From Actinomycetospora sp. NBRC 106378 (GTDB lineage: Bacteria; Actinomycetota; Actinomycetes; Mycobacteriales; Pseudonocardiaceae), in assembly GCF_030269685.1 (NCBI RefSeq), contig NZ_BSTT01000008.1, positions 124,001 through 188,000 of the forward strand: DNA of 64,000 nt. The letters are read 5' to 3'. The notes beneath the pieces were generated by a model. That model saw only the letters and a list, made by a program, of their open reading frames with translations, was not told the DNA's origin and did not search any database. Within the stretch, counting starts at the first letter, position 1; every line of letters starts with the position of its first letter. Shown one piece after another: positions 1-64,000 of the stretch. Both the position numbers and the translations under genes were made by a program.

Positions 1-758
1 CGATGTTCGGCGACGAGGACCGCATGGTCCGCGTCGACATGAGCGAGTACTCCGAGCGGCACACCGTGTCGCGCCTGGTGGGTTCGCCCCCCGGGTACGT
101 CGGCTACGGCGAGGCCGGGCAGCTGACCGAGGAGATCCGCCGCCGGCCGTACTCGGTGGTGCTGCTCGACGAGATGGAGAAGGCCCACCCCGACGTCTTC
201 AACACGCTGCTGCAGGTGCTCGACGACGGGCGACTGACCGACTCGCAGGGCCGCACGGTCGACTTCCGGAACACGGTGCTGATCATGACCAGCAACGTGG
301 GCTCGGAGCTCATCACCACCAACACGCAGGCCCTGGGCTTCGCGCCGTCGGGCGTGAACCCGGACCAGTCCCTGCAGGAGCGGCTCATGCCGCGGCTGCG
401 GGAGTCGTTCCGGCCGGAGTTCCTCAACCGGATCGACGAGGTGATCGTCTTCAAGCGGCTCGACGCCGCGCAGCTGCGGACCATCACCGACCTGCTGCTC
501 ACCGAGACGCGGGAGCGGCTGGAGTCGCTCGACATCGCCGTCGAGTTCTCCACCGCCGCCGTCGACTGGCTCTCCGACCACGGGTACCAGCCCGAGTTCG
601 GGGCCCGGCCGCTGCGGCGCACGATCCAGCGCGAGGTCGGCAACCGGCTCTCGGCGATGCTGCTCGGCGACGAGGTCTCGGCCGGTGACCGGGTGCGCGT
701 CGACGTGGTCGACGGCGGGTTGACCTTCACGGTCGACCACCCCTCGCTCACGGGCTGA
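1..758 (+). CDS. Clp-family AAA+ ATPase (ClpC/ClpB type), C-terminal part
   Basis: The window opens inside this gene, so the ATG at 3 is probably an internal Met and the true start is upstream. What is visible is the second AAA+ module of a Hsp100 unfoldase: the pore-loop segment SPPGYVGYGEAGQLTE, Walker B VVLLDEMEKAHPD, sensor-1 MTSNVGS, the sensor-2 region GARPLRRTIQREV and a C-terminal D2-small domain. Family members unfold proteins, either feeding ClpP or disaggregating. Sequence detail (VDMSEYSERHTVSRL) differs from the housekeeping actinobacterial ClpC1, so this may be a second ClpC-like paralogue. It ends at a strong hairpin terminator 11 nt after the stop. The presence of a ClpP-docking loop cannot be judged with confidence. 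Confidence 0.9.
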   Translation, partial: MFGDEDRMVRVDMSEYSERHTVSRLVGSPPGYVGYGEAGQLTEEIRRRPYSVVLLDEMEKAHPDVFNTLLQVLDDGRLTDSQGRTVDFRNTVLIMTSNVGSELITTNTQALGFAPSGVNPDQSLQERLMPRLRESFRPEFLNRIDEVIVFKRLDAAQLRTITDLLLTETRERLESLDIAVEFSTAAVDWLSDHGYQPEFGARPLRRTIQREVGNRLSAMLLGDEVSAGDRVRVDVVDGGLTFTVDHPSLTG

Positions 759-769
759 TCCACCACGAG

Positions 770-794
770 AGGGCCCTCCGTCACGGAGGGCCCT
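770..794 (+). terminator. Hairpin terminator after the Clp ATPase
   Basis: AGGGCCCTCCG (770-780), loop TCA, CGGAGGGCCCT (784-794): a perfect 11-bp stem with a 3-nt loop, starting 11 nt after the TGA. There is only a short TT after the stem, typical of high-GC actinobacterial terminators. Confidence 0.85.
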
Positions 795-867
795 TTCGTG
801 TGTCCGGTGATCTTCGGGAGCCCACCGGGTACTCCACCGGACGAAGCACCAGGGAAGGGAGCGCGTC

Positions 868-1203
868 ATGAGCGCCAACGTCGGTGACCGGATCACCCTG
901 CACGCCAACTCCGTCGACGCCCCCGACCGCACCGGCACGATCGTCGGGGTCCTCGGCACCGACGGTCCGCCCTACCGCGTCCGCTACGACAACGGCGACG
1001 AGACCATCCTGACGCCGGGCCCCGACGCCACGATCGAGCCGCCGTCGGTCCGCGACCGGCTCGACCAGGCCGCCGAGAAGGCGTCCGAGAAGGCCACGGA
1101 GCTGGCCGGCGAGGCCCGCGCGACGGCGGAGGACGTCACCGGCCGCGCGGCCCGCACGGTCGCCGACACCGCGGCGAAGATCGCGGAGCGGTTCCAGCGC
1201 TGA
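868..1203 (+). CDS. DUF1918 small protein with helical tail
   Basis: A 111-residue protein. Residues 1-55 match the DUF1918 beta-rich domain (MSANVGDRITLH, RTGTIVGV, PPYRVRYDNGDETILTPGPD), small actinobacterial proteins of unknown role. The usual family members stop near residue 60-65; here a second half of about 45 residues follows, made of repeated Ala/Glu/Lys amphipathic heptads (AEKASEKATELAGEARATAE), likely one long helix. The start is set by AGGGAAGGGAG 8-18 nt upstream of the ATG. It is a single-gene unit between two strong terminators. No catalytic residues are visible; function unknown. Confidence 0.8.
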   Translation: MSANVGDRITLHANSVDAPDRTGTIVGVLGTDGPPYRVRYDNGDETILTPGPDATIEPPSVRDRLDQAAEKASEKATELAGEARATAEDVTGRAARTVADTAAKIAERFQR

Positions 1204-1212
1204 GCGGGCCGC

Positions 1213-1281
1213 CCGTCCTGAGCGAAGGGCCCCTCCGGTCGATCTATTCGACCGAGGGGGCCCTTCGCTCGTTCCGGACGG
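1213..1281. terminator. Long bidirectional hairpin between convergent genes
   Basis: GAGCGAAGGGCCCC...GGGGCCCTTCGCTC pairs 1220-1233 with 1257-1270, with an inner GGTCGA/TCGACC stem. An outer CCGTCC (1213-1218) can pair with GGACGG (1276-1281). It sits between the DUF1918 gene and the convergent amidase gene, so it probably stops transcription from both sides. Confidence 0.75.
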
Positions 1282-1369
1282 CGGGTCGCGCGGCCGGTTC
1301 GCGAGACTCACGTGGGGCAGGTTGCGAGCGGCCCGGATCTGCCTGACGTGCACCTCACGGACCGGCCGC

Positions 1370-3010
1370 TCACACCCGGCGTGCCGCCGAGGCGCCGTCC
1401 GCGAGGAACAGCGAGCCCCGCTCGAAGTCCTGCCGCACCCCGCCGCTGACCGCGTACTGGTCCGACCGCGGGTAGCCGTAGCCCGAGCGCTCGTAGCCCG
1501 CGGACGCCCAGGTCGAGAGGATGCCGCCGCGCACCGGCCAGGCACCGGTCTGCGGCGTCCAGTACACGAAGCCCGAGACGAACTGGTTGTAGCGGCCGCG
1601 CCCGTCGGGGGTGGTGCGCTCGTCGGTGCGGGGCAGCCCGATCGCCGAGGACGCGGCGCCGAGCGCGTCGTAGCGTCGGTTGATCTCGCCGATCACCGAC
1701 CACGCCCCCGTCGGCGACGACCAGTAGACCGCGCCGTTCGAGCCGGAGAACCGCGTGACCCGGGCGCTCCGGGCGGTCGGGCTCTCCACCACCGACGGTT
1801 CCCCGAGCAGGCCCCGCAGCGCGAGCCACTTCGTGCGGATGGGGTTGGCCGCGAGATCGCCGACGAGGGCGGCCGTCCGGTCCCGGATCGTCGGCATCGA
1901 CCGGATCCCGGTGTTGCCCGGGCACTCGGTCGCACCGACGTCGCGGTGGGCGAACACCGTCGGCAGGGTCACCGCCCGACCCTTGGGGTACTTCGAGGTC
2001 CCGCCGCCGGTGCTCGTCAGCGTGACGGTGGCCCGCGGGTCACGGTAGAGCCCGCCGAGCTTGTAGGCGGCGAGCTTCGCGGTCGCCTCGATCTGCGCGG
2101 CGGGCGGGGCGACGGAGGTGAAGTCGCCCATCATCCCGATGCCGAACGTCTCGCGGTTGAAGCCGCCGGCGTGGGCCGCGATCACGGCCCGGTCGAGCCC
2201 GCCCCGGCGCCCCTCGAACACGGTGCCGAAGCGGTCGACCAGCACGTTGTAGCCGATGTCGCCCCAGCCCAGCGTCCTGGCGTGGTAGGCGTAGATGCCG
2301 CGCACGATGGCGGCGGAGTCGGCGGCGGTGTAGGCGTTCGTCCCCGCGGTGTGGTGGATCGTCACGGCCCGCACCGTCGGCGTGTACTCCGGCGGCCAGG
2401 TCATCAGCTTCTCGTCCGCGCCCCACTGGGCCCGGGTGACCACCGCCGGCCGGCCGGGGCCGGCGGTGGAGGCGGCGGCCGTGCGCGCGTCGTTGCTCGT
2501 GGTCTGCGGGTCGATGGAGGTCAGCGCCATCCGCTGCGTGACGGGGGCACCGTCGTCGACGGCCCGGACCTGGACCTCCCGACTGTCGGCGACCCACACC
2601 GGCTCGCTGCTCGCGACGGGCGCCGAGCGGCCGTCGCGCTCGGTGTCGACGGGGTCGACGCGCGTCCAGGCCCCGAAGGTCCCGTTCGCGAGGCGGCTGC
2701 GCAGCTCGATGAGGTCGGGCCGCGGACCGGTCCAGCTGACCGCGACGAGCTTCAGCGGGTCGGGGCTGGACGCCTGCCGGGCGTCCGTCGAGTCCGGCGA
2801 CGGGGCCGGCGCCCCGAGGGCCTCCCGTTCGACCTTCGGCTCGACGGCCCTCGCCGCCGGGAGCGGCGCCGGCGGCGGCGGATCTCCCGCCGTCACGATC
2901 CCGGGTGCCGCCGGGGCTGCGTCCGCGACCACGACCGGCCCTCCGGCCAGCGCCACCACGACCAGCACCCCGAGCGCCCCGAACCGACCCCACCCGCGCT
3001 GCGACCGCAT
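1370..3010 (-). CDS. Secreted N-acetylmuramoyl-L-alanine amidase with LGFP repeats
   Basis: A 546-residue cell-wall hydrolase. Residues 1-32 form a Sec signal peptide (hydrophobic GALGVLVVVALAG, ending near ADAAPA). A linker rich in Pro/Ala follows. Around residues 190-350 lies an Amidase_2/PGRP domain with zinc-ligand signatures TIHHTAG, VFAHRDVGATECPGN and the intervening YHARTLGWGDIGYNVLVD. The C-terminal 180 residues hold LGFP-type repeats (GEINRRYDALGAASSAIGLP, GRYNQFVSGFVYWTPQTGA, YGYPRSDQ), which anchor such enzymes to the mycolate/arabinogalactan wall in related actinobacteria. It should cleave the lactyl-peptide bond of peptidoglycan outside the membrane. A single-gene unit, convergent with the DUF1918 gene. 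Confidence 0.92.
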   Translation of the reverse strand: MRSQRGWGRFGALGVLVVVALAGGPVVVADAAPAAPGIVTAGDPPPPAPLPAARAVEPKVEREALGAPAPSPDSTDARQASSPDPLKLVAVSWTGPRPDLIELRSRLANGTFGAWTRVDPVDTERDGRSAPVASSEPVWVADSREVQVRAVDDGAPVTQRMALTSIDPQTTSNDARTAAASTAGPGRPAVVTRAQWGADEKLMTWPPEYTPTVRAVTIHHTAGTNAYTAADSAAIVRGIYAYHARTLGWGDIGYNVLVDRFGTVFEGRRGGLDRAVIAAHAGGFNRETFGIGMMGDFTSVAPPAAQIEATAKLAAYKLGGLYRDPRATVTLTSTGGGTSKYPKGRAVTLPTVFAHRDVGATECPGNTGIRSMPTIRDRTAALVGDLAANPIRTKWLALRGLLGEPSVVESPTARSARVTRFSGSNGAVYWSSPTGAWSVIGEINRRYDALGAASSAIGLPRTDERTTPDGRGRYNQFVSGFVYWTPQTGAWPVRGGILSTWASAGYERSGYGYPRSDQYAVSGGVRQDFERGSLFLADGASAARRV

Positions 3011-3153
3011 GATCCTCCCCCGTCACGACTGTCCGGTTCAGTCGCTAGTTGGCGCCGCTCGTTAACCGATCGACACCAACGTGCGGCAGATCGATGCCTC
3101 GACCACCCGTTGAGCGCAGTCACTCCTCGAATCAGTGACCTAGAGTGATCGTC

Positions 3154-3537
3154 GTGAGTGACGACTCCTGGCTCCCCGCGCCGCCCTTCGGCGACCACGG
3201 TCCCCACGACCAGCATCACCACGAGGTCCGCCACGAGTACTCCCGCGACCGGGGCATGGAGCTGCGCGACCACGTGCGCAGCCAGTACGGCCGCGCGGTG
3301 TCGGTGGGCGACATCCTGTCGTTCCTCGACTACCGGGTGAACGAGCTCTACTGCGCCGTCCTCGAGCCCGACCGTCACGGCTCACGGGTGCCGGGGTCGC
3401 CGGTGCGGATGTCGGGGCTCGACGCGGTGCTCAACACCGAGGCCAACGCCTGGCGCGCGATGACCGAGCTGGGGCAGCGCCTGGAGCGGGTGGAGGGCAA
3501 GCTCGACCAGGTGCTCGCGCGCCTGCCTCAGTCCTGA
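3154..3537 (+). CDS. Hypothetical protein, possible leaderless transcript
   Basis: About 127 residues with no recognised domain: a His-rich N-terminus (HDQHHHEVRHEY), a middle DHVRSQYGRAVSVGDILSFLDYRVNELYCAVLEPD and a C-terminal amphipathic coiled-coil-like helix (AMTELGQRLERVEGKLDQVLARL). Two in-frame GTG starts exist, at 3145 and 3154. The later one is preferred because TAGAGT at 3141-3146 is a good -10 box placed 7 nt before it and no ribosome binding site is visible, which together suggest a leaderless mRNA. It is divergent from the amidase and convergent with the histidine kinase. Function unknown. Confidence 0.65.
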   Translation: MSDDSWLPAPPFGDHGPHDQHHHEVRHEYSRDRGMELRDHVRSQYGRAVSVGDILSFLDYRVNELYCAVLEPDRHGSRVPGSPVRMSGLDAVLNTEANAWRAMTELGQRLERVEGKLDQVLARLPQS

Positions 3538-3543
3538 CCGGAC

Positions 3544-5058
3544 CTACCGCAGCGCCAGCTCCGCACGGATCGGCGCGGCCGGGAGTCTCACGGACGTCCG
3601 GGTGTCGCCGGGCACGCTGGTCACCTCGACGGTGCCACCGTGCTCGGTGACCACCGCCGAGACGATGGAGAGCCCGAGTCCCGTCGATCCGGTCGTCCGG
3701 GCCCGGCCGGCGTCGCCGCGGGCGAACCGTTCGAGCACGTGCGGCAGCAGGTCGGGGGCGATGCCCGGCCCGTCGTCGCGGACGACGAGGCGCACCTCGT
3801 GACCCTCCCGGGAGAGCTCGACGACGACGTTCGTCCCGCCCGGCGTGTGGGTGCGGGCGTTGGCGAGCAGGTTCGCCACCACCTGGTGCAGCCGCTCCGG
3901 ATCGCCGATGACCATGACGTCCTCGGCCCCCTCGTCGGCGGGCAGGTCCAGGGCCCAGTGGTGCTGCGGCGAGGTCGCGTGGGCGTCGCTGACCGCGTCG
4001 ACGACCACCCGGGCCAGGTCGACCGGTTGGCGGGCGAGCGGGCGGCCGGCGTCGAGGCGTGCGAGCAGCAGCAGGTCCTCCACGAGCAGGGTCATCCGCT
4101 CGGTCTGCGACCCGACCCGCTCGAGCATCGCCCCGACCTCGTCGGGCACGTCGCCGGTCCGCCGGCGCGCGAGCTCGGAGTAGCCGCGGATCGCGGCCAG
4201 CGGCGTGCGCAGCTCGTGCGACGCGTCGGCGACGAACTGCCGCACCCGGGTCTCGGACTCCTGACGCGCCGCGAGCGAGCGGGCGACGTGCTCGAGCATC
4301 CGGTTGAGCGCCGCGCCGACCTGCCCGACCTCGGTGCGCGGGTCGGCGTCGGCCTCGGGCACGCGGTCCTCCAGCCGCACCTCGCCGCGCTCCAGCGGCA
4401 GTTCGGAGACGCGGCGGGCCGTCGCCGAGACCCGGTGCAGGGGCCGCAGCGTCCGCCGCGTCGCGAAGGCCGCGATGACACCCGCGATGAGGACGCCGCC
4501 CCCGAAGATGATCGTCTCGTACACCGCGAGGCTGCCCACGGTGGCGTCCATGCGGCCCGTGGAGATGCCGTAGTAGACCACCGACCCGTCGTCGGCCTCG
4601 CGGGCCGAGAGCCGGTAGGACGACGCCAGGCCGGGCAGGTCGATCGTCTCCACCCGCGGCCGGTCAGAGGGGTCGCCTGGGTCGTTGCCGGTGGGCGTCA
4701 CCGCGAGGACCGGCGCCACGTCGGCCAGCGCGATTGCCTGGTCGGAGGACCGGAACCCGCCGAGCGCCACCGCCGACACCACGCGGCCGTCCACGCTGCG
4801 GACCTCGATGCGGCTGGTGGGTGAATCGCCCCCGCCGAAGCCGCCGCCGGCGTCCGGGGGCGGCGGGCGGCGCCCGTCGGCTCCGTCGGGCGGGTTGGCC
4901 ACGAACCCGAGGGTGCGCGTGACCTCCTGGTCGAGCTGCTGGGTCAGGTAGTGCCGCAACGACAGCGCGGCGCCCACGCCGACCACGGCGCAGACGACGA
5001 GCAGCAGCACCATCGTCGTGAGGACGATCCGCGCCTGGAGGGAACGCACGGCACGCAT
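3544..5058 (-). CDS. Sensor histidine kinase (TrcS-like)
   Basis: A 504-residue membrane kinase. TM1 is about residues 11-33. An extracytoplasmic sensor region of roughly 145 residues, Gly/Pro-rich near residues 57-82, is followed by TM2 (about 183-205), HAMP (about 205-265), the HisKA box with phospho-acceptor His281 in SHELRTPLAAIRGY, and a HATPase_c domain with LLANARTHTPGG (N box), RDDGPGI (G1) and TGSTGLGLSIV (G2). It should phosphorylate the response regulator encoded 9 nt upstream in the same operon. The start ATG has GAGGG 6 nt before it. Architecture and the partner resemble mycobacterial TrcS/TrcR; the stimulus cannot be read from sequence. Confidence 0.92.
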   Translation of the reverse strand: MRAVRSLQARIVLTTMVLLLVVCAVVGVGAALSLRHYLTQQLDQEVTRTLGFVANPPDGADGRRPPPPDAGGGFGGGDSPTSRIEVRSVDGRVVSAVALGGFRSSDQAIALADVAPVLAVTPTGNDPGDPSDRPRVETIDLPGLASSYRLSAREADDGSVVYYGISTGRMDATVGSLAVYETIIFGGGVLIAGVIAAFATRRTLRPLHRVSATARRVSELPLERGEVRLEDRVPEADADPRTEVGQVGAALNRMLEHVARSLAARQESETRVRQFVADASHELRTPLAAIRGYSELARRRTGDVPDEVGAMLERVGSQTERMTLLVEDLLLLARLDAGRPLARQPVDLARVVVDAVSDAHATSPQHHWALDLPADEGAEDVMVIGDPERLHQVVANLLANARTHTPGGTNVVVELSREGHEVRLVVRDDGPGIAPDLLPHVLERFARGDAGRARTTGSTGLGLSIVSAVVTEHGGTVEVTSVPGDTRTSVRLPAAPIRAELALR

Positions 5059-5067
5059 GGTCGTCCC

Positions 5068-5799
5068 TCAGCCCGCGGGCTTGAGGACGTACCCGGCCCC
5101 ACGCACGGTGTGGATCATCGGGGTACGGCCGGCGTCGATCTTCTTGCGCAGGTAGGAGATGTAGAGCTCGACGATGTTCGACTGGCCGCCGAAGTCGTAG
5201 TTCCACACCCGGTCGAGGATCTGCGCCTTCGAGAGCACCCGGCGCGGGTTGCGCATGAGGAAGCGCAGCAGCTCGAACTCGGTCGCGGTGAGGTCGATCT
5301 GGTCGCCGCCGCGGAACACCTCGTGCGAGTCCTCGTCGAGCGTCAGGTCCCCGACGACGAGGCCCGCGTCGCCCCGGACGGCGGTGGCCACGGCGGCCCG
5401 CCGCAGCAGGCCCCGCAGGCGCGCGACGACCTCCTCCAGGCTGAACGGCTTGGTCACGTAGTCGTCGCCGCCCGCCGTGATGCCGGCGACCCGGTCCTCG
5501 ACGGCGTCCCGCGCGGTGAGGAACAGGACCGGGACGTCGGGGTTGTCGGCGCGCAACCGGCGCAGCACCTCGAAGCCGTCGATGTCGGGCAGCATGACGT
5601 CGAGGACGACGACGTCGGGCCGGAACTCCCGGCCCGAGGTCACCGCGGCGAGGCCGTCCCCCGCGCTGCGGACGTCCCAGCCCTCGTAGCGCAGCGCCAT
5701 CGAGAGCAGGTCGGCGAGCGTCGGCTCGTCGTCGACGACGAGGGCACGGACCGGGCTGCCGTCGGGCCGCCGGAGCTCGGCGCGCACTGCTGCGTTCAT
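5068..5799 (-). CDS. OmpR-family response regulator (TrcR-like)
   Basis: About 243 residues. The receiver domain has the acidic pair VDDEP, phospho-acceptor Asp67 in VVVLDVMLPDIDG, the Thr/Ser position LFLTARD and Lys117 in DDYVTKPFSLEE. The winged-helix DNA-binding domain covers roughly residues 145-240 (TATEFELLRFLMRNPRRVLSK, FGGQSNIVELYISYLRKKID, IHTVRGAGYVLK). It is the first gene of a two-gene operon with the downstream histidine kinase. I chose the ATG at 5799, which has AGGGTGG 5 nt upstream; a GTG at 5808 would add MDP. Confidence 0.93.
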   Translation of the reverse strand: MNAAVRAELRRPDGSPVRALVVDDEPTLADLLSMALRYEGWDVRSAGDGLAAVTSGREFRPDVVVLDVMLPDIDGFEVLRRLRADNPDVPVLFLTARDAVEDRVAGITAGGDDYVTKPFSLEEVVARLRGLLRRAAVATAVRGDAGLVVGDLTLDEDSHEVFRGGDQIDLTATEFELLRFLMRNPRRVLSKAQILDRVWNYDFGGQSNIVELYISYLRKKIDAGRTPMIHTVRGAGYVLKPAG

Positions 5800-5851
5800 G
5801 GGGTCCACCCTGGCACCGTCCGGTCCGTCCCGGCTGGGCGAACCCTGTGCG

Positions 5852-7192
5852 TCAGCTGTGGACCGGGAGGCTCCTCCAGCCCCGCAGGATGATCGTCGGA
5901 CGGCGCTGCCCGACCCCCGCGGGGGCCAGGTCCGGGAACCGGTCGAACAGGCCCCGCAGGGCCACCTCGCCCTCCATCCGCGCGAGGGCGGCGCCGAGGC
6001 AGTAGTGGATGCCGCTGGAGAACGCGACGTGCTCGCGGGCGTTCGGCCGCGTCACGTCGAACCGCTCCGGGTCGGTGAACACGGCCGGGTCGCGGTTGGC
6101 CGCGCCGAGCACGGTCACCACGATCTCGCCGCGTCGGATCGGCACGCCCTCGACCTCGGTGTCCCGACGGGCCAGGCGGGCGGTCCGCTGCACCGGCGAG
6201 TCGTGGCGCAGCACCTCGTCGACGGCGTTCGACCACAGGTCGGGCTGCTCGGCGAGCAGCGCCCGCTGGTCGGGGTGCTCGAAGAGCCGCTGCGTGCCGT
6301 TGGAGATGAGATTGACCGTCGTCTCGAACCCGGCGGCCAGGATCAGCATCGAGGTGGCGACCAGTTCCTGCTCCGACAGGCCCGACCCGTCGTCGTCGGC
6401 GACCGTGACGAGCTTCGACAACAGGTCGTCGCCCGGGTGCGAGCGCAGCGTGCGCAGGTGCTCGCGCAACCAGCCGTCGAACGCGGCCAGCGAACGCTCC
6501 GCGGTGGCGTACCGCGACCACGGCAGCCCGAGATCGAGGGTCGCGGCGCCGCCGTCGCCCCAGACGAGCAGGTCGTCCCGCCGCTCGGGTGGCACGCCGA
6601 GCATCTCGGCGATCACGGTGACGGGGACCTGCGCGGCGAACCGCTCGACGAGGTCGACCGGGCCGCGGTGCATCTCGGCCTCGAGCCCGTCGAGCAGCTC
6701 CGCGGTGATCTCCTCCGTCCGCGTCCGCAGGGCGGCGACGGCCTTCGCGGTGAACGCGCGGGTGACCAGCCGGCGGTAGCGGGCGTGGTCGGGCGGGTCG
6801 ACCGCGAGCATCGAGGGGGCGTCGTCGATGCTCGCGTAGCGACGCGGCCCGATGAGGCGCATCCCCAGGCGCACGGGGGCGGGGAAGACCTGATCGCGGT
6901 CGGCGACCCCGAAGTCGTCGCTGCGCAGGACCTGTGTGGTGATGTCGTGGTGCGCGGTCACCCGCCCCATCGGCCCCGACGCGAACGGCCGGTGACGACG
7001 CAGCTCGCGGTAGTGCTCCCACGGCTCGGCCTGCAGCGCGGGATCGCGCAGGAGCCGCGCGTCGCGGTTGCCGGCCCGGTCCCGCGCCGCGAGCGCGCGG
7101 CGCAGCAGCCCGTGGGACAGGCCCCACCGGACGGCCAGGGCAGGGGTGGACGGGAGCCCGTCACGGGCACCGTCGACCAGGAACGCGACCAT
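5852..7192 (-). CDS. Cytochrome P450
   Basis: A 446-residue soluble bacterial P450. Visible signatures are the I-helix oxygen-activation motif AAGFETT (about residues 286-292), the ExxR salt-bridge motif EVLR, and the heme loop FSSGIHYCLGAALARME with thiolate Cys398. The start was placed at the ATG at 7192 because GAGAGG lies 8 nt upstream; a GTG at 7201 lacks that spacing. It is transcribed divergently from a TetR-family gene with only 76 bp between starts, and the gap holds a perfect dyad that could block both promoters, so TetR control is likely. No ferredoxin or reductase gene is adjacent, so electrons must come from partners encoded elsewhere. Substrate unknown. Confidence 0.93.
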   Translation of the reverse strand: MVAFLVDGARDGLPSTPALAVRWGLSHGLLRRALAARDRAGNRDARLLRDPALQAEPWEHYRELRRHRPFASGPMGRVTAHHDITTQVLRSDDFGVADRDQVFPAPVRLGMRLIGPRRYASIDDAPSMLAVDPPDHARYRRLVTRAFTAKAVAALRTRTEEITAELLDGLEAEMHRGPVDLVERFAAQVPVTVIAEMLGVPPERRDDLLVWGDGGAATLDLGLPWSRYATAERSLAAFDGWLREHLRTLRSHPGDDLLSKLVTVADDDGSGLSEQELVATSMLILAAGFETTVNLISNGTQRLFEHPDQRALLAEQPDLWSNAVDEVLRHDSPVQRTARLARRDTEVEGVPIRRGEIVVTVLGAANRDPAVFTDPERFDVTRPNAREHVAFSSGIHYCLGAALARMEGEVALRGLFDRFPDLAPAGVGQRRPTIILRGWRSLPVHS

Positions 7193-7224
7193 ACCGACCA
7201 CCTCTCACCGACCCGTCGTCGGGA

Positions 7225-7241
7225 ACATACTCAGGGTATGT
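7225..7241. promoter_or_regulatory. Probable TetR operator in the P450/TetR divergent promoter
   Basis: ACATACTCAGGGTATGT is a perfect 6-bp inverted repeat with a 5-bp spacer. It lies midway between the P450 and TetR starts. A -10-like TATGCT at 7255-7260 lies 8 nt before the TetR GTG. On the other strand the right arm reads as TATGTT, itself a plausible -10 for the P450. Confidence 0.65.
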
Positions 7242-7268
7242 GACCGACCGGGACTATGCTCCCGAGCC

Positions 7269-7874
7269 GTGGCCGAGGTCAAGAGTCGTCGGGGGGAGTA
7301 CACCGAGGCGACGCGGCGCGCCCTGCTCGACGCCGCGGCCCGGCTGTTCACCGAGCGCGGGTTCGCCCGGACCTCGCTCGACGACGTCGCCGCCGCCGCG
7401 CGGGTGACCAAGGGCGCGATCTACCACCACTTCCCGAGCAAGACCGGGCTGTTCGAGGTGCTCTTCGACGAGGTGGAGGAGCAGGAGAACGACCGCGCGC
7501 GGGCGGCGTTCGTGGCCGCGGCCGACCCGGCGCTCGGCGTGCTCGCCGCGCTCGACCAGTTCCTGCTGGCCTGCTCGGAGCCGGAGTACGGCGCGCTGGT
7601 GTTCCGCGAGGCGCCGCTCGCCCTCGGCTGGGACGCCTGGCGGCGCTGCGAGGAGAAGTACTCCTACGCGCTGCTCTCGGACATGCTCACCGCGCTCGCG
7701 GACGCCGGGCGCATCCCCGCCCACGTCGGGGAGGCGCTGCCGAGCATCGCGTTCGGGATGCTCGGCGCGGCCGGGCAGCTCCTCATCCGCACGCCCCCGG
7801 AGGACCGGGAGCGGGTCCGCGGCGAGTGCCGACTGCCGTTCGTGGCCCTGCTGGCCGGGTTGAGCAGCACCTGA
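7269..7874 (+). CDS. TetR/AcrR-family transcriptional repressor
   Basis: About 201 residues. The N-terminal helix-turn-helix is clear (AARLFTERGFARTSLDDVAAAARVTKGAIYHHFPSKTGLF split over residues 17-55), followed by an all-helical ligand-binding domain of the usual size. The GTG at 7269 was chosen because it begins just before the conserved EYTEATRRALLDAAARLF and sits 8 nt after a -10-like TATGCT with no ribosome binding site, consistent with a leaderless message. Divergent from the cytochrome P450, with the dyad ACATAC-N5-GTATGT between them; it most likely represses the P450 and itself until a ligand binds. Its transcript ends at a family-A palindrome. Confidence 0.9.
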   Translation: MAEVKSRRGEYTEATRRALLDAAARLFTERGFARTSLDDVAAAARVTKGAIYHHFPSKTGLFEVLFDEVEEQENDRARAAFVAAADPALGVLAALDQFLLACSEPEYGALVFREAPLALGWDAWRRCEEKYSYALLSDMLTALADAGRIPAHVGEALPSIAFGMLGAAGQLLIRTPPEDRERVRGECRLPFVALLAGLSST

Positions 7875-7881
7875 TCCTCGC

Positions 7882-7930
7882 GGCAGGAAAGCGTCGTTGC
7901 TGTCGTCCAGTGGCAGCAACGACGCATCCT
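7882..7930. repeat. Dispersed palindrome family A, copy 1
   Basis: GCGTCGTTGCTG (7891-7902), an 11-nt loop, CAGCAACGACGC (7914-7925), with partly degenerate outer arms (GGCAGGAAA... and ...ATCCT). The same element occurs at 36682, 44217 and 48191. It starts 8 nt after the TetR stop and probably serves as its terminator. Confidence 0.85.
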
Positions 7931-7946
7931 CGGCGGTCGGGACGGA

Positions 7947-8189
7947 TCAGCGGTGCGGACGCGGCAGCGGACGCCCGGCCGCGCGCCGGCACCAGCCCCC
8001 GCGGGTGGTCGACATCCGGCGTCGGCGCGACGGCATGAGCTCGCCGTGCAGCACGATCTCGCCGTCCTCCCACGCCCAGTGGAGGTACTGCTCCTCCCAC
8101 GGCCGTTCCATGAGGCTCAGCCGCTCCGACATCTCCTTCTGCTCCGCCCAGAACCGGGCGAGTCCGCTCCATGCCTTCACACCCACCAT
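7947..8189 (-). CDS. Small conserved-looking hypothetical protein
   Basis: An 80-residue Trp- and Arg-rich protein (six Trp, including PWEEQYLHWAWEDGEIVLHG and STTRGGWCRR). The pattern PWEE..LHW...LHG.L.P..RR...TRGGWC resembles small uncharacterised actinobacterial proteins I have seen near regulators, so I think it is real. The ATG at 8189 begins the plausible sequence MVGVKAWSGLARFWAEQKEMSERL. It is divergent from the LysR gene (63 bp between starts), which may regulate it. No domain or function can be assigned. Confidence 0.5.
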   Translation of the reverse strand: MVGVKAWSGLARFWAEQKEMSERLSLMERPWEEQYLHWAWEDGEIVLHGELMPSRRRRMSTTRGGWCRRAAGRPLPRPHR

Positions 8190-8252
8190 GCTCCGAGCCC
8201 GCCGTCGTTCTGAGAAGCGACGACTCCCCGGGTCGGGCTTAAGCTGTGCTTC

Positions 8253-9155
8253 ATGCTCGACCCGCGACGGCTCCTCACGTTCCGCGCGGTGGTGCGGGCA
8301 GGGTCGATGACCGCCGCGGCCGCGGACCTCGGGTACACCCCGTCCGCGGTGTCGCAGCAGGTCGCGGCCCTGGAACGGGAGACCGCGACGCCGCTGCTGG
8401 TGCGCCACGCCCGGGGGGTGCTGCCCACCGAGGCCGGTGCTCTGCTCGTCGAGCACGCCGACGTCGTGGCCGGGCGCCTCGCCCGAGCCGCCGAGGAGGT
8501 GGCCGACCTCACCGCCCTGCGCACGGGGCGGCTGCGGCTCGCCTCGTTCGCCAGCGCGGGAGCGCGGCTGCTGCCGGGCGCGATCGGCGAGTTCCGGCGA
8601 CGCCACCCGGCGGTGCGGCTGTCGCTGGAGCTGGCCGAGCCCGACGAGTGCCCGGACCGGTTGCGCGACGGCGACCTCGACCTCGCCATCACCTTCGGCT
8701 ACGTGCCGGGCCCGGCGCCGGACACCGACGGGCTCACCGCCACGTTCCTGTTCGACGACGCCGTCAACGTGGCGCTCCCGGCCGGGCACCCCGCGCTCGG
8801 CGACACGCTCACCGCCGCCGACGAGCTCGACGTCTCGACGCTGCGCGACGCGGCCTGGATCCGGGACGCCGGCAGCCTGTGCCGCGAGCAGCTCGTCGAC
8901 ATGTGCGCGAGCGCCGGCTACACCCCGAACATCGCGTTCGACTCCGACGACTTCCCGATGGTCAGCGGGCTCGTCGAGTCGGGGGTGGGGGTCGCGCTGG
9001 TACCGGACCTCGCCGTGCACCAGATGGGGCGCCGGGTGGTGCTGCGCCGCCTGCGGCCACGGGTGGTGCGCCGCATCGAGGCGCTGACGCTGCCGAACCC
9101 GACGCCCGCCACCGCCGCCATGCTCGACGTGCTCCGGTCCCGCCGGGCGGCCTGA
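8253..9155 (+). CDS. LysR-family transcriptional regulator
   Basis: A 300-residue LTTR. The N-terminal winged HTH (LLTFRAVVRAGSMTAAAADLGYTPSAVSQQVAALE) occupies about residues 6-45, followed by the linker helix and a two-subdomain effector-binding domain (residues 90-300; DLDLAITFGY, SGVGVALVPDLAV). The ATG at 8253 follows a -10-like TAAGCT (8240-8245) by 7 nt, with no ribosome binding site, so it may be leaderless. Its likely targets are its own promoter and the divergent 80-residue gene. The neighbour downstream on the other strand, meaB, converges and is probably not a target. Confidence 0.9.
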   Translation: MLDPRRLLTFRAVVRAGSMTAAAADLGYTPSAVSQQVAALERETATPLLVRHARGVLPTEAGALLVEHADVVAGRLARAAEEVADLTALRTGRLRLASFASAGARLLPGAIGEFRRRHPAVRLSLELAEPDECPDRLRDGDLDLAITFGYVPGPAPDTDGLTATFLFDDAVNVALPAGHPALGDTLTAADELDVSTLRDAAWIRDAGSLCREQLVDMCASAGYTPNIAFDSDDFPMVSGLVESGVGVALVPDLAVHQMGRRVVLRRLRPRVVRRIEALTLPNPTPATAAMLDVLRSRRAA

Positions 9156-9165
9156 CGACGGCGGC

Positions 9166-10137
9166 TCAGGACCCGAACGCCTCCAGGATGCGGTCGGCCG
9201 CGAGGGCCGGCGTGAGCTCGCCGTCGAGGACCTCGCGCTCCAGCTCCGAGCGCATCTCCTTGACCTGCGGGTGGTCCCTGAGCCGGCTCAGCAGGCGTTC
9301 GCGGACCATCTGCCAGGTCCAGTCCACCTGCTGGCGGGCACGCTTGGCGGCGAACTCGCCGCGCTCGTCGAGGAACTCCTGGTGGGAGACCAGCGCCGAC
9401 CAGACGTCGTCGAGACCCGTCCGCTCCTGCGCCGAGCAGGTCAGCACGGGCACGGTCCACGGGTCGCGCTCGCCGCGCAGCATCTTCAGCGCCGACTCCA
9501 GCTCGCGGGCGGCGCGCTTGGCGTCACGGGCGTGCGGGCCGTCGGCCTTGTTCACGGCGATGACGTCGGCGATCTCGAGGATGCCGCGCTTGATGCCCTG
9601 CAGCGAGTCGCCGGTGCGGGCGAGGGTGAGGAAGAGGAACGAGTCGACCATCTCCGCGACCGCGGTCTCGGACTGCCCGACGCCGACGGTCTCGACGATG
9701 ACGACGTCGTAGCCCGCCGCCTCCATCACCACCATCGTCTCGCGCGTCGCCTTCGCGACCCCGCCGAGCGTGCCCGCCGTCGGGGACGGCCGGATGAAGG
9801 CGTGGTCGTCGGTGGCGAGCGCGTCCATGCGCGTCTTGTCGCCGAGGATCGACCCCCCGGACCGGGTCGAGCTGGGGTCGACGGCGAGCACCGCGACCTT
9901 GCTGCCGGCCGCGGTCAGCTGCGACCCGAGCGCTCCGATGAACGTCGACTTCCCGACGCCGGGTACGCCCGAGATCCCGATCCGTCTCGCCCCTCCCGCC
10001 TGCGGCAGCAGTTCCACGAGGAGCTCCTGCGCGGCGTCGCGGTGGTCGGCGCGCGTCGACTCGACGAGCGTGATCGCCCGTCCGATCCACAGGCGTGAGC
10101 CCGAACGGACGCCCTCGACGTACTTCTCCAGGTCCAT
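9166..10137 (-). CDS. meaB: MeaB/ArgK-type GTPase, chaperone of methylmalonyl-CoA mutase
   Basis: A 323-residue G3E P-loop GTPase. Walker A is GVPGVGKST (about residues 57-65), the metal-binding region is AVDPSSTRSGGSILGDKTRM, the switch is ETVGVGQSE, and base specificity comes from NKADG. MeaB proteins gate delivery of adenosylcobalamin to methylmalonyl-CoA mutase and protect the enzyme from inactivation. The start ATG has AGGAAGG 5 nt upstream. It lies only 10 nt downstream of vapC on the same strand, so it may be co-transcribed with vapBC. Its normal partners mutA and mutB are on the same strand but 16 kb away, beyond the accessory block. Confidence 0.95.
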   Translation of the reverse strand: MDLEKYVEGVRSGSRLWIGRAITLVESTRADHRDAAQELLVELLPQAGGARRIGISGVPGVGKSTFIGALGSQLTAAGSKVAVLAVDPSSTRSGGSILGDKTRMDALATDDHAFIRPSPTAGTLGGVAKATRETMVVMEAAGYDVVIVETVGVGQSETAVAEMVDSFLFLTLARTGDSLQGIKRGILEIADVIAVNKADGPHARDAKRAARELESALKMLRGERDPWTVPVLTCSAQERTGLDDVWSALVSHQEFLDERGEFAAKRARQQVDWTWQMVRERLLSRLRDHPQVKEMRSELEREVLDGELTPALAADRILEAFGS

Positions 10138-10147
10138 CGCGGCCTTC

Positions 10148-10585
10148 CTACACCTTCACGACGACGAGCCCGCGGACGCCGTCGAGGGGGTCGAAGTCGT
10201 CGTCCTGGGTCACGATCGGCAGCCGGTGCGCCACGGCGCTCGCCGCGATCCAGAGGTCGTTCACGTTCACCCGGCGCCGGTGTTCGGCCAGGTGCACCCG
10301 GAGACGAGCCCACTCGGCGGCGACGTACTCCGTCACGTCGAGGACCTCGGTCAGCGAGTACCGGTCCAACGTGGACATGCGTCGTGCCCGCGACTCCGAG
10401 TCGGCAGCGGCGAGCACCCCGGCCTGCAGTTCGGCGAGGGTCACGACCGACAGCACCGGGTCGTCCGGGAGGGCCGACTCGTCGATCGACCGCCCCTTCT
10501 CTGTGGCGATGAGGACGCTGGTGTCGAGGACGGCCCGTCCGGGGGAGACGGAGCGCAGCGGAGCTCGACCCGTCGATGCCGTCAC
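10148..10585 (-). CDS. vapC: VapC-family PIN-domain toxin
   Basis: About 145 residues. PIN-fold acidic residues are in place: Asp in AVLDTSVLIATE, Glu in TLAELQAGV, Asp in NVNDLWIAASAV, and the terminal Asp cluster TQDDDFDPL. Such toxins are Mg2+-dependent RNases that cleave tRNA or rRNA when freed from their antitoxin. The GTG start at 10585 overlaps the antitoxin stop by 4 bp (GTGA), the usual translational coupling of vapBC. The first 18 or so residues (TASTGRAPLRSVSPGR) precede the first beta strand and may be a spurious extension if a later start is used, but the overlap favours 10585. Confidence 0.9.
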   Translation of the reverse strand: MTASTGRAPLRSVSPGRAVLDTSVLIATEKGRSIDESALPDDPVLSVVTLAELQAGVLAAADSESRARRMSTLDRYSLTEVLDVTEYVAAEWARLRVHLAEHRRRVNVNDLWIAASAVAHRLPIVTQDDDFDPLDGVRGLVVVKV

Positions 10586-10842
10586 CGGATGGGGCCGAGG
10601 TCGTCGGTCGTCTCCCCGGCGAGTTCCCGCAGGTCGTCGCGGAGACCCGGGTCCGCCTGGGCGTGGCGCACGGCGTCGATCAGCTCGGCACGGGACATGC
10701 CCGTCCGGCGCCGTCGTGGCACCGGCACGAGCTGCGCCACCGGCCGTCCGTTCGAGGTGACCGTCAGCGTCTCGCCGGCCTCGACGCGGCGGAGCACGCC
10801 CGCGGTGTCGTTGCGGAGCTCGCGGGACGCGATCTCGGTCAT
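10582..10842 (-). CDS. vapB: Phd/YefM-type antitoxin of the VapBC pair
   Basis: An 86-residue antitoxin. The N-terminal Phd/YefM DNA-binding fold is recognisable (IASRELRNDTAGVLRRVEAGETLTVTSNGRP...QLVPV), followed by a charged C-terminal tail (MSRAELIDAVRHAQADPGL) that should wrap the toxin. The ATG at 10842 has GGGAGG 5 nt upstream. A longer in-frame version from 10896 would cross the promoter region and is not preferred. A -10-like TACACT lies upstream. It is divergent from the SNF2 helicase gene and should autoregulate the vapB-vapC(-meaB) unit. Confidence 0.88.
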   Translation of the reverse strand: MTEIASRELRNDTAGVLRRVEAGETLTVTSNGRPVAQLVPVPRRRRTGMSRAELIDAVRHAQADPGLRDDLRELAGETTDDLGPIR

Positions 10843-10966
10843 GGCGGCCTCCCGGTGTCGCACGCTGTAGCGAAGTGTAGCCCTCACGCGGCCCACGGTG
10901 GCCTCGGACGAGGCTGTCGGACCCCCGCTCTACCGTCGTCCCCGAGAGATCGAGAGGGGGCCTCAC

Positions 10967-13900
10967 ATGGTGGAACGTGTGACGGTCGAGGGGCTCGACG
11001 CCGGGGAGCTGGCCGAGGTGCTCGGCCCGGTGGTGTCGGAGCGGGGGCGGCGGTACGCGCGGGACGGCGCGGTCCTGTACGCGGAGTGGCACCGGGGCAC
11101 GCTGCAGCTGCGGGGCGTGGTGCGCGGCGGCGAGGGGCAGGTGTACTCCACGATCGTCCGCTTCGACGCCGACGCCCGCGGCGGCGTGCACCTGATCGAC
11201 GGCGAGTGCTCGTGTCCCGTCGGGACGATGTGCAAGCACGTGGCGGCGATGGCGTTCCAGGCAGTGCCGGAGGCCCCGGCCGCGCCGAGCACGCCCGACT
11301 GGGAGCTCGCGCTCGACGCCCTGCTCGGCGCCACGCCGGAACCTGCCCGCGCCGCGACGGGCACGCTCGCGATCGAGCTGACGCCCGACGGCGCCGGGGG
11401 GCTCATGGCGCGCCTGATGCGTCCGGGGGCCCGCGGCTGGGTCTACGGCGGGCTGCAGTGGAACCGGATGCTGCAGGGCGCGGCGGAAGTCGAGCACCGG
11501 CCCGACCAGCTCGCGGTCGTGCGCGAGCTCTACCTCCTCCACCACGCGGCGCAGGCGGGCTCCGGGTTCTCGCCGTACCGCTACTACGGCTACGGCGCCG
11601 ACGAGAAGATCCTCGACCTCGCGGAGATCGCGAGCCCGCGCCTGTGGCCCCTGCTCGACGCGGCGGCGGAGGCCGACCTCGCGATCCTGCCGTCCCGGCA
11701 CAAGCTGGGGCCCGTCACGCGGCGCGGCTCCGCGTCGCTGCAGCTCGACGTCACCGCCGGTCCCAGAGAACCGGGACAGCACGCCGACAGGGGGGCGCTC
11801 GCCATCCGCCCCGTGCTGCGGTTCGACGGGGAACCCGACCCCGACGCGCGGCCCGTCGCCTTCCTCGGGGGCGACGTCGCGCACGGCGTCGTCACGGTCT
11901 CGGCGGCCGAGAACCTCGCCCCGGTGTCCTGCCGGCTGAGCCTGGCCCGCCTCGACCCTCCGGTGAGCCGGGCCGTCTGGCAGGCCGCGCTCGACGGGAC
12001 CGACATCGCCGTCCCGGCCGACGCCGTGGACCGGTTCCGCTCCCGATACGGCACCCGGCTCGCGGAGGTCCGGGGCGTCACGTCCTCGGACGGCGCGTTC
12101 ACCCCGCCCCGGGTCGGCCCGCCGGTCCTCGTCCTGCAGGCGGCCTTCGGCGCCGAGCACGCCGTGGCGCTGCGCTGGGAGTGGTCGTACGACGTCGGGG
12201 GCACCGACGTCCGCGCCGCGGTCGACCGGCCCGCCCCGGGCGAGGAGTTCCGCGACGTGCCGGCCGAGCAGGCCACGCTCGACCGGCTCGCGGACCTCCC
12301 GGTGGACTGGCGGCGCTTCCGGGTCCGCCCGGTCGACGGTCCGGGTCCGCACCGGCTGATCAAGCTCGGCACGGCGGCGTTCGTGACCGAGGTGCTGCCG
12401 GTCCTCGAGGACACCCCCGGTGTCCGGGTGGAGCGGAGCGGGGAGCCGGCGCGCTACCGCGAGGTCGGCGACGAGCTGACGATCGGCGTGTCGACGACGG
12501 AGTCGGGGTCGGAGACCGGTCACGACTGGTTCGACCTCGGGATCACGATCAGCGCCGAGGGGCGCGAGATCCCGTTCGCCGACGTGTTCACCGCGCTCGC
12601 GAAGGGTCGCTCGCACCTCCTCCTGCCCGACGGCGCGTACTTCTCGCTGGAGAAGCCCGAGCTGATGGCCCTGCGGTCGTTGATCGAGGAGGCCCGGGCG
12701 ATGCAGGAGCGGCCCGGCGGCCCGCTCCGTATCAGCCGGTACCAGGCGGGCTGGTGGGAGGAGCTGGCCGAGCTCGGCGTCGTCGCGCGGGAGACCGAGG
12801 CGTGGCGGGAGCAGGTCGGCGGGCTCCTCGCCGCCGGCGCCCTCGATCCCGCGCCGGTCCCGGAGACCCTGCGCGCGGAGCTGCGGCCCTACCAGCGGGC
12901 CGGGTTCGAGTGGCTGGCCTTCCTGCGGCGGCACCGTCTCGGCGGCGTGCTCGCCGACGACATGGGGCTGGGCAAGACCGTGCAGGCGCTGGCCCTGATC
13001 GCGCACGCCCGGGAGGCCGACCCGGCCGCCGGGCCGGTGCTGATCGTCGCGCCCACCAGCGTCGTGCCGAACTGGACCGCCGAGGCCGCCCGGTTCGCAC
13101 CCGTGCTGCGCGTGGCGGTCCTGACCGACACCCTGCGGCGGCGAGGCGAGGACCTGGCGTCGGTGGTCGCGGGCGCCGACGTGGTGGTCACCTCCTACAC
13201 GCTCTTCCGGCTCGACGTGGAGGCGCACGAGGGCATCGGCTGGTCGGCGGTGCTGTTCGACGAGGCGCAGTTCCTCAAGAACCGGCGCAGCAAGGTGTAC
13301 TCCTGCGCGCGGCGCGTTCCCGCGCCGGTCAAGCTGGCGATCACCGGCACGCCGATGGAGAACGACCTGATGGAGCTGTGGTCGCTGCTCTCGATCACCG
13401 CGCCCGGCCTCTTCCCGAATGCCGAGCAGTTCCGGGAGACGTTCGCGAAGCCGATCGAGAAGGGCGACGCGGAACTGCTCGCGCGCCTGCGTCGCCGGAT
13501 CCGCCCGCTGGTGCTGCGGCGGACGAAGGAGCAGGTCGCGCCCGACCTGCCGCCGAAGCAGGAGCAGGTGCTCCCCGTCGAGCTGGCCCCGGCCCACCAG
13601 CGCCTCTACCAGCGGGTGCTGCAGCGGGAGCGGGCGCGCATCCTGCAGCTGCTCGACGACGTCGACGACAACCGCATCGCGATCCTCGCCTCGATCACCA
13701 CGCTGCGGCAGCTCAGCCTGCACCCCGCGCTGATCGGGGAGGAGGGCGCGGGTGGCTCCGCCAAGATCGACCTGCTCGTCGAGCAGCTCGGCGACGTGAT
13801 CGGCGGCGGCCACCGGGCCCTGGTGTTCAGCCAGTTCACCGGCTTCCTCGCCCACGTGCGGGAGGCGCTCGAGGCGGCCGGGATCGCCTACGCCTACCTC

Positions 13901-14260
13901 GACGGGACGACCCGCGACCGCGCGGCGGCGATCGCCGGGTTCAAGGACGGCGACGCCCCGGTGTTCCTCATCAGTCTCAAGGCGGGCGGGTTCGGGCTGA
14001 ACCTGACCGAGGCCGACTACTGCTTCTTGCTCGACCCGTGGTGGAACCCCGCGACCGAGGCCCAGGCCGTCGACCGCACGCACCGCATCGGCCAGGACCG
14101 CACGGTGATGGTCTACCGACTGATCAGCCAGGACACCATCGAGGAGAAGGTGCGGGCGCTCGCGCAGCGCAAGGCCGAGCTCACGGCCGGGGTGATGGAC
14201 GACGGGGCGTCGTTCACCGCCGCGCTGACCGCCGACGACATCCGCGCGCTCATCTCATGA
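10967..14260 (+). CDS. SWIM zinc-finger SNF2/Swi2-family helicase (HepA-like)
   Basis: A 1097-residue DNA translocase-type ATPase. A SWIM zinc finger lies at about residues 81-91 (CSCPVGTMCKH). The first RecA-like domain starts near residue 645 with LRPYQRAGFEWL, Walker A DDMGLGKT, motif II FDEAQFLKN and motif III TGTPMEN. The second domain carries LVFSQFTGF, SLKAGGFGLNL and the motif VI region RTHRIGQDRTVMVYRL. Bacterial homologues are widespread in actinobacteria and mostly uncharacterised; roles in recycling stalled RNA polymerase (RapA/HepA) or in defence islands are possible. The ATG at 10967 has GAGAGGGGG 6 nt upstream. Divergent from vapBC. Confidence 0.92.
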   Translation: MVERVTVEGLDAGELAEVLGPVVSERGRRYARDGAVLYAEWHRGTLQLRGVVRGGEGQVYSTIVRFDADARGGVHLIDGECSCPVGTMCKHVAAMAFQAVPEAPAAPSTPDWELALDALLGATPEPARAATGTLAIELTPDGAGGLMARLMRPGARGWVYGGLQWNRMLQGAAEVEHRPDQLAVVRELYLLHHAAQAGSGFSPYRYYGYGADEKILDLAEIASPRLWPLLDAAAEADLAILPSRHKLGPVTRRGSASLQLDVTAGPREPGQHADRGALAIRPVLRFDGEPDPDARPVAFLGGDVAHGVVTVSAAENLAPVSCRLSLARLDPPVSRAVWQAALDGTDIAVPADAVDRFRSRYGTRLAEVRGVTSSDGAFTPPRVGPPVLVLQAAFGAEHAVALRWEWSYDVGGTDVRAAVDRPAPGEEFRDVPAEQATLDRLADLPVDWRRFRVRPVDGPGPHRLIKLGTAAFVTEVLPVLEDTPGVRVERSGEPARYREVGDELTIGVSTTESGSETGHDWFDLGITISAEGREIPFADVFTALAKGRSHLLLPDGAYFSLEKPELMALRSLIEEARAMQERPGGPLRISRYQAGWWEELAELGVVARETEAWREQVGGLLAAGALDPAPVPETLRAELRPYQRAGFEWLAFLRRHRLGGVLADDMGLGKTVQALALIAHAREADPAAGPVLIVAPTSVVPNWTAEAARFAPVLRVAVLTDTLRRRGEDLASVVAGADVVVTSYTLFRLDVEAHEGIGWSAVLFDEAQFLKNRRSKVYSCARRVPAPVKLAITGTPMENDLMELWSLLSITAPGLFPNAEQFRETFAKPIEKGDAELLARLRRRIRPLVLRRTKEQVAPDLPPKQEQVLPVELAPAHQRLYQRVLQRERARILQLLDDVDDNRIAILASITTLRQLSLHPALIGEEGAGGSAKIDLLVEQLGDVIGGGHRALVFSQFTGFLAHVREALEAAGIAYAYLDGTTRDRAAAIAGFKDGDAPVFLISLKAGGFGLNLTEADYCFLLDPWWNPATEAQAVDRTHRIGQDRTVMVYRLISQDTIEEKVRALAQRKAELTAGVMDDGASFTAALTADDIRALIS

Positions 14261-14329
14261 CTTGAGTCCCGGCGCCGTAGGTCACCGGCCATCGTCGGTG
14301 GTCCGCGACCGGCTCGAACCTCCTAGAGC

Positions 14330-15853
14330 TCAGGTCCCCTCGCCCTCTCCGAGCAGGCGCGGCCGGCGGTCGAGCGCCCGAGCCTGAGGGGAATCGGCGC
14401 CCTCCGTCGCCGCGACCTGACGTCGTAGTTGACGAAGAATCGCAAGGCCAGTCGAGGTCGCACCCCTGGCGAGGTGCAGCCCTGCCAGCACGGCGCGCGC
14501 CTCGGAGAGGCGTGCGTCGTCGGGACCTGCGTGGTCTACGAATCGCTGCAGCTGGGGCAATGCGCTCACGTGATCGCCGATCTCGGCGTAAGCGAGGCCG
14601 GCGTCGTGATCGCAGTCCAGGGAGAGCAGGTTGGTAGGTCCGAGAAAGCGTCGGTACTCGCGGCCCACAGCAATGAAGAGCGGTGCTGCGCCTCGGAACT
14701 CGCCCGCGGCGAACAGTGTGTCGGCGAGGCAGTGACGCAGCCGCACCTCGACGAAGGCGTCCTCGGCCTTTCGCCGAACGGCGGCCTCGACCAGCTGGAC
14801 GGCCTCGTGCTCACGCCCTTCCTGCACGAGCCCGAGCGCTTCGTCCCGCAGAGCGTCGACCTCCGCCTCGGTCAACGGCTGCCCCACCGAATCGCGCTCG
14901 CTGGCCGACGTGCGGGGCGGGAGGAGAGGACGGCGGAAGGGACGAGTTGGGTCCTGCTCGGTCTCGGGCTGGTCGCCCGTGCACCACGGCTCCAGCACGG
15001 CGTAGACCTGCTCGGCGCTGGGGCGCAGTCCAGGAGCCTTCGCCAGCATCGCCAGGACGAGCTCGTCGATCACAACTGGCACAGCGGCGACGGCGTCTCG
15101 AACGGACGGCGGGGCGGTCTGCAAGTGGCGGGCCCGCAGCGGCATCTCGACGCTGTCGTGGAAAGGCGGGTCTCCGGTCAGGAGCTCGCAGAGCACGCAC
15201 CCGAGCGAGTAGACGTCCGAGGCGGCGGTCACCGGCTGACCGAGGTGTTGCTCCGGCGACATGTAGGCGGGGGAGCCGTCGGTGCAGTCGACCTGGGTCA
15301 ACCGCGGCAACGCACCCTGGCCGTGCAGGATCGCGATCCCGAAGTCGAGCACCTTCACGAGCCCGCTGTCCGTCACCACGATGTTCGCCGGCTTGACGTC
15401 GCGGTGGACCACGTCGACCCGGTGGACGTCGACGAGCACCGCAGCGATCTGGGCAGCGACCGCAGCGGCACGAGCGACAGAGAGGTCGGTGGCCTCGGTC
15501 CGGTCCAGCACCGTCTGCAGGGTCGAGCCTCGCAGGAGCTGCATCACGACCCAGAGCTCCGCAGCTCCGTCGCTGCCCGCGTCGTAGACGGACGGGACGC
15601 CGGCGAGCTCCAGCCGTGCGGTCGTCCTGATCTCGCGCAGGAAGCGCTCACGGTCACGAGTTCGCGCGTCCCGCAAGTCCCGGGCGCCCGGAACGTCGTC
15701 GCCGACGGGCGGGTGCGGGTTGAGGAGCTTGATCGCCACGGCCCGGTCGAGGTGCTCGTCATAGCCCTCGTACACGACGCTCATGCCTCCGCGGCCGAGG
15801 ACGCTGTCGATGCGGTAGCGGCCGGCGATCCGCCGAGCCTGATCCTCCGTCAC
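14330..15853 (-). CDS. Serine/threonine protein kinase with TPR-like C-terminus
   Basis: About 507 residues. The kinase domain spans residues 10-280: glycine loop LGRGGMSVVYEG, Lys in AVAIKLL, catalytic loop HRDVKPANIVV, DFG in VLDFGIAI, and the P+1 region GSPAYMSPEQH. Residues 330-500 are helical and resemble tetratricopeptide repeats (HCLADTLFAAGEFRGAAPLFIAVG, DHDAGLAYAEIGDHVSALPQL). There is no transmembrane segment, unlike most PASTA-type actinobacterial kinases, so it acts in the cytoplasm. The GTG start overlaps the rhuM stop by 4 bp (GTGA), making it the last gene of the type I restriction-modification operon. The coupling argues for a role linked to the restriction system; an abortive-infection type response is an inference only. 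Confidence 0.9.
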   Translation of the reverse strand: MTEDQARRIAGRYRIDSVLGRGGMSVVYEGYDEHLDRAVAIKLLNPHPPVGDDVPGARDLRDARTRDRERFLREIRTTARLELAGVPSVYDAGSDGAAELWVVMQLLRGSTLQTVLDRTEATDLSVARAAAVAAQIAAVLVDVHRVDVVHRDVKPANIVVTDSGLVKVLDFGIAILHGQGALPRLTQVDCTDGSPAYMSPEQHLGQPVTAASDVYSLGCVLCELLTGDPPFHDSVEMPLRARHLQTAPPSVRDAVAAVPVVIDELVLAMLAKAPGLRPSAEQVYAVLEPWCTGDQPETEQDPTRPFRRPLLPPRTSASERDSVGQPLTEAEVDALRDEALGLVQEGREHEAVQLVEAAVRRKAEDAFVEVRLRHCLADTLFAAGEFRGAAPLFIAVGREYRRFLGPTNLLSLDCDHDAGLAYAEIGDHVSALPQLQRFVDHAGPDDARLSEARAVLAGLHLARGATSTGLAILRQLRRQVAATEGADSPQARALDRRPRLLGEGEGT

Positions 15854-16875
15854 GTCGGCTCGTCGTCCCCGGGTGGACGCTCGATCGCGAGCAGTTCCCG
15901 CAGGTCGTCGGCCTCCTCGACCGCGGCCTTCTCGGCTTCCCGGGCGCGACGACCCTCGTCCCACGCGACGTACCGCTCGCCGACCTCGATCTTCATTCGC
16001 TCGGCGGACACCCGTCCCGGCCCGGTGAGCACCTCACGCTCGTCGAAGGCGAGGAAGCGGTCGGTCTGAGCGATCCACTCGTCCATGAGGATCGTCTGCC
16101 GTCGCTCCGCGCGGTCCTCGGCGAAGTCGAGGAAGCGAGTGACCAGTCGATTGAGCTGCGCGAGCTCGTCCTCGTGAAGATAGTTCTTCGAGATGACGAC
16201 GTCGGACTTCCGGATGCGCTCGCCCGCCCAGGTGGTCAGGCCCAGCGTGGGCGACGTCGGGTCGCAGCGCTTCGTCACGAGCTCGGCAGCGGTGTGGCCG
16301 GTGATCGCGTAGACGAGCTTGTTCTGAATCTTCGCGAAGAAGGCCCGTGCGGTTTCAGACGTTCCGTCGTAGTCCACGCTGGCCACGGCGAACAGGTCGC
16401 GCACCTTTTGGTAGAAGCGCTTCTCCGACGCCCGGATGTCCCGGATCCGCGCGAGCAGCTCGTCGAAGTAGTCCGCCGCCGGGTCGCGCAGGCGCGGGTC
16501 GTCAAGCGCGAAGCCCTTGACCAGATACTCGCGAAGCACCGTGGTCGCCCACTGCCGGAACTGCACCGCGCGCGGGCTCGAGACCCGGTAGCCGATCGCG
16601 AGGACCATATCGAGGTTGTGGACCTTGACCTGCCGTCGGACCTGCCGCCGCCCTTCCTGAGCAACTCTCAACTCTGAGTTGACAGTTGCCATCGTCACCT
16701 CGCCGTCGGCGAGCACGCGCCCGGCTATCTGCGCGATGTTCTGCACCGATGTGCCGTAGAGCTCCGCGATCTCGGCCTGCGACAGCCACACCGTCCCTGC
16801 GACGGGGCGGAGCTGGACGCGCGGCCCACCGTCGGGAGCCTGGTAGACGACCATCTCGCCCCGAGACTCGGTCAC
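15850..16875 (-). CDS. RhuM-family protein of the restriction operon
   Basis: A 341-residue protein with the RhuM signature: an N-terminal KilA-N/Bro-like winged segment (VWLSQAEIAELYGTSVQNIAQ), then NLDMVLAIGYRVSSPRAVQFRQWATTVLREYLVKGFALDD, FDELLARIRDIRASEKRFYQKVRDLFA, and the C-terminal helical region. RhuM proteins (named after a Salmonella pathogenicity-island gene) are often embedded in type I restriction-modification operons, but their biochemical role is not established. The GTG start overlaps the hsdR stop by 4 bp and its own stop overlaps the kinase start by 4 bp, so it should be made together with both. Confidence 0.9.
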   Translation of the reverse strand: MTESRGEMVVYQAPDGGPRVQLRPVAGTVWLSQAEIAELYGTSVQNIAQIAGRVLADGEVTMATVNSELRVAQEGRRQVRRQVKVHNLDMVLAIGYRVSSPRAVQFRQWATTVLREYLVKGFALDDPRLRDPAADYFDELLARIRDIRASEKRFYQKVRDLFAVASVDYDGTSETARAFFAKIQNKLVYAITGHTAAELVTKRCDPTSPTLGLTTWAGERIRKSDVVISKNYLHEDELAQLNRLVTRFLDFAEDRAERRQTILMDEWIAQTDRFLAFDEREVLTGPGRVSAERMKIEVGERYVAWDEGRRAREAEKAAVEEADDLRELLAIERPPGDDEPT

Positions 16876-19800
16876 CGCGTGCCATGCCCCTCGGTCTCGC
16901 GCCGCATCTCCGCGCGCAGCCGGCCCAGCGCCTCCTCGCGGGCGGGCTCCCGGATGATCCGGTAGGCCCGCTTACGGGCAGCCGCCTTGATCGCCTTCTG
17001 GAACTCCTCGTTGTCGAAGTAGCGCTTCATGAACTCGGTGTTGCGCTCGGCGTTGTCGGCGACGATGTCGTCGAGCTTGTCGTCGGCGACCTGCCCAAAG
17101 CGCTCCTCGGAGTTCACCAGGGCGATCTGGTTCATCGCCGGGTCCTCCACGAGTCCGACGACCTGCTGGTAAACGAGGATCTCGTCGGAGGTGCCGAGGT
17201 CGAAGCCGAACTGGTCGTTGAGTTCCGCGATGACGTCGGCGAGCCGGGCCATCTCGGGTTCCTGGACACCCCCGCCGTCGGCGGCATGCCCGCGGACGGT
17301 CTGGTCACCGTCGGGTGTGAGAGAGAGGTCGTGCCGACCGGTCTCCTGGAGTCGGAAGTGGCTGAGGTCGGCGTCGCCGATGTCGACGGTCGCCGTGGGG
17401 CGGCCCGGAAGGCGCAGCAGGAGGAGCCGGCCGTACTGGTAGAGCCGCTCGAGCTCCTCGTCTCCCCAGTCGAGGACCTGGGCGAGCAGCCCGTAGGCAC
17501 GGACGTAGCCGTGCAGCTTCGACCGGAAGTCCTCGCGGGTGTCGACGTCCTCGAGCTGGACGAAGCGGTCAATCGGCGGCGTGAGGTACTCGTGCAGCTT
17601 CGCGTGGAGCTTCTTCTCGACGGCGGGTGCCTGCCGACCGGTCGGGGCCTCCTCGAGGACCCGCATGAACGACTCCATCTCCGAGGGGTGCAGCAACCCG
17701 AAATCCATGACCTCCCGCTGCTTGCGGTAGAGCAGGTTCGGGTCACCCTCGGTGGTCAGCGTGGTCTCGAACCAGGGCGCGAACGAGCTCTTGATGGCGT
17801 CAGGGGTGTTCGCGAAGTCGAGGACGCGCACGTCGTCCTGGTCCTTGAGCGGATGGGTGCGGTTGAGCCGCGACAGGGTCTGGACCGCCGCGACGCCGGT
17901 GAGGGCCTTGTCCACGTACATCGCGCAGAGCAGCGGCTGGTCGAACCCGGTCTGGTACTTGTCGGCCACGACGAGCAGGCGGAACTCGGTCTGCTCGCGC
18001 TTCGTGGCGTCGGGGTCGTCGGCCTTGGTGTAGGCGAACTTGCGGGGCAGTTCGACCTCCGGGAACCCGTTGATCATCGCCTCGCTGCGCTCGACGCCCG
18101 TCGCCTCGTCCTTGAGCGTCCCGGAGAAGGCGACCAGAGCGCCCAGGTCCGGACGACCGACGTCGTCGTGAAGGTGCCGGTGAATCGCCTGGTAGAGGTC
18201 GAGCGCCCGCTGCCGGCCGTCCGTGACCACCATGGCCTTCGCCCGCCCGCCGAGGCGCTCCTCGATGTTCTCGACGAAGTCCGCGACGATCAACTTGGCC
18301 TTCTGCCCGAGCGACTCGTGGTGGGCCTGCGCGAGCCGGACGAGCTTCGCCTTGGCCTTGCGCTCGTCGACCTCCGGGTTGCCGGTGTCGGACTCCTGGT
18401 TCTCGACGGCGGCGTTGCGCAGCCGCCACTTGGTCTCGTAGGTGAGGTAGTTGGCGAGGACGTCGAGGATGAAGCCCTCGTCGATCGCCTGGCGCATCGA
18501 GTAGACGTGGAACGGCTCGTAGACCGGCTCGCCCGTGCGCTGGTCCACGCGTGCGGGGTCCTTGGTGCCGAACAGCTTCAGCGTCGGCGACGTGGGCGTC
18601 GCGGTGAAGGCGAAGTACGACAGGTTGGGCTGCCGCCCGCGGGCCCGGATCAGATAGGCGGCCTCGCTCTCGTCCTCCCCACGGACGGCGTTGGCCCCGA
18701 CGGCCTGTTTGATCCGCAGCGCCGCGTCGCCGCCCTGAGAGGTGTGCGCCTCGTCGATGACGACGGCGTAGCGCCGGTCGCCCAGTCCCTTGCCCTCGAT
18801 CTTGTCGAGCACGAACGGGAACTTCTGCATCGTCGAGATGACGATCTTCGATGTGGAGTCGGTGAGCACGGCCGCGAGCTGGTTCGAGTCCTCGTCGATC
18901 TTCCGGACGACGCCGGGCTCGTGGTCGAACTGGTAGATCGTGCGCTGGAGCTGACGGTCGAGGACCACGCGGTCGGTGACGATGATCGTCTTGTGGAACA
19001 CCGGCTGGTTGTCGATGTCGAACAGGTTCGACAAGCGGTGGGCGAGCCAGGCAATCGTGTTCGACTTTCCAGAACCGGCCGAGTGCTCGACGAGGTAGCT
19101 GTGGCCGGCCCGGTGCTGCCGGGCATGCTCGACCATCCGCGTCACGGCGTGCCACTGGTGGTAGCGCGGAAAGATGCGCTCGGCCGAGTGCGGGCTGAGT
19201 TTCTTGCCCTTCGCGTCGACGTCCTGCACGTGCAGGAAGCGCTGCAGGATCTCTAGCCACGCATCACGCTGCCAGATGTCGCGCCACAGGTAGTCGACGG
19301 CGTACGAGCCGTCGGCAGGGGGCGGGTTGCCCTTGCCCCCGCTCTTCCCGGGGCCGTTGCTCCCGACGTTGAAGGGCAGAAACCGGGTGTCCCGGCCGGA
19401 TAACCGGGTAGTCACCGCGGCCTCGTCGGGGTCGACCGCGAAGTGCACCACGGCGCGCTTGGCGAACATCAGGTCGTGCTGGTCGCGGTTGCGGTACTGC
19501 TCCTTGGCCTGCTCGATACCCTGCCCGGTCATCGGGTTCTTCAGTTCGATCGTCGCGGTTGGTAGACCGTTCACCAAGAGCGCGAGGTCGAGGGAGTTCT
19601 TCGGCGCCTTCGCGCTGTAGTACAGCTGGCGCGCGACCGTGAGGACGTTGCCCTCGTACTCGCGCAGCGCGTCCTTCGCCAGCGTGTGGCCAGGCCGGAA
19701 GTAGGCGAGGTCGACCTGGACCCCGCGATCCTTCACGCCGTGCCGAAGGACATCGAGCGTTCCTCGAGCGTCGATCTCCACCGCCACGCGCTCGACGAAT

Positions 19801-20012
19801 CGACGCTGCGCGAGATCCTGGCTACCGTTGATCTCGATCAGCCGATCCCACGCCTGCTGCTGTGTGCGGCCGATGAACTCGACAAGAGCGCCGGTGTCAA
19901 GCCCCAAGTCCGTCCGAAAGAACCCAGGTGACGCCTTCTCCCAGCCGTGCTCGACGAGCTCCTGCTCTACCCGATCCTCGAACGCCTTCTCGGTGTGCAG
20001 TCCAGGACTCAT
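16872..20012 (-). CDS. hsdR: Type I restriction endonuclease subunit R
   Basis: A 1046-residue motor-nuclease. The N-terminal PD-(D/E)xK nuclease shows Asp142 in SLDLALLVNG and the TIELKNP strand (Glu156, Lys158). The translocase has Walker A HSAGSGKSNT (residues 310-319), the DEAH box VIDEAHTSQGGD (420-423), FAFTATPTSPTLKLFG and the late motif LSRLNRTHP. The C-terminal ~150 residues form the helical region that contacts the methylase. Together with HsdM2S it should cut unmodified DNA after translocation. Full length with no frameshift. The ATG overlaps the hsdS stop by 4 bp (ATGA). Confidence 0.95.
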   Translation of the reverse strand: MSPGLHTEKAFEDRVEQELVEHGWEKASPGFFRTDLGLDTGALVEFIGRTQQQAWDRLIEINGSQDLAQRRFVERVAVEIDARGTLDVLRHGVKDRGVQVDLAYFRPGHTLAKDALREYEGNVLTVARQLYYSAKAPKNSLDLALLVNGLPTATIELKNPMTGQGIEQAKEQYRNRDQHDLMFAKRAVVHFAVDPDEAAVTTRLSGRDTRFLPFNVGSNGPGKSGGKGNPPPADGSYAVDYLWRDIWQRDAWLEILQRFLHVQDVDAKGKKLSPHSAERIFPRYHQWHAVTRMVEHARQHRAGHSYLVEHSAGSGKSNTIAWLAHRLSNLFDIDNQPVFHKTIIVTDRVVLDRQLQRTIYQFDHEPGVVRKIDEDSNQLAAVLTDSTSKIVISTMQKFPFVLDKIEGKGLGDRRYAVVIDEAHTSQGGDAALRIKQAVGANAVRGEDESEAAYLIRARGRQPNLSYFAFTATPTSPTLKLFGTKDPARVDQRTGEPVYEPFHVYSMRQAIDEGFILDVLANYLTYETKWRLRNAAVENQESDTGNPEVDERKAKAKLVRLAQAHHESLGQKAKLIVADFVENIEERLGGRAKAMVVTDGRQRALDLYQAIHRHLHDDVGRPDLGALVAFSGTLKDEATGVERSEAMINGFPEVELPRKFAYTKADDPDATKREQTEFRLLVVADKYQTGFDQPLLCAMYVDKALTGVAAVQTLSRLNRTHPLKDQDDVRVLDFANTPDAIKSSFAPWFETTLTTEGDPNLLYRKQREVMDFGLLHPSEMESFMRVLEEAPTGRQAPAVEKKLHAKLHEYLTPPIDRFVQLEDVDTREDFRSKLHGYVRAYGLLAQVLDWGDEELERLYQYGRLLLLRLPGRPTATVDIGDADLSHFRLQETGRHDLSLTPDGDQTVRGHAADGGGVQEPEMARLADVIAELNDQFGFDLGTSDEILVYQQVVGLVEDPAMNQIALVNSEERFGQVADDKLDDIVADNAERNTEFMKRYFDNEEFQKAIKAAARKRAYRIIREPAREEALGRLRAEMRRETEGHGTR

Positions 20013-21250
20013 GACTCATCTCCGTGCGCGGTAGAGACGTCGATCTGCCCGGTGACAGCAGCCGTTACGAATGCGCGCTGGCGTTCCCGTAACAGATACG
20101 AGGACTTGCTTACCAACGCACTTAGGGGAGCAAGTGCACTTATCTGTTCTGCTATCTCAAGCTGCGTCCGGATCGCCACACCTGGAATAGGGATGGATCC
20201 AAAAAGACCCCAGTTCCTGAAGTCCACCGCCCTCTCTCGCGTGCTCGTAGCAAACAATGGAAGGTAGTCGTTTGTGGCGAGAATTCGGAGAAGTCTGGCG
20301 TGAAACTTCCCCGAATTCTCGCCGATTGCCGTGCAGACATGATAGACCGAGCTGCAGTTACCATCCGTCTCAGCCTCTCCTATCGCGCCAGCAAATCCAT
20401 CAAGTCCGTGAATTACGACATCGGCCACTCTAACGCCCTGTCCCTGAGGGTTAGCGCTCGCACTCTCAGTATAACCACGAGTGGCCCTCATGCTTCGGGC
20501 CGTTACTTGGCCGTCCCGAAACGCCGTCACGACCTGACCCTCATTCATGACAGGTCTGGTCACCTTCTGAAGCACACGCTTGATCGGTACAACCCCGTCC
20601 TTATCATCACGATCGAGCCGAGCCAATCCGATCAATTGCAAAATCTGAGCATCTACACGCTCAGACGCGAGAGAATACAAACGACTTAACGATTTCTCGG
20701 CTTTCTGTGCACGGCAAGACTCGGACAAAATCGCATCCGCTATCTTGCACTGCTCGCTCCAGGGAGGGAGCGGGATTCTTATGCTGTCTAGATCGGGCAT
20801 ATATATCGTGCGATGAGTCGAACCGAACGCTAATCTTCTCCATTCAGGGGCCATCGACCGCAGGACCCCGAGAAGGTAAATCGAGTTGAGCGACGGTCCA
20901 CAAGTCCACGTAACGAAGTCCTGTGTTGTCGCCGCAGCGACACCCACCCGAAGGGTGTATCCAACAGACGCAGTCCTCGAAAGCATTACAGTCCCCGCCG
21001 GATGGACTTTGGCAGAACTTCCGGCGACACCGAGAGCACTCACTTTCTGCTCTGTGTCGATCAGCGGTTCCAGGGTATTCGCGGAGCGCGCCCCGTCAGG
21101 AATTGTCACCCATGGGATGTTGCAAAGTCTCCAGAAGTCTGGGTTCGACCTGTCTGGAGTGTGTCCGGTCCCCATTCTCGCGACCGAATTTAGTGGCACG
21201 ACTCTCCAGTGGTTGGGAATTTGGGGTGCCCAACCAAGAAGGGTCTTCAT
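20009..21250 (-). CDS. hsdS: Type I restriction-modification specificity subunit S
   Basis: A 413-residue protein with two target-recognition halves separated by conserved helices. The first half starts IPNHWRVVPLNSVARMGTGHTP and ends PLPPWSEQCKIADAIL. The second half ends with the matching IPIPGVAIRTQLEIAEQISAL and the helix SYLLRERQRAFVTAAVTGQID. It sets the bipartite DNA target; the target itself cannot be deduced. Base composition is clearly less GC-rich than its neighbours, with codons such as AAT, ATA and TTA that are rare elsewhere in the window, suggesting recent exchange of recognition domains. 4-bp overlaps with hsdM upstream and hsdR downstream. Confidence 0.93.
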   Translation of the reverse strand: MKTLLGWAPQIPNHWRVVPLNSVARMGTGHTPDRSNPDFWRLCNIPWVTIPDGARSANTLEPLIDTEQKVSALGVAGSSAKVHPAGTVMLSRTASVGYTLRVGVAAATTQDFVTWTCGPSLNSIYLLGVLRSMAPEWRRLAFGSTHRTIYMPDLDSIRIPLPPWSEQCKIADAILSESCRAQKAEKSLSRLYSLASERVDAQILQLIGLARLDRDDKDGVVPIKRVLQKVTRPVMNEGQVVTAFRDGQVTARSMRATRGYTESASANPQGQGVRVADVVIHGLDGFAGAIGEAETDGNCSSVYHVCTAIGENSGKFHARLLRILATNDYLPLFATSTRERAVDFRNWGLFGSIPIPGVAIRTQLEIAEQISALAPLSALVSKSSYLLRERQRAFVTAAVTGQIDVSTAHGDES

Positions 21251-23217
21251 CGAGCCACCTCGCTCAAGAGCTTCTGAATCTGCATTTCCAGGTCTTTGAG
21301 TTCAGTGTCGATCTCAACCAGAGAGCGGGGCGGCTGGTAACGGAAGAAGTACCGCGTCAAAGGAATTTCGTACCCAACCTTGGTCTTGGCGACGTCGATC
21401 CATGCGTCTGGCACATGTGGCACGACCTCTCGCTGGAAGTACTCATCGATGTCCTCGTGGAGCGGGACATTTTCGTAGTCGCGCAAGTCAGCGTCAGGCA
21501 GTGGCGCGCCCTTGAACTTCTGCAACTCACCATTTGAGTCGGAGACGGCCACTGCCCCCCAGATAGCCTTCTGCACCGGCGCACTGCTCGGCCACAGCAC
21601 GCCCACCTCCTTCGCCGCAGCGCGCAATGCAGTCAAGGCGTCGTTCTTCGTCCACCACACCTGCCCGAGGAGCGGACGCAGCGCGTCGACGAAGGCGTCG
21701 CGCGGCTCCCATCTCGCGAGTGGCTTCGCGACCTTCAGCGCGGCCAGGGTCTCGTCGGTGATCTCGAAGCGCTGGCGAAGCGGGCGCTCGACGGTGATCC
21801 GGTGGTAGCCGAAGTCGCGGGTGCGGAAGACCTTGACCTTGTCATGGTCGGGGTGGTCGGCGTCCGCAGCAATCGCCACGGCGTCGTCGTAGACACTGGC
21901 AATGTGGGCGATCTGCTCTTCGCTGATCTCCTTGCGCTTGTCGCCGAGCGACTTACGCATCTTCACCCACTGGTCGCGGGCGTCAAGCAGAATAACGCGG
22001 TCCTTCAGCGCCTCGGATTTGCGATTGGCGAGGATCCAGAAGTAAGTCGAGATGCCCGTGTTGTAGAACAGTTGGTCGGGCAGGGCGACGATGCCCTCGA
22101 GGTAGTCGTTCTCCAGGATCCACTGTCGGATGCGCGACTCCCCCGACCCCGCTGCCCCAGTGAACAGTGGCGAGCCGTTGAAGACGATCGCGAGCCGGGA
22201 GCCGCGCTCTTCGGAGCGTTCCATCTTCGAGATCATGTGCTGGAGGAAGAGAAACGAACCGTCGTTGATCCGCGGCAGACCTGCGCCGAACCGCCCTGCG
22301 AAGCCGAGCTCGGCCTCAGCGTCGACCTCGTTCTTAATCTTCTTCCACTCCACGCCGAACGGGGGGTTGGCCAGCATGTAGTCGAAGGTCCGGCCGCCAT
22401 ACGCGTCGTGACTGAACGAGTTGCCGTGGGCGATCTCGCCGCGCCGGTTGCTCATGAGCATGTCCGACTGGCAGACCGCCCAAGACTCGGCGTTAACCTC
22501 CTGGCCGAACAGGTAGACCTCGGCGTTCGGGTTGACCTCCTTAATCGCGTCGTCAGCTGCCGCGAGCATGCCGCCGGTCCCGCAGGCCGGGTCGAGGATG
22601 TTGACCACCTGGCCCTCACCGGCGAGCGACTCCGAGTCGAGCAGCAATCGGACCATGAGGCGGATGACCTCGCGAGGGGTGAAGTGCTCACCGGCGGTCT
22701 CGTTGGAGTCCTCCGCGAACTTCCGGATGAGGTGCTCGAACACGTACCCCATGTCGTGGTTCGAGAGCTTCTCCAGGTCCGTCATCTCCTGGAACCGGGC
22801 GACCACCTTGTAGAGGAGCCGATTGCCGACCAGCCGGGTGATGACGGCGTCGAACTCGAAGTTCCCCAAGATGCGCTGCACGTCGGGCGAAAACCCGGAC
22901 ACGTAGTCGCGCAGGTTCTTGGCGACGTTGCCGGAATCGCCGGCCACCGAGGCGAAGTCCTGGTCCGAAACGTTGTAGTACGGAACGCCCGATGCCTTGC
23001 GGAGCAGCAGGTCCTTCTTCTGCACCTCGCTGAACTTCTCGGCCCGGTCGCGGACCTTTTCGCGCGTCGGTGCCATAGTCGCATCGAGGCGGCGCAGCAA
23101 CGTGAACGGCAGGATCACGCCGCCGTACTCGTGCCGCTTGTAGTCGCCGCGCAGCAGGTCGGCGACCGACCAGATGGCCGCCGCCATTGACGCGTGGCTG
23201 GGGGCACTCGTCGTCAC
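21247..23217 (-). CDS. hsdM: Type I restriction-modification N6-adenine methylase subunit M
   Basis: About 656 residues. The N-terminal HsdM helical domain (SVADLLRGDYKRHEYGGVILPFTLLRRLD) precedes the SAM-binding motif I NILDPACGTGGML (about residue 207) and the catalytic NPPFGVEW motif (about residue 285), so the methylase looks active. The C-terminal extension (about residues 520-656, with HEDIDEYFQREVVPHVPDAW) is typical of the larger HsdM subfamily and is probably involved in S-subunit contact. I chose the GTG at 23217, which overlaps the upstream stop by 4 bp (GTGA); the longer frame back to 23415 is low-complexity Arg/Pro-rich antisense-like sequence. Confidence 0.94.
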   Translation of the reverse strand: MTTSAPSHASMAAAIWSVADLLRGDYKRHEYGGVILPFTLLRRLDATMAPTREKVRDRAEKFSEVQKKDLLLRKASGVPYYNVSDQDFASVAGDSGNVAKNLRDYVSGFSPDVQRILGNFEFDAVITRLVGNRLLYKVVARFQEMTDLEKLSNHDMGYVFEHLIRKFAEDSNETAGEHFTPREVIRLMVRLLLDSESLAGEGQVVNILDPACGTGGMLAAADDAIKEVNPNAEVYLFGQEVNAESWAVCQSDMLMSNRRGEIAHGNSFSHDAYGGRTFDYMLANPPFGVEWKKIKNEVDAEAELGFAGRFGAGLPRINDGSFLFLQHMISKMERSEERGSRLAIVFNGSPLFTGAAGSGESRIRQWILENDYLEGIVALPDQLFYNTGISTYFWILANRKSEALKDRVILLDARDQWVKMRKSLGDKRKEISEEQIAHIASVYDDAVAIAADADHPDHDKVKVFRTRDFGYHRITVERPLRQRFEITDETLAALKVAKPLARWEPRDAFVDALRPLLGQVWWTKNDALTALRAAAKEVGVLWPSSAPVQKAIWGAVAVSDSNGELQKFKGAPLPDADLRDYENVPLHEDIDEYFQREVVPHVPDAWIDVAKTKVGYEIPLTRYFFRYQPPRSLVEIDTELKDLEMQIQKLLSEVAR

Positions 23218-24920
23218 GCAGGTTCTCCTTGGGTTCGGGGCCGAGCCGCTCCAACGGGGCGGAGCGCGCCCGTCGTCAGGCCGTGGACGGTCTGGTCGAG
23301 CACGGTCGCCGTCGTACGGGCGAGCCGGGACGTGAGCTGATCGAGGTCGAGGAGGCGCCGGTAGGCGTCGCCGTAGCGCCGTTGATCGCGCAGCGGGAGA
23401 CGGGGAATCCGGCATCGACGCAGGTCAGAGCGGCTCGGGCCGCCATGCAAGGTCGCGGCCGGGAGCGCCGCCACCTCGGGGCGCAGGAACAGGGCGACGA
23501 AGTGCGCGTCGAGGTGCTCGGCGCTGATGGCCAGGACATGTGCTGTCTCGGCGCCCGCATCCGCGCGATGGCGTGCGACCGACGGCGATTGTCCTCGGCC
23601 GCTCACCAGCACGTCACCCTTGTGGATCGCGGGGCCCTTCTCCTCGTGAGAGGCGGACCTCCGCGGGACGATCGTCAGTGCGCCGCGCCGTTCGAGCTCC
23701 GAGAGGGCCACGAGGTCACGGGCACCGAGGGTGGCTGCGGTCACCGGGGCATGCAGCACGGCGCCGACCTGCTCGTAGAGCGCGCGCAGGCGTGCGGTCA
23801 GGTCTGCGAGCCCCTGGGCGGTCGATGCCGGGTCTGCCCCGACGTGGCGGGCGGGATCGAGCTCGGTGACGCCGTCGAGCAACGCGACGCGCGGGACCCG
23901 ACGCACCAGCGCCGGGTCCGCGTCGTCGACGAGCCGGTCCCACGCCTCCCGCGACATCGGTAGGTCGGCGGGATCGGCCACCGCCGAGACATCGACCATG
24001 CAGACGTCCTCCCCCCGCCGCGGAGTCTGCCGCAGCACCCACACGTGGAGGTTCGGGGCTCCGGGGATCGATGGCAGCCCGATGACGCGGTCGAGGGCAC
24101 CGCGCCGGACCAGGTCGGCGCGGACGGCGCTTCCCGACGACCGCGTGGCCGCGTAGGCCGGGACGGCCACGACTGCGGTGCCGTGGGGTCGGAGCAGCTC
24201 GAGACACCGGAGGGCCCATGCGCCGACGGCGTCCTCGGTAGCAGCTCCGCGCGGCGGTCGATCGCCCGCGAGACAGACGACCGCTTGAGCTCGTGCCGTA
24301 GGTCGGGTCCTCGCGACGTCGTAGCCTTCCGCGAACGGGTGCAGCCGCAGCGCCCGGCGTGCCAACTCGACCGACTCCTCATCGTCGTCCCGACCGATAA
24401 GGGCGACCTCATCGCGGAACCGATCCGCCGCGGCGAGCAACCTCTCGCCGGCCCCGCACGCCGGATCGAGGACGATCGGTCGATCGGTCTCCCATGGTTC
24501 GTCGGTGTCCACGAACTCGGCAACTTGTCCGGAGCCGCGCTCGTCCTCGGCTTCATCAGCACCCTCGTACTCCTCCAGATCGGGAGAGTCCCGCAGGAGC
24601 GAAACCATCGCGCGAGCCAAGGTCTCGACAGCTCCACCCTCAAGGTCGTCGACCGCGTTGGCTGGCGTGGTCTCGTCCTCGGCCGCCCGCGCCGAGACCT
24701 CGGCGTTGCTCGGCTCGTACGCGGCCAGCAGGGTGCTCTTGCCGTTCTCGCCCATCCACCGTGCGACGGCGCTCCACGTGAAGCGGGGGCTCGGTCCGGA
24801 CGTCACGGGCGAGGGGAAGTCCGGGAAGCGGGTGCGCCAGTTCGTCACTGCTGCGCGCCCGACACCGACTCGACGGGCGATCTCGGCCGACGTCAGGAGA
24901 TCTTCGGGCGCATCAGGCAT
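23214..24920 (-). CDS. HTH + degenerate N6-methylase-like + specificity-like fusion, first gene of the RM operon
   Basis: About 568 residues. Residues 5-60 form an excisionase/MerR-like helix-turn-helix (LTSAEIARRVGVGRAAVTNWRTRFPDFP...FTWSAVARWMGENGK). The middle has a SAM-binding motif I (IVLDPACGAGERLL, about residue 152), but where the catalytic Asn-Pro-Pro-Tyr/Phe should follow it reads AGDRPPRG, so adenine methylation looks lost. The C-terminal ~200 residues resemble an S-subunit half: HKGDVLVSGRGQSPSVARH, HFVALFLRPEV, RIPRLPLRDQRRYGDAYRRLLDLDQL. It heads the operon and overlaps hsdM by 4 bp. The ATG at 24920 lies 6 nt after TACTGT with no ribosome binding site; a GTG at 24935 is an alternative. 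Possible roles are regulator, accessory specificity subunit or DNA sensor. Confidence 0.75.
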   Translation of the reverse strand: MPDAPEDLLTSAEIARRVGVGRAAVTNWRTRFPDFPSPVTSGPSPRFTWSAVARWMGENGKSTLLAAYEPSNAEVSARAAEDETTPANAVDDLEGGAVETLARAMVSLLRDSPDLEEYEGADEAEDERGSGQVAEFVDTDEPWETDRPIVLDPACGAGERLLAAADRFRDEVALIGRDDDEESVELARRALRLHPFAEGYDVARTRPTARAQAVVCLAGDRPPRGAATEDAVGAWALRCLELLRPHGTAVVAVPAYAATRSSGSAVRADLVRRGALDRVIGLPSIPGAPNLHVWVLRQTPRRGEDVCMVDVSAVADPADLPMSREAWDRLVDDADPALVRRVPRVALLDGVTELDPARHVGADPASTAQGLADLTARLRALYEQVGAVLHAPVTAATLGARDLVALSELERRGALTIVPRRSASHEEKGPAIHKGDVLVSGRGQSPSVARHRADAGAETAHVLAISAEHLDAHFVALFLRPEVAALPAATLHGGPSRSDLRRCRIPRLPLRDQRRYGDAYRRLLDLDQLTSRLARTTATVLDQTVHGLTTGALRPVGAARPRTQGEPA

Positions 24921-24926
24921 GCAGTG

Positions 24927-24950
24927 ACAGTACACAGGGTTTGTGTGTAC
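24927..24950 (-). promoter_or_regulatory. Promoter with embedded dyad for the RM operon
   Basis: A perfect 7-bp inverted repeat, GTACACA-N7-TGTGTAC (24930-24950), overlaps a -10-like TACTGT (24932-24927 on the minus strand) that is 6 nt from the ATG at 24920. The position fits an operator for a repressor, perhaps the HTH protein of the first gene or a RhuM-linked regulator. Confidence 0.55.
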
Positions 24951-25061
24951 AGCGAGATGACAACTGGACCGCGTTCACCTTGTCTGCTACCTTCTCCGCG
25001 GGGTTGAGACGAACGGACCGCCCTGGACCTGACGTGGACCGACATGACGGCGCGTGGCACA

Positions 25062-25110
25062 CTAGGAGCCCTAGTTCCCCGCCGTCCTCCGGGATTGGCG
25101 GGGCTTTTTC
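25062..25110 (+). promoter_or_regulatory. Dyad plus intrinsic terminator ending at the NYN start codon
   Basis: CTAGG-AGC-CCTAG (25062-25074) is followed by CCCCGCC (25077-25083), a 13-nt loop, GGCGGGG (25097-25103) and CTTTTTC, ending directly at the ATG at 25111. A GC stem followed by five T is the most canonical Rho-independent terminator in the window, yet it lies before a gene rather than after one. It may be an attenuator or the end of a short upstream RNA. The ribosome binding site, if any, would be inside the stem. Confidence 0.6.
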
Positions 25111-25812
25111 ATGTCCGAGCAGCGTGACCGGCCAGACCTGCACGCCACGGTGGTCATCGACTACCAGAACGTGCACCTTGTGGCGCACAACCTCTTCGCG
25201 GCCAGCCGGGGCCTGTTGCAGCACGAGTCGCTCGTTGACCCGCTGCACTTCTCCAACCAGCTGATCCAGGCTCGGAACCGGTCTCAGAAGGACGGTTTCC
25301 CGTTGGCGTCGCTGCGGCGGGTCCTGGTCTACCGCGGTCAGCCGTCCCCGGCGCACGATCCGGTGCCGCACGCCCGCAACCAGGCTCAGCAGGCGCAATG
25401 GGAGCGGGACGCGCGGGTAAGCGTCCACCACCGCCAGCTAAAGTACCGCTGGCGGCGCGACCGCATGGGTGCCCTGATCCTCGACAGCAGCGGCAATCGG
25501 GTCCTGGAGCGCAAGCAGGAAAAGGGCATCGACGTCCTGTGCGCACTCGCGCTCGTGCGGGAGACCCAGCGCGACGACACCGACCTCGTCATCCTCGCCT
25601 CGCACGACACCGACCTCACGCCCGCCCTCGATGAAGCGCTCGACCTCGGGCGCGCTGTGGTCGAGACGTTCGCGTGGTTCGACGCGACCCAACCCCATCG
25701 GATCACCCAGCTCCGCCCGAGCACGCGCCGGGTGTGGAACACCCGGCTCGGCGAGACCGAGTTCGTCAACGCATGGGACCGCACCGACTACTCGAAGGTC
25801 GGACAGTCCTAG
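25111..25812 (+). CDS. NYN-domain (PIN-like) putative ribonuclease
   Basis: A 233-residue protein. NYN signatures are ATVVIDYQNVHLV (first Asp and Asn), LRRVLVYRGQP, QEKGIDVLCALALVRE (Asp) and TDLVILASHDTDLTPALDEA (paired Asp), the acidic centre of a metal-dependent RNase related to PIN toxins. It ends with a basic/aromatic tail. The ATG at 25111 abuts a terminator-like hairpin and has no normal ribosome binding site, so its expression is probably conditional. It faces away from the restriction operon (191 bp between starts) and its context suggests a defence role. No antitoxin gene is adjacent. Confidence 0.82.
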   Translation: MSEQRDRPDLHATVVIDYQNVHLVAHNLFAASRGLLQHESLVDPLHFSNQLIQARNRSQKDGFPLASLRRVLVYRGQPSPAHDPVPHARNQAQQAQWERDARVSVHHRQLKYRWRRDRMGALILDSSGNRVLERKQEKGIDVLCALALVRETQRDDTDLVILASHDTDLTPALDEALDLGRAVVETFAWFDATQPHRITQLRPSTRRVWNTRLGETEFVNAWDRTDYSKVGQS

Positions 25813-25988
25813 CGTTCCTGAACCCGAACCTCGGGTTCCCGACACAAGGGCTGGACCGGGGCCCATGACGACGAGGGCCTGGCCGCCGGCGAGGAGTAGG
25901 ACCGTTACTGACTGACCCGGTGTACCCCCCGTGGTTACCGGTCCAGCCCGACCCGCCGTCGGGGAAAGCAGCCGGTCTGATAGCCATC

Positions 25989-26029
25989 AGGGGAGGATTC
26001 GAGCGCTCTTGTGGCACGAGAGCTCCCCT
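25989..26029. terminator. Hairpin between NYN gene and mutB
   Basis: AGGGGAG (25989-25995) pairs with CTCCCCT (26023-26029), and the interior holds GCTCT/AGAGC and GTG/CAC arms. It lies 10 nt beyond the mutB stop in the 226-bp convergent gap, so it may terminate both sides. The rest of the gap (25813-25988) shows no ORF or tRNA. Confidence 0.45.
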
Positions 26030-26038
26030 CACGCCGGA

Positions 26039-28243
26039 TCAGGACGAGGCGTGCCCCAGCTTCTCGCGCAGCGACCCCAACAGCTCCGTCGCGGCGTCGG
26101 CGATCACCGTGCCCGGCCCGAAGATCGCTGCGGCGCCGCCCGCGTACAGCTCGTCGTAGTCCCCGGGCGGGATGACCCCGCCGGCCACGATGAGGATCTC
26201 CTCCGCGCCCAGCTCGGCCAGCGCGTCGCGCAGCGCCGGCACCAGCGTCAGGTGCCCGGCGGCGAGCGACGACACCCCGACGACGTGCACGTCGGCCTCG
26301 ACGGCCTGGCGCGCGACCTCCTCGGGGGTCTGGAACAGCGGGCCCACGTCGACGTCGAAGCCGAGGTCGGCGAAGGCGGTGGCGATGACCTTCTGGCCGC
26401 GGTCGTGGCCGTCCTGGCCCATCTTCGCGACGAGGATGCGGGGGCGCCGGCCCTCGGCCTCCTCGAACGCCGCGGCCGCCGACCGCGCCGCCTCGACCGC
26501 GGAGTTCTCGCCCACCTCGTCACGGTAGACCCCGGAGATCGTCCGGACGTCCGAGCGGTGCCGGCCGTAGACCTTCTCCAGCGCGTCGGAGATCTCGCCG
26601 ACCGAGGCGTGCACCCGGGCGGCGTCGATCGCGAGCTTGAGCAGGTTGCCGTCGAGGTCGGAGCCGCGAGAACCGTCCTGCGCCGACTGCGCGGCGTTGG
26701 TCAGGGCGTTCAGCGCGGACTCGACGTCCGAGGCGTCCCGGTCGGAACGCAGCTGTTCGAGCCGCGCGACCTGCTGACGGAGCACGTCGGCGTTGTCGAC
26801 CTTGAGCACCTCGACGTCCTCGCCGCCGAGCAGCGGGTACTTGTTGACCCCGATCAGCGCCTGGCGGCCGGAGTCGATGCGGGCCTGGGTGCGGGCCGCG
26901 GCCTCCTCGATGCGCATCTTCGGCAGGCCCTCGTCGATGGCCTTGGCCATGCCGCCGGTGTTCTCGACCTCCTCGATGTGCGCCCACGCCCGGCCCGCCA
27001 GCTCCCGGGTCAACCGCTCGACGTACGCCGAGCCTCCCCACGGGTCGACGGTCCGGGTGGTCCCCGACTCCTGCTGGAGCAGCAGCTGGGTGTTGCGCGC
27101 GATCCGCGCGGAGAAGTCGGTCGGCAGCGCGAGCGCCTCGTCGAGGGCGTTGGTGTGCAGCGACTGGGTGTGCCCCTGGGTCGCGGCCATCGCCTCGATG
27201 CAGGTGCGGACGACGTTGTTGTAGACGTCCTGCGCGGTCAGCGACCAGCCCGAGGTCTGCGAGTGGGTGCGCAGCGACAGCGACTTGTCGTTCTTCGCGC
27301 CGAAGCCCTTCACGAGCTTCGCCCAGAGCAGGCGCGCGGCCCGCATCTTGGCGATCTCCATGAAGTAGTTCATGCCGATGCCCCAGAAGAACGACAGCCG
27401 CGGCGCGAACTTGTCGACGTCGAGCCCGGCGTCCCGCCCGGCCCGCAGGTACTCCACGCCGTCGGCGAGGGTGTACGCGAGCTCCAGGTCGGCCGAGGCC
27501 CCGGCCTCCTGGATGTGGTAGCCGGAGATGGAGATCGAGTTGAACTTCGGCATCTTCTGCGAGGTGAACGCGAAGATGTCCGAGATGATCTGCATCGACG
27601 GCTTGGGCGGGTAGATGTAGGTGTTGCGGACCATGAACTCCTTGAGGATGTCGTTCTGGATGGTCCCGGCGAGCTGCTCGGGCGCGACGCCCTGCTCCTG
27701 CGCCGCGGCCACGTAGAGCGCCATCACGGGCAGCACGGCCCCGTTCATGGTCATCGACACCGACATCCGGTCCAGCGGGATGCCGTCGAAGAGCTGCCGC
27801 ATGTCGAGGATCGAGTCGATCGACACGCCGGCCATGCCGACGTCGCCCGACACGCGGGGGTTGTCCGAGTCGTAGCCGCGGTGCGTCGGCAGGTCGAACG
27901 CGACCGACAGGCCCTTCTGCCCGGCGGCGAGGTTGCGCCGGTAGAAGGCGTTCGACTCCTTGGCGGTGGAGAACCCGGCGTACTGGCGGACCGTCCACGG
28001 CTGGGTGCGGTACATCGTCGGGTACGGCCCGCGCAGGAACGGCGGGAGCCCGGGCAGGGTCGCCAGAAAGTCGAGGCCCTCGGTGTCGGCGGCGGTGTAG
28101 AGCGGCTTGACGCCGATGCCCTCCGGGGTCTCCCAGAGCAGGTCGTCGACGTCCTTGCCCGTGGCCTCCTGCAGGGCTGCGGTCCAGTCCCCGTCCCCGG
28201 ACGGCGTGCCGAGCTCGACGTCGGCGAACGATCCGATGCTCAT
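26039..28243 (-). CDS. mutB: Methylmalonyl-CoA mutase large subunit
   Basis: A 734-residue adenosylcobalamin enzyme interconverting (R)-methylmalonyl-CoA and succinyl-CoA. The TIM-barrel domain covers residues ~1-560 ([68 protein letters not shown]). The C-terminal flavodoxin-like B12 domain carries DxHxxG with the axial His ([10 protein letters not shown], about residue 610) and the later GVSSLAAGH and [12 protein letters not shown] segments. It starts 3 nt after the mutA stop, so the two form an operon. Function is in propionate, odd-chain and branched-chain degradation. The matching G-chaperone gene meaB is on the same strand beyond the accessory block. Confidence 0.97.
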
Positions 28244-28246
28244 GGT

Positions 28247-30136
28247 TCAGGCTCCCAGCTCGTCGAGCAGGTCGGTGAGCAGCGCCGCGGCGTCGCACCC
28301 GGTGTACAGGTACCCGGTCAGGGCGTCCTCCTCCAGCGTCTTCGGCGACCCCGCCAGCACGATCCGCGTCGCCCCGGCCGCGGCCAGCGCCCGCGCGAGT
28401 GGCGTCGCGTGCTCGGCGTAGACCTTGTCCGAGGAGGCGATCACGGCGACGGATGTCCCGGCCGACCGGAACGCGGACACGATCTCGTCGACGTCGGTGC
28501 CGCCCGGGCCCTCGGTGACGTCGATGCCGCCGGCGTGCAGCAGGTTCGTCGCGAAGGAGACCCGCGCGGTGTACTGCGCGAGCGCCCCGAGAGTCGCGAG
28601 GAAGGCGGTCGGCCGGGTGGACGCGGCGTCGGCGCGATCACGCAGCTCCTCGAAGACCTGCGCGTAGCGCCGCCGCGGCAGGCCGCCCTCGGCGTCCCCC
28701 GTTCCCGACAGAGCAACCGAGTACGCCGATAGGGGGGCGGTGCGGGTCGGCAGGGTCTCGTGCAGGTTCGGGAACTCGCTGACGCCGGTGATCGGGTCCT
28801 TCCGGTGCGCGATCCGGTCGGCGCGCGCGGTCCAGGTCTCCTCGAGGGCCGACGCGAGCGAGCCGTCATCGAGAACCTGCTCGATGCCCCCGTCCCGCTC
28901 GATGCCAGTGAAGACGTCCCACGCGGCGTTAGCGAGGGCGTCGGTCAGCGACTCGACGTACCAGGAGCCTCCCGCCGGGTCGATGACGTGCGCGAGGTGG
29001 GACTCCTCGAGCAGGAGCGCCTGGGTGTTGCGGGCGACGCGGCGGGAGAAGTCGTCGGGCAGGCCGAGGACGGAGTCGAACGGGAGGACCGTGACGGCGT
29101 CCGCGCCACCGAGCCCGGCCCCGACCGCGGCGACCGTGGTGCGCAGGATGTTCACCCACGGGTCGCGGCCCGTGAGCATCGCGGGCGAGGTCACGGCGTG
29201 GGTGCGCATCGCGCGGGCGGGGTCGGACGCCCCGGCGACCGACCCGATGCGGTCCCAGCAGCGGCGGGCGGCCCGCAGCTTCGCGAGGGTGGCGAACTGG
29301 TCGGCGGTCGCGGCGAGGCGGAACTCAACGCGGGCGAAGGCGTCGTCGACCGACAGCCCGGCGTCGTTGAGCAGGCGCACCGCGTGGAGGCCCGCGGCGA
29401 GGGCGGCGCCGAGTTCCTGGCCGTCGGAGCCACCGGCCTCGTGGTACGGCAGGCCGTCGGCGACGACGGTGGCGAGGTGCGGGTGCTTCTCGGCGGCGGT
29501 CCGGGCGTGCTCGACGAGCTTCTCCCCATAGGAGTCCGTCAGCGGGGACCCGCCCCTGGTTCGGGCGAGGAGCGGGTCGTAGCCGAGCGACCCGCCGAGG
29601 GTGCTGGTCACGCCGTGCTCGGCTGCGAGGGCGAGCAGGGCCGCGGCGGCGTCGGGGGTGTCCCGGCCGGCCTCGAGCGCGATCGGGGCGAGGTCGAGGA
29701 ACACGCCCTCCAGGAGCCGCGGCAGCGAGTCGACCGGCGGACCGCCGGCCTCGCCGAGCACCAGCCACAGCGAGGAGACGCCGTTCTCCAGCTCGGCCAT
29801 GACGACGTCGTGGGCGCCGTCGAGGTCGGTCAAGGCGTGCCGCTGGCGGCGGTACCAGCCGTCGGCGACGTGCCCCTCCGGCCGGGACGCCCGCGTGAAC
29901 GGCGGGAGCCCCGGCGCCCCGGTGGGGACACCGGGGGCGTCGTCGGCGGTGTAGAGCGCGGCGATCGCGAAGCCGTCGTCGGTGGCGGTCGCGAGAGCCT
30001 GCTCGGCCTCGGCCGCGTCGACCTCACGGCCCGACTTGGCGAGCACGCCCGCGACGAGTTCCCGCCAGGCGTCGCGCGTCGGCGTCGCGAACTCGCCCGC
30101 GAGCACGAGCTGCTCGGGCGCCTCGGGTGCTGTCAT
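28247..30136 (-). CDS. mutA: Methylmalonyl-CoA mutase small subunit
   Basis: A 629-residue partner of MutB. It keeps the mutase barrel signatures (GLPPFTRASRPEGHVADGWYRRQ, AAFARVEFRLAATADQFATLAKLRAARRCW in part, VIDPAGGSWYVESLTDALA) but its C-terminal cobalamin-like domain lacks the DxHxxG axial ligand, as in other non-catalytic small subunits. The ATG at 30136 is preceded on the minus strand by TACGAT (30149-30144) with a 7-nt gap and no ribosome binding site, suggesting a leaderless mutAB message. First gene of the mutA-mutB operon. Confidence 0.95.
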   Translation of the reverse strand: MTAPEAPEQLVLAGEFATPTRDAWRELVAGVLAKSGREVDAAEAEQALATATDDGFAIAALYTADDAPGVPTGAPGLPPFTRASRPEGHVADGWYRRQRHALTDLDGAHDVVMAELENGVSSLWLVLGEAGGPPVDSLPRLLEGVFLDLAPIALEAGRDTPDAAAALLALAAEHGVTSTLGGSLGYDPLLARTRGGSPLTDSYGEKLVEHARTAAEKHPHLATVVADGLPYHEAGGSDGQELGAALAAGLHAVRLLNDAGLSVDDAFARVEFRLAATADQFATLAKLRAARRCWDRIGSVAGASDPARAMRTHAVTSPAMLTGRDPWVNILRTTVAAVGAGLGGADAVTVLPFDSVLGLPDDFSRRVARNTQALLLEESHLAHVIDPAGGSWYVESLTDALANAAWDVFTGIERDGGIEQVLDDGSLASALEETWTARADRIAHRKDPITGVSEFPNLHETLPTRTAPLSAYSVALSGTGDAEGGLPRRRYAQVFEELRDRADAASTRPTAFLATLGALAQYTARVSFATNLLHAGGIDVTEGPGGTDVDEIVSAFRSAGTSVAVIASSDKVYAEHATPLARALAAAGATRIVLAGSPKTLEEDALTGYLYTGCDAAALLTDLLDELGA

Positions 30137-30143
30137 GGCGGGG

Positions 30144-30149
30144 ATCGTA
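30144..30149 (-). promoter_or_regulatory. -10 box of a probable leaderless mutAB promoter
   Basis: TACGAT fits TANNNT and lies 7 nt before the mutA ATG, so transcription would begin at or next to the start codon. No -35 element is obvious. Confidence 0.5.
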
Positions 30150-30236
30150 GAACGGTCAGCCCGGACCGGTTCCCCACCGATGGCTCATCCCACGACGGCC
30201 TGCGTCACGGAATCGGTGCAGACCTGGGCCGCCGGC

Positions 30237-30291
30237 GTCAGCGGTGGCACACGGCTGACGTCCGGTGTCAGCGGTGGGCCACCGCTGACAC
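30237..30291. repeat. Dispersed palindrome family C, copy 1
   Basis: GTCAGCGGTGGCACACGG, a spacer, then a perfect 27-bp palindrome GTGTCAGCGGTGG-G-CCACCGCTGACAC (30265-30291). The sister copy is at 51094-51144. The palindrome contains the last codons and stop of the DAHP synthase gene, so it probably also acts as its terminator. Confidence 0.8.
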
Positions 30292-31329
30292 CGAGGCGAG
30301 CTCGTCGAGCAGCGACACCGTCGTGTCCCACCCGACGCAGCCGTCGGTGACGCTGCACCCGCGGACCATGTCCGGGCCGATCTCCTGGCGGCCCTCGACG
30401 AGGAAGCTCTCGATCATCACGCCCGCGACCGGTCCCCCGGCCGCGCGCTGCGCGGCGAGGTCGGCGACGACGGCGGGCTGGCGGCGGTGGTCCTTGCCGG
30501 AGTTGCCGTGGCTCGCGTCGACCACGACCCGGCCGCCGTGCCCCTTCGCCGTCAGCGCGGCGCACGCGGCGGCCACCGAGGTCGCGTCGAAGTTGGGACC
30601 GGTCGATCCGCCGCGGAGGATGAGGTGGGCGTCGCGGTTGCCCGTCGTCGTGATGAGCCCGGCGAGGCCCTCCGGCGTGACGCCCATGAACGCGTGGGGC
30701 GCCCCCGCCGCCCCGACCGCGTCCACCGCGACCCCGACGTCGCCGTCGGTCCCGTTCTTGATCCCGATCGGCATCGACAGGCCGCTGGCGAGCTGGCGGT
30801 GCACCTGGCTCGCGGCGGTCCGGGCCCCGATCGACCCCCACGAGACGAGGTCGGCGAGGTACTGCGGGGTGATCGGGTCGAGGAACTCGCAGCCGAGCGC
30901 CAGGCCCTCCTCCGCGAGGTCGAGCATCAGCGAGCGGGCCGTACGCAGCCCGCGGGCGACGTCGAAGGACCCGTCCAGGCCGGGGTCGTTGATCAGACCC
31001 TTCCACCCCACCGTCGAGCGCGGCTTCTCGAAGTAGGTGCGCATGACGACGTGCAGCCGGTCGGCGTGGCGCTCCGCCTCCGCGGCCAGGCGCGCGCCGT
31101 ACTCGCGGGCCGCGTCGACGTCGTGGACGGAGCACGGGCCGACGACGACGAGCAGGCGGTCGTCCTCGCCGCGCAGGATCGCCTCGGCCCCGGCCCGGCC
31201 ACGGCGTACGGCGGCCGCGACGCGGTCGGAGGCGGGGAGCTCGTGGCGCAGCAGCGCCGGCGAGGGCAGCGGGGTGACGGCCGCCGTGCGGGCGCCGTCG
31301 AGCGGTCGGTGGTCGACCAGGGTGGTCAT
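30268..31329 (-). CDS. aroG: Class I DAHP synthase (3-deoxy-D-arabino-heptulosonate 7-phosphate synthase)
   Basis: A 353-residue AroF/G/H-type enzyme for the first step of the shikimate pathway, condensing PEP and erythrose-4-phosphate. Signatures are VVVGPCSVHD, MRTYFEKPRSTVGWKGLINDP, GCEFLDPITPQYLADLVSWGSIGART, GIKNGTDGDV, HLILRGG and VVDASHGNSGKDH. This is the enterobacterial-like class I enzyme, not the class II AroG of mycobacteria. GGAG lies 7 nt before the ATG. Upstream is a short ORF with Trp-Tyr-Arg-Phe and hairpins, pointing to attenuation by aromatic amino acids. The C-terminal codons lie in a family-C palindrome. Confidence 0.94.
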   Translation of the reverse strand: MTTLVDHRPLDGARTAAVTPLPSPALLRHELPASDRVAAAVRRGRAGAEAILRGEDDRLLVVVGPCSVHDVDAAREYGARLAAEAERHADRLHVVMRTYFEKPRSTVGWKGLINDPGLDGSFDVARGLRTARSLMLDLAEEGLALGCEFLDPITPQYLADLVSWGSIGARTAASQVHRQLASGLSMPIGIKNGTDGDVGVAVDAVGAAGAPHAFMGVTPEGLAGLITTTGNRDAHLILRGGSTGPNFDATSVAAACAALTAKGHGGRVVVDASHGNSGKDHRRQPAVVADLAAQRAAGGPVAGVMIESFLVEGRQEIGPDMVRGCSVTDGCVGWDTTVSLLDELASVSAVAHR

Positions 31330-31378
31330 GGCGGGGCTCCAGGAGGAACAGGAGCCGGCCCGACCCGCCGTCGTGACA

Positions 31379-31400
31379 CGCGAGCCGGGATCGGCTCGCG
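31379..31400 (-). promoter_or_regulatory. Attenuator-like hairpin upstream of DAHP synthase
   Basis: A 9-bp stem: CGCGAGCCG (31379-31387), loop GGAT, CGGCTCGCG (31392-31400), between the leader ORF stop and the DAHP synthase start. Further upstream, GGACGGGTC and GACCCCGTCC, inside and just after the leader ORF, can pair as an alternative stem. There is no U-tract, as usual in this group. Confidence 0.5.
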
Positions 31401-31408
31401 GACGGGGT

Positions 31409-31474
31409 CTAGCGCAGCGGTCTACCCGCCGACCCGTCCCGGGCCGAGCACGTAAACCGGTACCAGCGCTGCAC
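31409..31474 (-). CDS. Aromatic leader peptide of the DAHP synthase gene
   Basis: A 21-codon ORF from GTG at 31474 to TAG at 31409, beginning MQRWYRF, so Trp, Tyr and Phe codons fall within four positions. These are the three end products that feed back on DAHP synthase. The GTG lies 7 nt after TAGGGT (31487-31482), which fits a leaderless -10, and 5 nt after the barstar stop. It is followed by stable stem-loops before the DAHP synthase ribosome binding site. Ribosome stalling on the WYRF codons when any aromatic aminoacyl-tRNA is short would change folding and raise expression. The mechanism is inferred; the peptide itself is seen directly. Confidence 0.65.
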   Translation of the reverse strand: MQRWYRFTCSARDGSAGRPLR

Positions 31475-31479
31475 GACGA

Positions 31480-31806
31480 TCACCCTACACGCGTCACGCG
31501 GAAGGGCCGCTCGCCCTCGGTGCTGCTCGCCCCGTCGAGGATCTCCCCGATGACGCGGTGGGTCGGCGGGTCGGCGGCGCGCAGCAGGCCGTCGGCCCAG
31601 ACCAGCTCCACCGGACCCACCGGCAGCCAGGAGAGGTCGCGGACGCTCTCCTCGAGGGCGTCGAGGTTCGGGGCGACGTAGTCGGGGAAGTGCAGTGCCC
31701 GCCCGATGGCGGCGAGCGTGGACTGCTTGTCGGCGGCCTCGGCGACCACGCCGACCGTCCGCGCCCGGTCCCGGGCCCGCGTGGTGGCCGCGTGCAGGTC
31801 GGTCAT
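31480..31806 (-). CDS. Barstar-family ribonuclease inhibitor
   Basis: A 108-residue protein with barstar-like core: LAAIGRALHFPDYVAPNLDALEESVRDLSWL, followed by VELVWAD and a short helix/strand tail. Barstars bind and block extracellular guanyl-specific RNases in the producing cell. Here the partner is evident: the ATG overlaps the stop of a RNase Sa-like gene by 4 bp (ATGA), so inhibitor and enzyme are translationally coupled. No signal peptide; it stays in the cytoplasm. Confidence 0.9.
   Translation of the reverse strand: MTDLHAATTRARDRARTVGVVAEAADKQSTLAAIGRALHFPDYVAPNLDALEESVRDLSWLPVGPVELVWADGLLRAADPPTHRVIGEILDGASSTEGERPFRVTRVG
31482..31487 (-). promoter_or_regulatory. -10 box for the aromatic leader transcript
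   Basis: TAGGGT on the minus strand, 7 nt before the leader GTG. The stretch TAG(A/G)GTGATCGTCGTG is shared almost exactly with the start of the gene at 3154, supporting a common promoter-start arrangement. Confidence 0.5.
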
Positions 31807-32228
31807 CGACTCACGTCCACGACGACGAAACTCCCGTAGTGATCATTGGAGTAGTAGTACTCGCCCTGCGATCCCGTGACGATCCGTCGGGCGCCGCGGT
31901 CCGACGAGCCCGGCGTCGGGACGGTGTACTCGCGGTAGTAGCCGCTCCGCTGCGCCGGGAGGAGGCCCTCGCGGTTGCCGAAGACGATCCCGTCCCGGCT
32001 CGAGGGGAACGGGCCGCCCCGTCGGATCGCCCGGACCGTGTCCGCGGCCTGCGCGGGCAGGTCGGACAGCGGGCGCACCGGCAGCCCGGAGTCCGACCCC
32101 GGAACGGTCGCTGCGACGGAGGTCACGGTCCCGACGGCAGGCGCAGGGGCCGGGGAGCAGGCGGACGCCAGGAACAGGCCGATCAGCCCAACGAGAGCCA
32201 GGACGAGGGGCGCCGTGCGGGCGGTCAT
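31803..32228 (-). CDS. Guanyl-specific ribonuclease (RNase Sa/N1 type), probably lipid-anchored
   Basis: A 141-residue protein with a hydrophobic signal (LVLALVGLIGLFLASAC) ending in a lipobox-like Cys24, then a low-complexity linker. Residues 45-140 follow Streptomyces RNase Sa closely: GPFPSSRDGIVFGNREGLLP contains the general base (Glu87, equivalent to Sa Glu54), TVPTPGSSDRGARRIVTG holds the catalytic arginine region, and NDHYGSF the general acid His130 (Sa His85). The two Cys of the RNase Sa disulfide are missing. It should cleave RNA 3' of G outside the membrane. It is coupled to the barstar gene; CACCAT lies 6 nt before the ATG. Confidence 0.92.
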   Translation of the reverse strand: MTARTAPLVLALVGLIGLFLASACSPAPAPAVGTVTSVAATVPGSDSGLPVRPLSDLPAQAADTVRAIRRGGPFPSSRDGIVFGNREGLLPAQRSGYYREYTVPTPGSSDRGARRIVTGSQGEYYYSNDHYGSFVVVDVSR

Positions 32229-32406
32229 CGACCGATGGTGACCGCCCTGCCCCTCGGACGGCGAATCGGTGCGGTAGAACGTCGAGGACCGGTCGCACGC
32301 CGTTTGCCGTCGAGCACGAGCGGGAAACGCGGGTCACTTCCCGTCCCCCGGGATGCTCCGCCTGCGACCCGCGCCGGCCACCCGCCGCCCGTAGCGTGAG
32401 GAACCG

Positions 32407-33324
32407 ATGACGACGACGATCCATGTCCATCGCCGCCCGCTCGCCCCGCACGTGATGACCTACCTCGTCGTCACCGTGCCGTTCCTCGCGCTGCTCGCGG
32501 CCGTCCCGCTGGCCTGGGGCTGGGGCCTGTCCTGGCTCGACGTCGGACTCGCCGTCGGGCTCTACGTGATCTCGATGCTCGGCGTCACCGTCGGGTTCCA
32601 CCGGTACTTCACGCACGGCGCGTTCCGGTGCGGACGGGCCCTGCGGATCGCCCTCGCGGTGGCGGGCTCGCTCTCCGTCCAGGGCCCGGTGCTGCACTGG
32701 GTGGCCGATCACCGCCGCCACCACGCCTTCGCCGACAAGGAGGGCGACCCGCACTCCCCCTGGCGCTACGGCACCTCCCCGGCGGCGCTGGCCAAGGGCT
32801 TCTGGCACGCGCACATGGGCTGGATCCTCGAGCGCTCGCTCACCGACCAGCAGCGCTACTGCCCGGACCTGCTGGCCGATCCCGACGTGGTGCGGGTGAG
32901 CAGGGCGTTCGGCTGGATCACCGCGGCGTCGTTCCTCGTCCCGGCGGCGATCGGAGGGCTGGCCACCTGGTCGGTGTGGGGCGCGTTCACCGCGTTCTTC
33001 TGGGCGGGGCTCGTGCGGATCTGCCTGTCCCACCACGTCGCCTGGTCGACGAACTCGATCTGCCACATGGTCGGCGAGCGCCCGTGGAAGGCGCGGGACC
33101 GGTCGACCAACGTCTGGCCGCTCGCGGTGCTGTCGATGGGCGAGTCGTGGCACAACCTCCACCACGCCGACCCGACGTCGGCACGCCACGGCGTGGGCCG
33201 CTTCGAGCTCGACCTGTCGGCGGAGACGATCCGGCTCTTCGAGAAGCTCGGCTGGGCGTGGAACGTCCGGTGGCCGCGCCCCGAGCGCCTCGAGAAGCTG
33301 CGGGCGACGGAGGCGGCCGGCTAG
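32407..33324 (+). CDS. Membrane fatty-acid (delta-9 acyl-CoA type) desaturase
   Basis: A 305-residue di-iron membrane desaturase. The three histidine boxes are complete: HRYFTH (residues 65-70), HRRHH (102-106) and HNLHH (249-253). About four hydrophobic segments lie at residues 16-36, 42-62, 170-190 and 192-212. Similar actinobacterial enzymes (DesA3-like) make oleoyl-type chains for membrane lipids and need an oxidoreductase partner not found here. The ATG has GAGGA 4 nt upstream and TAGCGT (32393-32398) 8 nt upstream. It overlaps the convergent small gene by 4 bp at its 3' end. Confidence 0.94.
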   Translation: MTTTIHVHRRPLAPHVMTYLVVTVPFLALLAAVPLAWGWGLSWLDVGLAVGLYVISMLGVTVGFHRYFTHGAFRCGRALRIALAVAGSLSVQGPVLHWVADHRRHHAFADKEGDPHSPWRYGTSPAALAKGFWHAHMGWILERSLTDQQRYCPDLLADPDVVRVSRAFGWITAASFLVPAAIGGLATWSVWGAFTAFFWAGLVRICLSHHVAWSTNSICHMVGERPWKARDRSTNVWPLAVLSMGESWHNLHHADPTSARHGVGRFELDLSAETIRLFEKLGWAWNVRWPRPERLEKLRATEAAG

Positions 33325-33551
33325 GGCGCCGCGTCGCGGAGGTTCAGCACCACCCGCATCACGCGCTCGACGGCGGCGGCGAACAGCGATCCGCGCAGCT
33401 CACCACGGTCGGCGAGGTTCTGCTGCGCCATGTCGAGCGTGCGATCGGGACCGAGCCGGCGGACCAGCAGCGCCGCGATCTCCTCGAGATCGAGGTCGGG
33501 GTGGTCGAGGCGCGTCAGCGCGAACGCGACGATCAGCTCCTCGTCGGACAC
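33321..33551 (-). CDS. Small hypothetical protein
   Basis: A 76-residue, mostly helical acidic/basic protein (DEELIVAFALTRLDHPDLDLEEIAALLVRRLGPDRTL, then NLADRGELRGSLFAAAVERVMRVVLNL). No domain recognised; the pattern could be a small regulatory or chaperone-like protein. The GTG at 33551 is preceded by GGAGA and begins the convincing SDEELIVAFAL; the upstream extension in the same frame is low-complexity. It shares 4 bp with the end of the convergent desaturase gene. Confidence 0.6.
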   Translation of the reverse strand: MSDEELIVAFALTRLDHPDLDLEEIAALLVRRLGPDRTLDMAQQNLADRGELRGSLFAAAVERVMRVVLNLRDAAP

Positions 33552-33606
33552 GTCTCCAGTGTGCGCCGCCCGCCCGTGAGCTGGACGTGGGGTCGCCCCC
33601 GCCGGC

Positions 33607-35061
33607 TCAGGAGCGCCGCAGCCGCGCCTTCTGCACCTTGCCCATGGCGTTGCGGGGCAGCTCGTCGACCACGACGACCTCACGGGGACGCTTGTGCCGC
33701 GACAGGCGCTCGCCGACGAAGTCCATGACGGCCTGCGGGTCGACGGCCCCGTCGGGGCAGACGACGTGCGCGACGATGCGCTGCCCGAGGTCGTCGTCGG
33801 GCTCTCCCACCACGGCGGCCTCGCTGATGCCCGCGTAGGCCAGCAGCGCCGTCTCCACCTCGCCCGCGCCCACGCGGTAGCCGCCGGACTTGATGAGGTC
33901 GACCGACCGGCGCCCGACGATGCGGTGGTAGCCGCCGGCGTCGACGACCGCGGCGTCGCCGGTGCGGAACCACCCGTCGTCGGTCCAGGTCCCGGCGGTC
34001 GCCTCGGGGCGGTTCAGGTAGCCGTCGAACAGGCACGCGCCGCGGACCTGCAGCTCGCCAATGGACTCCCCGTCGGCGGCCACGTCCTCGTCGGTGGTGA
34101 CCGGCTCGCCCGACTCGTCCTCGGTGACCGCCCGCAGGCGCGCCTCCACGCCCTCGACGGGCACACCGACCCAGCCCGCGCGGCGCTCTCCGTCGGCGCG
34201 GACGGCCAGCGTGATCATGGTCTCGCTCATGCCGTAGCGCTCCACCGGCGCCTGCCCGGTCAGCTCCCGGATGCGCTCGAACACCGGCACCGGCAGGGGC
34301 GCGGAACCGCTGACCAGCAACCGGGCGTCGGACAGCGCGGCCGCCGACGTCGGGTCGTCCCCGATGCGCGACCACACCGTGGGCACCCCGAACAGCAGCG
34401 AGCCCCCGTGCTCGGCGACGGCCGCGGCGTAGTTCTCCGGCGTCGGACGACCGGTGTGGACCAGCCGCGACCCCGTCCGCAGCGCCCCGAACACCCCGAG
34501 CACCAGGCCGTGCACGTGGAAGAGCGGCAGGCCGTGGGCGAGGGTGTCGGCGTCGGTCCAGGCCCACGCGTCGGCGAGGCCGTCGAGCCCGGTGGCCATC
34601 GCGTCGGCGGAGAGCAGGACGCCCTTGGGCGCACCGGTGGTCCCGGAGGTGTAGAGGATCAGCGCGGGCCCGTCCCCGGACGCCTCGGTGACGGCGTGCC
34701 CGGCGCGGCGCGAGAGGTCGACCCGACGTCCCGGCAGGGTCACGTCCCGGGGCTTCTCGCCGAACCAGGTGGTCGCGCCGGAGTCGGTGAGGACGTGGGC
34801 GCGCTCGGCGGGCCCGGAGTCGGGCGGCACCGGCACCACCGGCGCCCCCGCGAGCAGGCACCCGACGACCGCCACCACGGTCTCCGCGGTCGGCGTCGCC
34901 CCCACGGCCACCGGGGAGGACGGTGCGCTCCGGGCGGCGATCTCGTCGGCGACGACGGCGGCCGCACCCAGCAGCTCCGGGCCGGAGAACGCGGTGTCGG
35001 CGATGCGGACCGCGTCGGGATCGTCGAGGCCGCCGTCGAGCAGCGCACGCAGCAGGGGCAC
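33607..35061 (-). CDS. fadD36: Acyl-CoA synthetase, FadD36/MatB-like
   Basis: A 484-residue ANL adenylating enzyme: P-loop LYTSGTTGAPKG (residues 137-147), VERYGMSETM (A5), GWFRTGDAAVVDAGGYHRIVGR (A7/A8), SGGYRVGAGEVE and the catalytic Lys in NAMGKVQK. The opening (DAVRIADTAFSGPELLGAAAVVADEI, TPTAETVVAVVGCLLAGAPVVPVP, HVLTDSGA) closely follows mycobacterial FadD36, which is related to malonyl-CoA synthetase MatB. It probably activates a short or dicarboxylic acid; substrate is inference. The GTG start has GGAGG with a 7-nt gap. Divergent from the MarR regulator gene. Confidence 0.88.
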   Translation of the reverse strand: MPLLRALLDGGLDDPDAVRIADTAFSGPELLGAAAVVADEIAARSAPSSPVAVGATPTAETVVAVVGCLLAGAPVVPVPPDSGPAERAHVLTDSGATTWFGEKPRDVTLPGRRVDLSRRAGHAVTEASGDGPALILYTSGTTGAPKGVLLSADAMATGLDGLADAWAWTDADTLAHGLPLFHVHGLVLGVFGALRTGSRLVHTGRPTPENYAAAVAEHGGSLLFGVPTVWSRIGDDPTSAAALSDARLLVSGSAPLPVPVFERIRELTGQAPVERYGMSETMITLAVRADGERRAGWVGVPVEGVEARLRAVTEDESGEPVTTDEDVAADGESIGELQVRGACLFDGYLNRPEATAGTWTDDGWFRTGDAAVVDAGGYHRIVGRRSVDLIKSGGYRVGAGEVETALLAYAGISEAAVVGEPDDDLGQRIVAHVVCPDGAVDPQAVMDFVGERLSRHKRPREVVVVDELPRNAMGKVQKARLRRS

Positions 35062-35168
35062 CGTCGGACCTCCGGATCACCGTGGGGGAGCGCCGCACAT
35101 TCTCACGCGACCGGTGTCCGGCGCGCGCGGAACCTCCCGCGGACGCCGGACGTGCCATCATGCGCCGG

Positions 35169-35609
35169 ATGAGCCAGGTGCCCGCCGCGCAGCCGCGGCC
35201 GTCGCTGCTCTACGCGGTGAAGCAGGTCGAGCTCATCGTCCGCGCGCGCCTCGACGAGCTGCTGCGCGAGTCCGGGGTGACCGCCCTGCAGTACACCGCG
35301 CTCACCGTCCTCGCGACCCGCGACGGACTCACGTCGGCGGAGCTGGCCCGGAACTCCTTCGTCACGCCGCAGGCGATGGCCGACCTCGTCACCGCGCTCG
35401 AGCGGGGCGAGCTCATCGTGCGACACCGCAACCCGCACAACCGCCGCCAGCTGCTCATCTCGCTGACCCCGGCGGGCCACGACCTGCTCGCCCGGTACGC
35501 AGCGCCGGTGGCCGACATCGAGGAGCGGATGGTGCGGGGTCTCGACGACGACGACCGCGAGCGGTTCCGCGCCTACCTCAACACCGCGCGCGCCTCACTG
35601 GCCGAGTGA
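35169..35609 (+). CDS. MarR-family transcriptional regulator
   Basis: A 146-residue winged-helix regulator: LLYAVKQVELIVRARLDELL, GVTALQYTALTVLATRDGLTSAELARNSFVTPQAMADLVTALE (recognition helix) and the wing GELIVRHRNPHNRRQLLISLTPAG. The ATG at 35169 follows CATCAT (35157-35162) by 6 nt; another ATG at 35160 would add three residues. It converges on the hydroxycinnamoyl-CoA ligase gene (15-bp tail overlap). MarR proteins responding to hydroxycinnamoyl-CoA (CouR, FerR types) usually neighbour such genes, so this is a good candidate for their repressor. Confidence 0.88.
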   Translation: MSQVPAAQPRPSLLYAVKQVELIVRARLDELLRESGVTALQYTALTVLATRDGLTSAELARNSFVTPQAMADLVTALERGELIVRHRNPHNRRQLLISLTPAGHDLLARYAAPVADIEERMVRGLDDDDRERFRAYLNTARASLAE

Positions 35610-37064
35610 GCGACGCAGCGCGGGCTTGTCGAGCTTGCCGGTCGGGTTGCGGGGCAGCGCGTCGACGACCTCGACGGTGCGGGGCGTCTTGAAGCGGGCC
35701 AGTCGGCCGTCGAGCCAGCCCACCAGGTCCGCGGGCGTGCTGGCCGCACCGTCCGCGAGGACGACCCACGCGTGCCCGACCTCGCCCCATCGGTCGTCGG
35801 GGACCCCGACGACGGCGACGTCGACGACCTCGGGATGGCCGCCGAGCACGCCCTCGACCTCCGCGGGCGAGACGTTCTCGCCGCCGGAGATGTAGAGGTC
35901 CTTGACCCGGTCGACGATGCGGTGGAAGCCGTCGTCGTCGACCTCGGCGACGTCCCCGGAGCGGAACCAGCCGGCGTCGAACGCGGCGGCGGTCTCGGCC
36001 GGGCGCTGCCAGTAGCCCGCGACCACGTGCGGCCCGCGCACGAGGATCTCGCCCACGTCCGAGAGCGCGACGTCGCTGAAGAAGTGCGGCCGGCCCGCCG
36101 TCCCGACCTTGGAGCGGGCGTGCGCCGGGTCGAGCAGCAGGACACCGGGCGCGGCCTCGGTCATGCCGTAGCCCTGGAGGAACGCGGGGCCGCGCGCCGC
36201 GTAGACCTCGAGCAGGGCCGGGGGCACGGGAGCGCCGCCGCAGAGCAGGTAGCGGACGCTCGACAGGTCGGCGTCGGCGAACCGGGGCGAGCGGGCGATC
36301 GTCGCGAACATCGTCGGGACCCCGAACATGACCGTGACCCGTTCGGACTCGACGAGGTCCAGCGTGCGGTCGACGTCGAACGCCGGCTCCAGCACGAGCG
36401 TGCCGCCCTTGAGCAGCACCGGCAGGCACGTCATGCCCAGGGCGGCGGCGTGGAACAGCGGCGCCGAGAGCAGGCACACCTCGTCGGAGCGCAGGTCGAC
36501 GTCCACCACGACGTTGATGGCGTTCCACGTCAGGTTCGCGTGGGTCAGGCACGCCGCCTTCGGCCGACCCGTGGTGCCGGAGGTGAACATCAGGACGGCG
36601 AGGGCGTCGGGGTCGGCGTCGACGAGGTCGGCGGGGTCGCTCGTCGTGATCAGGTCGTCGTAGTCGCCCCCCACCTCGAGCGGCAGGAGAGCGTCGTTGC
36701 TGTCGTCGGATGGCAGCAACGACGCTTTCCTGCCATCGGTGGTGACCACCACCCGCGGCGTCGTGTCCGCCAGCGCGAACGCGATCTCGGCGGCGGCGAG
36801 CCGGGTGTTGAGCGGCACGAAGACCGCGCCCAGACCCGTCGTCGCGAACATCGTCTCGACGAACGCCGGGTGGTTGGGGCCGAGGTAGGCGACGCGGTCG
36901 CCCGGGCCGACCCCGAGGCCGCGCAGCCCGGCGGCGAGCCGGCGGACGCGGTCGTCGAGCTGGGCGTAGGTGACGCGGGTCGGGCCGGCCACCAGCGCCA
37001 CGCGCTCCGGGGAGTTGCGGGCGCGGCGGGCGGTCCAGGTGCCGAGGCCGGGCGGCGGGGTCAT
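35595..37064 (-). CDS. fcs: Feruloyl/p-coumaroyl-CoA synthetase (probable), carrying a family-A palindrome
   Basis: A 489-residue ANL ligase: LMFTSGTTGRPKA (residues 159-170), LQGYGMTEAAPG (A5), GWFRSGDVAEVDDDGFHRIVDRVKDLYISGGENVSP (A7/A8), and catalytic Lys in NPTGKLDK. The ATG overlaps the stop of the hydroxycinnamoyl-CoA hydratase-lyase gene by 4 bp (ATGA), so it should activate ferulate, p-coumarate or caffeate for that enzyme. Residues 111-129 (GRKASLLPSDDSNDALLPL) are encoded by a complete family-A palindrome (36682-36734) inserted in frame in a variable N-terminal-domain loop, ahead of the P-loop. The A motifs remain intact, so the enzyme is probably functional. Confidence 0.85.
   Translation of the reverse strand: MTPPPGLGTWTARRARNSPERVALVAGPTRVTYAQLDDRVRRLAAGLRGLGVGPGDRVAYLGPNHPAFVETMFATTGLGAVFVPLNTRLAAAEIAFALADTTPRVVVTTDGRKASLLPSDDSNDALLPLEVGGDYDDLITTSDPADLVDADPDALAVLMFTSGTTGRPKAACLTHANLTWNAINVVVDVDLRSDEVCLLSAPLFHAAALGMTCLPVLLKGGTLVLEPAFDVDRTLDLVESERVTVMFGVPTMFATIARSPRFADADLSSVRYLLCGGAPVPPALLEVYAARGPAFLQGYGMTEAAPGVLLLDPAHARSKVGTAGRPHFFSDVALSDVGEILVRGPHVVAGYWQRPAETAAAFDAGWFRSGDVAEVDDDGFHRIVDRVKDLYISGGENVSPAEVEGVLGGHPEVVDVAVVGVPDDRWGEVGHAWVVLADGAASTPADLVGWLDGRLARFKTPRTVEVVDALPRNPTGKLDKPALRRSLGQ
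36682..36734. repeat. Dispersed palindrome family A, copy 2, inside a CDS
   Basis: Left arm starts GGCAGGAGAGCGTCGTTG (36682-36699) and reaches 36702; an 11-nt loop; the right arm runs 36714-36734 and ends ACGCTTTCCTGCC. Arms are 21 nt with a single A/T-side mismatch. It adds 53 nt, read in frame by the CoA ligase gene. Confidence 0.9.
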
Positions 37065-37912
37065 GACCGCTCGTACGCCCCCAGGCCGGGGCGGTAGGTC
37101 TTGGCGTCGAGGAACTGGGTGAGGCCCTGCTGCTTGCCCTGCTCGGGGTCGTGGCCGGTGGCCGCGTCGAGCTTGGCGTAGAGGTAGTCCTCGGCGACGT
37201 CCCACGACATCTGCCGCACCTTCTTCACCCCGACCTTCGCCGCGCGCAGCACGTGGGTGTTCATGCCGGCCAGCTTCCCCGCCACCTCGACGGTGCGCGC
37301 GCGCAGCCGGTCACCCGGGACGGCCTCGTTGACCAGCCGCATCGCCGAGGCCTGCCGTCCGTCGAAGCGCTCGCCGGTCATCACGTACCACTGCGCGTCG
37401 CGCGCCGGGATCGTCTCGGCGAGCGCGCGGGACACCAGGCCCCCCGGCGGGATGCCCCAGTTGACCTCGGAGAGCCCGAACGACGCGTCCTCGGCGGCGA
37501 TCGCCAGGTCGCAGCACACGAGCGGGGTGAACGCACCGCCGAAGCACCAGCCGTTGACCATCGCGATCGTCGGCTTCGCGAAGTGGATGAGGCGGCGCCA
37601 CTGCCACTCCGCCGAGTCGCGGCGCGCGCGGATCTCGACGCTCGGCGGCCCGGCGTCGACCTCGCGGAAGTACTCCTGCAGGTCCATGCCGGCCGACCAC
37701 GCCTGGCCGCGGCCGGTCAGCACCACGACCCGCACCTCCTCGGCCGCCTCGAGCCAGTCCAGGGCCGCGATCATCTCGCGGTTGAGGGTCGGGTTCATCG
37801 CGTTGCGCTTGTCGGGCCGGTCGAAGAAGAGCCAGCCGATGCCGGCCTCCTCGGGTCCCTCCCCGAGCTCGATCGCGACGGTCTCGAACGACGGCGGCGT
37901 CGGCGTGCTCAT
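37061..37912 (-). CDS. ech: Hydroxycinnamoyl-CoA hydratase-lyase (feruloyl-CoA hydratase/lyase)
   Basis: About 283 residues of the crotonase superfamily. It matches Pseudomonas HCHL over long stretches: RPDKRNAMNPTLNREMI, SAGMDLQEYFREVDAGP, WQWRRLIHFAKPTIAMVNGWC, CDLAIAAEDASFGLSEVNWG and EDYLYAKLDAA. The catalytic Glu in FGLSEVNWG and the Tyr of the Met-Asp-Leu-x-Glu-Tyr segment are kept. It hydrates feruloyl- or coumaroyl-CoA and releases acetyl-CoA plus vanillin or 4-hydroxybenzaldehyde. The ATG at 37912 lies 7 nt after TAATGT and lacks a ribosome binding site, fitting a leaderless mRNA. First gene of the ech-fcs operon. Confidence 0.93.
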   Translation of the reverse strand: MSTPTPPSFETVAIELGEGPEEAGIGWLFFDRPDKRNAMNPTLNREMIAALDWLEAAEEVRVVVLTGRGQAWSAGMDLQEYFREVDAGPPSVEIRARRDSAEWQWRRLIHFAKPTIAMVNGWCFGGAFTPLVCCDLAIAAEDASFGLSEVNWGIPPGGLVSRALAETIPARDAQWYVMTGERFDGRQASAMRLVNEAVPGDRLRARTVEVAGKLAGMNTHVLRAAKVGVKKVRQMSWDVAEDYLYAKLDAATGHDPEQGKQQGLTQFLDAKTYRPGLGAYERS

Positions 37913-37919
37913 GTCGGCG

Positions 37920-37937
37920 ACATTAACAGGAATCCTG
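37920..37937 (-). promoter_or_regulatory. ech-fcs promoter with palindrome
   Basis: -10 box TAATGT (37925-37920, minus strand), 7 nt before the ech ATG. Just upstream is the perfect 11-bp palindrome CAGGAATCCTG (37927-37937), placed in the -35/-10 spacer where a MarR-type repressor would act. Confidence 0.5.
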
Positions 37938-38041
37938 ATGATCGAGAAAGGCCTTCCCGACGTCGGGTCGGTGCCGGTGGTTCGCAGTGGCACCGGGTAC
38001 ACCCGGGCCACCCCGTGCCACCGGAGTCCGACCGTCCTCGG

Positions 38042-38989
38042 TCAGGAGCGCGCGGCTCCCACGCACTCCGGCACCGACCCGTCGTCGGGCTCGGGAGCCG
38101 GGACCGCCCGGCGGGAGCGGCTCGCGTCCACGAGGACCGCGAGGACCACCCCACCGACGAGGGCGATCTCGCCGGCGAGCTGCAGCGGAGCGGGGACGGC
38201 GCCGTCGGCAACCGCGGCGAACACGAAGCCCCAGGCCGTCTCGAGCGCCATGAGCTGGCTGACCAGGACCGGCGAGAGGTACCCGGCGGCGGCGTGCCAG
38301 AGCCGCACCGCGAGCCACGACGACACGAGCCCGAGGAACAGGACGACCGCGAGCGCGCGCAGCGGCTGGGCCGGCGCCCCGTCGATCAGGAGCAGCGCGC
38401 CAGCGGCCGGCAGGGCGAGGGCGCCCGCGGCGAGGCCCTGGGCGGCCGCGAGGACGGGGGCGATGTCGGGCCGCTCGTGCAGGAGCTTGTGCGAGTCCAG
38501 GCCGTACCAGGACCACGAGACCAGCGCGAGGACGGCGAGGCCGAGGCCGACGAGGGACTCGAGCGACCAGTCCTGCCCGGGCCCGACGTGCAGCAGCACC
38601 TGCCCGAGCGCGACGAGGCCGAGGGCGGGCACGAGCCCGGCGACCCGGCCGGTGCCCCGTGCCGAGACCAGGGCCATGACGACGGGGACGAGGCCGATGG
38701 TGGCGACGGCGACGGTCGGCCCCGCGAGGCGCACGGAGACGGCGACGAGGGCGTAGTAGAGCACCGAGCCGGTCAACGCGTGGGCGATCACGCGGCCCCA
38801 GGGGACGTCGGCGTGCAGGACCCGGCGGATCTGGGGCAGCGAGACCGCCCCGAACGCCACGAACCGTCCGGTCGCCAGCAGCAGGGCCGGGGCGAGCGGC
38901 GCCAACCCGGGCGCCACGAACACCGCTCCCCACGCCGCACCGGCGACCACCATCGCCAGCAGGGCCACGTTCCTCGTCATGAGATCCAT
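38042..38989 (-). CDS. EamA/DMT-family transporter
   Basis: About 315 residues with roughly ten hydrophobic segments arranged as two EamA repeats (first from ALLAMVVAGAAWGAVFVAPG, second from LVGLGLAVLALVSWSWYG; the conserved LETAWGFVFA-type segment occurs near the end of repeat two). Such carriers export amino acids or small metabolites. It is divergent from an Lrp/AsnC-family regulator (72 bp between starts), the classic arrangement for an amino-acid exporter under Lrp-type control. The ATG at 38989 gives MDLMTRN; a second ATG at 38980 is equally possible. Substrate unknown. Confidence 0.85.
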   Translation of the reverse strand: MDLMTRNVALLAMVVAGAAWGAVFVAPGLAPLAPALLLATGRFVAFGAVSLPQIRRVLHADVPWGRVIAHALTGSVLYYALVAVSVRLAGPTVAVATIGLVPVVMALVSARGTGRVAGLVPALGLVALGQVLLHVGPGQDWSLESLVGLGLAVLALVSWSWYGLDSHKLLHERPDIAPVLAAAQGLAAGALALPAAGALLLIDGAPAQPLRALAVVLFLGLVSSWLAVRLWHAAAGYLSPVLVSQLMALETAWGFVFAAVADGAVPAPLQLAGEIALVGGVVLAVLVDASRSRRAVPAPEPDDGSVPECVGAARS

Positions 38990-39061
38990 CGTGCGTCGAT
39001 CATGGTGGGCGATGCCGGGCGACTTCGGCGAGCACCGGCCCTCCGGGTGCATCATTCCGTC

Positions 39062-39544
39062 ATGACGAGCCCGACCGCTGAGCGAAGCACCCAGCTGGAC
39101 CGGATCGACCGGTTGATCCTGGCCCACCTCGTCGACCACGGGCGGTCCAGCCTGGCCGACCTCGCCGAGGCGGTGTCGGTCTCGGCGAGCTCCGCCCAAC
39201 GACGGCTGCGGCGCCTCGAGACCGAGGGCGTGATCCGCGGGTACCGGGCGGTGCTGGACCCGGACGCGATCGGCCGCGCGCTCGTGGTCCACCTGTCGGT
39301 GGTGCTGGTCGACCACACGGCCGACACGGTGGGCCGGTTCGAGCGCTGGATCGTCGACCTCGACGGCCTGGTCAGCTGCCACCACGTGACCGGCGACGTC
39401 GACTACCTGCTGCGCATCGACGTGGCCGACGTGCACGCCCTCGACGTGCTGCTGCGGCGCACGCTCGCCCAGATCCCCGGCGTCGCGCGGTTCACCACGA
39501 TGGTCGCGACGTCGGGGCTGGTGGACCGGTTCACGAGCATGTGA
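39062..39544 (+). CDS. Lrp/AsnC-family transcriptional regulator
   Basis: A 160-residue protein with the AsnC-type HTH (QLDRIDRLILAHLVDHGRSSLADLAEAVSVSASSAQRRLRRLE, residues 11-53, split here only for description), the linker GVIRGYRAVLDPDAIGR and a C-terminal RAM ligand-binding domain (CHHVTGDVDYLLRIDVADVHALDVLL). The ATG at 39062 follows CATCAT (39050-39055) by 6 nt with no ribosome binding site. It probably controls the divergent EamA transporter in response to an amino acid. The gene ends 11 nt before a family-B hairpin. Confidence 0.9.
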   Translation: MTSPTAERSTQLDRIDRLILAHLVDHGRSSLADLAEAVSVSASSAQRRLRRLETEGVIRGYRAVLDPDAIGRALVVHLSVVLVDHTADTVGRFERWIVDLDGLVSCHHVTGDVDYLLRIDVADVHALDVLLRRTLAQIPGVARFTTMVATSGLVDRFTSM

Positions 39545-39555
39545 CCTCCGGTCTC

Positions 39556-39595
39556 GTGAGCACTAATCCGTGCTCCAGCACGGATTAGTGCTCAC
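39556..39595. repeat. Dispersed hairpin family B, copy 1
   Basis: GTGAGCACTAATCCGTGCT (39556-39574), CC, and the exact reverse complement (39577-39595): 19-bp arms with a 2-nt loop. It lies between the convergent Lrp and pobA genes and includes the pobA stop codon, so it is likely a bidirectional terminator. The flanks CTC-GTGAGCA and TGCTCAC-CTG recur at 55143. Confidence 0.85.
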
Positions 39596-40796
39596 CTGCC
39601 AACGGCACCCCGCGGTAGTTCTCGGCGATCGTCGTCCGGTACGCCTCGGACTGCGCGACCAGCCGCAGGTGCGAGAGGGCGAGCTGCTCGTCGAACGGGT
39701 CCGCGTCCGGGACGGTGTGCAGCATCGTCGTCATCGTCCAGCTGAAGTGCTCCCCCCGCCAGACGCGCGCGAGCGCGGTGTCGGAGTAGGCGTCGAGCAG
39801 CTCCTGCGAGCCGTCGGCGGCCCACGCGGCGATCGCCTCCGCGAGCACCCGGACGTCGGCGACGGCGAGGTTGAGCCCCTTCGCCCCGGTCGGCGGCACG
39901 ATGTGCGCGGCGTCGCCGGCGAGGAAGAGCCGGCCGTGGCGCATCGGTTCGGCGACGAAGGAGCGCATCGGGGTCACGCTCTTGTCGGTGATCGTGCCGC
40001 GGTTCAGCGTGAACGAGCCGTCGCCGAGCGCCGTCCGCGCCTCGAGCTCGTCCCAGATCGCGTCGTCCGACCACGACGACGGGTCGGTGTCGTTCGGGAC
40101 CTGGATGTAGGCGCGGGTCACGGTGGGCGAGCGCATCGACAGCAGCGCGAACCCGCGCTCGTGGCGGGCGTAGATCAGCTCGTCCGACGACGGCGGCGCG
40201 TCGGCCAGGATCCCGAGCCACGAGAAGGGGTAGACGCGCTCGTAGGTGCGCACGGCCTCCGGCGGGATCGCCCGGCGTGCCACCCCGTGGAAGCCGTCGA
40301 CCCCGACGACGACGTCGGCGCGCAGCTCGTGCTCGACGCCCTCGTGGGTGTAGCGCACGAGGGCCTCGCCGTCGCGGGACAGCGGTCCGTCGACCTTGGC
40401 GACCGCGGTGACCTCCGCGTCGAACAGGAGCGGCCCGCCCTGCTCGAGGCGCAACGCGATCAGGTCCTTCACGACCTCGGTCTGGGCCCAGATCATCACG
40501 TTGCGCCCCGTGAGGGCCTGCATGTCGACGTGGATGCGCTCGCCGTTCACGTGGAAGGCGAATCCGTCGTGCGGCAGGCCCGACTCGTCCATCCGGGCGT
40601 CCGCGCCGACCTCGCGCAGCGCGTCGACGGTGCCGTGCTCGAGGATGCCCGCGCGCTGGCGTGACTCGACCCGCTCGCGGGGCCGCGACTCCAGCACCAC
40701 CGAGTCGACCCCGCGGCGACGCAGCAGGTGGGCGAGCATCAGGCCGGCCGGGCCGCCGCCGACGATCGCGACGGTCGTGCGGTCGGGAACGGTCAT
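39585..40796 (-). CDS. pobA: 4-Hydroxybenzoate 3-monooxygenase
   Basis: A 403-residue FAD enzyme of the class A aromatic hydroxylases. It has the Rossmann GGGPAG (residues 13-18), the substrate/FAD region RQRAGILEHGTVDALREVG, VVVGVDGFHGVAR and the second FAD motif FLAGDAAHIVPPTGAKGLNLA. It converts 4-hydroxybenzoate to protocatechuate using NAD(P)H. The ATG overlaps the pcaG stop by 4 bp (ATGA), so hydroxylase and ring-cleaving enzyme are made together. The last codons (Gly-Glu-His-stop) lie in the family-B hairpin. Confidence 0.96.
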   Translation of the reverse strand: MTVPDRTTVAIVGGGPAGLMLAHLLRRRGVDSVVLESRPRERVESRQRAGILEHGTVDALREVGADARMDESGLPHDGFAFHVNGERIHVDMQALTGRNVMIWAQTEVVKDLIALRLEQGGPLLFDAEVTAVAKVDGPLSRDGEALVRYTHEGVEHELRADVVVGVDGFHGVARRAIPPEAVRTYERVYPFSWLGILADAPPSSDELIYARHERGFALLSMRSPTVTRAYIQVPNDTDPSSWSDDAIWDELEARTALGDGSFTLNRGTITDKSVTPMRSFVAEPMRHGRLFLAGDAAHIVPPTGAKGLNLAVADVRVLAEAIAAWAADGSQELLDAYSDTALARVWRGEHFSWTMTTMLHTVPDADPFDEQLALSHLRLVAQSEAYRTTIAENYRGVPLAGEH

Positions 40797-41368
40797 TCCG
40801 ACCCTCCGATCAGGTCCAGGAACACCGTCTCCCCCGGCCCCTGCAGGCGGACGTCGAACCGGTAGCCGGGGCCGCCGAACCAGCCGTCGGGCACGGCCAT
40901 CAACGTCGCCGCGCGCTCCTCGGGCAGTGCCGAGAGCAGCGGGTCGGCGGCGTTCGCCTCGACGTGGTTCGGGAAGTAGACGCGGGTGAACAGGTGGTGC
41001 AGCAGCCCGCGGGCGAACACCGTGACGGCGAGGTGCGGCGCCTCCGGCGAGTGCGCGATCGGCCCGGGCCGCAGGGTGCGCACGGTGTAGTCGCCGCTGC
41101 GGTCGGTGGGCACGCGGGCGAAGCCGGTGAAGGAGCGCCCGTCGCGCGCCAGCGAGCCCGCGCGGGAGGGGATGCGGCCGTCGGGGCCGGCCTGCCAGAA
41201 CTCCAGCAGCGCGTCGGGGACCGGGGCGCCGGCGCCGTCGCGGACGGTGCCGTGCAGCGAGATCGCGCCGGCCGTGCCGGGCGGGACGAGGTCGCCGCCG
41301 CCGTCGAAGGGCAGTCCGAACGCGAAGAACGGTCCGACGGTCTGGGACGGAGAGGGGTCCAGGGTCAT
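40793..41368 (-). CDS. pcaG: Protocatechuate 3,4-dioxygenase alpha subunit
   Basis: A 191-residue intradiol dioxygenase subunit: SQTVGPFFAFGLPF at the N-terminus, GAPVPDALLEFWQAGPDGR, then the APHLAVTVFARGLLHHLFTRVYFP segment. Alpha subunits lack the full set of iron ligands but complete the active site with PcaH. It begins one base after the pcaH stop (TGAGATG) and overlaps pobA by 4 bp. The complex opens the protocatechuate ring to 3-carboxy-cis,cis-muconate. I chose the ATG at 41368, as the upstream extension is the pcaH frame-shifted end. Confidence 0.94.
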   Translation of the reverse strand: MTLDPSPSQTVGPFFAFGLPFDGGGDLVPPGTAGAISLHGTVRDGAGAPVPDALLEFWQAGPDGRIPSRAGSLARDGRSFTGFARVPTDRSGDYTVRTLRPGPIAHSPEAPHLAVTVFARGLLHHLFTRVYFPNHVEANAADPLLSALPEERAATLMAVPDGWFGGPGYRFDVRLQGPGETVFLDLIGGSE

Positions 41369-41369
41369 C

Positions 41370-42137
41370 TCACACCTCGTCCGGGTCGGGCGGGGTCGCG
41401 CCGGGGCCGTCGAGGACGATGTCCCACTGGTAGCCCAGCGCCCACTCGGCAACGGTCGTGTCGTGGTCGTAGGTGGCGATCAACCGCTGCTGGGCCTTCT
41501 CGTCGGTGACCGAGGAGAAGATCGGGTCCAGATGGAACAACTGGTCGCCGGGGAAGTACATCTGCGTCACGAGGCGCTGGGTGAACGCCGTGCCGAACAG
41601 CGAGAAGTGGATGTGCGCGGGGCGCCAGGCGTTGTGGTGGTTGCGCCACGGGTAGGCACCCGGCTTGATCGTCACGAAGCGGTAGCGGCCGTCGTCGTCG
41701 GTGAGGCAGCGACCCCCACCGGTGAAGTGCGGGTCGAGCGGGGCCGGGTGCCGGTCGCCGTCGTGGGCGTAGCGGCCGGACGCGTTCGCCTGCCACACCT
41801 CGACGAGCTGGTTGCGCACCGGCCGGCCGTCCCGGTCGAGCACGCGGCCGGTGACCACGATGCGCTCCCCCAGCGGCTCCCCCGTGGAGTGCACGGTCAG
41901 GTCGGCGTCGGTGGGGCGGACGTCCTTCGCACCGAACACCGGCGCCGTCTGCTCGAGGAGGCTCGCGGGCGCGACGACGAGCGGCTGGGACGGGGCCCGC
42001 AGGCCCGTCGAGCGGTAGGGCGCGTACGCACGGTCGGGGTGTCCGCCGCGCTGCGGATCGACGGCGGCGGCCGCGCGGATCGCGTCGGTGACCTCGTCCT
42101 GCTCCGTGCGGCGTCGCTCGGGTGCTGCTGGGCTCAC
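41370..42137 (-). CDS. pcaH: Protocatechuate 3,4-dioxygenase beta subunit
   Basis: A 255-residue catalytic subunit. The non-heme Fe(III) ligand region is present: NASGRYAHDGD (first Tyr), TIKPGAYPWRNHHNAWRPAHIHFSLFG (second Tyr and the two His of AHIHF), with FPGDQLFHLDPIF later. N-terminal PcaH-type DUF region: HPDRAYAPYRSTGLRAPSQPL. The GTG at 42137 has no ribosome binding site; a weak -10-like CACCCT lies 7 nt upstream. First gene of pcaH-pcaG-pobA, divergent from an IclR regulator. Confidence 0.95.
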   Translation of the reverse strand: MSPAAPERRRTEQDEVTDAIRAAAAVDPQRGGHPDRAYAPYRSTGLRAPSQPLVVAPASLLEQTAPVFGAKDVRPTDADLTVHSTGEPLGERIVVTGRVLDRDGRPVRNQLVEVWQANASGRYAHDGDRHPAPLDPHFTGGGRCLTDDDGRYRFVTIKPGAYPWRNHHNAWRPAHIHFSLFGTAFTQRLVTQMYFPGDQLFHLDPIFSSVTDEKAQQRLIATYDHDTTVAEWALGYQWDIVLDGPGATPPDPDEV

Positions 42138-42179
42138 GCGGCTCAGGGTGGCGGGGATCCCCGTCGTGCGAGAGGCTGG

Positions 42180-42196
42180 CTTCCGCCCACCGGAAG
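42180..42196. promoter_or_regulatory. Probable IclR operator between pcaH and the regulator gene
   Basis: CTTCCG-N5-CGGAAG, a perfect 6-bp inverted repeat 14 nt before the regulator's GTG. The form TTCCG-spacer-CGGAA is typical of IclR-family binding sites, and the position suits autoregulation and control of pcaH. Confidence 0.55.
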
Positions 42197-42210
42197 CAAA
42201 GGAGCCCCCG

Positions 42211-43131
42211 GTGACCACGGACGCCACCCAGCCCGGCCCGGCCCGACCGGTCGGCCGCCCCCGCCGCCCGGGACTGCCCACCGGGAGCGGCCTCACATCC
42301 TCCGTCGCCCGCCGCAGCGGGCGCTCCGGCGGCGAGACCGTGACCGGGCGGGTGTTCTCGATCCTCGAGGTGTTCGACCACGACCACTCCGCGCTGACCC
42401 TCACCGAGATCGCCCGGGCCGCGTCGCTGCCGGTCTCCACCGCGCACCGCCTCGTCGGGGAGCTCGCGGCGTGGGGGGCCCTCGAACGCGGACCCGACGG
42501 CGCCTACCGGATCGGGCTGCGGCTCTGGGAGGTCGGCTCGCTCGCCCCGCGCAGCGTCGGCCTGCGGGAACGGGCCATGCCGTTCCTCGAGGACCTCTAC
42601 GAGGCGACCCGGCAGAACGTCCAGCTCGCGGTGCGCGACGGCCACGAGGGGGTCTACGTCGAGCGGCTCGCCCACCCCGAGGCCGTCCGGCTCTTCTCCC
42701 GCGTCGGCGGGCGCTGGCCGCTGCACGGCACCGGTGTCGGCCAGGTGCTGCTCGCGTTCGCGCCGCCCGTGGTCCAGGAGTCGGTGCTGGCCTCCCCGCT
42801 CACGTCCTTCACCACGCGGACGATCACCGACCCCGCCGTCCTGCGCCGCACGCTCGCGGGCATCCGGCGCGACGGGGTGGCGGTCTGCGACGGGATGATC
42901 GACCTCGCGTCGCTGTCGGTCGCCGCCCCGGTCCGCGGGGAGGCCGACTCCGTGGTCGCCGCGATCTCGGTGGTCGTCCCCTCCCCCTCGTCGCCCGGCG
43001 GGATCGAGCCCCGGACGCTCGTCCCCGCCGTCCGCGCGGCCGCCCGGGGCATCTCCCGGGCCCTCGGCGCGCCGACCCCCAGTCGGACGCCGCGGGCCGT
43101 CCGACCGGAGGTACCCCGCCCGTCGTCGTGA
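42211..43131 (+). CDS. IclR-family regulator of the pca/pob genes
   Basis: About 306 residues. After a Pro/Arg-rich N-terminal tail of roughly 40 residues comes the winged HTH (VFSILEVFDHDHSALTLTEIARAASLPVSTAHRLVGELAAWG) and the IclR effector domain (RQNVQLAVRDGHEGVYVERLAHPEAVRLFSRVGGRWPLHGTGVGQVLLA; GVAVCDGMIDLASLSVAAPV). It is similar in kind to PcaR/PcaU/PobR, which respond to aromatic pathway intermediates. The GTG start has GGAG with a 7-nt gap. Divergent from pcaH with a shared 73-bp promoter region, so it most likely controls pcaHG-pobA. Confidence 0.9.
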   Translation: MTTDATQPGPARPVGRPRRPGLPTGSGLTSSVARRSGRSGGETVTGRVFSILEVFDHDHSALTLTEIARAASLPVSTAHRLVGELAAWGALERGPDGAYRIGLRLWEVGSLAPRSVGLRERAMPFLEDLYEATRQNVQLAVRDGHEGVYVERLAHPEAVRLFSRVGGRWPLHGTGVGQVLLAFAPPVVQESVLASPLTSFTTRTITDPAVLRRTLAGIRRDGVAVCDGMIDLASLSVAAPVRGEADSVVAAISVVVPSPSSPGGIEPRTLVPAVRAAARGISRALGAPTPSRTPRAVRPEVPRPSS

Positions 43132-43187
43132 ACGACCTGTGAGGTCTACTTCCCGCGACTCGACACCGCGGTCGGCAGGAGACACAC

Positions 43188-44201
43188 ATGCGTCCGTTCC
43201 CGACGACAGGCCGCTGGGCCCGGGCGCTCGCCGCCGGCGCGATCGGGCTGGCCCTCGCGGCCGGACTCGCCGCCCCGGCCGCCGCCGATCCCGCCCCGGC
43301 CGGTCCCGCCTTCACGGTGCCGCAGGGCACGCTCGACGCGGCCGTCGCGTGCGGGCCGAACACGACGAACACGTCGCGGCCGGTCGCCCTGTTCATCCCG
43401 GGCACGACCCTCACGCCCGAGGAGAACTTCTCCTGGAACTACTTCCGGGCGTTCCGCGCCGCGGGTCGGCCGTACTGCTCGGTCGAACTGCCGAACCACG
43501 CGATGAGCGACATCCAGGTCTCGGCCGAGTACGTCGTCAACGCCATCCGCGCGGTGCAGGCACGCAGCGGGCAGAAGGTCGCGCTCGTCGGCTTCTCGCA
43601 GGGCGGGATGATCGGACGCTGGGCGCTGAAGTACTGGTCGGACACCCGGTCGAAGGTCGGCCAGTACGTGGCGATCGACCCCTCCAACCACGGCACGCTC
43701 GACTCCTATCCGGTGTGCACCGTCGGCTGCGCCCCGTCGATCTGGCAGCAGGCGACGTTCTCGCGGTTCCTCGGCGCGCTCAACGCCGGGGGCGAGACCT
43801 TCGCCGGCATCAACTACACCTCGATGTGGACCCCGACCGACGAGGTCGTGTTCCCCAACCTCCCGCCGGCGGAGAGCTCGCGGTTGAACACCGGCGCGGG
43901 CGGCCGGGCGAACATCTCGACGTTCGACGTCTGTCCGGGCCACGTCGCCGACCACCTGTCGATGGGCTCGATCGACCCGGTCGCCTACGCCCTCGTCATC
44001 GACGCCCTCGACCACGGCGGGCTCGCCTCGGCCGCGCGGATCCCGAAGACCGTGTGCGTGCAGCCGTTCCAGCCCGGCGTCGACCCGGTGACCGGGCCCG
44101 CCCGGTTCGCGACCTACGCCGCAGGCGCCGGCTACCAGGTCGCCACCTATCCCCGGGTGTTCGCCGAGCCGCCGCTGATGCCGTACGCGGCGGCGGGCTG
44201 A
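43188..44201 (+). CDS. Secreted triacylglycerol lipase/esterase (alpha/beta hydrolase)
   Basis: A 337-residue exported hydrolase. The Sec signal occupies residues 1-34 (ALAAGAIGLALAAGLAAPAAA). The nucleophile elbow is GFSQGG, with oxyanion region LFIPGTTLTPEENFSWNY; the likely acid and base lie in TPTDEVVFPN and CPGHVADHLSM. Six Cys suggest three disulfides. The pattern (Phe-x-Pro-Gly near the start, Gly-Phe-Ser-Gln-Gly, late Gly-His) resembles actinobacterial secreted lipases of the LipA/CALB-like group. AGGAG lies 7 nt before the ATG. It ends at a family-A palindrome. Confidence 0.9.
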   Translation: MRPFPTTGRWARALAAGAIGLALAAGLAAPAAADPAPAGPAFTVPQGTLDAAVACGPNTTNTSRPVALFIPGTTLTPEENFSWNYFRAFRAAGRPYCSVELPNHAMSDIQVSAEYVVNAIRAVQARSGQKVALVGFSQGGMIGRWALKYWSDTRSKVGQYVAIDPSNHGTLDSYPVCTVGCAPSIWQQATFSRFLGALNAGGETFAGINYTSMWTPTDEVVFPNLPPAESSRLNTGAGGRANISTFDVCPGHVADHLSMGSIDPVAYALVIDALDHGGLASAARIPKTVCVQPFQPGVDPVTGPARFATYAAGAGYQVATYPRVFAEPPLMPYAAAG

Positions 44202-44216
44202 CCCCCAGCCCCCCTC

Positions 44217-44269
44217 GGCAGGAAAGCGTCGTTGCTGCCACCAGATGACAGCAACGACGCTTTCCTGCC
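44217..44269. repeat. Dispersed palindrome family A, copy 3
   Basis: The best copy: 21-bp perfectly complementary arms (44217-44237 and 44249-44269; left arm begins GGCAGGAAAGCGTCGTTG) with an 11-nt loop. It sits between the convergent lipase and coiled-coil genes, 16 nt after the lipase stop, and may terminate both. Confidence 0.92.
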
Positions 44270-44281
44270 ACCGGAGAGGGG

Positions 44282-45211
44282 CTACTCCAGGTCCGCCCGC
44301 TCCGCCTCGGCCTGGTCGAGCGCGCGGCGGGCCTCGTCGGCGGCGGTGTCGGCCTCCTCGGCGGCCTGCCGCGCGGCGTCGAGCGCCTCCCGCGCGGCGG
44401 TCTCGTCGGCCTCCGCGCGGGCGAGGCGCTCGCGCAACGACTGCGCCGCCGCGGCCGCCTCGTCGTGGTCGGAGGCGGCCTGCTCGGCGCGGTGCCGCGC
44501 CCGCTCGGCCGCCCGGGCGGTGTCGTCGCGCTCCTCCCGAGCCCGCTCGACGGCCCGCTCGGCCGCCTCCCGTGCCCGCTCGCGTTCCTCCTCCTCCGGG
44601 TCCGGCCCGTCGGGCTCCGGTTCCGGTCCGGGGTCCCGACGACGGGGTGCCGGGCGCGTCTGGGACGCTCCCCGCGGCGGGGGCCGGCGGGTCGTGCCGC
44701 CCGCCGCGCGCGCGGTCGACCCACCGGTGAACCCCACGCCGGGTTCGAGCGCGGTCGTCAACCGTCCGGCCGCGAACGCCCGCGCCGCCTCCGGATCGGC
44801 CAGCGCGGCGGCGATCGTCTGCTCGAGGTCGCGCGCGACCGCGTCGCCGACCTTCTCGCCGTCCTCCCGCGCGAGCTTGCGCGCCCGCGCCACGAGGGCG
44901 CCGACCAGTTCCCGACGCTGCGAGGTCAACGCCCGCAGCGCGTCCCCCGAGAGCGTCTCCTGGGCCTGCCGCAGCTGCCCGCCCAGCTCCTCCAGTGCGC
45001 CGACCTCGTCGGGTGACTCCCGGGCCAGGACGTTCGCCAACCACGCCCCGAGCGACGGCTTGCGCAGCGCGCCGATCGCGGTCGCGGTCTCCTTGTCCTT
45101 GACCACCTTCGCGGCCTTCACCAGCTCCGTGCGCCGCGGGACGAAGCGGTCGGGGTGCAGCCCGTAGAGCTCGTCCGCGGCGTCCTCGAACTCCGGGGCC
45201 TCCTCCGCCAT
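44282..45211 (-). CDS. Coiled-coil hypothetical protein
   Basis: A 309-residue cytoplasmic protein. The N-terminal 150 residues are ordered and helical (ELYGLHPDRFVPRRTELVKAAK, LRKPSLGAWLANVLAR, ALTSQRRELVGALVARARKLA), a pattern I associate with uncharacterised actinobacterial proteins. A Pro/Arg/Glu-rich linker (residues ~160-215) follows, then about 90 residues of continuous coiled coil (AREAAERAVERAREE to the C-terminus). No enzyme motif or signal peptide. It is the downstream neighbour of the FUSC-like gene (31 bp apart) and may be co-transcribed with it. Function unknown. Confidence 0.75.
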   Translation of the reverse strand: MAEEAPEFEDAADELYGLHPDRFVPRRTELVKAAKVVKDKETATAIGALRKPSLGAWLANVLARESPDEVGALEELGGQLRQAQETLSGDALRALTSQRRELVGALVARARKLAREDGEKVGDAVARDLEQTIAAALADPEAARAFAAGRLTTALEPGVGFTGGSTARAAGGTTRRPPPRGASQTRPAPRRRDPGPEPEPDGPDPEEEERERAREAAERAVERAREERDDTARAAERARHRAEQAASDHDEAAAAAQSLRERLARAEADETAAREALDAARQAAEEADTAADEARRALDQAEAERADLE

Positions 45212-45242
45212 GCCCGCATCCTGCCCGGTCGGGCACCCGCCG

Positions 45243-46304
45243 TCAGGACACCCGGGTGGCGACGTGCGAGCGCCGCGGATCGGTGAGGGCGTCGACGTCC
45301 TGCGCGAGCAGGTGGAGCTGGGTCGCGAGCCGGGCGGCGCCGGAGTCCCACGACTCGGGGTCGGTCCCCGCGAGCCCCTCGGCGACCTCGTGCGCCGACC
45401 GCGGGCCCTCCTCGGCGCGCGGGTCGACGTCGCGCGGGTGGTCGGCCAGCGCGCCGACCACGGCGGCGATCTCCTCGACCCCGTCCACCAGCCGCGCGGG
45501 GACGTCGTCGCCGCGGTCGACGACCTCCGCGGCGGTCCGGGCGAGCAGCACCGACCCGGCGTGGACGTACTCCAGCCCCTCGTACCGACGCTGCATCGCC
45601 GCGAGCGCCGGACGCTCCCGGCGACCGCGCAGCGTGGTGCGCGCCAGCCGGTCGGAGGTGGTGCGGGCGTCGAGGAGGGCGGCGACGTCCTCGTGCCCGC
45701 CGCGCAGGCCCTCCGCGGCCTCCCGGAGCGCGTCCGGGGAGCCCGACCGCAGCCCGGACCCGACGTCGTGCAGGCCGTCGGCGAGCCGGCGCAGGGCGGT
45801 CGCGGCCGCGTCGCCGAACTGGCGGGTCGGGCTCGGCGAGACGAGGACCTGGCTGACGACCAGGGCGAGCGCCCCGCCGATCAGGGCGCTCGCCAGGCGC
45901 GTCCAGCCCGCCTGCGACGAGCCGATCCCGACGACGAGCAGGGCGGCGATCCCGGACTGCAGCAGCGCCAGCGGATTGATGCTGCCCAGGGACACCACCA
46001 GCATCGCGACGACGACCGCCGCCCCGACCTGCAGCCACCCGCTGCCGAGGACGACCTTGGCGAGTTCGCCGACCACGACTCCCGCCACCACCCCGAGGAG
46101 CAGCCGCAGCGCCCGCGGACCGCGGGCGGCGGGAGCGTCGGTGAGGCACACGACGGCGGCGATGGGCGCGAAGATGGGAGCGGGCTGGCGCAGGATCAGC
46201 TGGGCGAGGACGAAGGCGGCGATCGCCGTCGCCCCGTCCAGCGCGATCCGCACCCACGCCTGACGCACCCGCTCCCAGGCCCGGCCGGGCAGTCCGGTCA
46301 GCAC
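45243..46304 (-). CDS. FUSC-like (aromatic-acid-exporter type) membrane protein
   Basis: A 353-residue protein. The first 160 residues hold about six hydrophobic helices in the FUSC pattern (FVLAQLILRQPAPIFAPIAAVVCLT, GVVAGVVVGELAKVVLG, PLALLQSGIAALLVVGIG, ALIGGALALVVSQVLVSP), followed by a long cytoplasmic helical region (QFGDAAATALRRLADGL onward). FUSC proteins resemble half-size aromatic carboxylic-acid efflux pumps, usually working as oligomers. A role in exporting aromatic acids would fit the nearby catabolic genes, but that is an inference from proximity only. Confidence 0.8.
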   Translation of the reverse strand: MLTGLPGRAWERVRQAWVRIALDGATAIAAFVLAQLILRQPAPIFAPIAAVVCLTDAPAARGPRALRLLLGVVAGVVVGELAKVVLGSGWLQVGAAVVVAMLVVSLGSINPLALLQSGIAALLVVGIGSSQAGWTRLASALIGGALALVVSQVLVSPSPTRQFGDAAATALRRLADGLHDVGSGLRSGSPDALREAAEGLRGGHEDVAALLDARTTSDRLARTTLRGRRERPALAAMQRRYEGLEYVHAGSVLLARTAAEVVDRGDDVPARLVDGVEEIAAVVGALADHPRDVDPRAEEGPRSAHEVAEGLAGTDPESWDSGAARLATQLHLLAQDVDALTDPRRSHVATRVS

Positions 46305-46344
46305 CGTTCGGTGGTACCCGGTGGGCCGGACGCTACGCGTGCAG

Positions 46345-47988
46345 CTACGCGTGCAGCTCCGCCTCCTCGGCGCCGGCCTCGGACGCCTCCGCCTCGACCT
46401 GGCGTGCCACCTCCTCGGCCGGCATGGCCATCGCGACGGCGAGGTAGAAGATCACCAGCGACCACACGGCGACGGCCAGCAGGTCGATCCACTCCGGGAT
46501 GATCTCGGCGCCGTCGTACTGCCCGAGGGCGGAGATGACGAGGATGCCGCCCAGCCAGGGCAGGATCCAGCCGAGGGACCGCAGCTGGAGGTCCGCGCCG
46601 AAGAAGGCGAGGCCCTCCCGGGAGGCCCGGAAGGCGCGGTAGGCCGCGAAGAGCACGAAGCCGATGACGATCGCGACGGCGAGCTTCCAGTCGGTGGTCC
46701 AGCCCGACCAGTAGATGATCTCGTTCGCGGCGATGAACGAGAGCGGGGCGATCACGGTGGCGGCCGGCATCCGGTAGGGCCGGGGTCGGTCGGGATCGAC
46801 CTTGCGCAGCGCGGCGAGGGTCAGCGGGGCGAAGCCGTACATGATCACGGTGGCCGACGTGACCAGCGAGACCAGGGACTGCCAGCTCGGGAAGGGCGCG
46901 AACGAGATGAGCCCGACGACGAAGGCGACGAGCGTGGAGACCCACGGGATGCCCCGTCGGGAGATCTTCGCGAGGCCCTTCGGGGCGAACCCGGTCTGTC
47001 CCAGGGCATAGGACAGACGCGCCGAGGTCGCGACGTACACGAGCCCGGTCCCCGCGGGCGAGATGAAGGCGTCGACGTAGAGCAGGATCGACAGCCACGT
47101 CAGGCCGAGCGCCCCGGCGATCGTCACGTAGGGGCCGAAGTCGCCCTCACCGATCGGGTTCTCCCAGCCGGTGGCGAGGGCGGCCGGGTCGAGGGCGCCG
47201 ACGAACGCGACCTCGAGGGCGAGGTAGATGACGACGCCGAGCGCGACCGCGCCGATGAGGGCCCGCGGCAGGTCCTTCTGCGGGTCGCGGGCCTCGCCGC
47301 CCATCTGCGCCGCCTGTTCGAACCCCTGCAGCGCGAACACCACGCCGAGCGGGAGGGCGGCGAACACGCCGTGCGCGCCGTAGGGAGCGAAGCCGCCACC
47401 GGCGGTGAAGTTGCTGCCGTGGAACGCGACGAAGATCAGGACGATCACGGTGAGCACCGGGATCGCGATCTTCCACAGCACCGTGATCCGGTTGGTCTCG
47501 GCGAGCAGCGCGACCCCGGCCAGGTTGATCAGCGTGAACACGACCATCAGCGCCGCGGCGACCACCAGGCCGAGCCCGGTCAGGTTGCCGTTGTCGTCGA
47601 CGAACCCGTGGACGAGGTGGTCGAGGTAGGACAGCGCCGCCTCGACCTCGATCGGCGCGATCGCGACCGCCTGGATCCACCCGACCCAGCCCGCCGTGAA
47701 GCCGGCGACCGCGCCGAACGCCAGCCGCGGGTAGCGCGCGGTGCCGCCCGCCACCGGGTAGGTGGAGCCCAGCTCGGCGTGCACCAGCGCCAGCAGGATC
47801 ACGATCACGCCCGCCAGCACCCAGGACAGGATCGACGCACCGCCGGCGGACTTCGCCGCGGTGAGGGCACCCAGCAGCCACCCGGACCCGATGATCGATC
47901 CGAGCGAGATGAACATGAGGGCGCTGAACCCGACGGTGCGGCGGAGGCCGGGCCCGCTGGATACAGGCGCGTCGGCGGTGGTGGACAT
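46345..47988 (-). CDS. APC-superfamily amino-acid permease
   Basis: A 547-residue transporter with about 12 to 14 hydrophobic segments. The APC consensus near TM1 is GFSALMFISLGSIIGSGWLLG, with later family segments FALQGFEQAAQMGGEARDPQKDLPRALIG (TM6 and the following loop) and LSYALGQTGFAPKGLAKISRRGIPW. It should import amino acids by proton or exchange coupling; the substrate is unknown. The ATG at 47988 has GGGAG close upstream; the in-frame extension to 48129 crosses an Arg-rich unlikely sequence. The last four codons plus stop (CTGCACGCGTAG) are duplicated immediately downstream (46333-46344), harmless to the protein. Confidence 0.92.
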   Translation of the reverse strand: MSTTADAPVSSGPGLRRTVGFSALMFISLGSIIGSGWLLGALTAAKSAGGASILSWVLAGVIVILLALVHAELGSTYPVAGGTARYPRLAFGAVAGFTAGWVGWIQAVAIAPIEVEAALSYLDHLVHGFVDDNGNLTGLGLVVAAALMVVFTLINLAGVALLAETNRITVLWKIAIPVLTVIVLIFVAFHGSNFTAGGGFAPYGAHGVFAALPLGVVFALQGFEQAAQMGGEARDPQKDLPRALIGAVALGVVIYLALEVAFVGALDPAALATGWENPIGEGDFGPYVTIAGALGLTWLSILLYVDAFISPAGTGLVYVATSARLSYALGQTGFAPKGLAKISRRGIPWVSTLVAFVVGLISFAPFPSWQSLVSLVTSATVIMYGFAPLTLAALRKVDPDRPRPYRMPAATVIAPLSFIAANEIIYWSGWTTDWKLAVAIVIGFVLFAAYRAFRASREGLAFFGADLQLRSLGWILPWLGGILVISALGQYDGAEIIPEWIDLLAVAVWSLVIFYLAVAMAMPAEEVARQVEAEASEAGAEEAELHA

Positions 47989-48086
47989 GGGGCTCCCCGA
48001 GATCTCACGCAGGTGGGCGGGCGCACGGATCGTGCTCATCCGCCGCCGTCCGCGCGAGCCGGTCATCGGGGGCCGGACCGGTCCTA

Positions 48087-48101
48087 ACCGGACCGTCCGG
48101 T
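48087..48101. promoter_or_regulatory. Palindrome upstream of the permease
   Basis: ACCGGAC-C-GTCCGGT, a perfect 15-bp palindrome 99 nt upstream of the permease start. Possible operator; nothing else supports it. Confidence 0.3.
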
Positions 48102-48190
48102 GAACAACGCCGGAACAATCGGACAGCACGTCACCAGAACGTCATGCAACTTCCCGCTCTTCTGCCCGTCGGGGCACCCCACTCGTGTGA

Positions 48191-48239
48191 CAGGAACGCG
48201 TCGTTGCTGCCACTCGGTGACGGCAACGACGCGTTCCTG
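48191..48239. repeat. Dispersed palindrome family A, copy 4
   Basis: CAGGAACGCGTCGTTGC (48191-48207), loop, GCAACGACGCGTTCCTG (48223-48239). Compared with copy 3, AAAGCG has become AACGCG in the left arm and CGCTTT has become CGCGTT in the right arm, so pairing is kept by compensatory change. It lies 14 nt beyond the sigma-factor stop and can terminate that gene. Confidence 0.88.
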
Positions 48240-48253
48240 CCGCGAGGGGAGGC

Positions 48254-49081
48254 TCAGCTCGCGAGCGGCGGACCCGCGTCGTCGTCGGCCAGCAGCTGGG
48301 CCTCCACCTGGGCGCGCAGCTGGGCCAGGGTGCGGGCGAGCAGCCGGGAGACGTGCATCTGCGAGATGCAGAGCACGGCGGCGATCTCCGCCTGGGTCTG
48401 CTCGTGGACGAAGCGCAGCGCGAGCATCGTCCGCTCGCGGTGCGGCAGGGACGCGACGAGGCCGTGCACCAGGGCGCGCACCTCGACCCGGTCGAACTCG
48501 GGGTCGACGGTGCCGAGGACGTTGACCAGCGAGGAGTCGTCGCCCTCCCCGAGGGTCTCGTCGAGCGACGCCGGGTGGTACGAGCCGTGCGCGGAGATCG
48601 CCTCGCTCACCTCGTCCCGGGAGATGCCCAGGTGCTCGGCGATCTCGGGTGCCGTGGGGGCCCGGCCGAGGCGCTGGGAGAGCGTCGCCGTCGCACCGCC
48701 CACCGCGAGGTAGCGGTCCTTCACGCTGCGCGGGGTGCGGACCGACCAGGCCGAGTCGCGGAAGTACCGACGGACCTCCCCCATGATCGTCGGGACCGCG
48801 TAGGACAGGAAGTCGCGTTCCCGCCCCGGGTCGAACCGGTCGACCGCGTGCATCAACCCCACCGTCGCGACCTGCTCGAGGTCCTCGGTGGGCTCGCCGC
48901 GGCGGGCGAACCGCCGCGCGATGTTGTGCGCGACGGGCAGGTAGGCCACCACCAGCCGGGCGCGCAGATCGGCCCGCCGTGGATCGTCCGCCGCGTATCC
49001 CGCGTGTTCGGCGAGCAGCGGCGCGAGTGCGCGGTAGTCCTCGTCCGGCTTGCCCTGATGGGCCGTGGTCGTCGACGCCAT
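48254..49081 (-). CDS. SigF/SigB-family stress sigma factor
   Basis: About 275 residues of the sigma-70 group 3 type: region 2 (LVVAYLPVAHNIARRFARRGEPTEDLEQVATVGLMHAVDRFDPGRERDFLSYAVPTIMGEVRRYFRDSAW contains the promoter-melting and -10 recognition segments), region 3 (RLGRAPTAPEIAEHLGISRDEV) and region 4 (LPHRERTMLALRFVHEQTQAEIAAVLCISQMHVSRLLARTLAQL, the -35 HTH). Such factors direct general-stress or development genes and are usually held by anti-sigma factors, but no anti-sigma gene is adjacent. The ATG at 49081 has GGGGG 6 nt upstream; longer frames back to 49249 lack a good start signal. Confidence 0.9.
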   Translation of the reverse strand: MASTTTAHQGKPDEDYRALAPLLAEHAGYAADDPRRADLRARLVVAYLPVAHNIARRFARRGEPTEDLEQVATVGLMHAVDRFDPGRERDFLSYAVPTIMGEVRRYFRDSAWSVRTPRSVKDRYLAVGGATATLSQRLGRAPTAPEIAEHLGISRDEVSEAISAHGSYHPASLDETLGEGDDSSLVNVLGTVDPEFDRVEVRALVHGLVASLPHRERTMLALRFVHEQTQAEIAAVLCISQMHVSRLLARTLAQLRAQVEAQLLADDDAGPPLAS

Positions 49082-49415
49082 GTCGTGCCCCCGCCACCGC
49101 GCCCGGGGCACGGGCACGCCGCGCTCCGGCGCGGGGAGTCCGAGCCTCGTCATCGCGGCTGCGGTCTGAACCGGAGGACTTCGAGCCGGGCCAGCGTTCC
49201 AGCCGGGCACCGCGCGACGCAAGGATCCGATCACACACGCGTCACACACGCGGCCGGTGCGGGAGCGGACCGACCGGGGGGACGGCCGGCCCGCTCGACA
49301 CCGCGGACACCCGGGGGGAGGGCGTCCACCGTGTCCCGCCGGGCGGACCCGGCGGACGGCGCGGAGACTATCTCAACGGACGTGTTGACCGAGTGCGGAC
49401 ACGGCGCGAGGCCCG
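49082..49415. other. Gene-free stretch upstream of the sigma factor
   Basis: This 334-bp gap separates the CocE-type hydrolase (ends here) from the sigma-factor start on the same strand. It should hold the sigma-factor promoter, but I see no convincing GGTT/GGGTA SigF-type pair, no dyad and no ORF with coding character. The hydrolase has no evident hairpin terminator here. Confidence 0.4.
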
Positions 49416-51065
49416 TCACCCCTCGACGGCGAGCACCACGTGCGAGGGGTGTGCGGCGTCGTGCAGCACCTCGCGCTCGCGCGGGACGAGCATGCGGCCG
49501 TCGCCGAGGGGCGCGCCGGTCCCGGGGTGGCGGGCGAAGCGCGGGTGCGCTCCCCCGGAGACCTGCACCCGGAGCCGGTGCCCCGCGGCGAAGCGGTGGC
49601 CGACGGGCCACAGCTCGACCTGGACCGCCACCGTCCCGTCGTCGGCGGGCGCCGGGGACCCGGGGCGCAGCCGCCGGATGCCGTCGGTGACGTTGACCGA
49701 GCGGCCCGCCGGGTCGACATCGCACACCCGGACGAACACGTCGAGGTGCTCCACCTCGGCACGGACGTGGACCACGGCCCGAGCGGGGCCGAGGGCCACG
49801 AGGTCGTCGTCGAGGACGGGCCCGGTGAAGACGACGACGTCGTCGCGGGCCTCCAACGCGCCCTGGTCCCGCGGCCCGGAGGCCCCGGATAGGATCGGCC
49901 CCCCGACGGCGGGCGTCGGGTCGTTCGGGTCGTAGACGATCCGCGTGCCCGCCCAGTAGGCGTCGTCCCGGGTCGGGAAGGTCGGTGGCTCCGCCCCGAG
50001 CCCGTGGTCGGTGCGCAGGTAGAACGACTGCTCACGGACGTGCTCCGGCGGCCAGTCCGCGAGCCGCCGTTCGCCCCCGCCCCCGGACAGCTCGAGGTGC
50101 ACCCGCGGTGAGTCCTCCGGCACGGCGTGCCCGAACGTCTCGTCGAAGGTCCGCAGGGCGTCCCGGATGCCCGCTGCCATCCCCTCCCGGCTGGTGTGCA
50201 CCCACGGGCCGATGCGCAGCAGCGGGTGCGCGCCGGCGGCACGCAGCGCGGCGTGGTCGGCGAGCTGCCAGGGCAGGAAGATGTCCTGCCACCCGCCGGT
50301 CATGCTGATCGCGACGCCGCGCCGGCCGACCTCGCCGACCCCGGCCGCGTACGACCGCTTCGCCCAGTAGGCGGAGTCCGGGGCGTCCTCGCGGAGCCAG
50401 TCCTGGAAGAAGTCGATCGGCACGCCCGCCGCCACGAGGTCGGCCTGCGCGAGCGGCACCGTGCCGAACCCGGCCTGCACCCGGTGGCGCACGGCCTCGA
50501 CCAGGCGCCCGCCGAGCCCGGGGTGCTGCATCATCGCGGCCCACGAGAGCGCGTTGTCCAGCGAGAACGCCCCACCGGGATAGGTCTGGTCGCGGAACTG
50601 CGAGGCGGTCACGAGGGTGCCCATCGCGGCCAGCGCGTCGCCGGACTCGGGCGCGAGCGCCCACTGGGTGATGCCGAGGTAGCTCGGCCCGAGGGTCGCT
50701 ATCCGGCCGTCGCAGAAGGGCTGGGCGGTCAGCCAGCGGACGGTGGCGACGCCGTCGTCGGCCTCGTCGAACGGGGAGAGCTCGCCCTCCGAGCCCGCCG
50801 TGCCGCGGACCGACTGCACCACGACCTGGTAGCCGCGCTCGGCGACGAGCCGCCCGAACACCAGCCCGACCCAGCCCGCCCGGCCGTACGGGCTGCGCAC
50901 CAGCACGACCGGTCCGCGGGTGACGCCCGCCGGGCGGTGGTGGTCGTGGCGCAGCACGACCCCGTCGGGCATCGGGACCGCGACGTCCCGGGCGACGCGC
51001 ACGCGGGGGGTCCGGGGGGCGGGCAGGCCGATCCCACGGCGCAGCAGTCGGGTGACGGGGCTCAT
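49416..51065 (-). CDS. CocE/NonD-family serine hydrolase
   Basis: About 549 residues of the X-Pro dipeptidyl-peptidase/cocaine-esterase family: N-terminal alpha/beta-hydrolase (VPMPDGVVLRHDHHRPAG, VLVRSPYGRAG), nucleophile in GPSYLGITQW, acid in GGWQDIFLPWQ, base His in RIGPWVHTS, and the C-terminal jelly-roll domain (DDLVALGPARAVVHVRAEVEHLDVFVRVCDVDPAGRSVNVTDG; PVGHRFAAGHRLRVQVSGGAHPRFARHPGTG, quoted in parts). No signal peptide, so cytoplasmic. It hydrolyses an ester or amide; substrate unknown. The ATG at 51065 has CATGAT 6 nt upstream. Divergent from the phosphatase gene. Confidence 0.9.
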   Translation of the reverse strand: MSPVTRLLRRGIGLPAPRTPRVRVARDVAVPMPDGVVLRHDHHRPAGVTRGPVVLVRSPYGRAGWVGLVFGRLVAERGYQVVVQSVRGTAGSEGELSPFDEADDGVATVRWLTAQPFCDGRIATLGPSYLGITQWALAPESGDALAAMGTLVTASQFRDQTYPGGAFSLDNALSWAAMMQHPGLGGRLVEAVRHRVQAGFGTVPLAQADLVAAGVPIDFFQDWLREDAPDSAYWAKRSYAAGVGEVGRRGVAISMTGGWQDIFLPWQLADHAALRAAGAHPLLRIGPWVHTSREGMAAGIRDALRTFDETFGHAVPEDSPRVHLELSGGGGERRLADWPPEHVREQSFYLRTDHGLGAEPPTFPTRDDAYWAGTRIVYDPNDPTPAVGGPILSGASGPRDQGALEARDDVVVFTGPVLDDDLVALGPARAVVHVRAEVEHLDVFVRVCDVDPAGRSVNVTDGIRRLRPGSPAPADDGTVAVQVELWPVGHRFAAGHRLRVQVSGGAHPRFARHPGTGAPLGDGRMLVPREREVLHDAAHPSHVVLAVEG

Positions 51066-51093
51066 CGCTCCATCATGACGGGCGCGCGGTGAT

Positions 51094-51144
51094 GTCAGCG
51101 GTGGCACACGGCGCTCACCCGACGTCAGCGGTGGCCCACCGCTG
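51094..51144. repeat. Dispersed palindrome family C, copy 2
   Basis: GTCAGCGGTGGCACACGG (51094-51111), spacer, GTCAGCGGTGG-C-CCACCGCTG with a 19-bp palindrome CAGCGGTGG-C-CCACCGCTG (51126-51144). Same organisation as copy 1 at 30237: one direct half, then the palindrome. Here it lies in a divergent promoter region rather than at a gene end. Confidence 0.8.
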
Positions 51145-51256
51145 CCGGCCGGGGCCACCCGACCGCCACCGGCGGGTGACGGCCCGTTTCGTCCCGTTCA
51201 CCGGCCGTGTTCATGTCCTGTTCAGCCCGTCCCGGCTGCGCACGATCCACCTCCGG

Positions 51257-52981
51257 GTGACGCTCCCCGTCGTGACGCGCACCCCCCGTGGCGAGGCCCC
51301 CGACGTCGGCGTCCCGGCCCACCTCGCCGAACACATGACCGTGGCCGAGCAGCACGACTGGATCGCCGGCTTCCTGCGCCGCCACCCCGTCTCGCGCCGC
51401 AGCGCCCTCAAGCGCGGCTCCGGTGTCGTGGCCGCGATGGGGCTCGCGTCCGCACCCTGGACGCTCGCCGCGTGCGCCTCCGCCGCGCAGGCGCCGGTCG
51501 CGGTGGTGGGGCGCCACCTGTCCTTCGGCGACGACCCGATGCGCTCGATGGCGATGGCCGGCGAGCTGACCGCCCCGCCGCAGGGCGCGGTGTCGGTCGA
51601 CCTCGGGCAGGACGGCTCGTTCGGTCAGCGGCTGCCGGTCGAGGTGCGCCACCTCGTCTCCCAGGTCCCCCAGGCCGACGGCTCGGTCCGGGCGAGCGAC
51701 CAGTACTTCGTCCACGCGCTCGCCACCGGTCTGCAGCCCGGACAGCGCTACGACTACCGGTTCCGACTCGCCGACGGCACCACGACCGCGACGTCGAGCT
51801 TCGCCACCGCACCGCGACAGCCGACGGCGCCGTGGAGCTTCACCGCGTTCGCCGACCAGGGCGTCGACATGGTCCCGCCGAGCGGGCTCTCCGGCTTCAC
51901 CAACGCCTACTACAAGCCCGACGACGTCCGGCGCACGATGACGCCCTCGACGTCGATGGTCGACCGCATCGCCGGCACCCGCCCGGCGTTCCACCTGCTC
52001 GCGGGCGACATCTGCTACGCCGACCCCTCGGGCATGGGCGAGCCGGTGAAGAGCACGGGCACCTCGAAGTCCCCGAGCGGGTTCGACTCGTTCGACCCGA
52101 CGGTGTGGACCACCTACTTCGGCCTCATCGAGCGCAGCGCCGCCTCCACCCCGTGGATGTTCGCCACCGGCAACCACGACATGGAGGCCCTCTACGACGA
52201 CAACCGGGCCAGGGGCGCGCTGCACGGCTACGGCGGGCACGCCGCGCGACTGGACCTGCCGAGGACCGGTCCGAGCGCCTGCCCCAGCGTGTACTCGATG
52301 CGCTACGGCAACGTCGGGGTGGTCAGCGTCGACGCCAACGACCTGTCCATGGAGATCCCGACGAACGCGGGCTACTCGGGCGGGTCGCAGGTCGCCTGGC
52401 TGCGGCAGACGCTCGCGCAGTGGCGCACGGCCGGCTCCGGCGTCGACTTCGTCGTCGCGTTCTTCCACCACTGCGCGTACGCGACGTCCTCGACGCACGC
52501 CTCGGACGCCGGGGTGCGCGCGGCGGTGGCGCCGCTGTTCGACGAGTTCTCGGTCGACCTCGCGCTGCAGGGCCACAACCACCAGTACGAGCGCTCGAAC
52601 CCGATCCGCGCGGGCCGCTCCACCACCCAGGCCCCCGACGGCGCGACGGTGCGGCCGGAGACCGACGGCACCACCTACGTCTGCGTCGGTTCGGGCGGTC
52701 GCCCCCGCTACGCGTGGCAGCCGGGCGAGGTCGACCGCTACCGCGGCAACCCCGCCCCGCAGGGCGACGTGAACGTCGTCAGCTACCAGGCGGTCAGCGC
52801 GGACGGGAAGATCCCCGACGCCGTGGACTGGTCGCAGGCGCGCTACCTCGACTACGCCTACGTGACGGTGGACGTGGTCCCGCCGCCCGGCCCGGGCCAG
52901 ACCACCACGATGACGCTGCGGACGATCACCGACACCGGTACCGAGATCGACCGGGTCACGCTCGCCCGGCGCGCCGGCTGA
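51257..52981 (+). CDS. Tat-exported metallophosphatase (purple acid phosphatase type)
   Basis: About 574 residues. Near residue 50 is a twin-arginine motif SRRSALKRGSG followed by a hydrophobic stretch (VVAAMGLASAPWTLAACASA), so it should be exported folded; a lipobox-like LAAC is also present. A fibronectin-like N-terminal domain (SVDLGQDGS, HALATGLQPGQRYDYRFRLADG) precedes the metallophosphoesterase core: FTAFADQGVD, LLAGDICYAD, FATGNHDME, FVVAFFHHCAY and LALQGHNHQYER provide the two-metal ligands. It releases phosphate from organic esters outside the cell. The start is uncertain: GTG 51257 is used here, with ATG 51335 still keeping the Tat motif. It ends at a strong hairpin. Confidence 0.88.
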   Translation: MTLPVVTRTPRGEAPDVGVPAHLAEHMTVAEQHDWIAGFLRRHPVSRRSALKRGSGVVAAMGLASAPWTLAACASAAQAPVAVVGRHLSFGDDPMRSMAMAGELTAPPQGAVSVDLGQDGSFGQRLPVEVRHLVSQVPQADGSVRASDQYFVHALATGLQPGQRYDYRFRLADGTTTATSSFATAPRQPTAPWSFTAFADQGVDMVPPSGLSGFTNAYYKPDDVRRTMTPSTSMVDRIAGTRPAFHLLAGDICYADPSGMGEPVKSTGTSKSPSGFDSFDPTVWTTYFGLIERSAASTPWMFATGNHDMEALYDDNRARGALHGYGGHAARLDLPRTGPSACPSVYSMRYGNVGVVSVDANDLSMEIPTNAGYSGGSQVAWLRQTLAQWRTAGSGVDFVVAFFHHCAYATSSTHASDAGVRAAVAPLFDEFSVDLALQGHNHQYERSNPIRAGRSTTQAPDGATVRPETDGTTYVCVGSGGRPRYAWQPGEVDRYRGNPAPQGDVNVVSYQAVSADGKIPDAVDWSQARYLDYAYVTVDVVPPPGPGQTTTMTLRTITDTGTEIDRVTLARRAG

Positions 52982-52993
52982 CGCACGCCGGAA

Positions 52994-53020
52994 AGGCCCG
53001 GGCCGAATCGGCCCGGGCCT
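52994..53020 (+). terminator. Terminator of the metallophosphatase gene
   Basis: AGGCCCGGGCCGA (52994-53006), one-nt loop, TCGGCCCGGGCCT (53008-53020): a perfect 13-bp stem 13 nt after the stop. Confidence 0.85.
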
Positions 53021-53043
53021 CCCGACATCCGCAGTGCGACGTC

Positions 53044-53071
53044 CCCGGAAATCCTCCGACACATTTCCGGG
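53044..53071 (-). terminator. Terminator of the PRC-barrel/DUF2382 gene
   Basis: CCCGGAAAT (53044-53052), 10-nt loop, ATTTCCGGG (53063-53071), downstream of the gene ending at 53128 on the minus strand. Confidence 0.6.
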
Positions 53072-53127
53072 CAACTCCCGACGACTGTGTCGTGGTCACA
53101 TCGTCGGAATCATCGGCGTGCGCGGAC

Positions 53128-53904
53128 TCAGTGGCGACGCTTCTTCCCGTCGGTCATGACGCCGTTCTCGTCGTCGACGTCCACGCGCTCCTTGCGGACG
53201 TCCTCGGAGAACGTCTGGTTCTCGGTCACGGTCTCCGTGGCGAGGCGCACGTTCTCCACCGCGTGGGCCTGCTTGTCCACCGTCGCGCGCTCGGCGTGCA
53301 GCGTCACGGTCTGCTCGTCCTCACCGATCGAGCCCGGGCGCGCGCCGTCGCGCACCGGCTCGCGCTCGAGCCGGACCTCCTCGTGGCTGACCGGGACCTC
53401 GACGGTCTGGTTCTCGGTGACGACGTACTTGCGCAGCCGGACCCGGCCGGTCTCGACGGACTCCTTGCCGACCGCCAGGCGCTCCTCGGACAGCGTCATG
53501 CCCTGGTCGCCGTGGCGGTCGGTGCGCTGGTCGCGGTCCCGGCCGTCCTGCCGGCGGGCGTCGGCGTCGCCGTGGCGGCCGGTCGGGGCCGCCAGCCCGT
53601 AGTGGTCGTAGAGCTCCCGCTCGCCGGTCTCCGAGAGCTCGCCGGAGTCGTCGGCCGAGCGCGGCGCGTCCTTGATCATCTTCTTGGCCGGCGCCACGTG
53701 CAGGCCGTCGCGGCCCTGCTTCGCCCCGTCGAGCGGCACGAAGCTCTCGGTGGTCCCGAACAGGCCCGTGTTCACGGTGACCCACTTCGGCTCACCGCTG
53801 GAATTGTCGACGTAAACCTCGCCGACCTTGCCGATCTTCTCGTCGTCGCGGTCGAAGACCTGGGTCCCCCGCAGGTCCTTCACCATGTCCGGCGTGATGG
53901 TCAT
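53128..53904 (-). CDS. PRC-barrel and DUF2382 domain stress-type protein
   Basis: A 258-residue soluble protein. Residues 1-75 form a PRC-barrel (LRGTQVFDRDDEKIGKVGEVYVDNSSGEPKWVTVNTG quoted in part; FVPLDGAK). A charged Arg/Asp-rich linker follows. Residues 135-250 are DUF2382, recognised by MTLSEERLAVGKESVETGRVRLRKYVV and the repeated TENQTVEVPVSHEEVRLEREPV / TENQTFSEDVRKERVDV halves (longer runs not shown). Such proteins are common in desiccation- or radiation-tolerant bacteria; the role is unknown. The ATG at 53904 has AGGGAG 8 nt upstream. Divergent from the patatin gene. Confidence 0.9.
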   Translation of the reverse strand: MTITPDMVKDLRGTQVFDRDDEKIGKVGEVYVDNSSGEPKWVTVNTGLFGTTESFVPLDGAKQGRDGLHVAPAKKMIKDAPRSADDSGELSETGERELYDHYGLAAPTGRHGDADARRQDGRDRDQRTDRHGDQGMTLSEERLAVGKESVETGRVRLRKYVVTENQTVEVPVSHEEVRLEREPVRDGARPGSIGEDEQTVTLHAERATVDKQAHAVENVRLATETVTENQTFSEDVRKERVDVDDENGVMTDGKKRRH

Positions 53905-54166
53905 CCGTTCGACTCCCTGATGAATCGTCGTGGTCGTACCGCCCCCTGAGTTCTCACCGATCGAGTTCCGGACACCTCGCACGACACAGTTCCACCCCGT
54001 CGGGAATCGTGTCCCCCCATTCTTCGACGCAGGGTCGGACGAGGGCCCTCGACAGAACAGGGCCCTGTCGCCTGTCGGTGCGGGCCCGGTCACGACCGGT
54101 GATCACCGCTGCACCGCACGGAGGAGTCGGACGTCCGTCTCGCCGTACGGGCGTGCACCCGTAAGG

Positions 54167-55165
54167 ATGTCCGGTGTGTCGCGACGCCATCGTGTCCTCG
54201 AGGTCCTCGCCGCCCGCCGCGCCGAGGGGTCGGGCCCGGCGGACCGGACCGACGGGCACCGCGTGGCCCTCGCGATCGAGGGCGGCGGGAGCCGGGCGAC
54301 CTACTCCTCGGGGATGGTGCTGGGCCTCGAACGGCTCGGGCTCGCCCGGTGCTTCGACGCGGTGTACGGCGCGTCGGCGGGCGCGCTCGCCGGGAGCTGG
54401 CTGGTCGGCGGGCAGACCGAGAAGTGCTGCGCGGGCTGGTGGGAGCCGGGCCTGATGGAGCGGGTCACCCGGCCCTCCCGCGGTCTGCGGGGCCGTCCCG
54501 TCGTCGACGTCGAGTACCTCGTCGAGACGGTCGGCGAGGAGATCGTCCCGGTCGACTGGCAGGCGATCGTCGACGCCGAGGTGCCGCTGCACCCGGTGGC
54601 CACCGACGTCGACACCGGTGAGGCACTGGACCTGCACGGCACGATCTCCGACCCGGCCTCGCTCAAGCTCGCGCTGCGCGCCTCGGCCAACGTCCCGCTG
54701 CTCGCGGGGATGCCGATCGAGATCCACGGCCGGCGCCTGGTCGACGCGGCCGTCGCGGAGCCGCTCCCCTTCCACACCGCCCTGGACCAGGGCGCGACGC
54801 ACGTGCTCATGCTGCGGACCCGTCGCGCCGACCAGGAGGCGATCGACGCGACACGGCTGGAGAAGGCGCTCGTCGCCCGGCTCGGGCAGGCCAAGGTGCC
54901 GGGGCTCGTGCACGTGCTGGGCAACCGGCTGGAGACCCGGCGCGCCGACGACGAGTGGCTCGCGACGGCCAGCCTCGACTCCGGCGACGAGCCGCCGCAC
55001 CTGCTCGAGGTCCGGCCGCCCGAGGGGGCGGACACGATCAACCCGCTGGAGACCGACCCGGACCGGCTGCGCCGCGGCGTCGAGACCGGCTGCGACGCGC
55101 TGCGGGCGCTCATCGAGCCGGCGCTGGAGGTGCCTCCGGCTCGTGAGCAGAAGACGTCGCTATAG
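54167..55165 (+). CDS. Patatin-like phospholipase (RssA type)
   Basis: About 332 residues. The patatin fold signatures are the oxyanion loop IEGGGSRATYSSG (residues ~38-49), the nucleophile motif YGASAGALAG with Ser70, and the catalytic Asp in LVDAAVAEPLPF. It should hydrolyse acyl chains from lipids in the cytoplasm or at the inner membrane face; no signal peptide is seen. The ATG at 54167 is used; a GTG at 54176 lies about 7 nt after the -10-like TAAGGAT and is an alternative leaderless start. The last codons and the TAG sit inside a family-B hairpin that also ends the convergent reactivase gene. The 262-bp region upstream contains GGGCCCT-N9-AGGGCCC (54044-54066) and no other feature. Confidence 0.88.
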   Translation: MSGVSRRHRVLEVLAARRAEGSGPADRTDGHRVALAIEGGGSRATYSSGMVLGLERLGLARCFDAVYGASAGALAGSWLVGGQTEKCCAGWWEPGLMERVTRPSRGLRGRPVVDVEYLVETVGEEIVPVDWQAIVDAEVPLHPVATDVDTGEALDLHGTISDPASLKLALRASANVPLLAGMPIEIHGRRLVDAAVAEPLPFHTALDQGATHVLMLRTRRADQEAIDATRLEKALVARLGQAKVPGLVHVLGNRLETRRADDEWLATASLDSGDEPPHLLEVRPPEGADTINPLETDPDRLRRGVETGCDALRALIEPALEVPPAREQKTSL

Positions 55166-55179
55166 CGACCTCTGCTCAC
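55143..55179. repeat. Dispersed hairpin family B, copy 2
   Basis: GTGAGCAG (55143-55150) pairs with CTGCTCAC (55172-55179), and GTCGC-TATA-GCGAC forms the inner stem. The central CTATAG gives a TAG stop to each of the two convergent genes. Flanks match copy 1 at 39556 (CTC-GTGAGCA ... TGCTCAC-CTG). Confidence 0.8.
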
Positions 55180-55522
55180 CTGCGCGCAGCGCACCCCCCG
55201 CGACGATCCGCGCCGCGTCGGCGCCCGCCTGCCGCTGCCCGGCAGCACCCGCGTCGGCGGGCAGCGTGAGGACCGGGTGCGGGACGAGGGCGTGCCGCAC
55301 CACGACCGTCCCGTCGGCGCCGACCCCCACCCCCACCTGCAGCCGCGAGTCCGCCGCCCCGCGCCGCGCGGCCGGATCCGCGGCGGACCGCTCGTCGGGC
55401 AGCAGCGCGGTCGGCACGCCCTGCTCCTCGGCGCCCGCCCGGACCTCCCGCAGCACGCCCGGCGGGGCGTCGGGATGCGCGACGACGAGCACGGTCGGCG
55501 GCCCCTCCGACGATCCGCTCAC
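55160..55522 (-). CDS. ddrB: Diol/glycerol dehydratase reactivase small subunit
   Basis: A 120-residue DdrB/PduH-like protein: VLVVAHPDAPPGVLREVRAGAEEQGVPTALLP, the dehydratase-medium-subunit-like fold, with VGVGVGADGTVVVRHALVPHPVLTLP and the terminal AAGQRQAGADAARIVAGGALR. With the large subunit it swaps inactivated cobalamin out of the dehydratase. The GTG start overlaps the large-subunit stop by 4 bp (GTGA). Its final Arg-Ser-Leu-stop is encoded in the family-B hairpin and overlaps the patatin gene end by 6 bp. Confidence 0.88.
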   Translation of the reverse strand: MSGSSEGPPTVLVVAHPDAPPGVLREVRAGAEEQGVPTALLPDERSAADPAARRGAADSRLQVGVGVGADGTVVVRHALVPHPVLTLPADAGAAGQRQAGADAARIVAGGALRAGEQRSL

Positions 55523-57345
55523 GGGGCGACCAGGGCGGCCGCGTGGGCGTCGACGAGGCCCGCGGCCACGGCGTTGCGGGGTCCCTCGGTGCCGTGGACG
55601 TTCCCGATCCCGCACACCACGCCGTGCGGGGCCAGGGCGTCGGCGACCATCGCCGGGATCTCGAAGTCGAGCGCCGAGCCGCCCAGGAGCACCACGGAGC
55701 CGAGCAGGCGCAGCGATCCCTGCGGGGCGACCTGGGCGAGCGCGCGCAGCGCGTTGACGACGAACACCCGCCGCTTGGCCTCGCGGCGCACCGTGCGCAC
55801 CGCCTCCACCGGGCGGCGCACGGGGACCGGGACCAGACCCTCCGGGGTCACCGTCACCACCCGCCCGAACACGTGCGGCGGCAGCGCCTCGTCGAAGAAC
55901 TGCACCGAGGAGTCCTCGTGGCGCACGTGGAAGAAGCTCTCCACCTTCGCCAGCGGGTGCCGTTTCACCGACTCGGCGGCCTCCCGGTCGTCGAGACCCA
56001 GCTCGGAGTCGATCAGCTTCGTGACCAGCTCGCCGGCGCCGGCAACGTGGACCGCGACGGTGCGGCCGTCCCGGTCGAGCAGCGCCGCGTCGGTCGATCC
56101 CCCGCCCATGTCGACGACGGCGACGGGCACGGCCGAGCCGGGCGTGGTCAGGGCGCCACGCACCGCGACCTCGCCCTCCACGCCGCCGATCCGCACGTCG
56201 CAGCCCAGCGCCGCCGCCACCTCGTCGGCCACCGCCTGCATCCGGCTGCGCGAGGTCCGCACCATCGCCGCGAGGGCCACCGCGTTCTCGCGGGACACCT
56301 CGCCGGCGAGCCCGCCCTGCACCGTCACCGGGACCATCGTGTCCACGGCCAGCACGTCGCGGATCCGGATCTCCGCGGCGGGCTGCCCGGTCACGTCGAC
56401 CATCGTGTCCCGGACCGCCGCGAGCATCCCGCCGACGTGCGTGCCGGGCTCGCCGGACACGTCCTGCAGCGGCGCCACCCGTCCGATGGCCGCCATCACC
56501 GCCTCGGCGCCCTCGTCGACGCCGACGTCGATCGAGCGGGTCGCGCCGGAGACGGTCAGGCTGCCGACGGGGATGCGCCGGTCGGTCACGTCTCCCTCAG
56601 GGGTCCGGACGACGACGGCCGAGCGCGTCCCGGCGAGCGCCCGCGCCACCGGCGACACCTGCCGGGTCTGCTCGGCGTCCAGCGCGAAGGTCGACGCCAG
56701 GCCGTAGGAGTCCGCGAGCGTGCGGATCGTCCGGCCCGGCGGGGCGACCTCGACGGCGGCGAGCATCCCCAGCGGCACCCGGTCGACCGCCGCCACCTCG
56801 TCGACGACCGGCACCGGACGCGTCAGCCGGTTCGCCACGAGCACCGCGTCGTCGCCGTGCAGCACCGCGGCGACGACGTCGACCCCGGCCTCCACGGCCC
56901 GGTTCAGCGCGTGGGCCACGTCGTCGAAGTCCGCGCCGGCGCCGACCACCACGACGACGGGTCCGTCCTGGCCCCCGAGCTCGGCCAGGGCCACCGTCGT
57001 CCCGACCCCGAGGCCCTCGCCGCCCGGCGTCTCCGGGTTGTGCCCGATCATCGTGGACTCGGTGATGATGGTCTCGGAGATCGTCTCCATCGCCAGCCCG
57101 CTGATGACCGGCGTGGCCTCGTTGAGCAGCACCGTGTCGACCACCGCCCCCGGCCGGGCGGCGGCCTCCAGCGCCTTCCGCACGGCCGTGACGACCCCGG
57201 CCGCGTTGGCCGGGGTGCCCTTCACCCCGGTCGTCGGGGTGAGCGACGACGCGAGCCGCGTGGGCCCGGCGTCGTCGACCTCCGCCGCGCAGGCCTCGGT
57301 GGTGGAGTTGCCGACGTCGACCCCGACGACCAGAGGTGGGCGCAC
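55519..57345 (-). CDS. ddrA: Diol/glycerol dehydratase reactivase large subunit
   Basis: A 608-residue actin/Hsp70-fold ATPase: first phosphate loop VVGVDVGNSTTEACAAEV, second VVDMGGGSTDAALLD, and VVLLGGSALDFEIP as the adenosine motif; the middle has LNEATPVISGLAMETISETIITESTMIGHNPETPGG (quoted region residues ~93-128), the hallmark of DdrA/PduG. It uses ATP to release damaged B12 from the dehydratase. The GTG start overlaps the medium-subunit stop by one base (TAGTG). Part of the seven-gene operon from the GlcG-like gene. Confidence 0.94.
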   Translation of the reverse strand: MRPPLVVGVDVGNSTTEACAAEVDDAGPTRLASSLTPTTGVKGTPANAAGVVTAVRKALEAAARPGAVVDTVLLNEATPVISGLAMETISETIITESTMIGHNPETPGGEGLGVGTTVALAELGGQDGPVVVVVGAGADFDDVAHALNRAVEAGVDVVAAVLHGDDAVLVANRLTRPVPVVDEVAAVDRVPLGMLAAVEVAPPGRTIRTLADSYGLASTFALDAEQTRQVSPVARALAGTRSAVVVRTPEGDVTDRRIPVGSLTVSGATRSIDVGVDEGAEAVMAAIGRVAPLQDVSGEPGTHVGGMLAAVRDTMVDVTGQPAAEIRIRDVLAVDTMVPVTVQGGLAGEVSRENAVALAAMVRTSRSRMQAVADEVAAALGCDVRIGGVEGEVAVRGALTTPGSAVPVAVVDMGGGSTDAALLDRDGRTVAVHVAGAGELVTKLIDSELGLDDREAAESVKRHPLAKVESFFHVRHEDSSVQFFDEALPPHVFGRVVTVTPEGLVPVPVRRPVEAVRTVRREAKRRVFVVNALRALAQVAPQGSLRLLGSVVLLGGSALDFEIPAMVADALAPHGVVCGIGNVHGTEGPRNAVAAGLVDAHAAALVAP

Positions 57346-57923
57346 TAGTCGACCCGCGTGATGACGGGCTCGACCTCCACCGCCGCCCGCGCGTGGTCGA
57401 TGCACTCGAACTCCTTGAGGTGCAGCAGCGCGGCCTTGGCCTGCCAGCGGGGGCGGGCCATCTGGTCGTTGCGCGTCGGCACCGGGCGCGGCGAGCGGCT
57501 CTGGGCGTACTGCGCGGCGTTGGCGCCGATCATGCGGAAGACCTCGGCGTCGAGCAGCGGGGCCTGCGGGAAGAGCTCCAGGTTCGAGAGCCGGGCGAGG
57601 TCGCGCTGGTGCACCACCGTGGTGCCCCGGGCGAGGATGCCGACGGCGATCCCGGACCCGGAGAGCTTCGCCCCGAAGTGCGCGATCGCGGCCAGGTCGG
57701 CCGTCCGGTACACCTTGATCGTCCGGGCCACCCCGCCCTGCTCCTCGATCCCTGCGAGGAGCTGGCGGATCACCTCGGCGTGCGGGACGTCGACGATCGT
57801 CTTCGTGAACGGGTCCCCGAACGCCGGGGACAGCGCGATGACGACCTCCTCGGGCCGGGTACCGCGTTCGGCCGGCCCGATCTCGCGCAGGGTCAGCGTG
57901 CGGGTGCCGGTCGCGGTCGTCAT
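57345..57923 (-). CDS. pduD: B12-dependent diol/glycerol dehydratase medium subunit
   Basis: A 192-residue beta subunit. Matching parts of PduD/DhaB2/DhaC are VVIALSPAFGDPFTKTIVDVPHAEVIRQLLAGIEEQG, IKVYRTADLAAIAHFGAKLSGSGIAVGI, TTVVHQRDLARLSNLELFPQAPLL and YRMIGANAAQYA-like FRMIGANAAQYAQ (long matches given only as landmarks). It contributes to the cobalamin-binding interface. It has no N-terminal microcompartment-targeting helix of the PduD kind beyond a short Thr/Arg-rich tail. The ATG overlaps the large-subunit stop by 4 bp (ATGA). Confidence 0.94.
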   Translation of the reverse strand: MTTATGTRTLTLREIGPAERGTRPEEVVIALSPAFGDPFTKTIVDVPHAEVIRQLLAGIEEQGGVARTIKVYRTADLAAIAHFGAKLSGSGIAVGILARGTTVVHQRDLARLSNLELFPQAPLLDAEVFRMIGANAAQYAQSRSPRPVPTRNDQMARPRWQAKAALLHLKEFECIDHARAAVEVEPVITRVD

Positions 57924-59635
57924 ACGACCTCCTCCTCGGGGTTCTCGGCGGAGGTGACGTGGCGGAGCTTCTTGAGCTCCTCCCACCGTTCGCCGCTCAG
58001 GCGGTAGCCGGTGCCGGGACCGGCGTAGTCGTTCGCGTCGTTCACCGCGGCCAGCGGGACGAAGTCGCCGGTGAAGATGGCGGCGGTCTGCAGCAGGTCG
58101 CCGGACACCCGCTGGCGCAGCACCTGCAGGTAGTTCTCCGCGACGTCGCCGAAGCCGCTGCGCTCGAGCACCTTGACCAGGTCGAGCCCGGTGACGCCCC
58201 GCTCCATGACGCTGCGGGCGCCCTCGAGGTCGGCGAGCACGTCGCGGTCGGGGTAGTCGTCGCTGGAGTCGGCGTAGGTGGCCGCCTCCACCTCCTCGTC
58301 GGTGATGGCCGGGAGGTCGAGCTCGGCGAACACCGCCTGCAGTGCACGGGCGGCCTTGTTGCGCACCTGCAGGATCACGTCCTCCCGGACGTGGCGCAGC
58401 CCGCCGTCGACCTGCATGTCGCGCTGGATGGTGTTCCAGTCGTCGTAGTCCTCGGTGTCGAGGTTGGAGCCCGCGAACATGTTGTCCTTGTTCGGCACCC
58501 CGGAGTAGCCGGAGCACACGAAGTCGGTGCCGGAGAACAGCTGCGGGACGAGCCGGCTCGTGCGGCGCATCGCGGAGTGCGAGAACGACTGGTCGTTGCC
58601 CGAGGCGCACTCCAGGTCCATCCAGCTCGCGACGAGGTTCTCCGCCGCGACCGCCCGGATACCGCCGGGGACGGCCCCCGGGACGCCGATGCAGGAGATC
58701 GAGCCGTTCTGCAGGCCCTGCACACCGGCGCCCTTGGCCATGAGGATGCAGCGGATCTCGAGGAACAGCATCGAGCGGCCCTCGGCGTTGCCCATCTGCA
58801 CCTCGGAGCCGGTGCCCGAGGTGAAGCGCATCTTGATGCCGCGCGAGGCGTAGGCGGACGCCAGGAAGGCCTTCGACCAGGGCGTGTCGTCGCCGTCGAC
58901 GAACACCGACTCGGTGCCGTAGATCGAGATCGTCTCGGCGTAGGCGGTGATGCCGCGCATGCCGAGGTCGAGCTCGGTGGCCTCCTCCAGCGCGCACTGG
59001 GTGAGCACGCCGCCGCGCCCGACCTGGCCCCCGACCTGCAGGCCGATCGCCACGAGCGGGGCGTAGCGCAGCACGCCGAGGGTGGTCTCGAGCTCGGCGA
59101 ACCCGCGGACGGCGGCCTCGGCCGCGTCGGCGGCGACCTGGATCGGGTTGTCCTTCGCGCTCGTCGAGTGCGCCTGGTTCGCCGGCGTCCGGCGGGAGCG
59201 CACCTTCTGCATCCCCATCATGATCTCGACGACGTTCATCAGCTTGACGACGTCGAGGATCTTCGCCGGGGTGAGCCCCCGGCCCAGGGCGACGACGTCG
59301 GCCCGGCTCGTGCGGGGGTCGACGAGCATGCGGGCGATCTCGACCGACTCGATGGCCATCGCCTGCTCGCAGGTGTCCACGTCGATCGCATGGTCGGCGA
59401 TGAAGGTGTCCATGAAGTCGAACTGCTCGCGGGTCCGCCCGTCGAGCTCGACGATCCGGCCGCCCTCGACCCGGATCGACGGCTGCGGGTCGAAGTCGGA
59501 CTCCATCGCGACGAGGCCCTTCTCGGGCCACTCCTCGACGAAGCCGTCCAGGTTCACGGGGCGGTTCTCGAGGATCTCGGTGCGCTTCGAGGCGCGGACC
59601 TCGGCGGTCTGCGGGCGCGGTTCCACGGCGGTCAT
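57920..59635 (-). CDS. pduC: B12-dependent diol/glycerol dehydratase large subunit
   Basis: A 571-residue catalytic TIM-barrel subunit. Recognised parts are RPVNLDGFVEEWPEKGLVAM, FDFMDTFIADHAIDV, VVEIMMGMQKVRSRRTPANQAH (residues ~136-157), RFTSGTGSEVQMGNAEG, CIGVPGAVPGGIRAV and ECASGNDQSFSHSAMRRT. It converts 1,2-propanediol to propanal or glycerol to 3-hydroxypropanal by a radical mechanism with adenosylcobalamin. Which diol is preferred cannot be told. It starts one base inside the small-subunit stop (TGATG), and is followed by the medium subunit: the order is small, large, medium rather than the usual large, medium, small. Confidence 0.95.
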   Translation of the reverse strand: MTAVEPRPQTAEVRASKRTEILENRPVNLDGFVEEWPEKGLVAMESDFDPQPSIRVEGGRIVELDGRTREQFDFMDTFIADHAIDVDTCEQAMAIESVEIARMLVDPRTSRADVVALGRGLTPAKILDVVKLMNVVEIMMGMQKVRSRRTPANQAHSTSAKDNPIQVAADAAEAAVRGFAELETTLGVLRYAPLVAIGLQVGGQVGRGGVLTQCALEEATELDLGMRGITAYAETISIYGTESVFVDGDDTPWSKAFLASAYASRGIKMRFTSGTGSEVQMGNAEGRSMLFLEIRCILMAKGAGVQGLQNGSISCIGVPGAVPGGIRAVAAENLVASWMDLECASGNDQSFSHSAMRRTSRLVPQLFSGTDFVCSGYSGVPNKDNMFAGSNLDTEDYDDWNTIQRDMQVDGGLRHVREDVILQVRNKAARALQAVFAELDLPAITDEEVEAATYADSSDDYPDRDVLADLEGARSVMERGVTGLDLVKVLERSGFGDVAENYLQVLRQRVSGDLLQTAAIFTGDFVPLAAVNDANDYAGPGTGYRLSGERWEELKKLRHVTSAENPEEEVV

Positions 59636-60066
59636 CAGAACTCCCCGGAGTCGTCGGCGAGCAGGTTCCGGGCCGCGTAGACCTCGGCGGCCTCACGGAC
59701 GAGCGCGGCGCAGGTGGTGGCGGAGTAGGTGCCCTCCAACCGCGTCGCGATCTCCTCGAGCTGCGCGGCGCTGGAGGCGTTGGGGCGCAGCGCGTTGTAC
59801 ATCGCGAGCACCTCGGCGTCCGGGATCGCGGTCATCTCCGCCGCCCGGCGGCAGTTCTCGCCGAGCTGGCGGCGTCCCGCCGACTCGGCGATCCGCCCCT
59901 GCAGCACGAGGGTCTCGGGGGTGACCCGGAGGTCCTCCGCGGTCACCTCGCCGGAGACGACGGCGGCCATCGTGATGTCGGCGAGCGCCTTCCCGGTGGG
60001 GGTGCGCAGCAGCTCCGGGCGGTTGATCGAGAGCGGGTAGTCGGCTGGGGTCAGGTCGACCGTCAT
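59635..60066 (-). CDS. pduE: B12-dependent diol/glycerol dehydratase small subunit
   Basis: A 143-residue gamma subunit: PADYPLSINRPELLRTPTGKAL near the N-terminus, DLRVTPETLVLQGRIAESAGR, LGENCRRAAEMTAIPDAEVLAMYNALRPN, all typical of PduE/DhaB3. It stabilises the alpha-beta dimer of the dehydratase. The ATG overlaps the aquaglyceroporin stop by 4 bp (ATGA). The upstream frame extension is an Arg/Pro-rich read-through of the porin gene and was rejected. Confidence 0.93.
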   Translation of the reverse strand: MTVDLTPADYPLSINRPELLRTPTGKALADITMAAVVSGEVTAEDLRVTPETLVLQGRIAESAGRRQLGENCRRAAEMTAIPDAEVLAMYNALRPNASSAAQLEEIATRLEGTYSATTCAALVREAAEVYAARNLLADDSGEF

Positions 60067-60929
60067 CGGGTGACCTCCTCGCGGGCGTCGGGGACCACCA
60101 CGTCGGCGGGGTGGCGCGGGTCGGGGTTGGCGTGGGCCTCGGCCGACTCCGGGGTCGGGGCCGGGGCGGGGGTGTCGGCCGCGGCCGGCACCTCGAGGCG
60201 CTCGACGAGCAGGACGTAGAGACCGCCGCCGATGAGGGCCCCGAGCACCGGCGCGACGATCGGGAGCCACCAGTAGGGCGTGCCGTCGGGCGTCACCCAG
60301 GCCGTGTCGTACCCGGTGATCCACGACGCGAGGCGGGGGCCGAAGTCACGGGCGGGGTTGATGGCGTAGCCGGCGTTGGTGCCCCAGGCGAACCCGATGC
60401 CGAGCAGCAGCAGGCCGACCATGAGCGGGAGCAGCTGGCCCGCCGCGCCCTGCAGCGTCGCGAGCAGCGCGAACAGGACGAAGACCAGCAGCGCGGTCCC
60501 GACGACCTGGTCGAAGAACGCCGTGGTGACGCCGTGGTTCGGGAGGGTGGAGAAGATCGTCTGGGAGGCCGACGTCAGGCCGGGGTCGACCTTCGTGATG
60601 CCCGACCCGTAGACCCCGCGGGTCACCAGCGCGGCGAGGAACGCCCCGAGGGTCTGGGCCGCGGTGTAGGGCAGGACGTGGCGCCAGGGGAAGCGCCGGT
60701 AGGCCGCCATGGCCACCGACACGGCCGGGTTGAGGTGCCCCGCCCCGAGCCGTCCGGCCACGTAGATACCCATGATCAGGCCGGCGACCCAACCCCAGGT
60801 CAGCGTGGCCCAGTCCCCCGCGTCGCCGCCGGAGACGACCATCTGCGCCACCGCGGCGGTGCCGAACACGATGAGGATGAACGTGCCCGCGAACTCGCCG
60901 ACGAGCTCGCGGCGCAGCGCCGGGGTCAT
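60063..60929 (-). CDS. glpF: Aquaglyceroporin (GlpF-like MIP channel)
   Basis: A 288-residue channel with six hydrophobic helices and both pore loops: HLNPAVSVA (residues 66-74) and INPARDFGPR (190-199). The Asp after the second NPA-Arg is the usual mark of glycerol-conducting members. A Pro/Ala-rich cytoplasmic C-terminus of about 45 residues follows. Its place at the front of the dehydratase operon suggests uptake of glycerol or propanediol as substrate. ATG overlaps the GlcG-like stop by 4 bp. Confidence 0.95.
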   Translation of the reverse strand: MTPALRRELVGEFAGTFILIVFGTAAVAQMVVSGGDAGDWATLTWGWVAGLIMGIYVAGRLGAGHLNPAVSVAMAAYRRFPWRHVLPYTAAQTLGAFLAALVTRGVYGSGITKVDPGLTSASQTIFSTLPNHGVTTAFFDQVVGTALLVFVLFALLATLQGAAGQLLPLMVGLLLLGIGFAWGTNAGYAINPARDFGPRLASWITGYDTAWVTPDGTPYWWLPIVAPVLGALIGGGLYVLLVERLEVPAAADTPAPAPTPESAEAHANPDPRHPADVVVPDAREEVTR

Positions 60930-61342
60930 GCCGGCACCGCGCTGGTCAGGGCCGCCACCGCCGCCTCGGCGACGCGGACGTCCTGCTCCACCGAACCCGC
61001 GCTCACCCCGACGGCCCCGACGAGCACGCCGTCGCGGTACACCGGCACGCCGCCGCCGAAGATGACCATCCCGCCGGCGGTCTGCTCGAGCCCGTAGAGC
61101 TCGGCGCCGGGCTGGACGAGCGGCATGAGCGCGGCGGTCGGCGCCTCCATGAGGATCGACGTGCGGGCCTTGCGCTGCGCGATGTCGATGCTCGCGCGGA
61201 TCGCCCCGTCCTGGCGGGCGAACGCGAGCAGGTGCCCGCCGTCGTCGACCACCGCCACGTTCATCGGCTGGCCGATCGCGTCGGCCTCGGCGAGCCCGGC
61301 GTCGAGCGCGGCGCGGGCGTCGGCCAGGGTCAGGCCCGGCAT
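60926..61342 (-). CDS. GlcG/HbpS-family (DUF336) protein
   Basis: A 138-residue single-domain protein: LTLADARAALDAGLAEADAIGQPMNVAVVDDGGHLLAFARQDGAIRASIDIAQRKARTS (landmark segments ADAIG, NVAVVDDGGHLLAF, DGA) and the C-terminal FGGGVPVYRDGVLVGAVGVSAGSVEQDVRVAEAA pattern. The family includes heme-binding HbpS, the C-terminal half of PduO and small proteins beside diol-dehydratase genes, so a role linked to cobalamin or cofactor upkeep is plausible. The ATG at 61342 has GGAGG with a 7-nt gap, the best ribosome binding site of the operon. First gene of the dehydratase operon. Confidence 0.87.
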   Translation of the reverse strand: MPGLTLADARAALDAGLAEADAIGQPMNVAVVDDGGHLLAFARQDGAIRASIDIAQRKARTSILMEAPTAALMPLVQPGAELYGLEQTAGGMVIFGGGVPVYRDGVLVGAVGVSAGSVEQDVRVAEAAVAALTSAVPA

Positions 61343-61749
61343 GGGGTACCTCCACGGGGGTGCACGGAGCGCCACGGAGGCTGGGCCGATCACGTGGCGG
61401 GACCGGGCGGAGCGCCCGGCGTCACGACGCTAGGAGTGCGCCCGGTCACCGGGCCACGGGGAGAGTCCCCACCTCCGGGCCCTGGGGGATCTCCCGTAGC
61501 CCGGGTGCGGGGTCGCCGTTGCGCCGGACGGCCCGCCCCTCCGGGTGGCCGCGCCCGCCTGGTCGCGGGGGACATCCCGACCCCGCCCGCCTGGTCGCGG
61601 GGGACATCCCGACCCCGCCCACCTTGTCGTGGTGAATCAGAACGACAGGCCGCCGGGCGGCCCACGTGAGCCCGCGACAGGGCGCCGGGCGGCCCCGAGG
61701 GAGCCGCGGCGCAGGCACCCGCCCGGCACCGGTCCGCCGTCGGGAACCC
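61343..61749. other. Regulatory region upstream of the dehydratase operon
   Basis: This 407-bp gap lies between the GntR gene and the GlcG-like gene. It holds a 32-bp tandem repeat (separate entry), a -10-like TAGCGT (61432-61427, minus strand) about 85 nt before the first start codon, and several GC hairpins such as GGGGA-GAG-TCCCC (61459-61471). No B12-box was found on either strand, so no cobalamin riboswitch is claimed. Confidence 0.4.
61554..61640. repeat. 32-bp tandem repeat, two exact units plus a decayed third
   Basis: The unit begins CCCGCCTGGTCGCGGGGG and continues ACATCCCGAC; copies start at 61554 and 61586 and are near-identical. A third start at 61618 (CCCACCTTGTCGTGGTGA) keeps the 32-bp register but has diverged. 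Each unit contains GGTCG-CGGG...CCC-GACC, a dyad. It is 210-300 bp upstream of the dehydratase operon. A 32-bp period (three helical turns) would put repeated binding sites on one face of the DNA. Confidence 0.75.
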
Positions 61750-62415
61750 CTATCGCCCGAGGACGGCGGTCCGGGTGGCCTCGAGGTGTTCGGAGAGCCG
61801 GCCGTGGGCCTCGGCGGTCCGGTCCGGCCCGAGGGCGGCGAGGATCGCGTCGTGCTGGCCGAGGATCTCCTCGGCGCGCGCGGGGCCGTGCCCGAGCAGG
61901 GAGCCGAGGTTCATGCGCAGCTGACGGTCGCGCAGGGAGGCGTAGAGCTCGGAGAGGATCGGGTTGCCCGCGCTCTCCACGAGCACCGTGTGGAAGCGGC
62001 GGTCGCCCTCCGCGAACGCGCGCTCGTCGCCCGCGGCGAAGGCGGCCCGCTGGTCGTCGAGCACCTCGCGGAGCCGGGCGACGACCGCGCTCCGCTCGGG
62101 CTCCGTCGTCGCGCAGAGCTTCGCGACGGCGTGCCCCTCGACGAGCTCGCGCGCCTCCAGCACCGCCTCGACCTCGGCGGGCGAGACCGGGACGACGAGC
62201 GCGCCACGCTTGGGGAACAGGCGCAGGAGACCCTCGGCCTCGAGGCGCAGGAAGGCCTCGCGGACGGGGGTCCGGCTCATCGCCAGCACCTCGGCGACCT
62301 GGCCCTCGCTGATGAGGTCACCGCCGGGGAGGCTGCCGTCGAGGATCGCCGCCTTCGTGTGCCGATAGGCCCGTTCCTTGGCCGAGACCACCGCACGCGT
62401 CACGTCCACCGCCAC
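61750..62415 (-). CDS. GntR-family (FadR/FCD type) transcriptional regulator
   Basis: A 221-residue regulator: N-terminal GntR winged HTH (KERAYRHTKAAILDGSLPGGDLISEGQVAEVLAMSRTPVREAFLRLEAEGLLRLFPKRGALVV as landmarks AILDGSLPGG, SRTPVREAFLRLEAEG, PKRGALV) and a C-terminal FCD helical ligand domain (ELVEGHAVAKLCA, DRRFHTVLVESAGNPIL, QHDAILAAL) with the metal-binding Asp/His set. It is likely to control the downstream dehydratase operon and the divergent LuxR-type gene. The GTG at 62415 is used; GTG 62409 has the better GGGAG spacing. Confidence 0.9.
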   Translation of the reverse strand: MAVDVTRAVVSAKERAYRHTKAAILDGSLPGGDLISEGQVAEVLAMSRTPVREAFLRLEAEGLLRLFPKRGALVVPVSPAEVEAVLEARELVEGHAVAKLCATTEPERSAVVARLREVLDDQRAAFAAGDERAFAEGDRRFHTVLVESAGNPILSELYASLRDRQLRMNLGSLLGHGPARAEEILGQHDAILAALGPDRTAEAHGRLSEHLEATRTAVLGR

Positions 62416-62485
62416 CGGCTCCCGTTCGCCCCGCTCGGCCGGACACCTTGCCCGGGAGCCCGTGTGACCCTACTCTCGCCCGCAT

Positions 62486-62506
62486 TGATGCATCTTGTAT
62501 GCATCA
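62486..62506. promoter_or_regulatory. Probable GntR operator in a divergent promoter
   Basis: TGATGCAT-N5-ATGCATCA: a perfect 8-bp inverted repeat, AT-rich against a very GC-rich background, 31 nt before the LuxR-type start and 71 nt before the GntR start. Confidence 0.65.
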
Positions 62507-62536
62507 CGATCTCGGGGTCGGGTCCGAGGAGGACGC

Positions 62537-64000
62537 ATGACGGTGACGTCGCCGGCACGGCAGCTCGATCCCCGCGGCCCGCTCGTCGGGTCGCGCGCGA
62601 TCGGATCGCGGGCCGACGGCGGGCCCGGGTCACTGCTGCGCCGGGTGGTCACGCAGCTGCGCAGCCTGACCGCCGCCCGCTCGGCGTGGGTGGTGCGGGT
62701 CGACGAGGCGGCCGGGACGTGGGCCGTCGACGTCGCGGAGGGGACGGACGCCCCACCCGAGCAGCTCGTCGCCGCCGTCGTCCGGGACCGGGCACCCGCC
62801 GTCGCGACCGTGCCGGGCGCGACGGTGCTCGGGGTCCCGGTCCGGCGCGGACCACGCGTGATCGGGGTGTGCGCCGTGGCCGGCGACGCCGACGTGGCCC
62901 TCTCCCCCGCCGACCGGACGCTCGCGGAGCTGTTCGCCGAGTACGCCGCCCTCGCCCTCGTCGACCACGGGCCGCTCGCCGGGCGCTCCCTGCTCGAGGC
63001 GGTCCGCCAGGAGCTGGCCTGGGTCGAGCGGGCGGGGGTCGCCCGGACCGACCTGGTCACAGTGGGGACCGGGACGCTCGACGACGCCCGCGCCGAGGAG
63101 ATCCTCCGGGTCGTGCAGGAGGCGCTGGTCAACGTGGTCGCGCACGCCCGGGCCGGGCAGGTGCAGGTCGGCGTGCTGCACGGTCCCGGCACGGTCACCG
63201 TGCTCGTCGAGGACGACGGCGTGGGGTTCGACGCGACCCGCCCGGGCGGACCGCAGGAGGCCGCGGTGGGCGCGCAGCGCGGGCTGGTGGCGATGAGCGC
63301 CCGGGCCCGGCGGCTCGACGGCGAGCTGGAGATCGGCGCCGGGACCGACGGGGGCACGCTGCTGCGGCTCACCGTGCCCTGCGGCCCGCCGTCCGGGTCC
63401 CCGGGCCGCGCACGGCCGTCGGTGCTCGTGGCGGCCGGCCGGCCGGTGGTCCGCGCCGGCGTGGTGCGCCAGCTGCAGCTCGGCGCCCCCGACCTCGGCA
63501 TGGTCTCGGAGGTCGACCTCGGCGCCGGCCCGCGGGACCTCGCGGCCGCCTGCCGCCTGCTCGGACCCGACGTCCTCGTCGTCGAGCCCGACCTGCTGCC
63601 CGCCGACCTCGCCGGCGCCCTGGACCGGCTCGCCGCCCTGCCCACCGCGCCGGCGGTGGTGCTGCTCGCGGACGCCTGCGCCGACCACGCGCTGCGCACC
63701 GCGGTGGCGGCGGGCGCGAAGGGCTGCGTGGGCCCGGACGACGGCGAGCGGCTGGTCGAGGTGGTCGCCGCGGCCGGCCGGGGCGAGTCGACCTTCCGCC
63801 CCGACCAGCTCGGCCGGCTCGCCGCCGCGCCCCGCACCCGGGGCATCACGACGCGGGAGCGGGAGGTCTGCGACCTCGTCGCCCGCGGGATGACCGACCG
63901 CCAGATCGCCACGGCGCTGCGCATCTCGGCGAAGACCGTCGAGAAGCACGTCGGCTCGCTGCTGCGCAAGACCGGCGCCCGCAACCGGACGATGCTGGTG
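62537..64000 (+). CDS. GAF-like / HATPase / degenerate receiver / LuxR fusion regulator, 3' end outside the window
   Basis: 488 codons are open from the ATG at 62537 to the window edge with no stop. AGGAGG lies 4 nt before the ATG. Residues ~30-145 look like a GAF-type sensor. Residues ~180-285 are a histidine-kinase-like ATPase domain: VVQEALVNVVAHARAG (N box) and VEDDGVGFD (G1), followed by RGLVAMSARARRL. No dimerisation His is evident, so the domain resembles NarX/DesK-type ATPases without their usual H-box. Residues ~295-415 follow receiver topology but the acidic pair is Ala-Ala (VLVAAGRPVVRAGV) and the phospho-Asp position reads Glu (PDVLVVEPDLLP). Residues ~435-488 are a LuxR HTH (TTREREVCDLVARGMTDRQI, ISAKTVEKHVGSLLRKTGA). 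Probably regulates the divergent dehydratase locus. Confidence 0.85.
   Translation, partial: MTVTSPARQLDPRGPLVGSRAIGSRADGGPGSLLRRVVTQLRSLTAARSAWVVRVDEAAGTWAVDVAEGTDAPPEQLVAAVVRDRAPAVATVPGATVLGVPVRRGPRVIGVCAVAGDADVALSPADRTLAELFAEYAALALVDHGPLAGRSLLEAVRQELAWVERAGVARTDLVTVGTGTLDDARAEEILRVVQEALVNVVAHARAGQVQVGVLHGPGTVTVLVEDDGVGFDATRPGGPQEAAVGAQRGLVAMSARARRLDGELEIGAGTDGGTLLRLTVPCGPPSGSPGRARPSVLVAAGRPVVRAGVVRQLQLGAPDLGMVSEVDLGAGPRDLAAACRLLGPDVLVVEPDLLPADLAGALDRLAALPTAPAVVLLADACADHALRTAVAAGAKGCVGPDDGERLVEVVAAAGRGESTFRPDQLGRLAAAPRTRGITTREREVCDLVARGMTDRQIATALRISAKTVEKHVGSLLRKTGARNRTMLV

Follow-up and report, generated by a model that had tools for sequence, protein, structure and literature searches.

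Genes and features of the locus

Within the window, the whole 64,000-nucleotide stretch of Actinomycetospora sp. NBRC 106378 DNA analysed here, six genes lie on the minus strand between positions 14330 and 24935, in the order MadL (a name coined in this analysis), HsdM, HsdS, HsdR, RhuM and kinase. With their surroundings, the features are:

24930..24950, no strand: operator-like dyad GTACACA-N7-TGTGTAC, read directly
23214..24935, minus strand: MadL, with an N-terminal HTH, an N6-adenine-methylase-like domain and a TRD/half-HsdS-like C-terminus
21247..23217, minus strand: HsdM, type I modification subunit (PDLC03029, 1.9e-246), NPPF and DPACGTGG intact
20009..21250, minus strand: HsdS, specificity subunit (PF01420, 2.1e-13; PDLC03162, 3.2e-56)
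16872..20012, minus strand: HsdR, restriction/translocation subunit, with Walker A, DEAH and ELK motifs
15850..16875, minus strand: RhuM-family protein (PF13310, 1.6e-102; PDC-S05, 7e-136)
14330..15853, minus strand: Hanks-type (PknB-like) Ser/Thr kinase, catalytic residues intact (PF00069, 1.5e-37)
25111..25812, plus strand: NYN-like gene (PF01936, 0.0035, under the cut-off), a divergent neighbour in the same insertion
14261..26038: inserted block, between an SNF2-helicase gene and a methylmalonyl-CoA mutase gene

The six-gene order and positions given in a preliminary description of this DNA are borne out by ORF calls with matching Pfam families, as is its claim that every junction is a 4-bp overlap: the five are GTGA, ATGA, ATGA, GTGA and GTGA, all in frame, and two of them were read directly from the sequence. 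ORF calling puts the starts of HsdM and the kinase farther upstream than the overlapping starts; GTG 23217 and GTG 15853, the overlapping codons, are the plausible starts for these two genes. MadL probably begins at ATG 24920, which we prefer because GTG 24935 sits within the palindrome. This dyad lies 10–30 bp ahead of the MadL ATG. Half-site dyads occur in 13 of 24 upstream regions of the window's clade (shuffle mean 0.15, maximum 1) and are rare beyond that clade (4/54). Folded as single-strand DNA, the dyad does not stand out from shuffles (z -0.13), and a consensus promoter scan found no promoter near MadL. On comparative support only, we regard the dyad as a putative operator.

The block is absent from this site in all six sister (same-genus) genomes in which both flanking genes were found; these genes lie ~10–760 bp apart there, as against 11.8 kb here. 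The NYN gene was rejected as a conserved part, since tblastn at 1e-4 across the collected loci returned its own copy only.

The three Hsd proteins have the attributes of a type I restriction-modification (RM) enzyme, with SAM-binding and NPPF motifs in HsdM, a TRD in HsdS, and an endonuclease and SF2 translocase in HsdR. HsdM also matches PF02384 (9.3e-59) and HsdM_N, and its DPACGTGG and NPPF motifs are invariant across the 15 sequences of our alignment (A1). In HsdR, matches to HSDR_N (1.8e-11), ResIII, SWI2_SNF2 (3.7e-25) and a T1R_D3-like domain all exceed Pfam cut-offs; TIGR00348 scores 197 bits (5.7e-58), under its cut-off of 284.55. Judging from the intact motifs, HsdMSR would methylate host sites, and would translocate on and cut unmodified DNA.

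MadL gives a weak N6_Mtase Pfam match (2.3e-4), and its profile matches subunits of solved structure, both M (7vru_A, 4e-46) and S (5ybb_D, 5e-12), over different stretches. An AF2 model was obtained at pLDDT 84.0, and the best PDB fold matches are DNA adenine methyltransferases at low TM (7eew_A, E 1.4e-15, TMq 0.35). The earlier suspicion of a degenerate methylase proves correct in that motif IV reads RPPR, not NPPF/Y; motif I is kept in the window's protein.

The kinase residues K42, HRD 150–152, K154, N157, DFG 170–172 and E201 are invariant in 57 aligned kinases, picked for length and diversity, and HRD and DFG motifs are found in 89 of 91 kinase ORFs, the remaining two being short frames. 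The best PDB match is the PknB kinase domain. In the AF2 model (pLDDT 87.7), the tail that had been called TPR-like is indeed an alpha-solenoid, with helices at 329–505. Hydropathy reaches a maximum of 1.88 in the window's kinase and exceeds 1.6 in 40 of 87 kinases, values that taken alone would be compatible with membrane segments. Given the confident AF2 model, we take these peaks as helices buried within the kinase fold, and the kinase is predicted to be soluble.

Conservation of the linkage

Of at least 577 confirmed HsdM relatives, the best 80 were kept and read, these named loci being the closest relatives by design. MadL lies upstream in 79 of the 80, and of the 75 loci assessable for the kinase, 72 carry it downstream of hsdR, so that its membership in the restriction operon, first proposed from the window, is near-constant among the closest named loci. 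The gene order is found again in more than 20 other named genera, a recurrence that places the arrangement beyond chance. On the HsdM tree, the 84 rows with a kinase and the 94 with MadL all fall within a single branch of 100 rows (support 100); off that branch, among rows with enough sequence, the kinase is found in 0 of 19 and MadL in 0 of 25. A phylum-wide sample has the kinase in only 3 of 39 non-self HsdM loci. Five phylum-wide loci fall on the kinase branch, two of which (L110 and L112) are without kinase, MadL and hsdR. Some relatives keep the RM genes and MadL with the kinase lost or broken, none being found in L218 and ~140 aa being left in L215. Coincidental neighbourhood is rejected on synteny and the HsdM tree; on these comparative grounds, the core unit is MadL-HsdM-HsdS-HsdR-kinase, and the linkage is real.

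Unlike the gene order, the pattern of 4-bp overlaps at every junction is not recurrent in relatives. Pooling the window with its relatives, some genomes being counted twice, such overlaps occur at 89 of 100 HsdM/HsdS junctions, 56/100 for HsdS/HsdR, 35/95 for MadL/HsdM, 2/4 for HsdR/RhuM, 3/90 for HsdR/kinase and 1/4 for RhuM/kinase, the sole case of the last being the window itself. The overlap into the kinase is all but confined to this strain, and the end-to-end translational coupling envisaged in the preliminary description is rejected as proof of a unit. What supports the kinase linkage is therefore synteny together with the HsdM tree, rather than the overlaps. Long inserts separate hsdR from the kinase in some loci, which also argues against obligatory translational coupling.

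The preliminary description counted RhuM as part of the operon unit; although present in the window, it is an optional insert, found in 2 of the 80 named loci. Genes of the AIPR (abortive-infection) family occur in 15 of the 80. RhuM, AIPR, UvrD-type helicase and NYN genes vary from locus to locus around the core.

The search with the C-terminal domain of the kinase that had been proposed from the window came out in favour of the link, as eight of the nine strongest matches adjoin restriction genes. Overall, 14 of 36 non-self matches do so, and 11 of the 36 are MadL-kinase pairs without hsdM, hsdS or hsdR in the stretch read. In the kinase tree, the RM-linked label needs six changes, five of them forced by supported branches, and the kinases of MadL pairs and of helicase loci are interspersed among the RM-linked ones. 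Such mixing implies that kinases were exchanged or that pairs split off. A single origin of the kinase partner is unsupported, as the tree needs several changes of context.

Comparison with known systems

Closest in composition are MADS and Pgl/type-2 BREX, and the locus has the tested hallmarks of neither. MADS, the methylation-associated defense system (reportedly mad1–mad8, a gene list that draws on the models), likewise brings together an N6-methyltransferase with a specificity subunit of HsdS type and a Hanks-type kinase. Among PADLOC models, mad6 matches the kinase domain, mad2 both HsdM and the methyltransferase-like region of MadL, mad5 HsdS, and mad1, a 60-position model, the HTH of two MadL relatives. 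The models mad3, mad4, mad7 and mad8 are absent among the PADLOC matches listed for seven proteins at 1e-3 (all matches for HsdR, MadL and NYN; the best 25 of 70 for HsdS, 25 of 33 for HsdM, 25 of 38 for RhuM and 25 of 34 for the kinase). In NCBIfam, MAD6 (NF047741) scores 132.8 bits on the kinase against a cut-off of 460, its best stretch being the kinase domain, and MAD2 (NF047738) scores 41.8 bits on HsdM against 720; these are the only mad names in the full match lists of six proteins, and MadL has no NCBIfam match. A genome search for the mad8 family does not discriminate, as all 296 genomes and all 14 controls gave matches. The window's operon, unlike MADS, has a true HsdR, and MadL is a single fused chain; membership in MADS is rejected on the equivalog scores and the missing genes.

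Pgl/type-2 BREX, known from Streptomyces, also tells self from non-self by means of a methylase and includes a protein kinase. PglW carries NERD and tandem kinase domains (PMC12839542). The PglW model covers kinase residues 64–305 only, at 50 bits against a cut-off of 990; with the match confined to the kinase domain at that score, the combination of NERD and kinase is not seen here. Neither PglX, PglY, PglZ nor BrxC is among the matches listed for the block's proteins.

A Hanks-type kinase with a defence role is likewise found in staphylococcal Stk2 and in PADLOC's PD-T4-6, both of which are filed as single-gene systems. The PD-T4-6 models are the best match to the kinase domain (7.2e-76); the window's kinase differs from both systems in that its operon context is conserved and its linker and tail are its own. 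For two M-like chains there is precedent in PacII M1M2S, with two M chains and one S (7vru), whose chain A (7vru_A) is the best match of the MadL profile. Unlike PacII, MadL adds an HTH and a TRD-like region of its own, and in the window's clade it has lost motif IV.

PARIS is an ATPase/TOPRIM pair. PrrC and PARIS guard RM systems (PMC12707154), and PrrC (EcoprrI) and PARIS resemble the present locus in joining to a type I RM locus an extra gene, a presumed back-up upon inhibition of restriction. In place of an anticodon nuclease or the PARIS pair, the extras here are a methylase-like protein and a kinase. Their linkage to the RM operon is conserved, by synteny and the HsdM tree; a guard would in addition be triggered by RM inhibition. 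Kinases have been proposed as suicidal back-up modules (PMC12839542, PMC10853773). The suggestion that a kinase on an RM operon is an undescribed unit holds to the extent that titles and abstract openings, in a search covering few subscription papers, contain no description of the window's unit; the idea of a kinase arm is already present in MADS and Pgl/type-2 BREX, and back-up kinase effectors are proposed in PMC12839542.

A possible alarm module on a restriction enzyme

The locus suggests a combined immune system able both to cut foreign DNA and to send an intracellular alarm. The reading that we place first, with about as much belief as doubt, is of a composite anti-phage system on the inserted block, in which type I HsdMSR would be joined to a near-constant alarm/effector module of MadL and kinase. 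MadL, binding its own putative operator (a binding that we assume), would most likely serve as DNA sensor/controller. The kinase, most likely the output, would be held quiet in healthy cells and switched on once MadL or the RM complex encounters invading DNA, or once an anti-restriction protein inhibits either. When active, it would serve as a guard or back-up arm, phosphorylating host or phage proteins to stop the infection. We infer this direction of signalling, the trigger, the target and any growth arrest.

The kinase and MadL might instead regulate the RM enzyme, the kinase phosphorylating HsdR, HsdS or HsdM so as to restrain or free restriction, and a controller-like MadL setting expression. 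Such a role would fit the confinement of both genes, among the hsdM loci in the tree, to one HsdM branch, the HTH of MadL with the operator-like dyad preceding it in the window's clade, and loci such as L218 that hold RM and MadL without a kinase. However, 12 of 29 MadL-family loci are MadL-kinase pairs without hsdM, hsdS or hsdR in the stretch read, which implies that the pair has a role not needing the RM enzyme, and type I systems off that branch but within this HsdM family do without both genes; we consider regulation rather improbable.

Alternatively, MadL, a single chain of HTH, M and TRD, could be an additional unit of modification and recognition that works independently, with the kinase as its restriction-like output, in which case the system would read two sites and the kinase would serve MadL as HsdR serves HsdS. 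MadL does have its own TRD-like region, outside the window's clade 40 of 63 loci have an intact motif IV NPP[FYW], and the MadL-kinase pairs that lack HsdR would, on this view, count as complete systems. The possible catalytic motif kept in those 40 also means that a pure sensor role fails family-wide. In the window's clade, by contrast, NPP[FYW] is found in 0 of 32 loci and motif I is absent in 20 of the 32. With motif IV lost throughout, MadL there can probably no longer modify DNA, and we find a second recognition unit distinctly unlikely.

Ordinary defence-island clustering, with RM, RhuM and a kinase system adjacent but functionally unconnected, would accommodate the variable RhuM, AIPR, UvrD-type helicase and NYN genes, the insertion of the block and the exchange of kinases between contexts, but it is disfavoured as very improbable, since MadL and the kinase, at 79/80 and 72/75, both track one HsdM branch, unlike the optional genes.

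A broader form of the alarm reading, possible though doubtful, is that MadL and kinase form an alarm cassette that can be plugged into actinobacterial immune systems in general, in which a DNA-modification subunit would have become a sensor (its methylase motif lost in some lineages) driving a Hanks-type kinase. The cassette would be paired with varying modules that attack DNA, type I HsdMSR here and DUF262 and RelE/UvrD-type helicase genes elsewhere, or stand alone. If the cassette view is true, a kinase signalling cascade would begin at the recognition of unmodified or invading DNA. Type I RM is usually viewed as a stand-alone three-subunit enzyme. Here, an HsdM branch spanning many actinobacterial genera rarely occurs without a kinase and a methylase-like protein beside it. 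Annotated by the matching PADLOC models, the unit would probably be divided into "RM type I" and a single-gene kinase, and the whole be missed. If the kinase is the output, the locus would offer a clean system for asking how recognition of foreign DNA becomes protein phosphorylation in bacteria, a question that applies equally to the Pgl and MADS kinases; its assets are the invariant catalytic residues and a few natural kinase-less relatives.

The locus in the window and its genomic setting

ORF calling placed the six genes of the preliminary description where it had put them, and Pfam and PADLOC matches agreed with the families it had named. Read in the window sequence, each of the five junctions is a 4-bp overlap in frame. 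The features discussed here are as follows.

14330-24935, minus strand: six-gene locus (MadL, HsdM, HsdS, HsdR, RhuM, kinase)
23214-24935, minus strand: MadL, our own name for the first gene, an HTH/degenerate-methylase protein
14330-15853, minus strand: Hanks-type Ser/Thr kinase with an alpha-solenoid tail, the last gene
24930-24950: dyad GTACACA-N7-TGTGTAC, upstream of MadL
25111-25812: NYN-like gene, divergent from MadL

The flanking SNF2-helicase and methylmalonyl-CoA mutase genes lie 11.8 kb apart in the window, as against about 10–760 bp in the six of six same-genus genomes in which both were found (the remaining 11 gave no SNF2-helicase match at the cut-off used), and MadL had no match at E 1e-3 in any of 17 other genus members (17/17). 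Together, this spacing and this absence show the block to be an insertion in the 6.3-Mb genome. An ARAGORN scan of the window gave no tRNA gene. G+C content is about 0.74 for most of the window but lower in the locus (0.58–0.70 per 2 kb), falling to 0.58 around hsdS (20001-22000), possibly through recent exchange of the specificity gene. Within the same insertion, the NYN-like gene has a weak PADLOC match to HEC-09 (6.8e-5) and no further copy among the loci collected from relatives.

Linkage of kinase and MadL to the restriction genes

Closest relatives came from a profile search of genome contigs with A1, the HsdM alignment used as query; the best 80 of at least 577 confirmed HsdM loci (55–72% identity) include Streptomyces, Nonomuraea, Frankia, Micromonospora, Nocardia, Kribbella, Saccharothrix, Actinomadura and others. 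MadL stands upstream of hsdM in 79 of these 80, the exception being an Acidimicrobiales MAG (L197), and the kinase follows hsdR on the same strand, within the locus read, in 67. As for the remaining 13, five (L158, L160, L163, L166, L177) end too early to be judged, while extended loci (L227–L231) place the kinase just past the edge in L209 and L211 and 8–12 kb further on, on the same contig and strand, in L173, L214 and L219. The kinase is absent from the readable sequence of L168, L197 and L218; the absence in L168, still counted as such, may be a contig break, because elsewhere in that genome a contig carries a close kinase towards its end (L232). The proposal that the kinase is fixed to the restriction operon is thus borne out in 72 of the 75 judgeable loci among the best 80, two of the 72 (L215, L220) yielding just short kinase reading frames. 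In L215 the kinase is a short remnant (18345-18623) beside still-long MadL, HsdM and HsdR matches, and this locus reads as a natural case of kinase loss.

An HsdM tree, built quickly without bootstrap (support as SH-aLRT), took 130 of 135 loci offered, those with an HsdM ORF of at least 400 aa (5 dropped), plus the window, giving 131 rows with some genomes present twice. Every kinase row (84) and every MadL row (94) falls on a single branch (SH-aLRT 100, 100 rows). The rows of this branch that depart from the pattern are L197, which has neither gene; L110 and L112, which sit on long branches and lack hsdR as well as both genes; L111, with a kinase but no MadL; and five MadL rows lacking the kinase in the stretch read, though in three it lies further on. 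Outside the branch, the kinase occurs in 0 of 19 rows with at least 2.5 kb past hsdR, and MadL in 0 of 25 with at least 2.5 kb before hsdM. Judged from the HsdM side, this suggests that the association began once. Because of this branch, we are highly confident that the composite MadL-HsdMSR-kinase locus is a real functional unit.

Two results are counted against the overall interpretation of the locus as restriction enzyme plus kinase arm; they leave its strength unchanged, since confidence in the mechanism had been set low already and the unit itself rests on the HsdM branch. In the phylum sample, HsdM was found at E 1e-100 in 39 of 396 genomes, the window's own included; with all 39 non-self sites retrieved, the kinase appears at just three (L108, L109, L111), which are among the closest, the rest being mostly type I systems that have neither kinase nor MadL. 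The second is the kinase tree, a quick build with several long branches, in which the 88 restriction-linked rows require six label changes, five of them forced by supported branches, and kinases from MadL pairs and helicase loci are scattered among them. One clean kinase origin does not emerge from this tree; either operons of this kind gave rise to the MadL-kinase pairs, or kinases were swapped between contexts.

When the kinase C-terminal part alone (223 aa, E 1e-5) was the query, it matched in 32 of 394 class genomes, again with the window's own, and all 36 non-self sites were inspected. Hsd genes adjoin at 14, one of them decayed (L073); at 11 the kinase follows a MadL gene with no hsdM/S/R within the stretch read; three have a RelE/UvrD-type helicase neighbour without MadL; and eight have none of these neighbours. 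The closest homologues thus mostly keep restriction genes (eight of the nine strongest matches, the ninth, L086, being a fragment), but the wider family does not (14/36).

RhuM, which Pfam identifies as a full-length family member in the window, proved optional, occurring in only two of the best 80 relatives. End-to-end overlap holds for 5/5 junctions in the window, but the one into the kinase overlaps in almost no other strain. A regulator gene with small partners, which we take to be of XRE/DUF5753 type, often separates hsdR from the kinase; one cluster drawn from all long-gap loci holds 17 such ORFs, L178 16598-18134 and 16 others like it, most of them on the opposite strand. RelE/UvrD-type helicase genes occur in 11 of the best 80 loci and AIPR abortive-infection genes (PF10592) in 15. 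AIPR-like genes beside the unit were seen in L101 (7073-9271) and L111 (12074) by domain scan (PF10592, with a weak Mrr_cat in L101), and in L109 (16556) and L069 (18588) by similarity.

The proteins and a putative operator

HsdM, HsdS and HsdR look complete. MadL combines an HTH with an M-subunit-like domain and a TRD-like end; over separate stretches, its profile matches M subunits (7vru_A, 4e-46) and S subunits (5ybb_D, 5e-12) of solved structure. A fold search with its model (AF2 pLDDT 84.0, pTM 0.73) returned DNA adenine methyltransferases, but at low TM-scores (7eew_A, TMq 0.35). Motif IV, NPP[FYW], is found in 0/32 MadL copies of the window's clade, as opposed to 40/63 elsewhere, and motif I, DPxxGxG, in 12/32 (window copy included) as opposed to 61/63.

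The window kinase retains every catalytic residue, and its domain is closest to PknB/PknA by structure search. The TPR-like tail of the preliminary description emerges as an alpha-solenoid (helices 329–505; AF2 pLDDT 87.7). An alignment of 57 kinases, made up of the window copy and 56 of 85 usable relatives after thinning for diversity, shows no variation at K42, HRD, K154, N157, DFG and E201, nor at D301, P302 and P309 in the linker that joins domain and tail.

Usable upstream regions were available for 78 of 95 MadL loci. Opposed GTGWAC/GTWCAC half-sites form a dyad in 13/24 regions of the window's clade (shuffle mean 0.15, max 1) and 4/54 outside it (0.14, max 2); at least one half-site occurs in 24/24 (5.84, max 12) and 19/54 (9.81, max 17), respectively. 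Because the pattern was picked after inspecting words of these regions, and related sequences are not independent, the excess is suggestive and no clean test. MadL may bind this putative operator.

Precedents and the MadL-kinase pair

The unit is a type I restriction-modification system with a near-constant methylase-like protein as putative sensor and a kinase arm. In our preferred reading the kinase would serve as putative back-up effector. The abstract of the MADS paper reportedly mentions "MADS-like systems", which could include relatives of the unit. No prior description was found within the literature searched, mainly titles and abstracts with little coverage of subscription journals. 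As precedents, published work describes PrrC and PARIS as guards of restriction-modification systems (PMC12707154) and kinases as suicidal back-up modules (PMC12839542, PMC10853773); MADS is mentioned in PMC12904381, PMC11842806 and PMC12322248.

Among 29 non-self MadL-family loci from the best genomes (1.5-kb flanks), the kinase is immediately next on the same strand without HsdM in 12, HsdM adjoins MadL in five, the kinase is on the opposite strand in one, and neither adjoins in 11. These 12 loci, together with the 11 of 36 kinase-tail sites at which the kinase follows MadL and hsdM/S/R were not seen, suggest that MadL and kinase form a working pair combinable with different attack modules. 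Some of those 11 (L080, L081, L087, L094) adjoin DUF262 and UvrD-type genes: a MadL-like gene and kinase are followed by a RelE/UvrD-type helicase and DUF262 (L080 7084-15377), and hsdM/S/R are absent from the sequence read there. This looks like a second type of defence locus on the MadL-kinase pair; L080 also carries a large helicase-like gene upstream of the pair. Finally, L083 (9502-19876) and L089 (30-10623) join the same kinase family, without MadL, to RelE/UvrD-type helicase genes and very large genes that we take to be of a helicase-like family.
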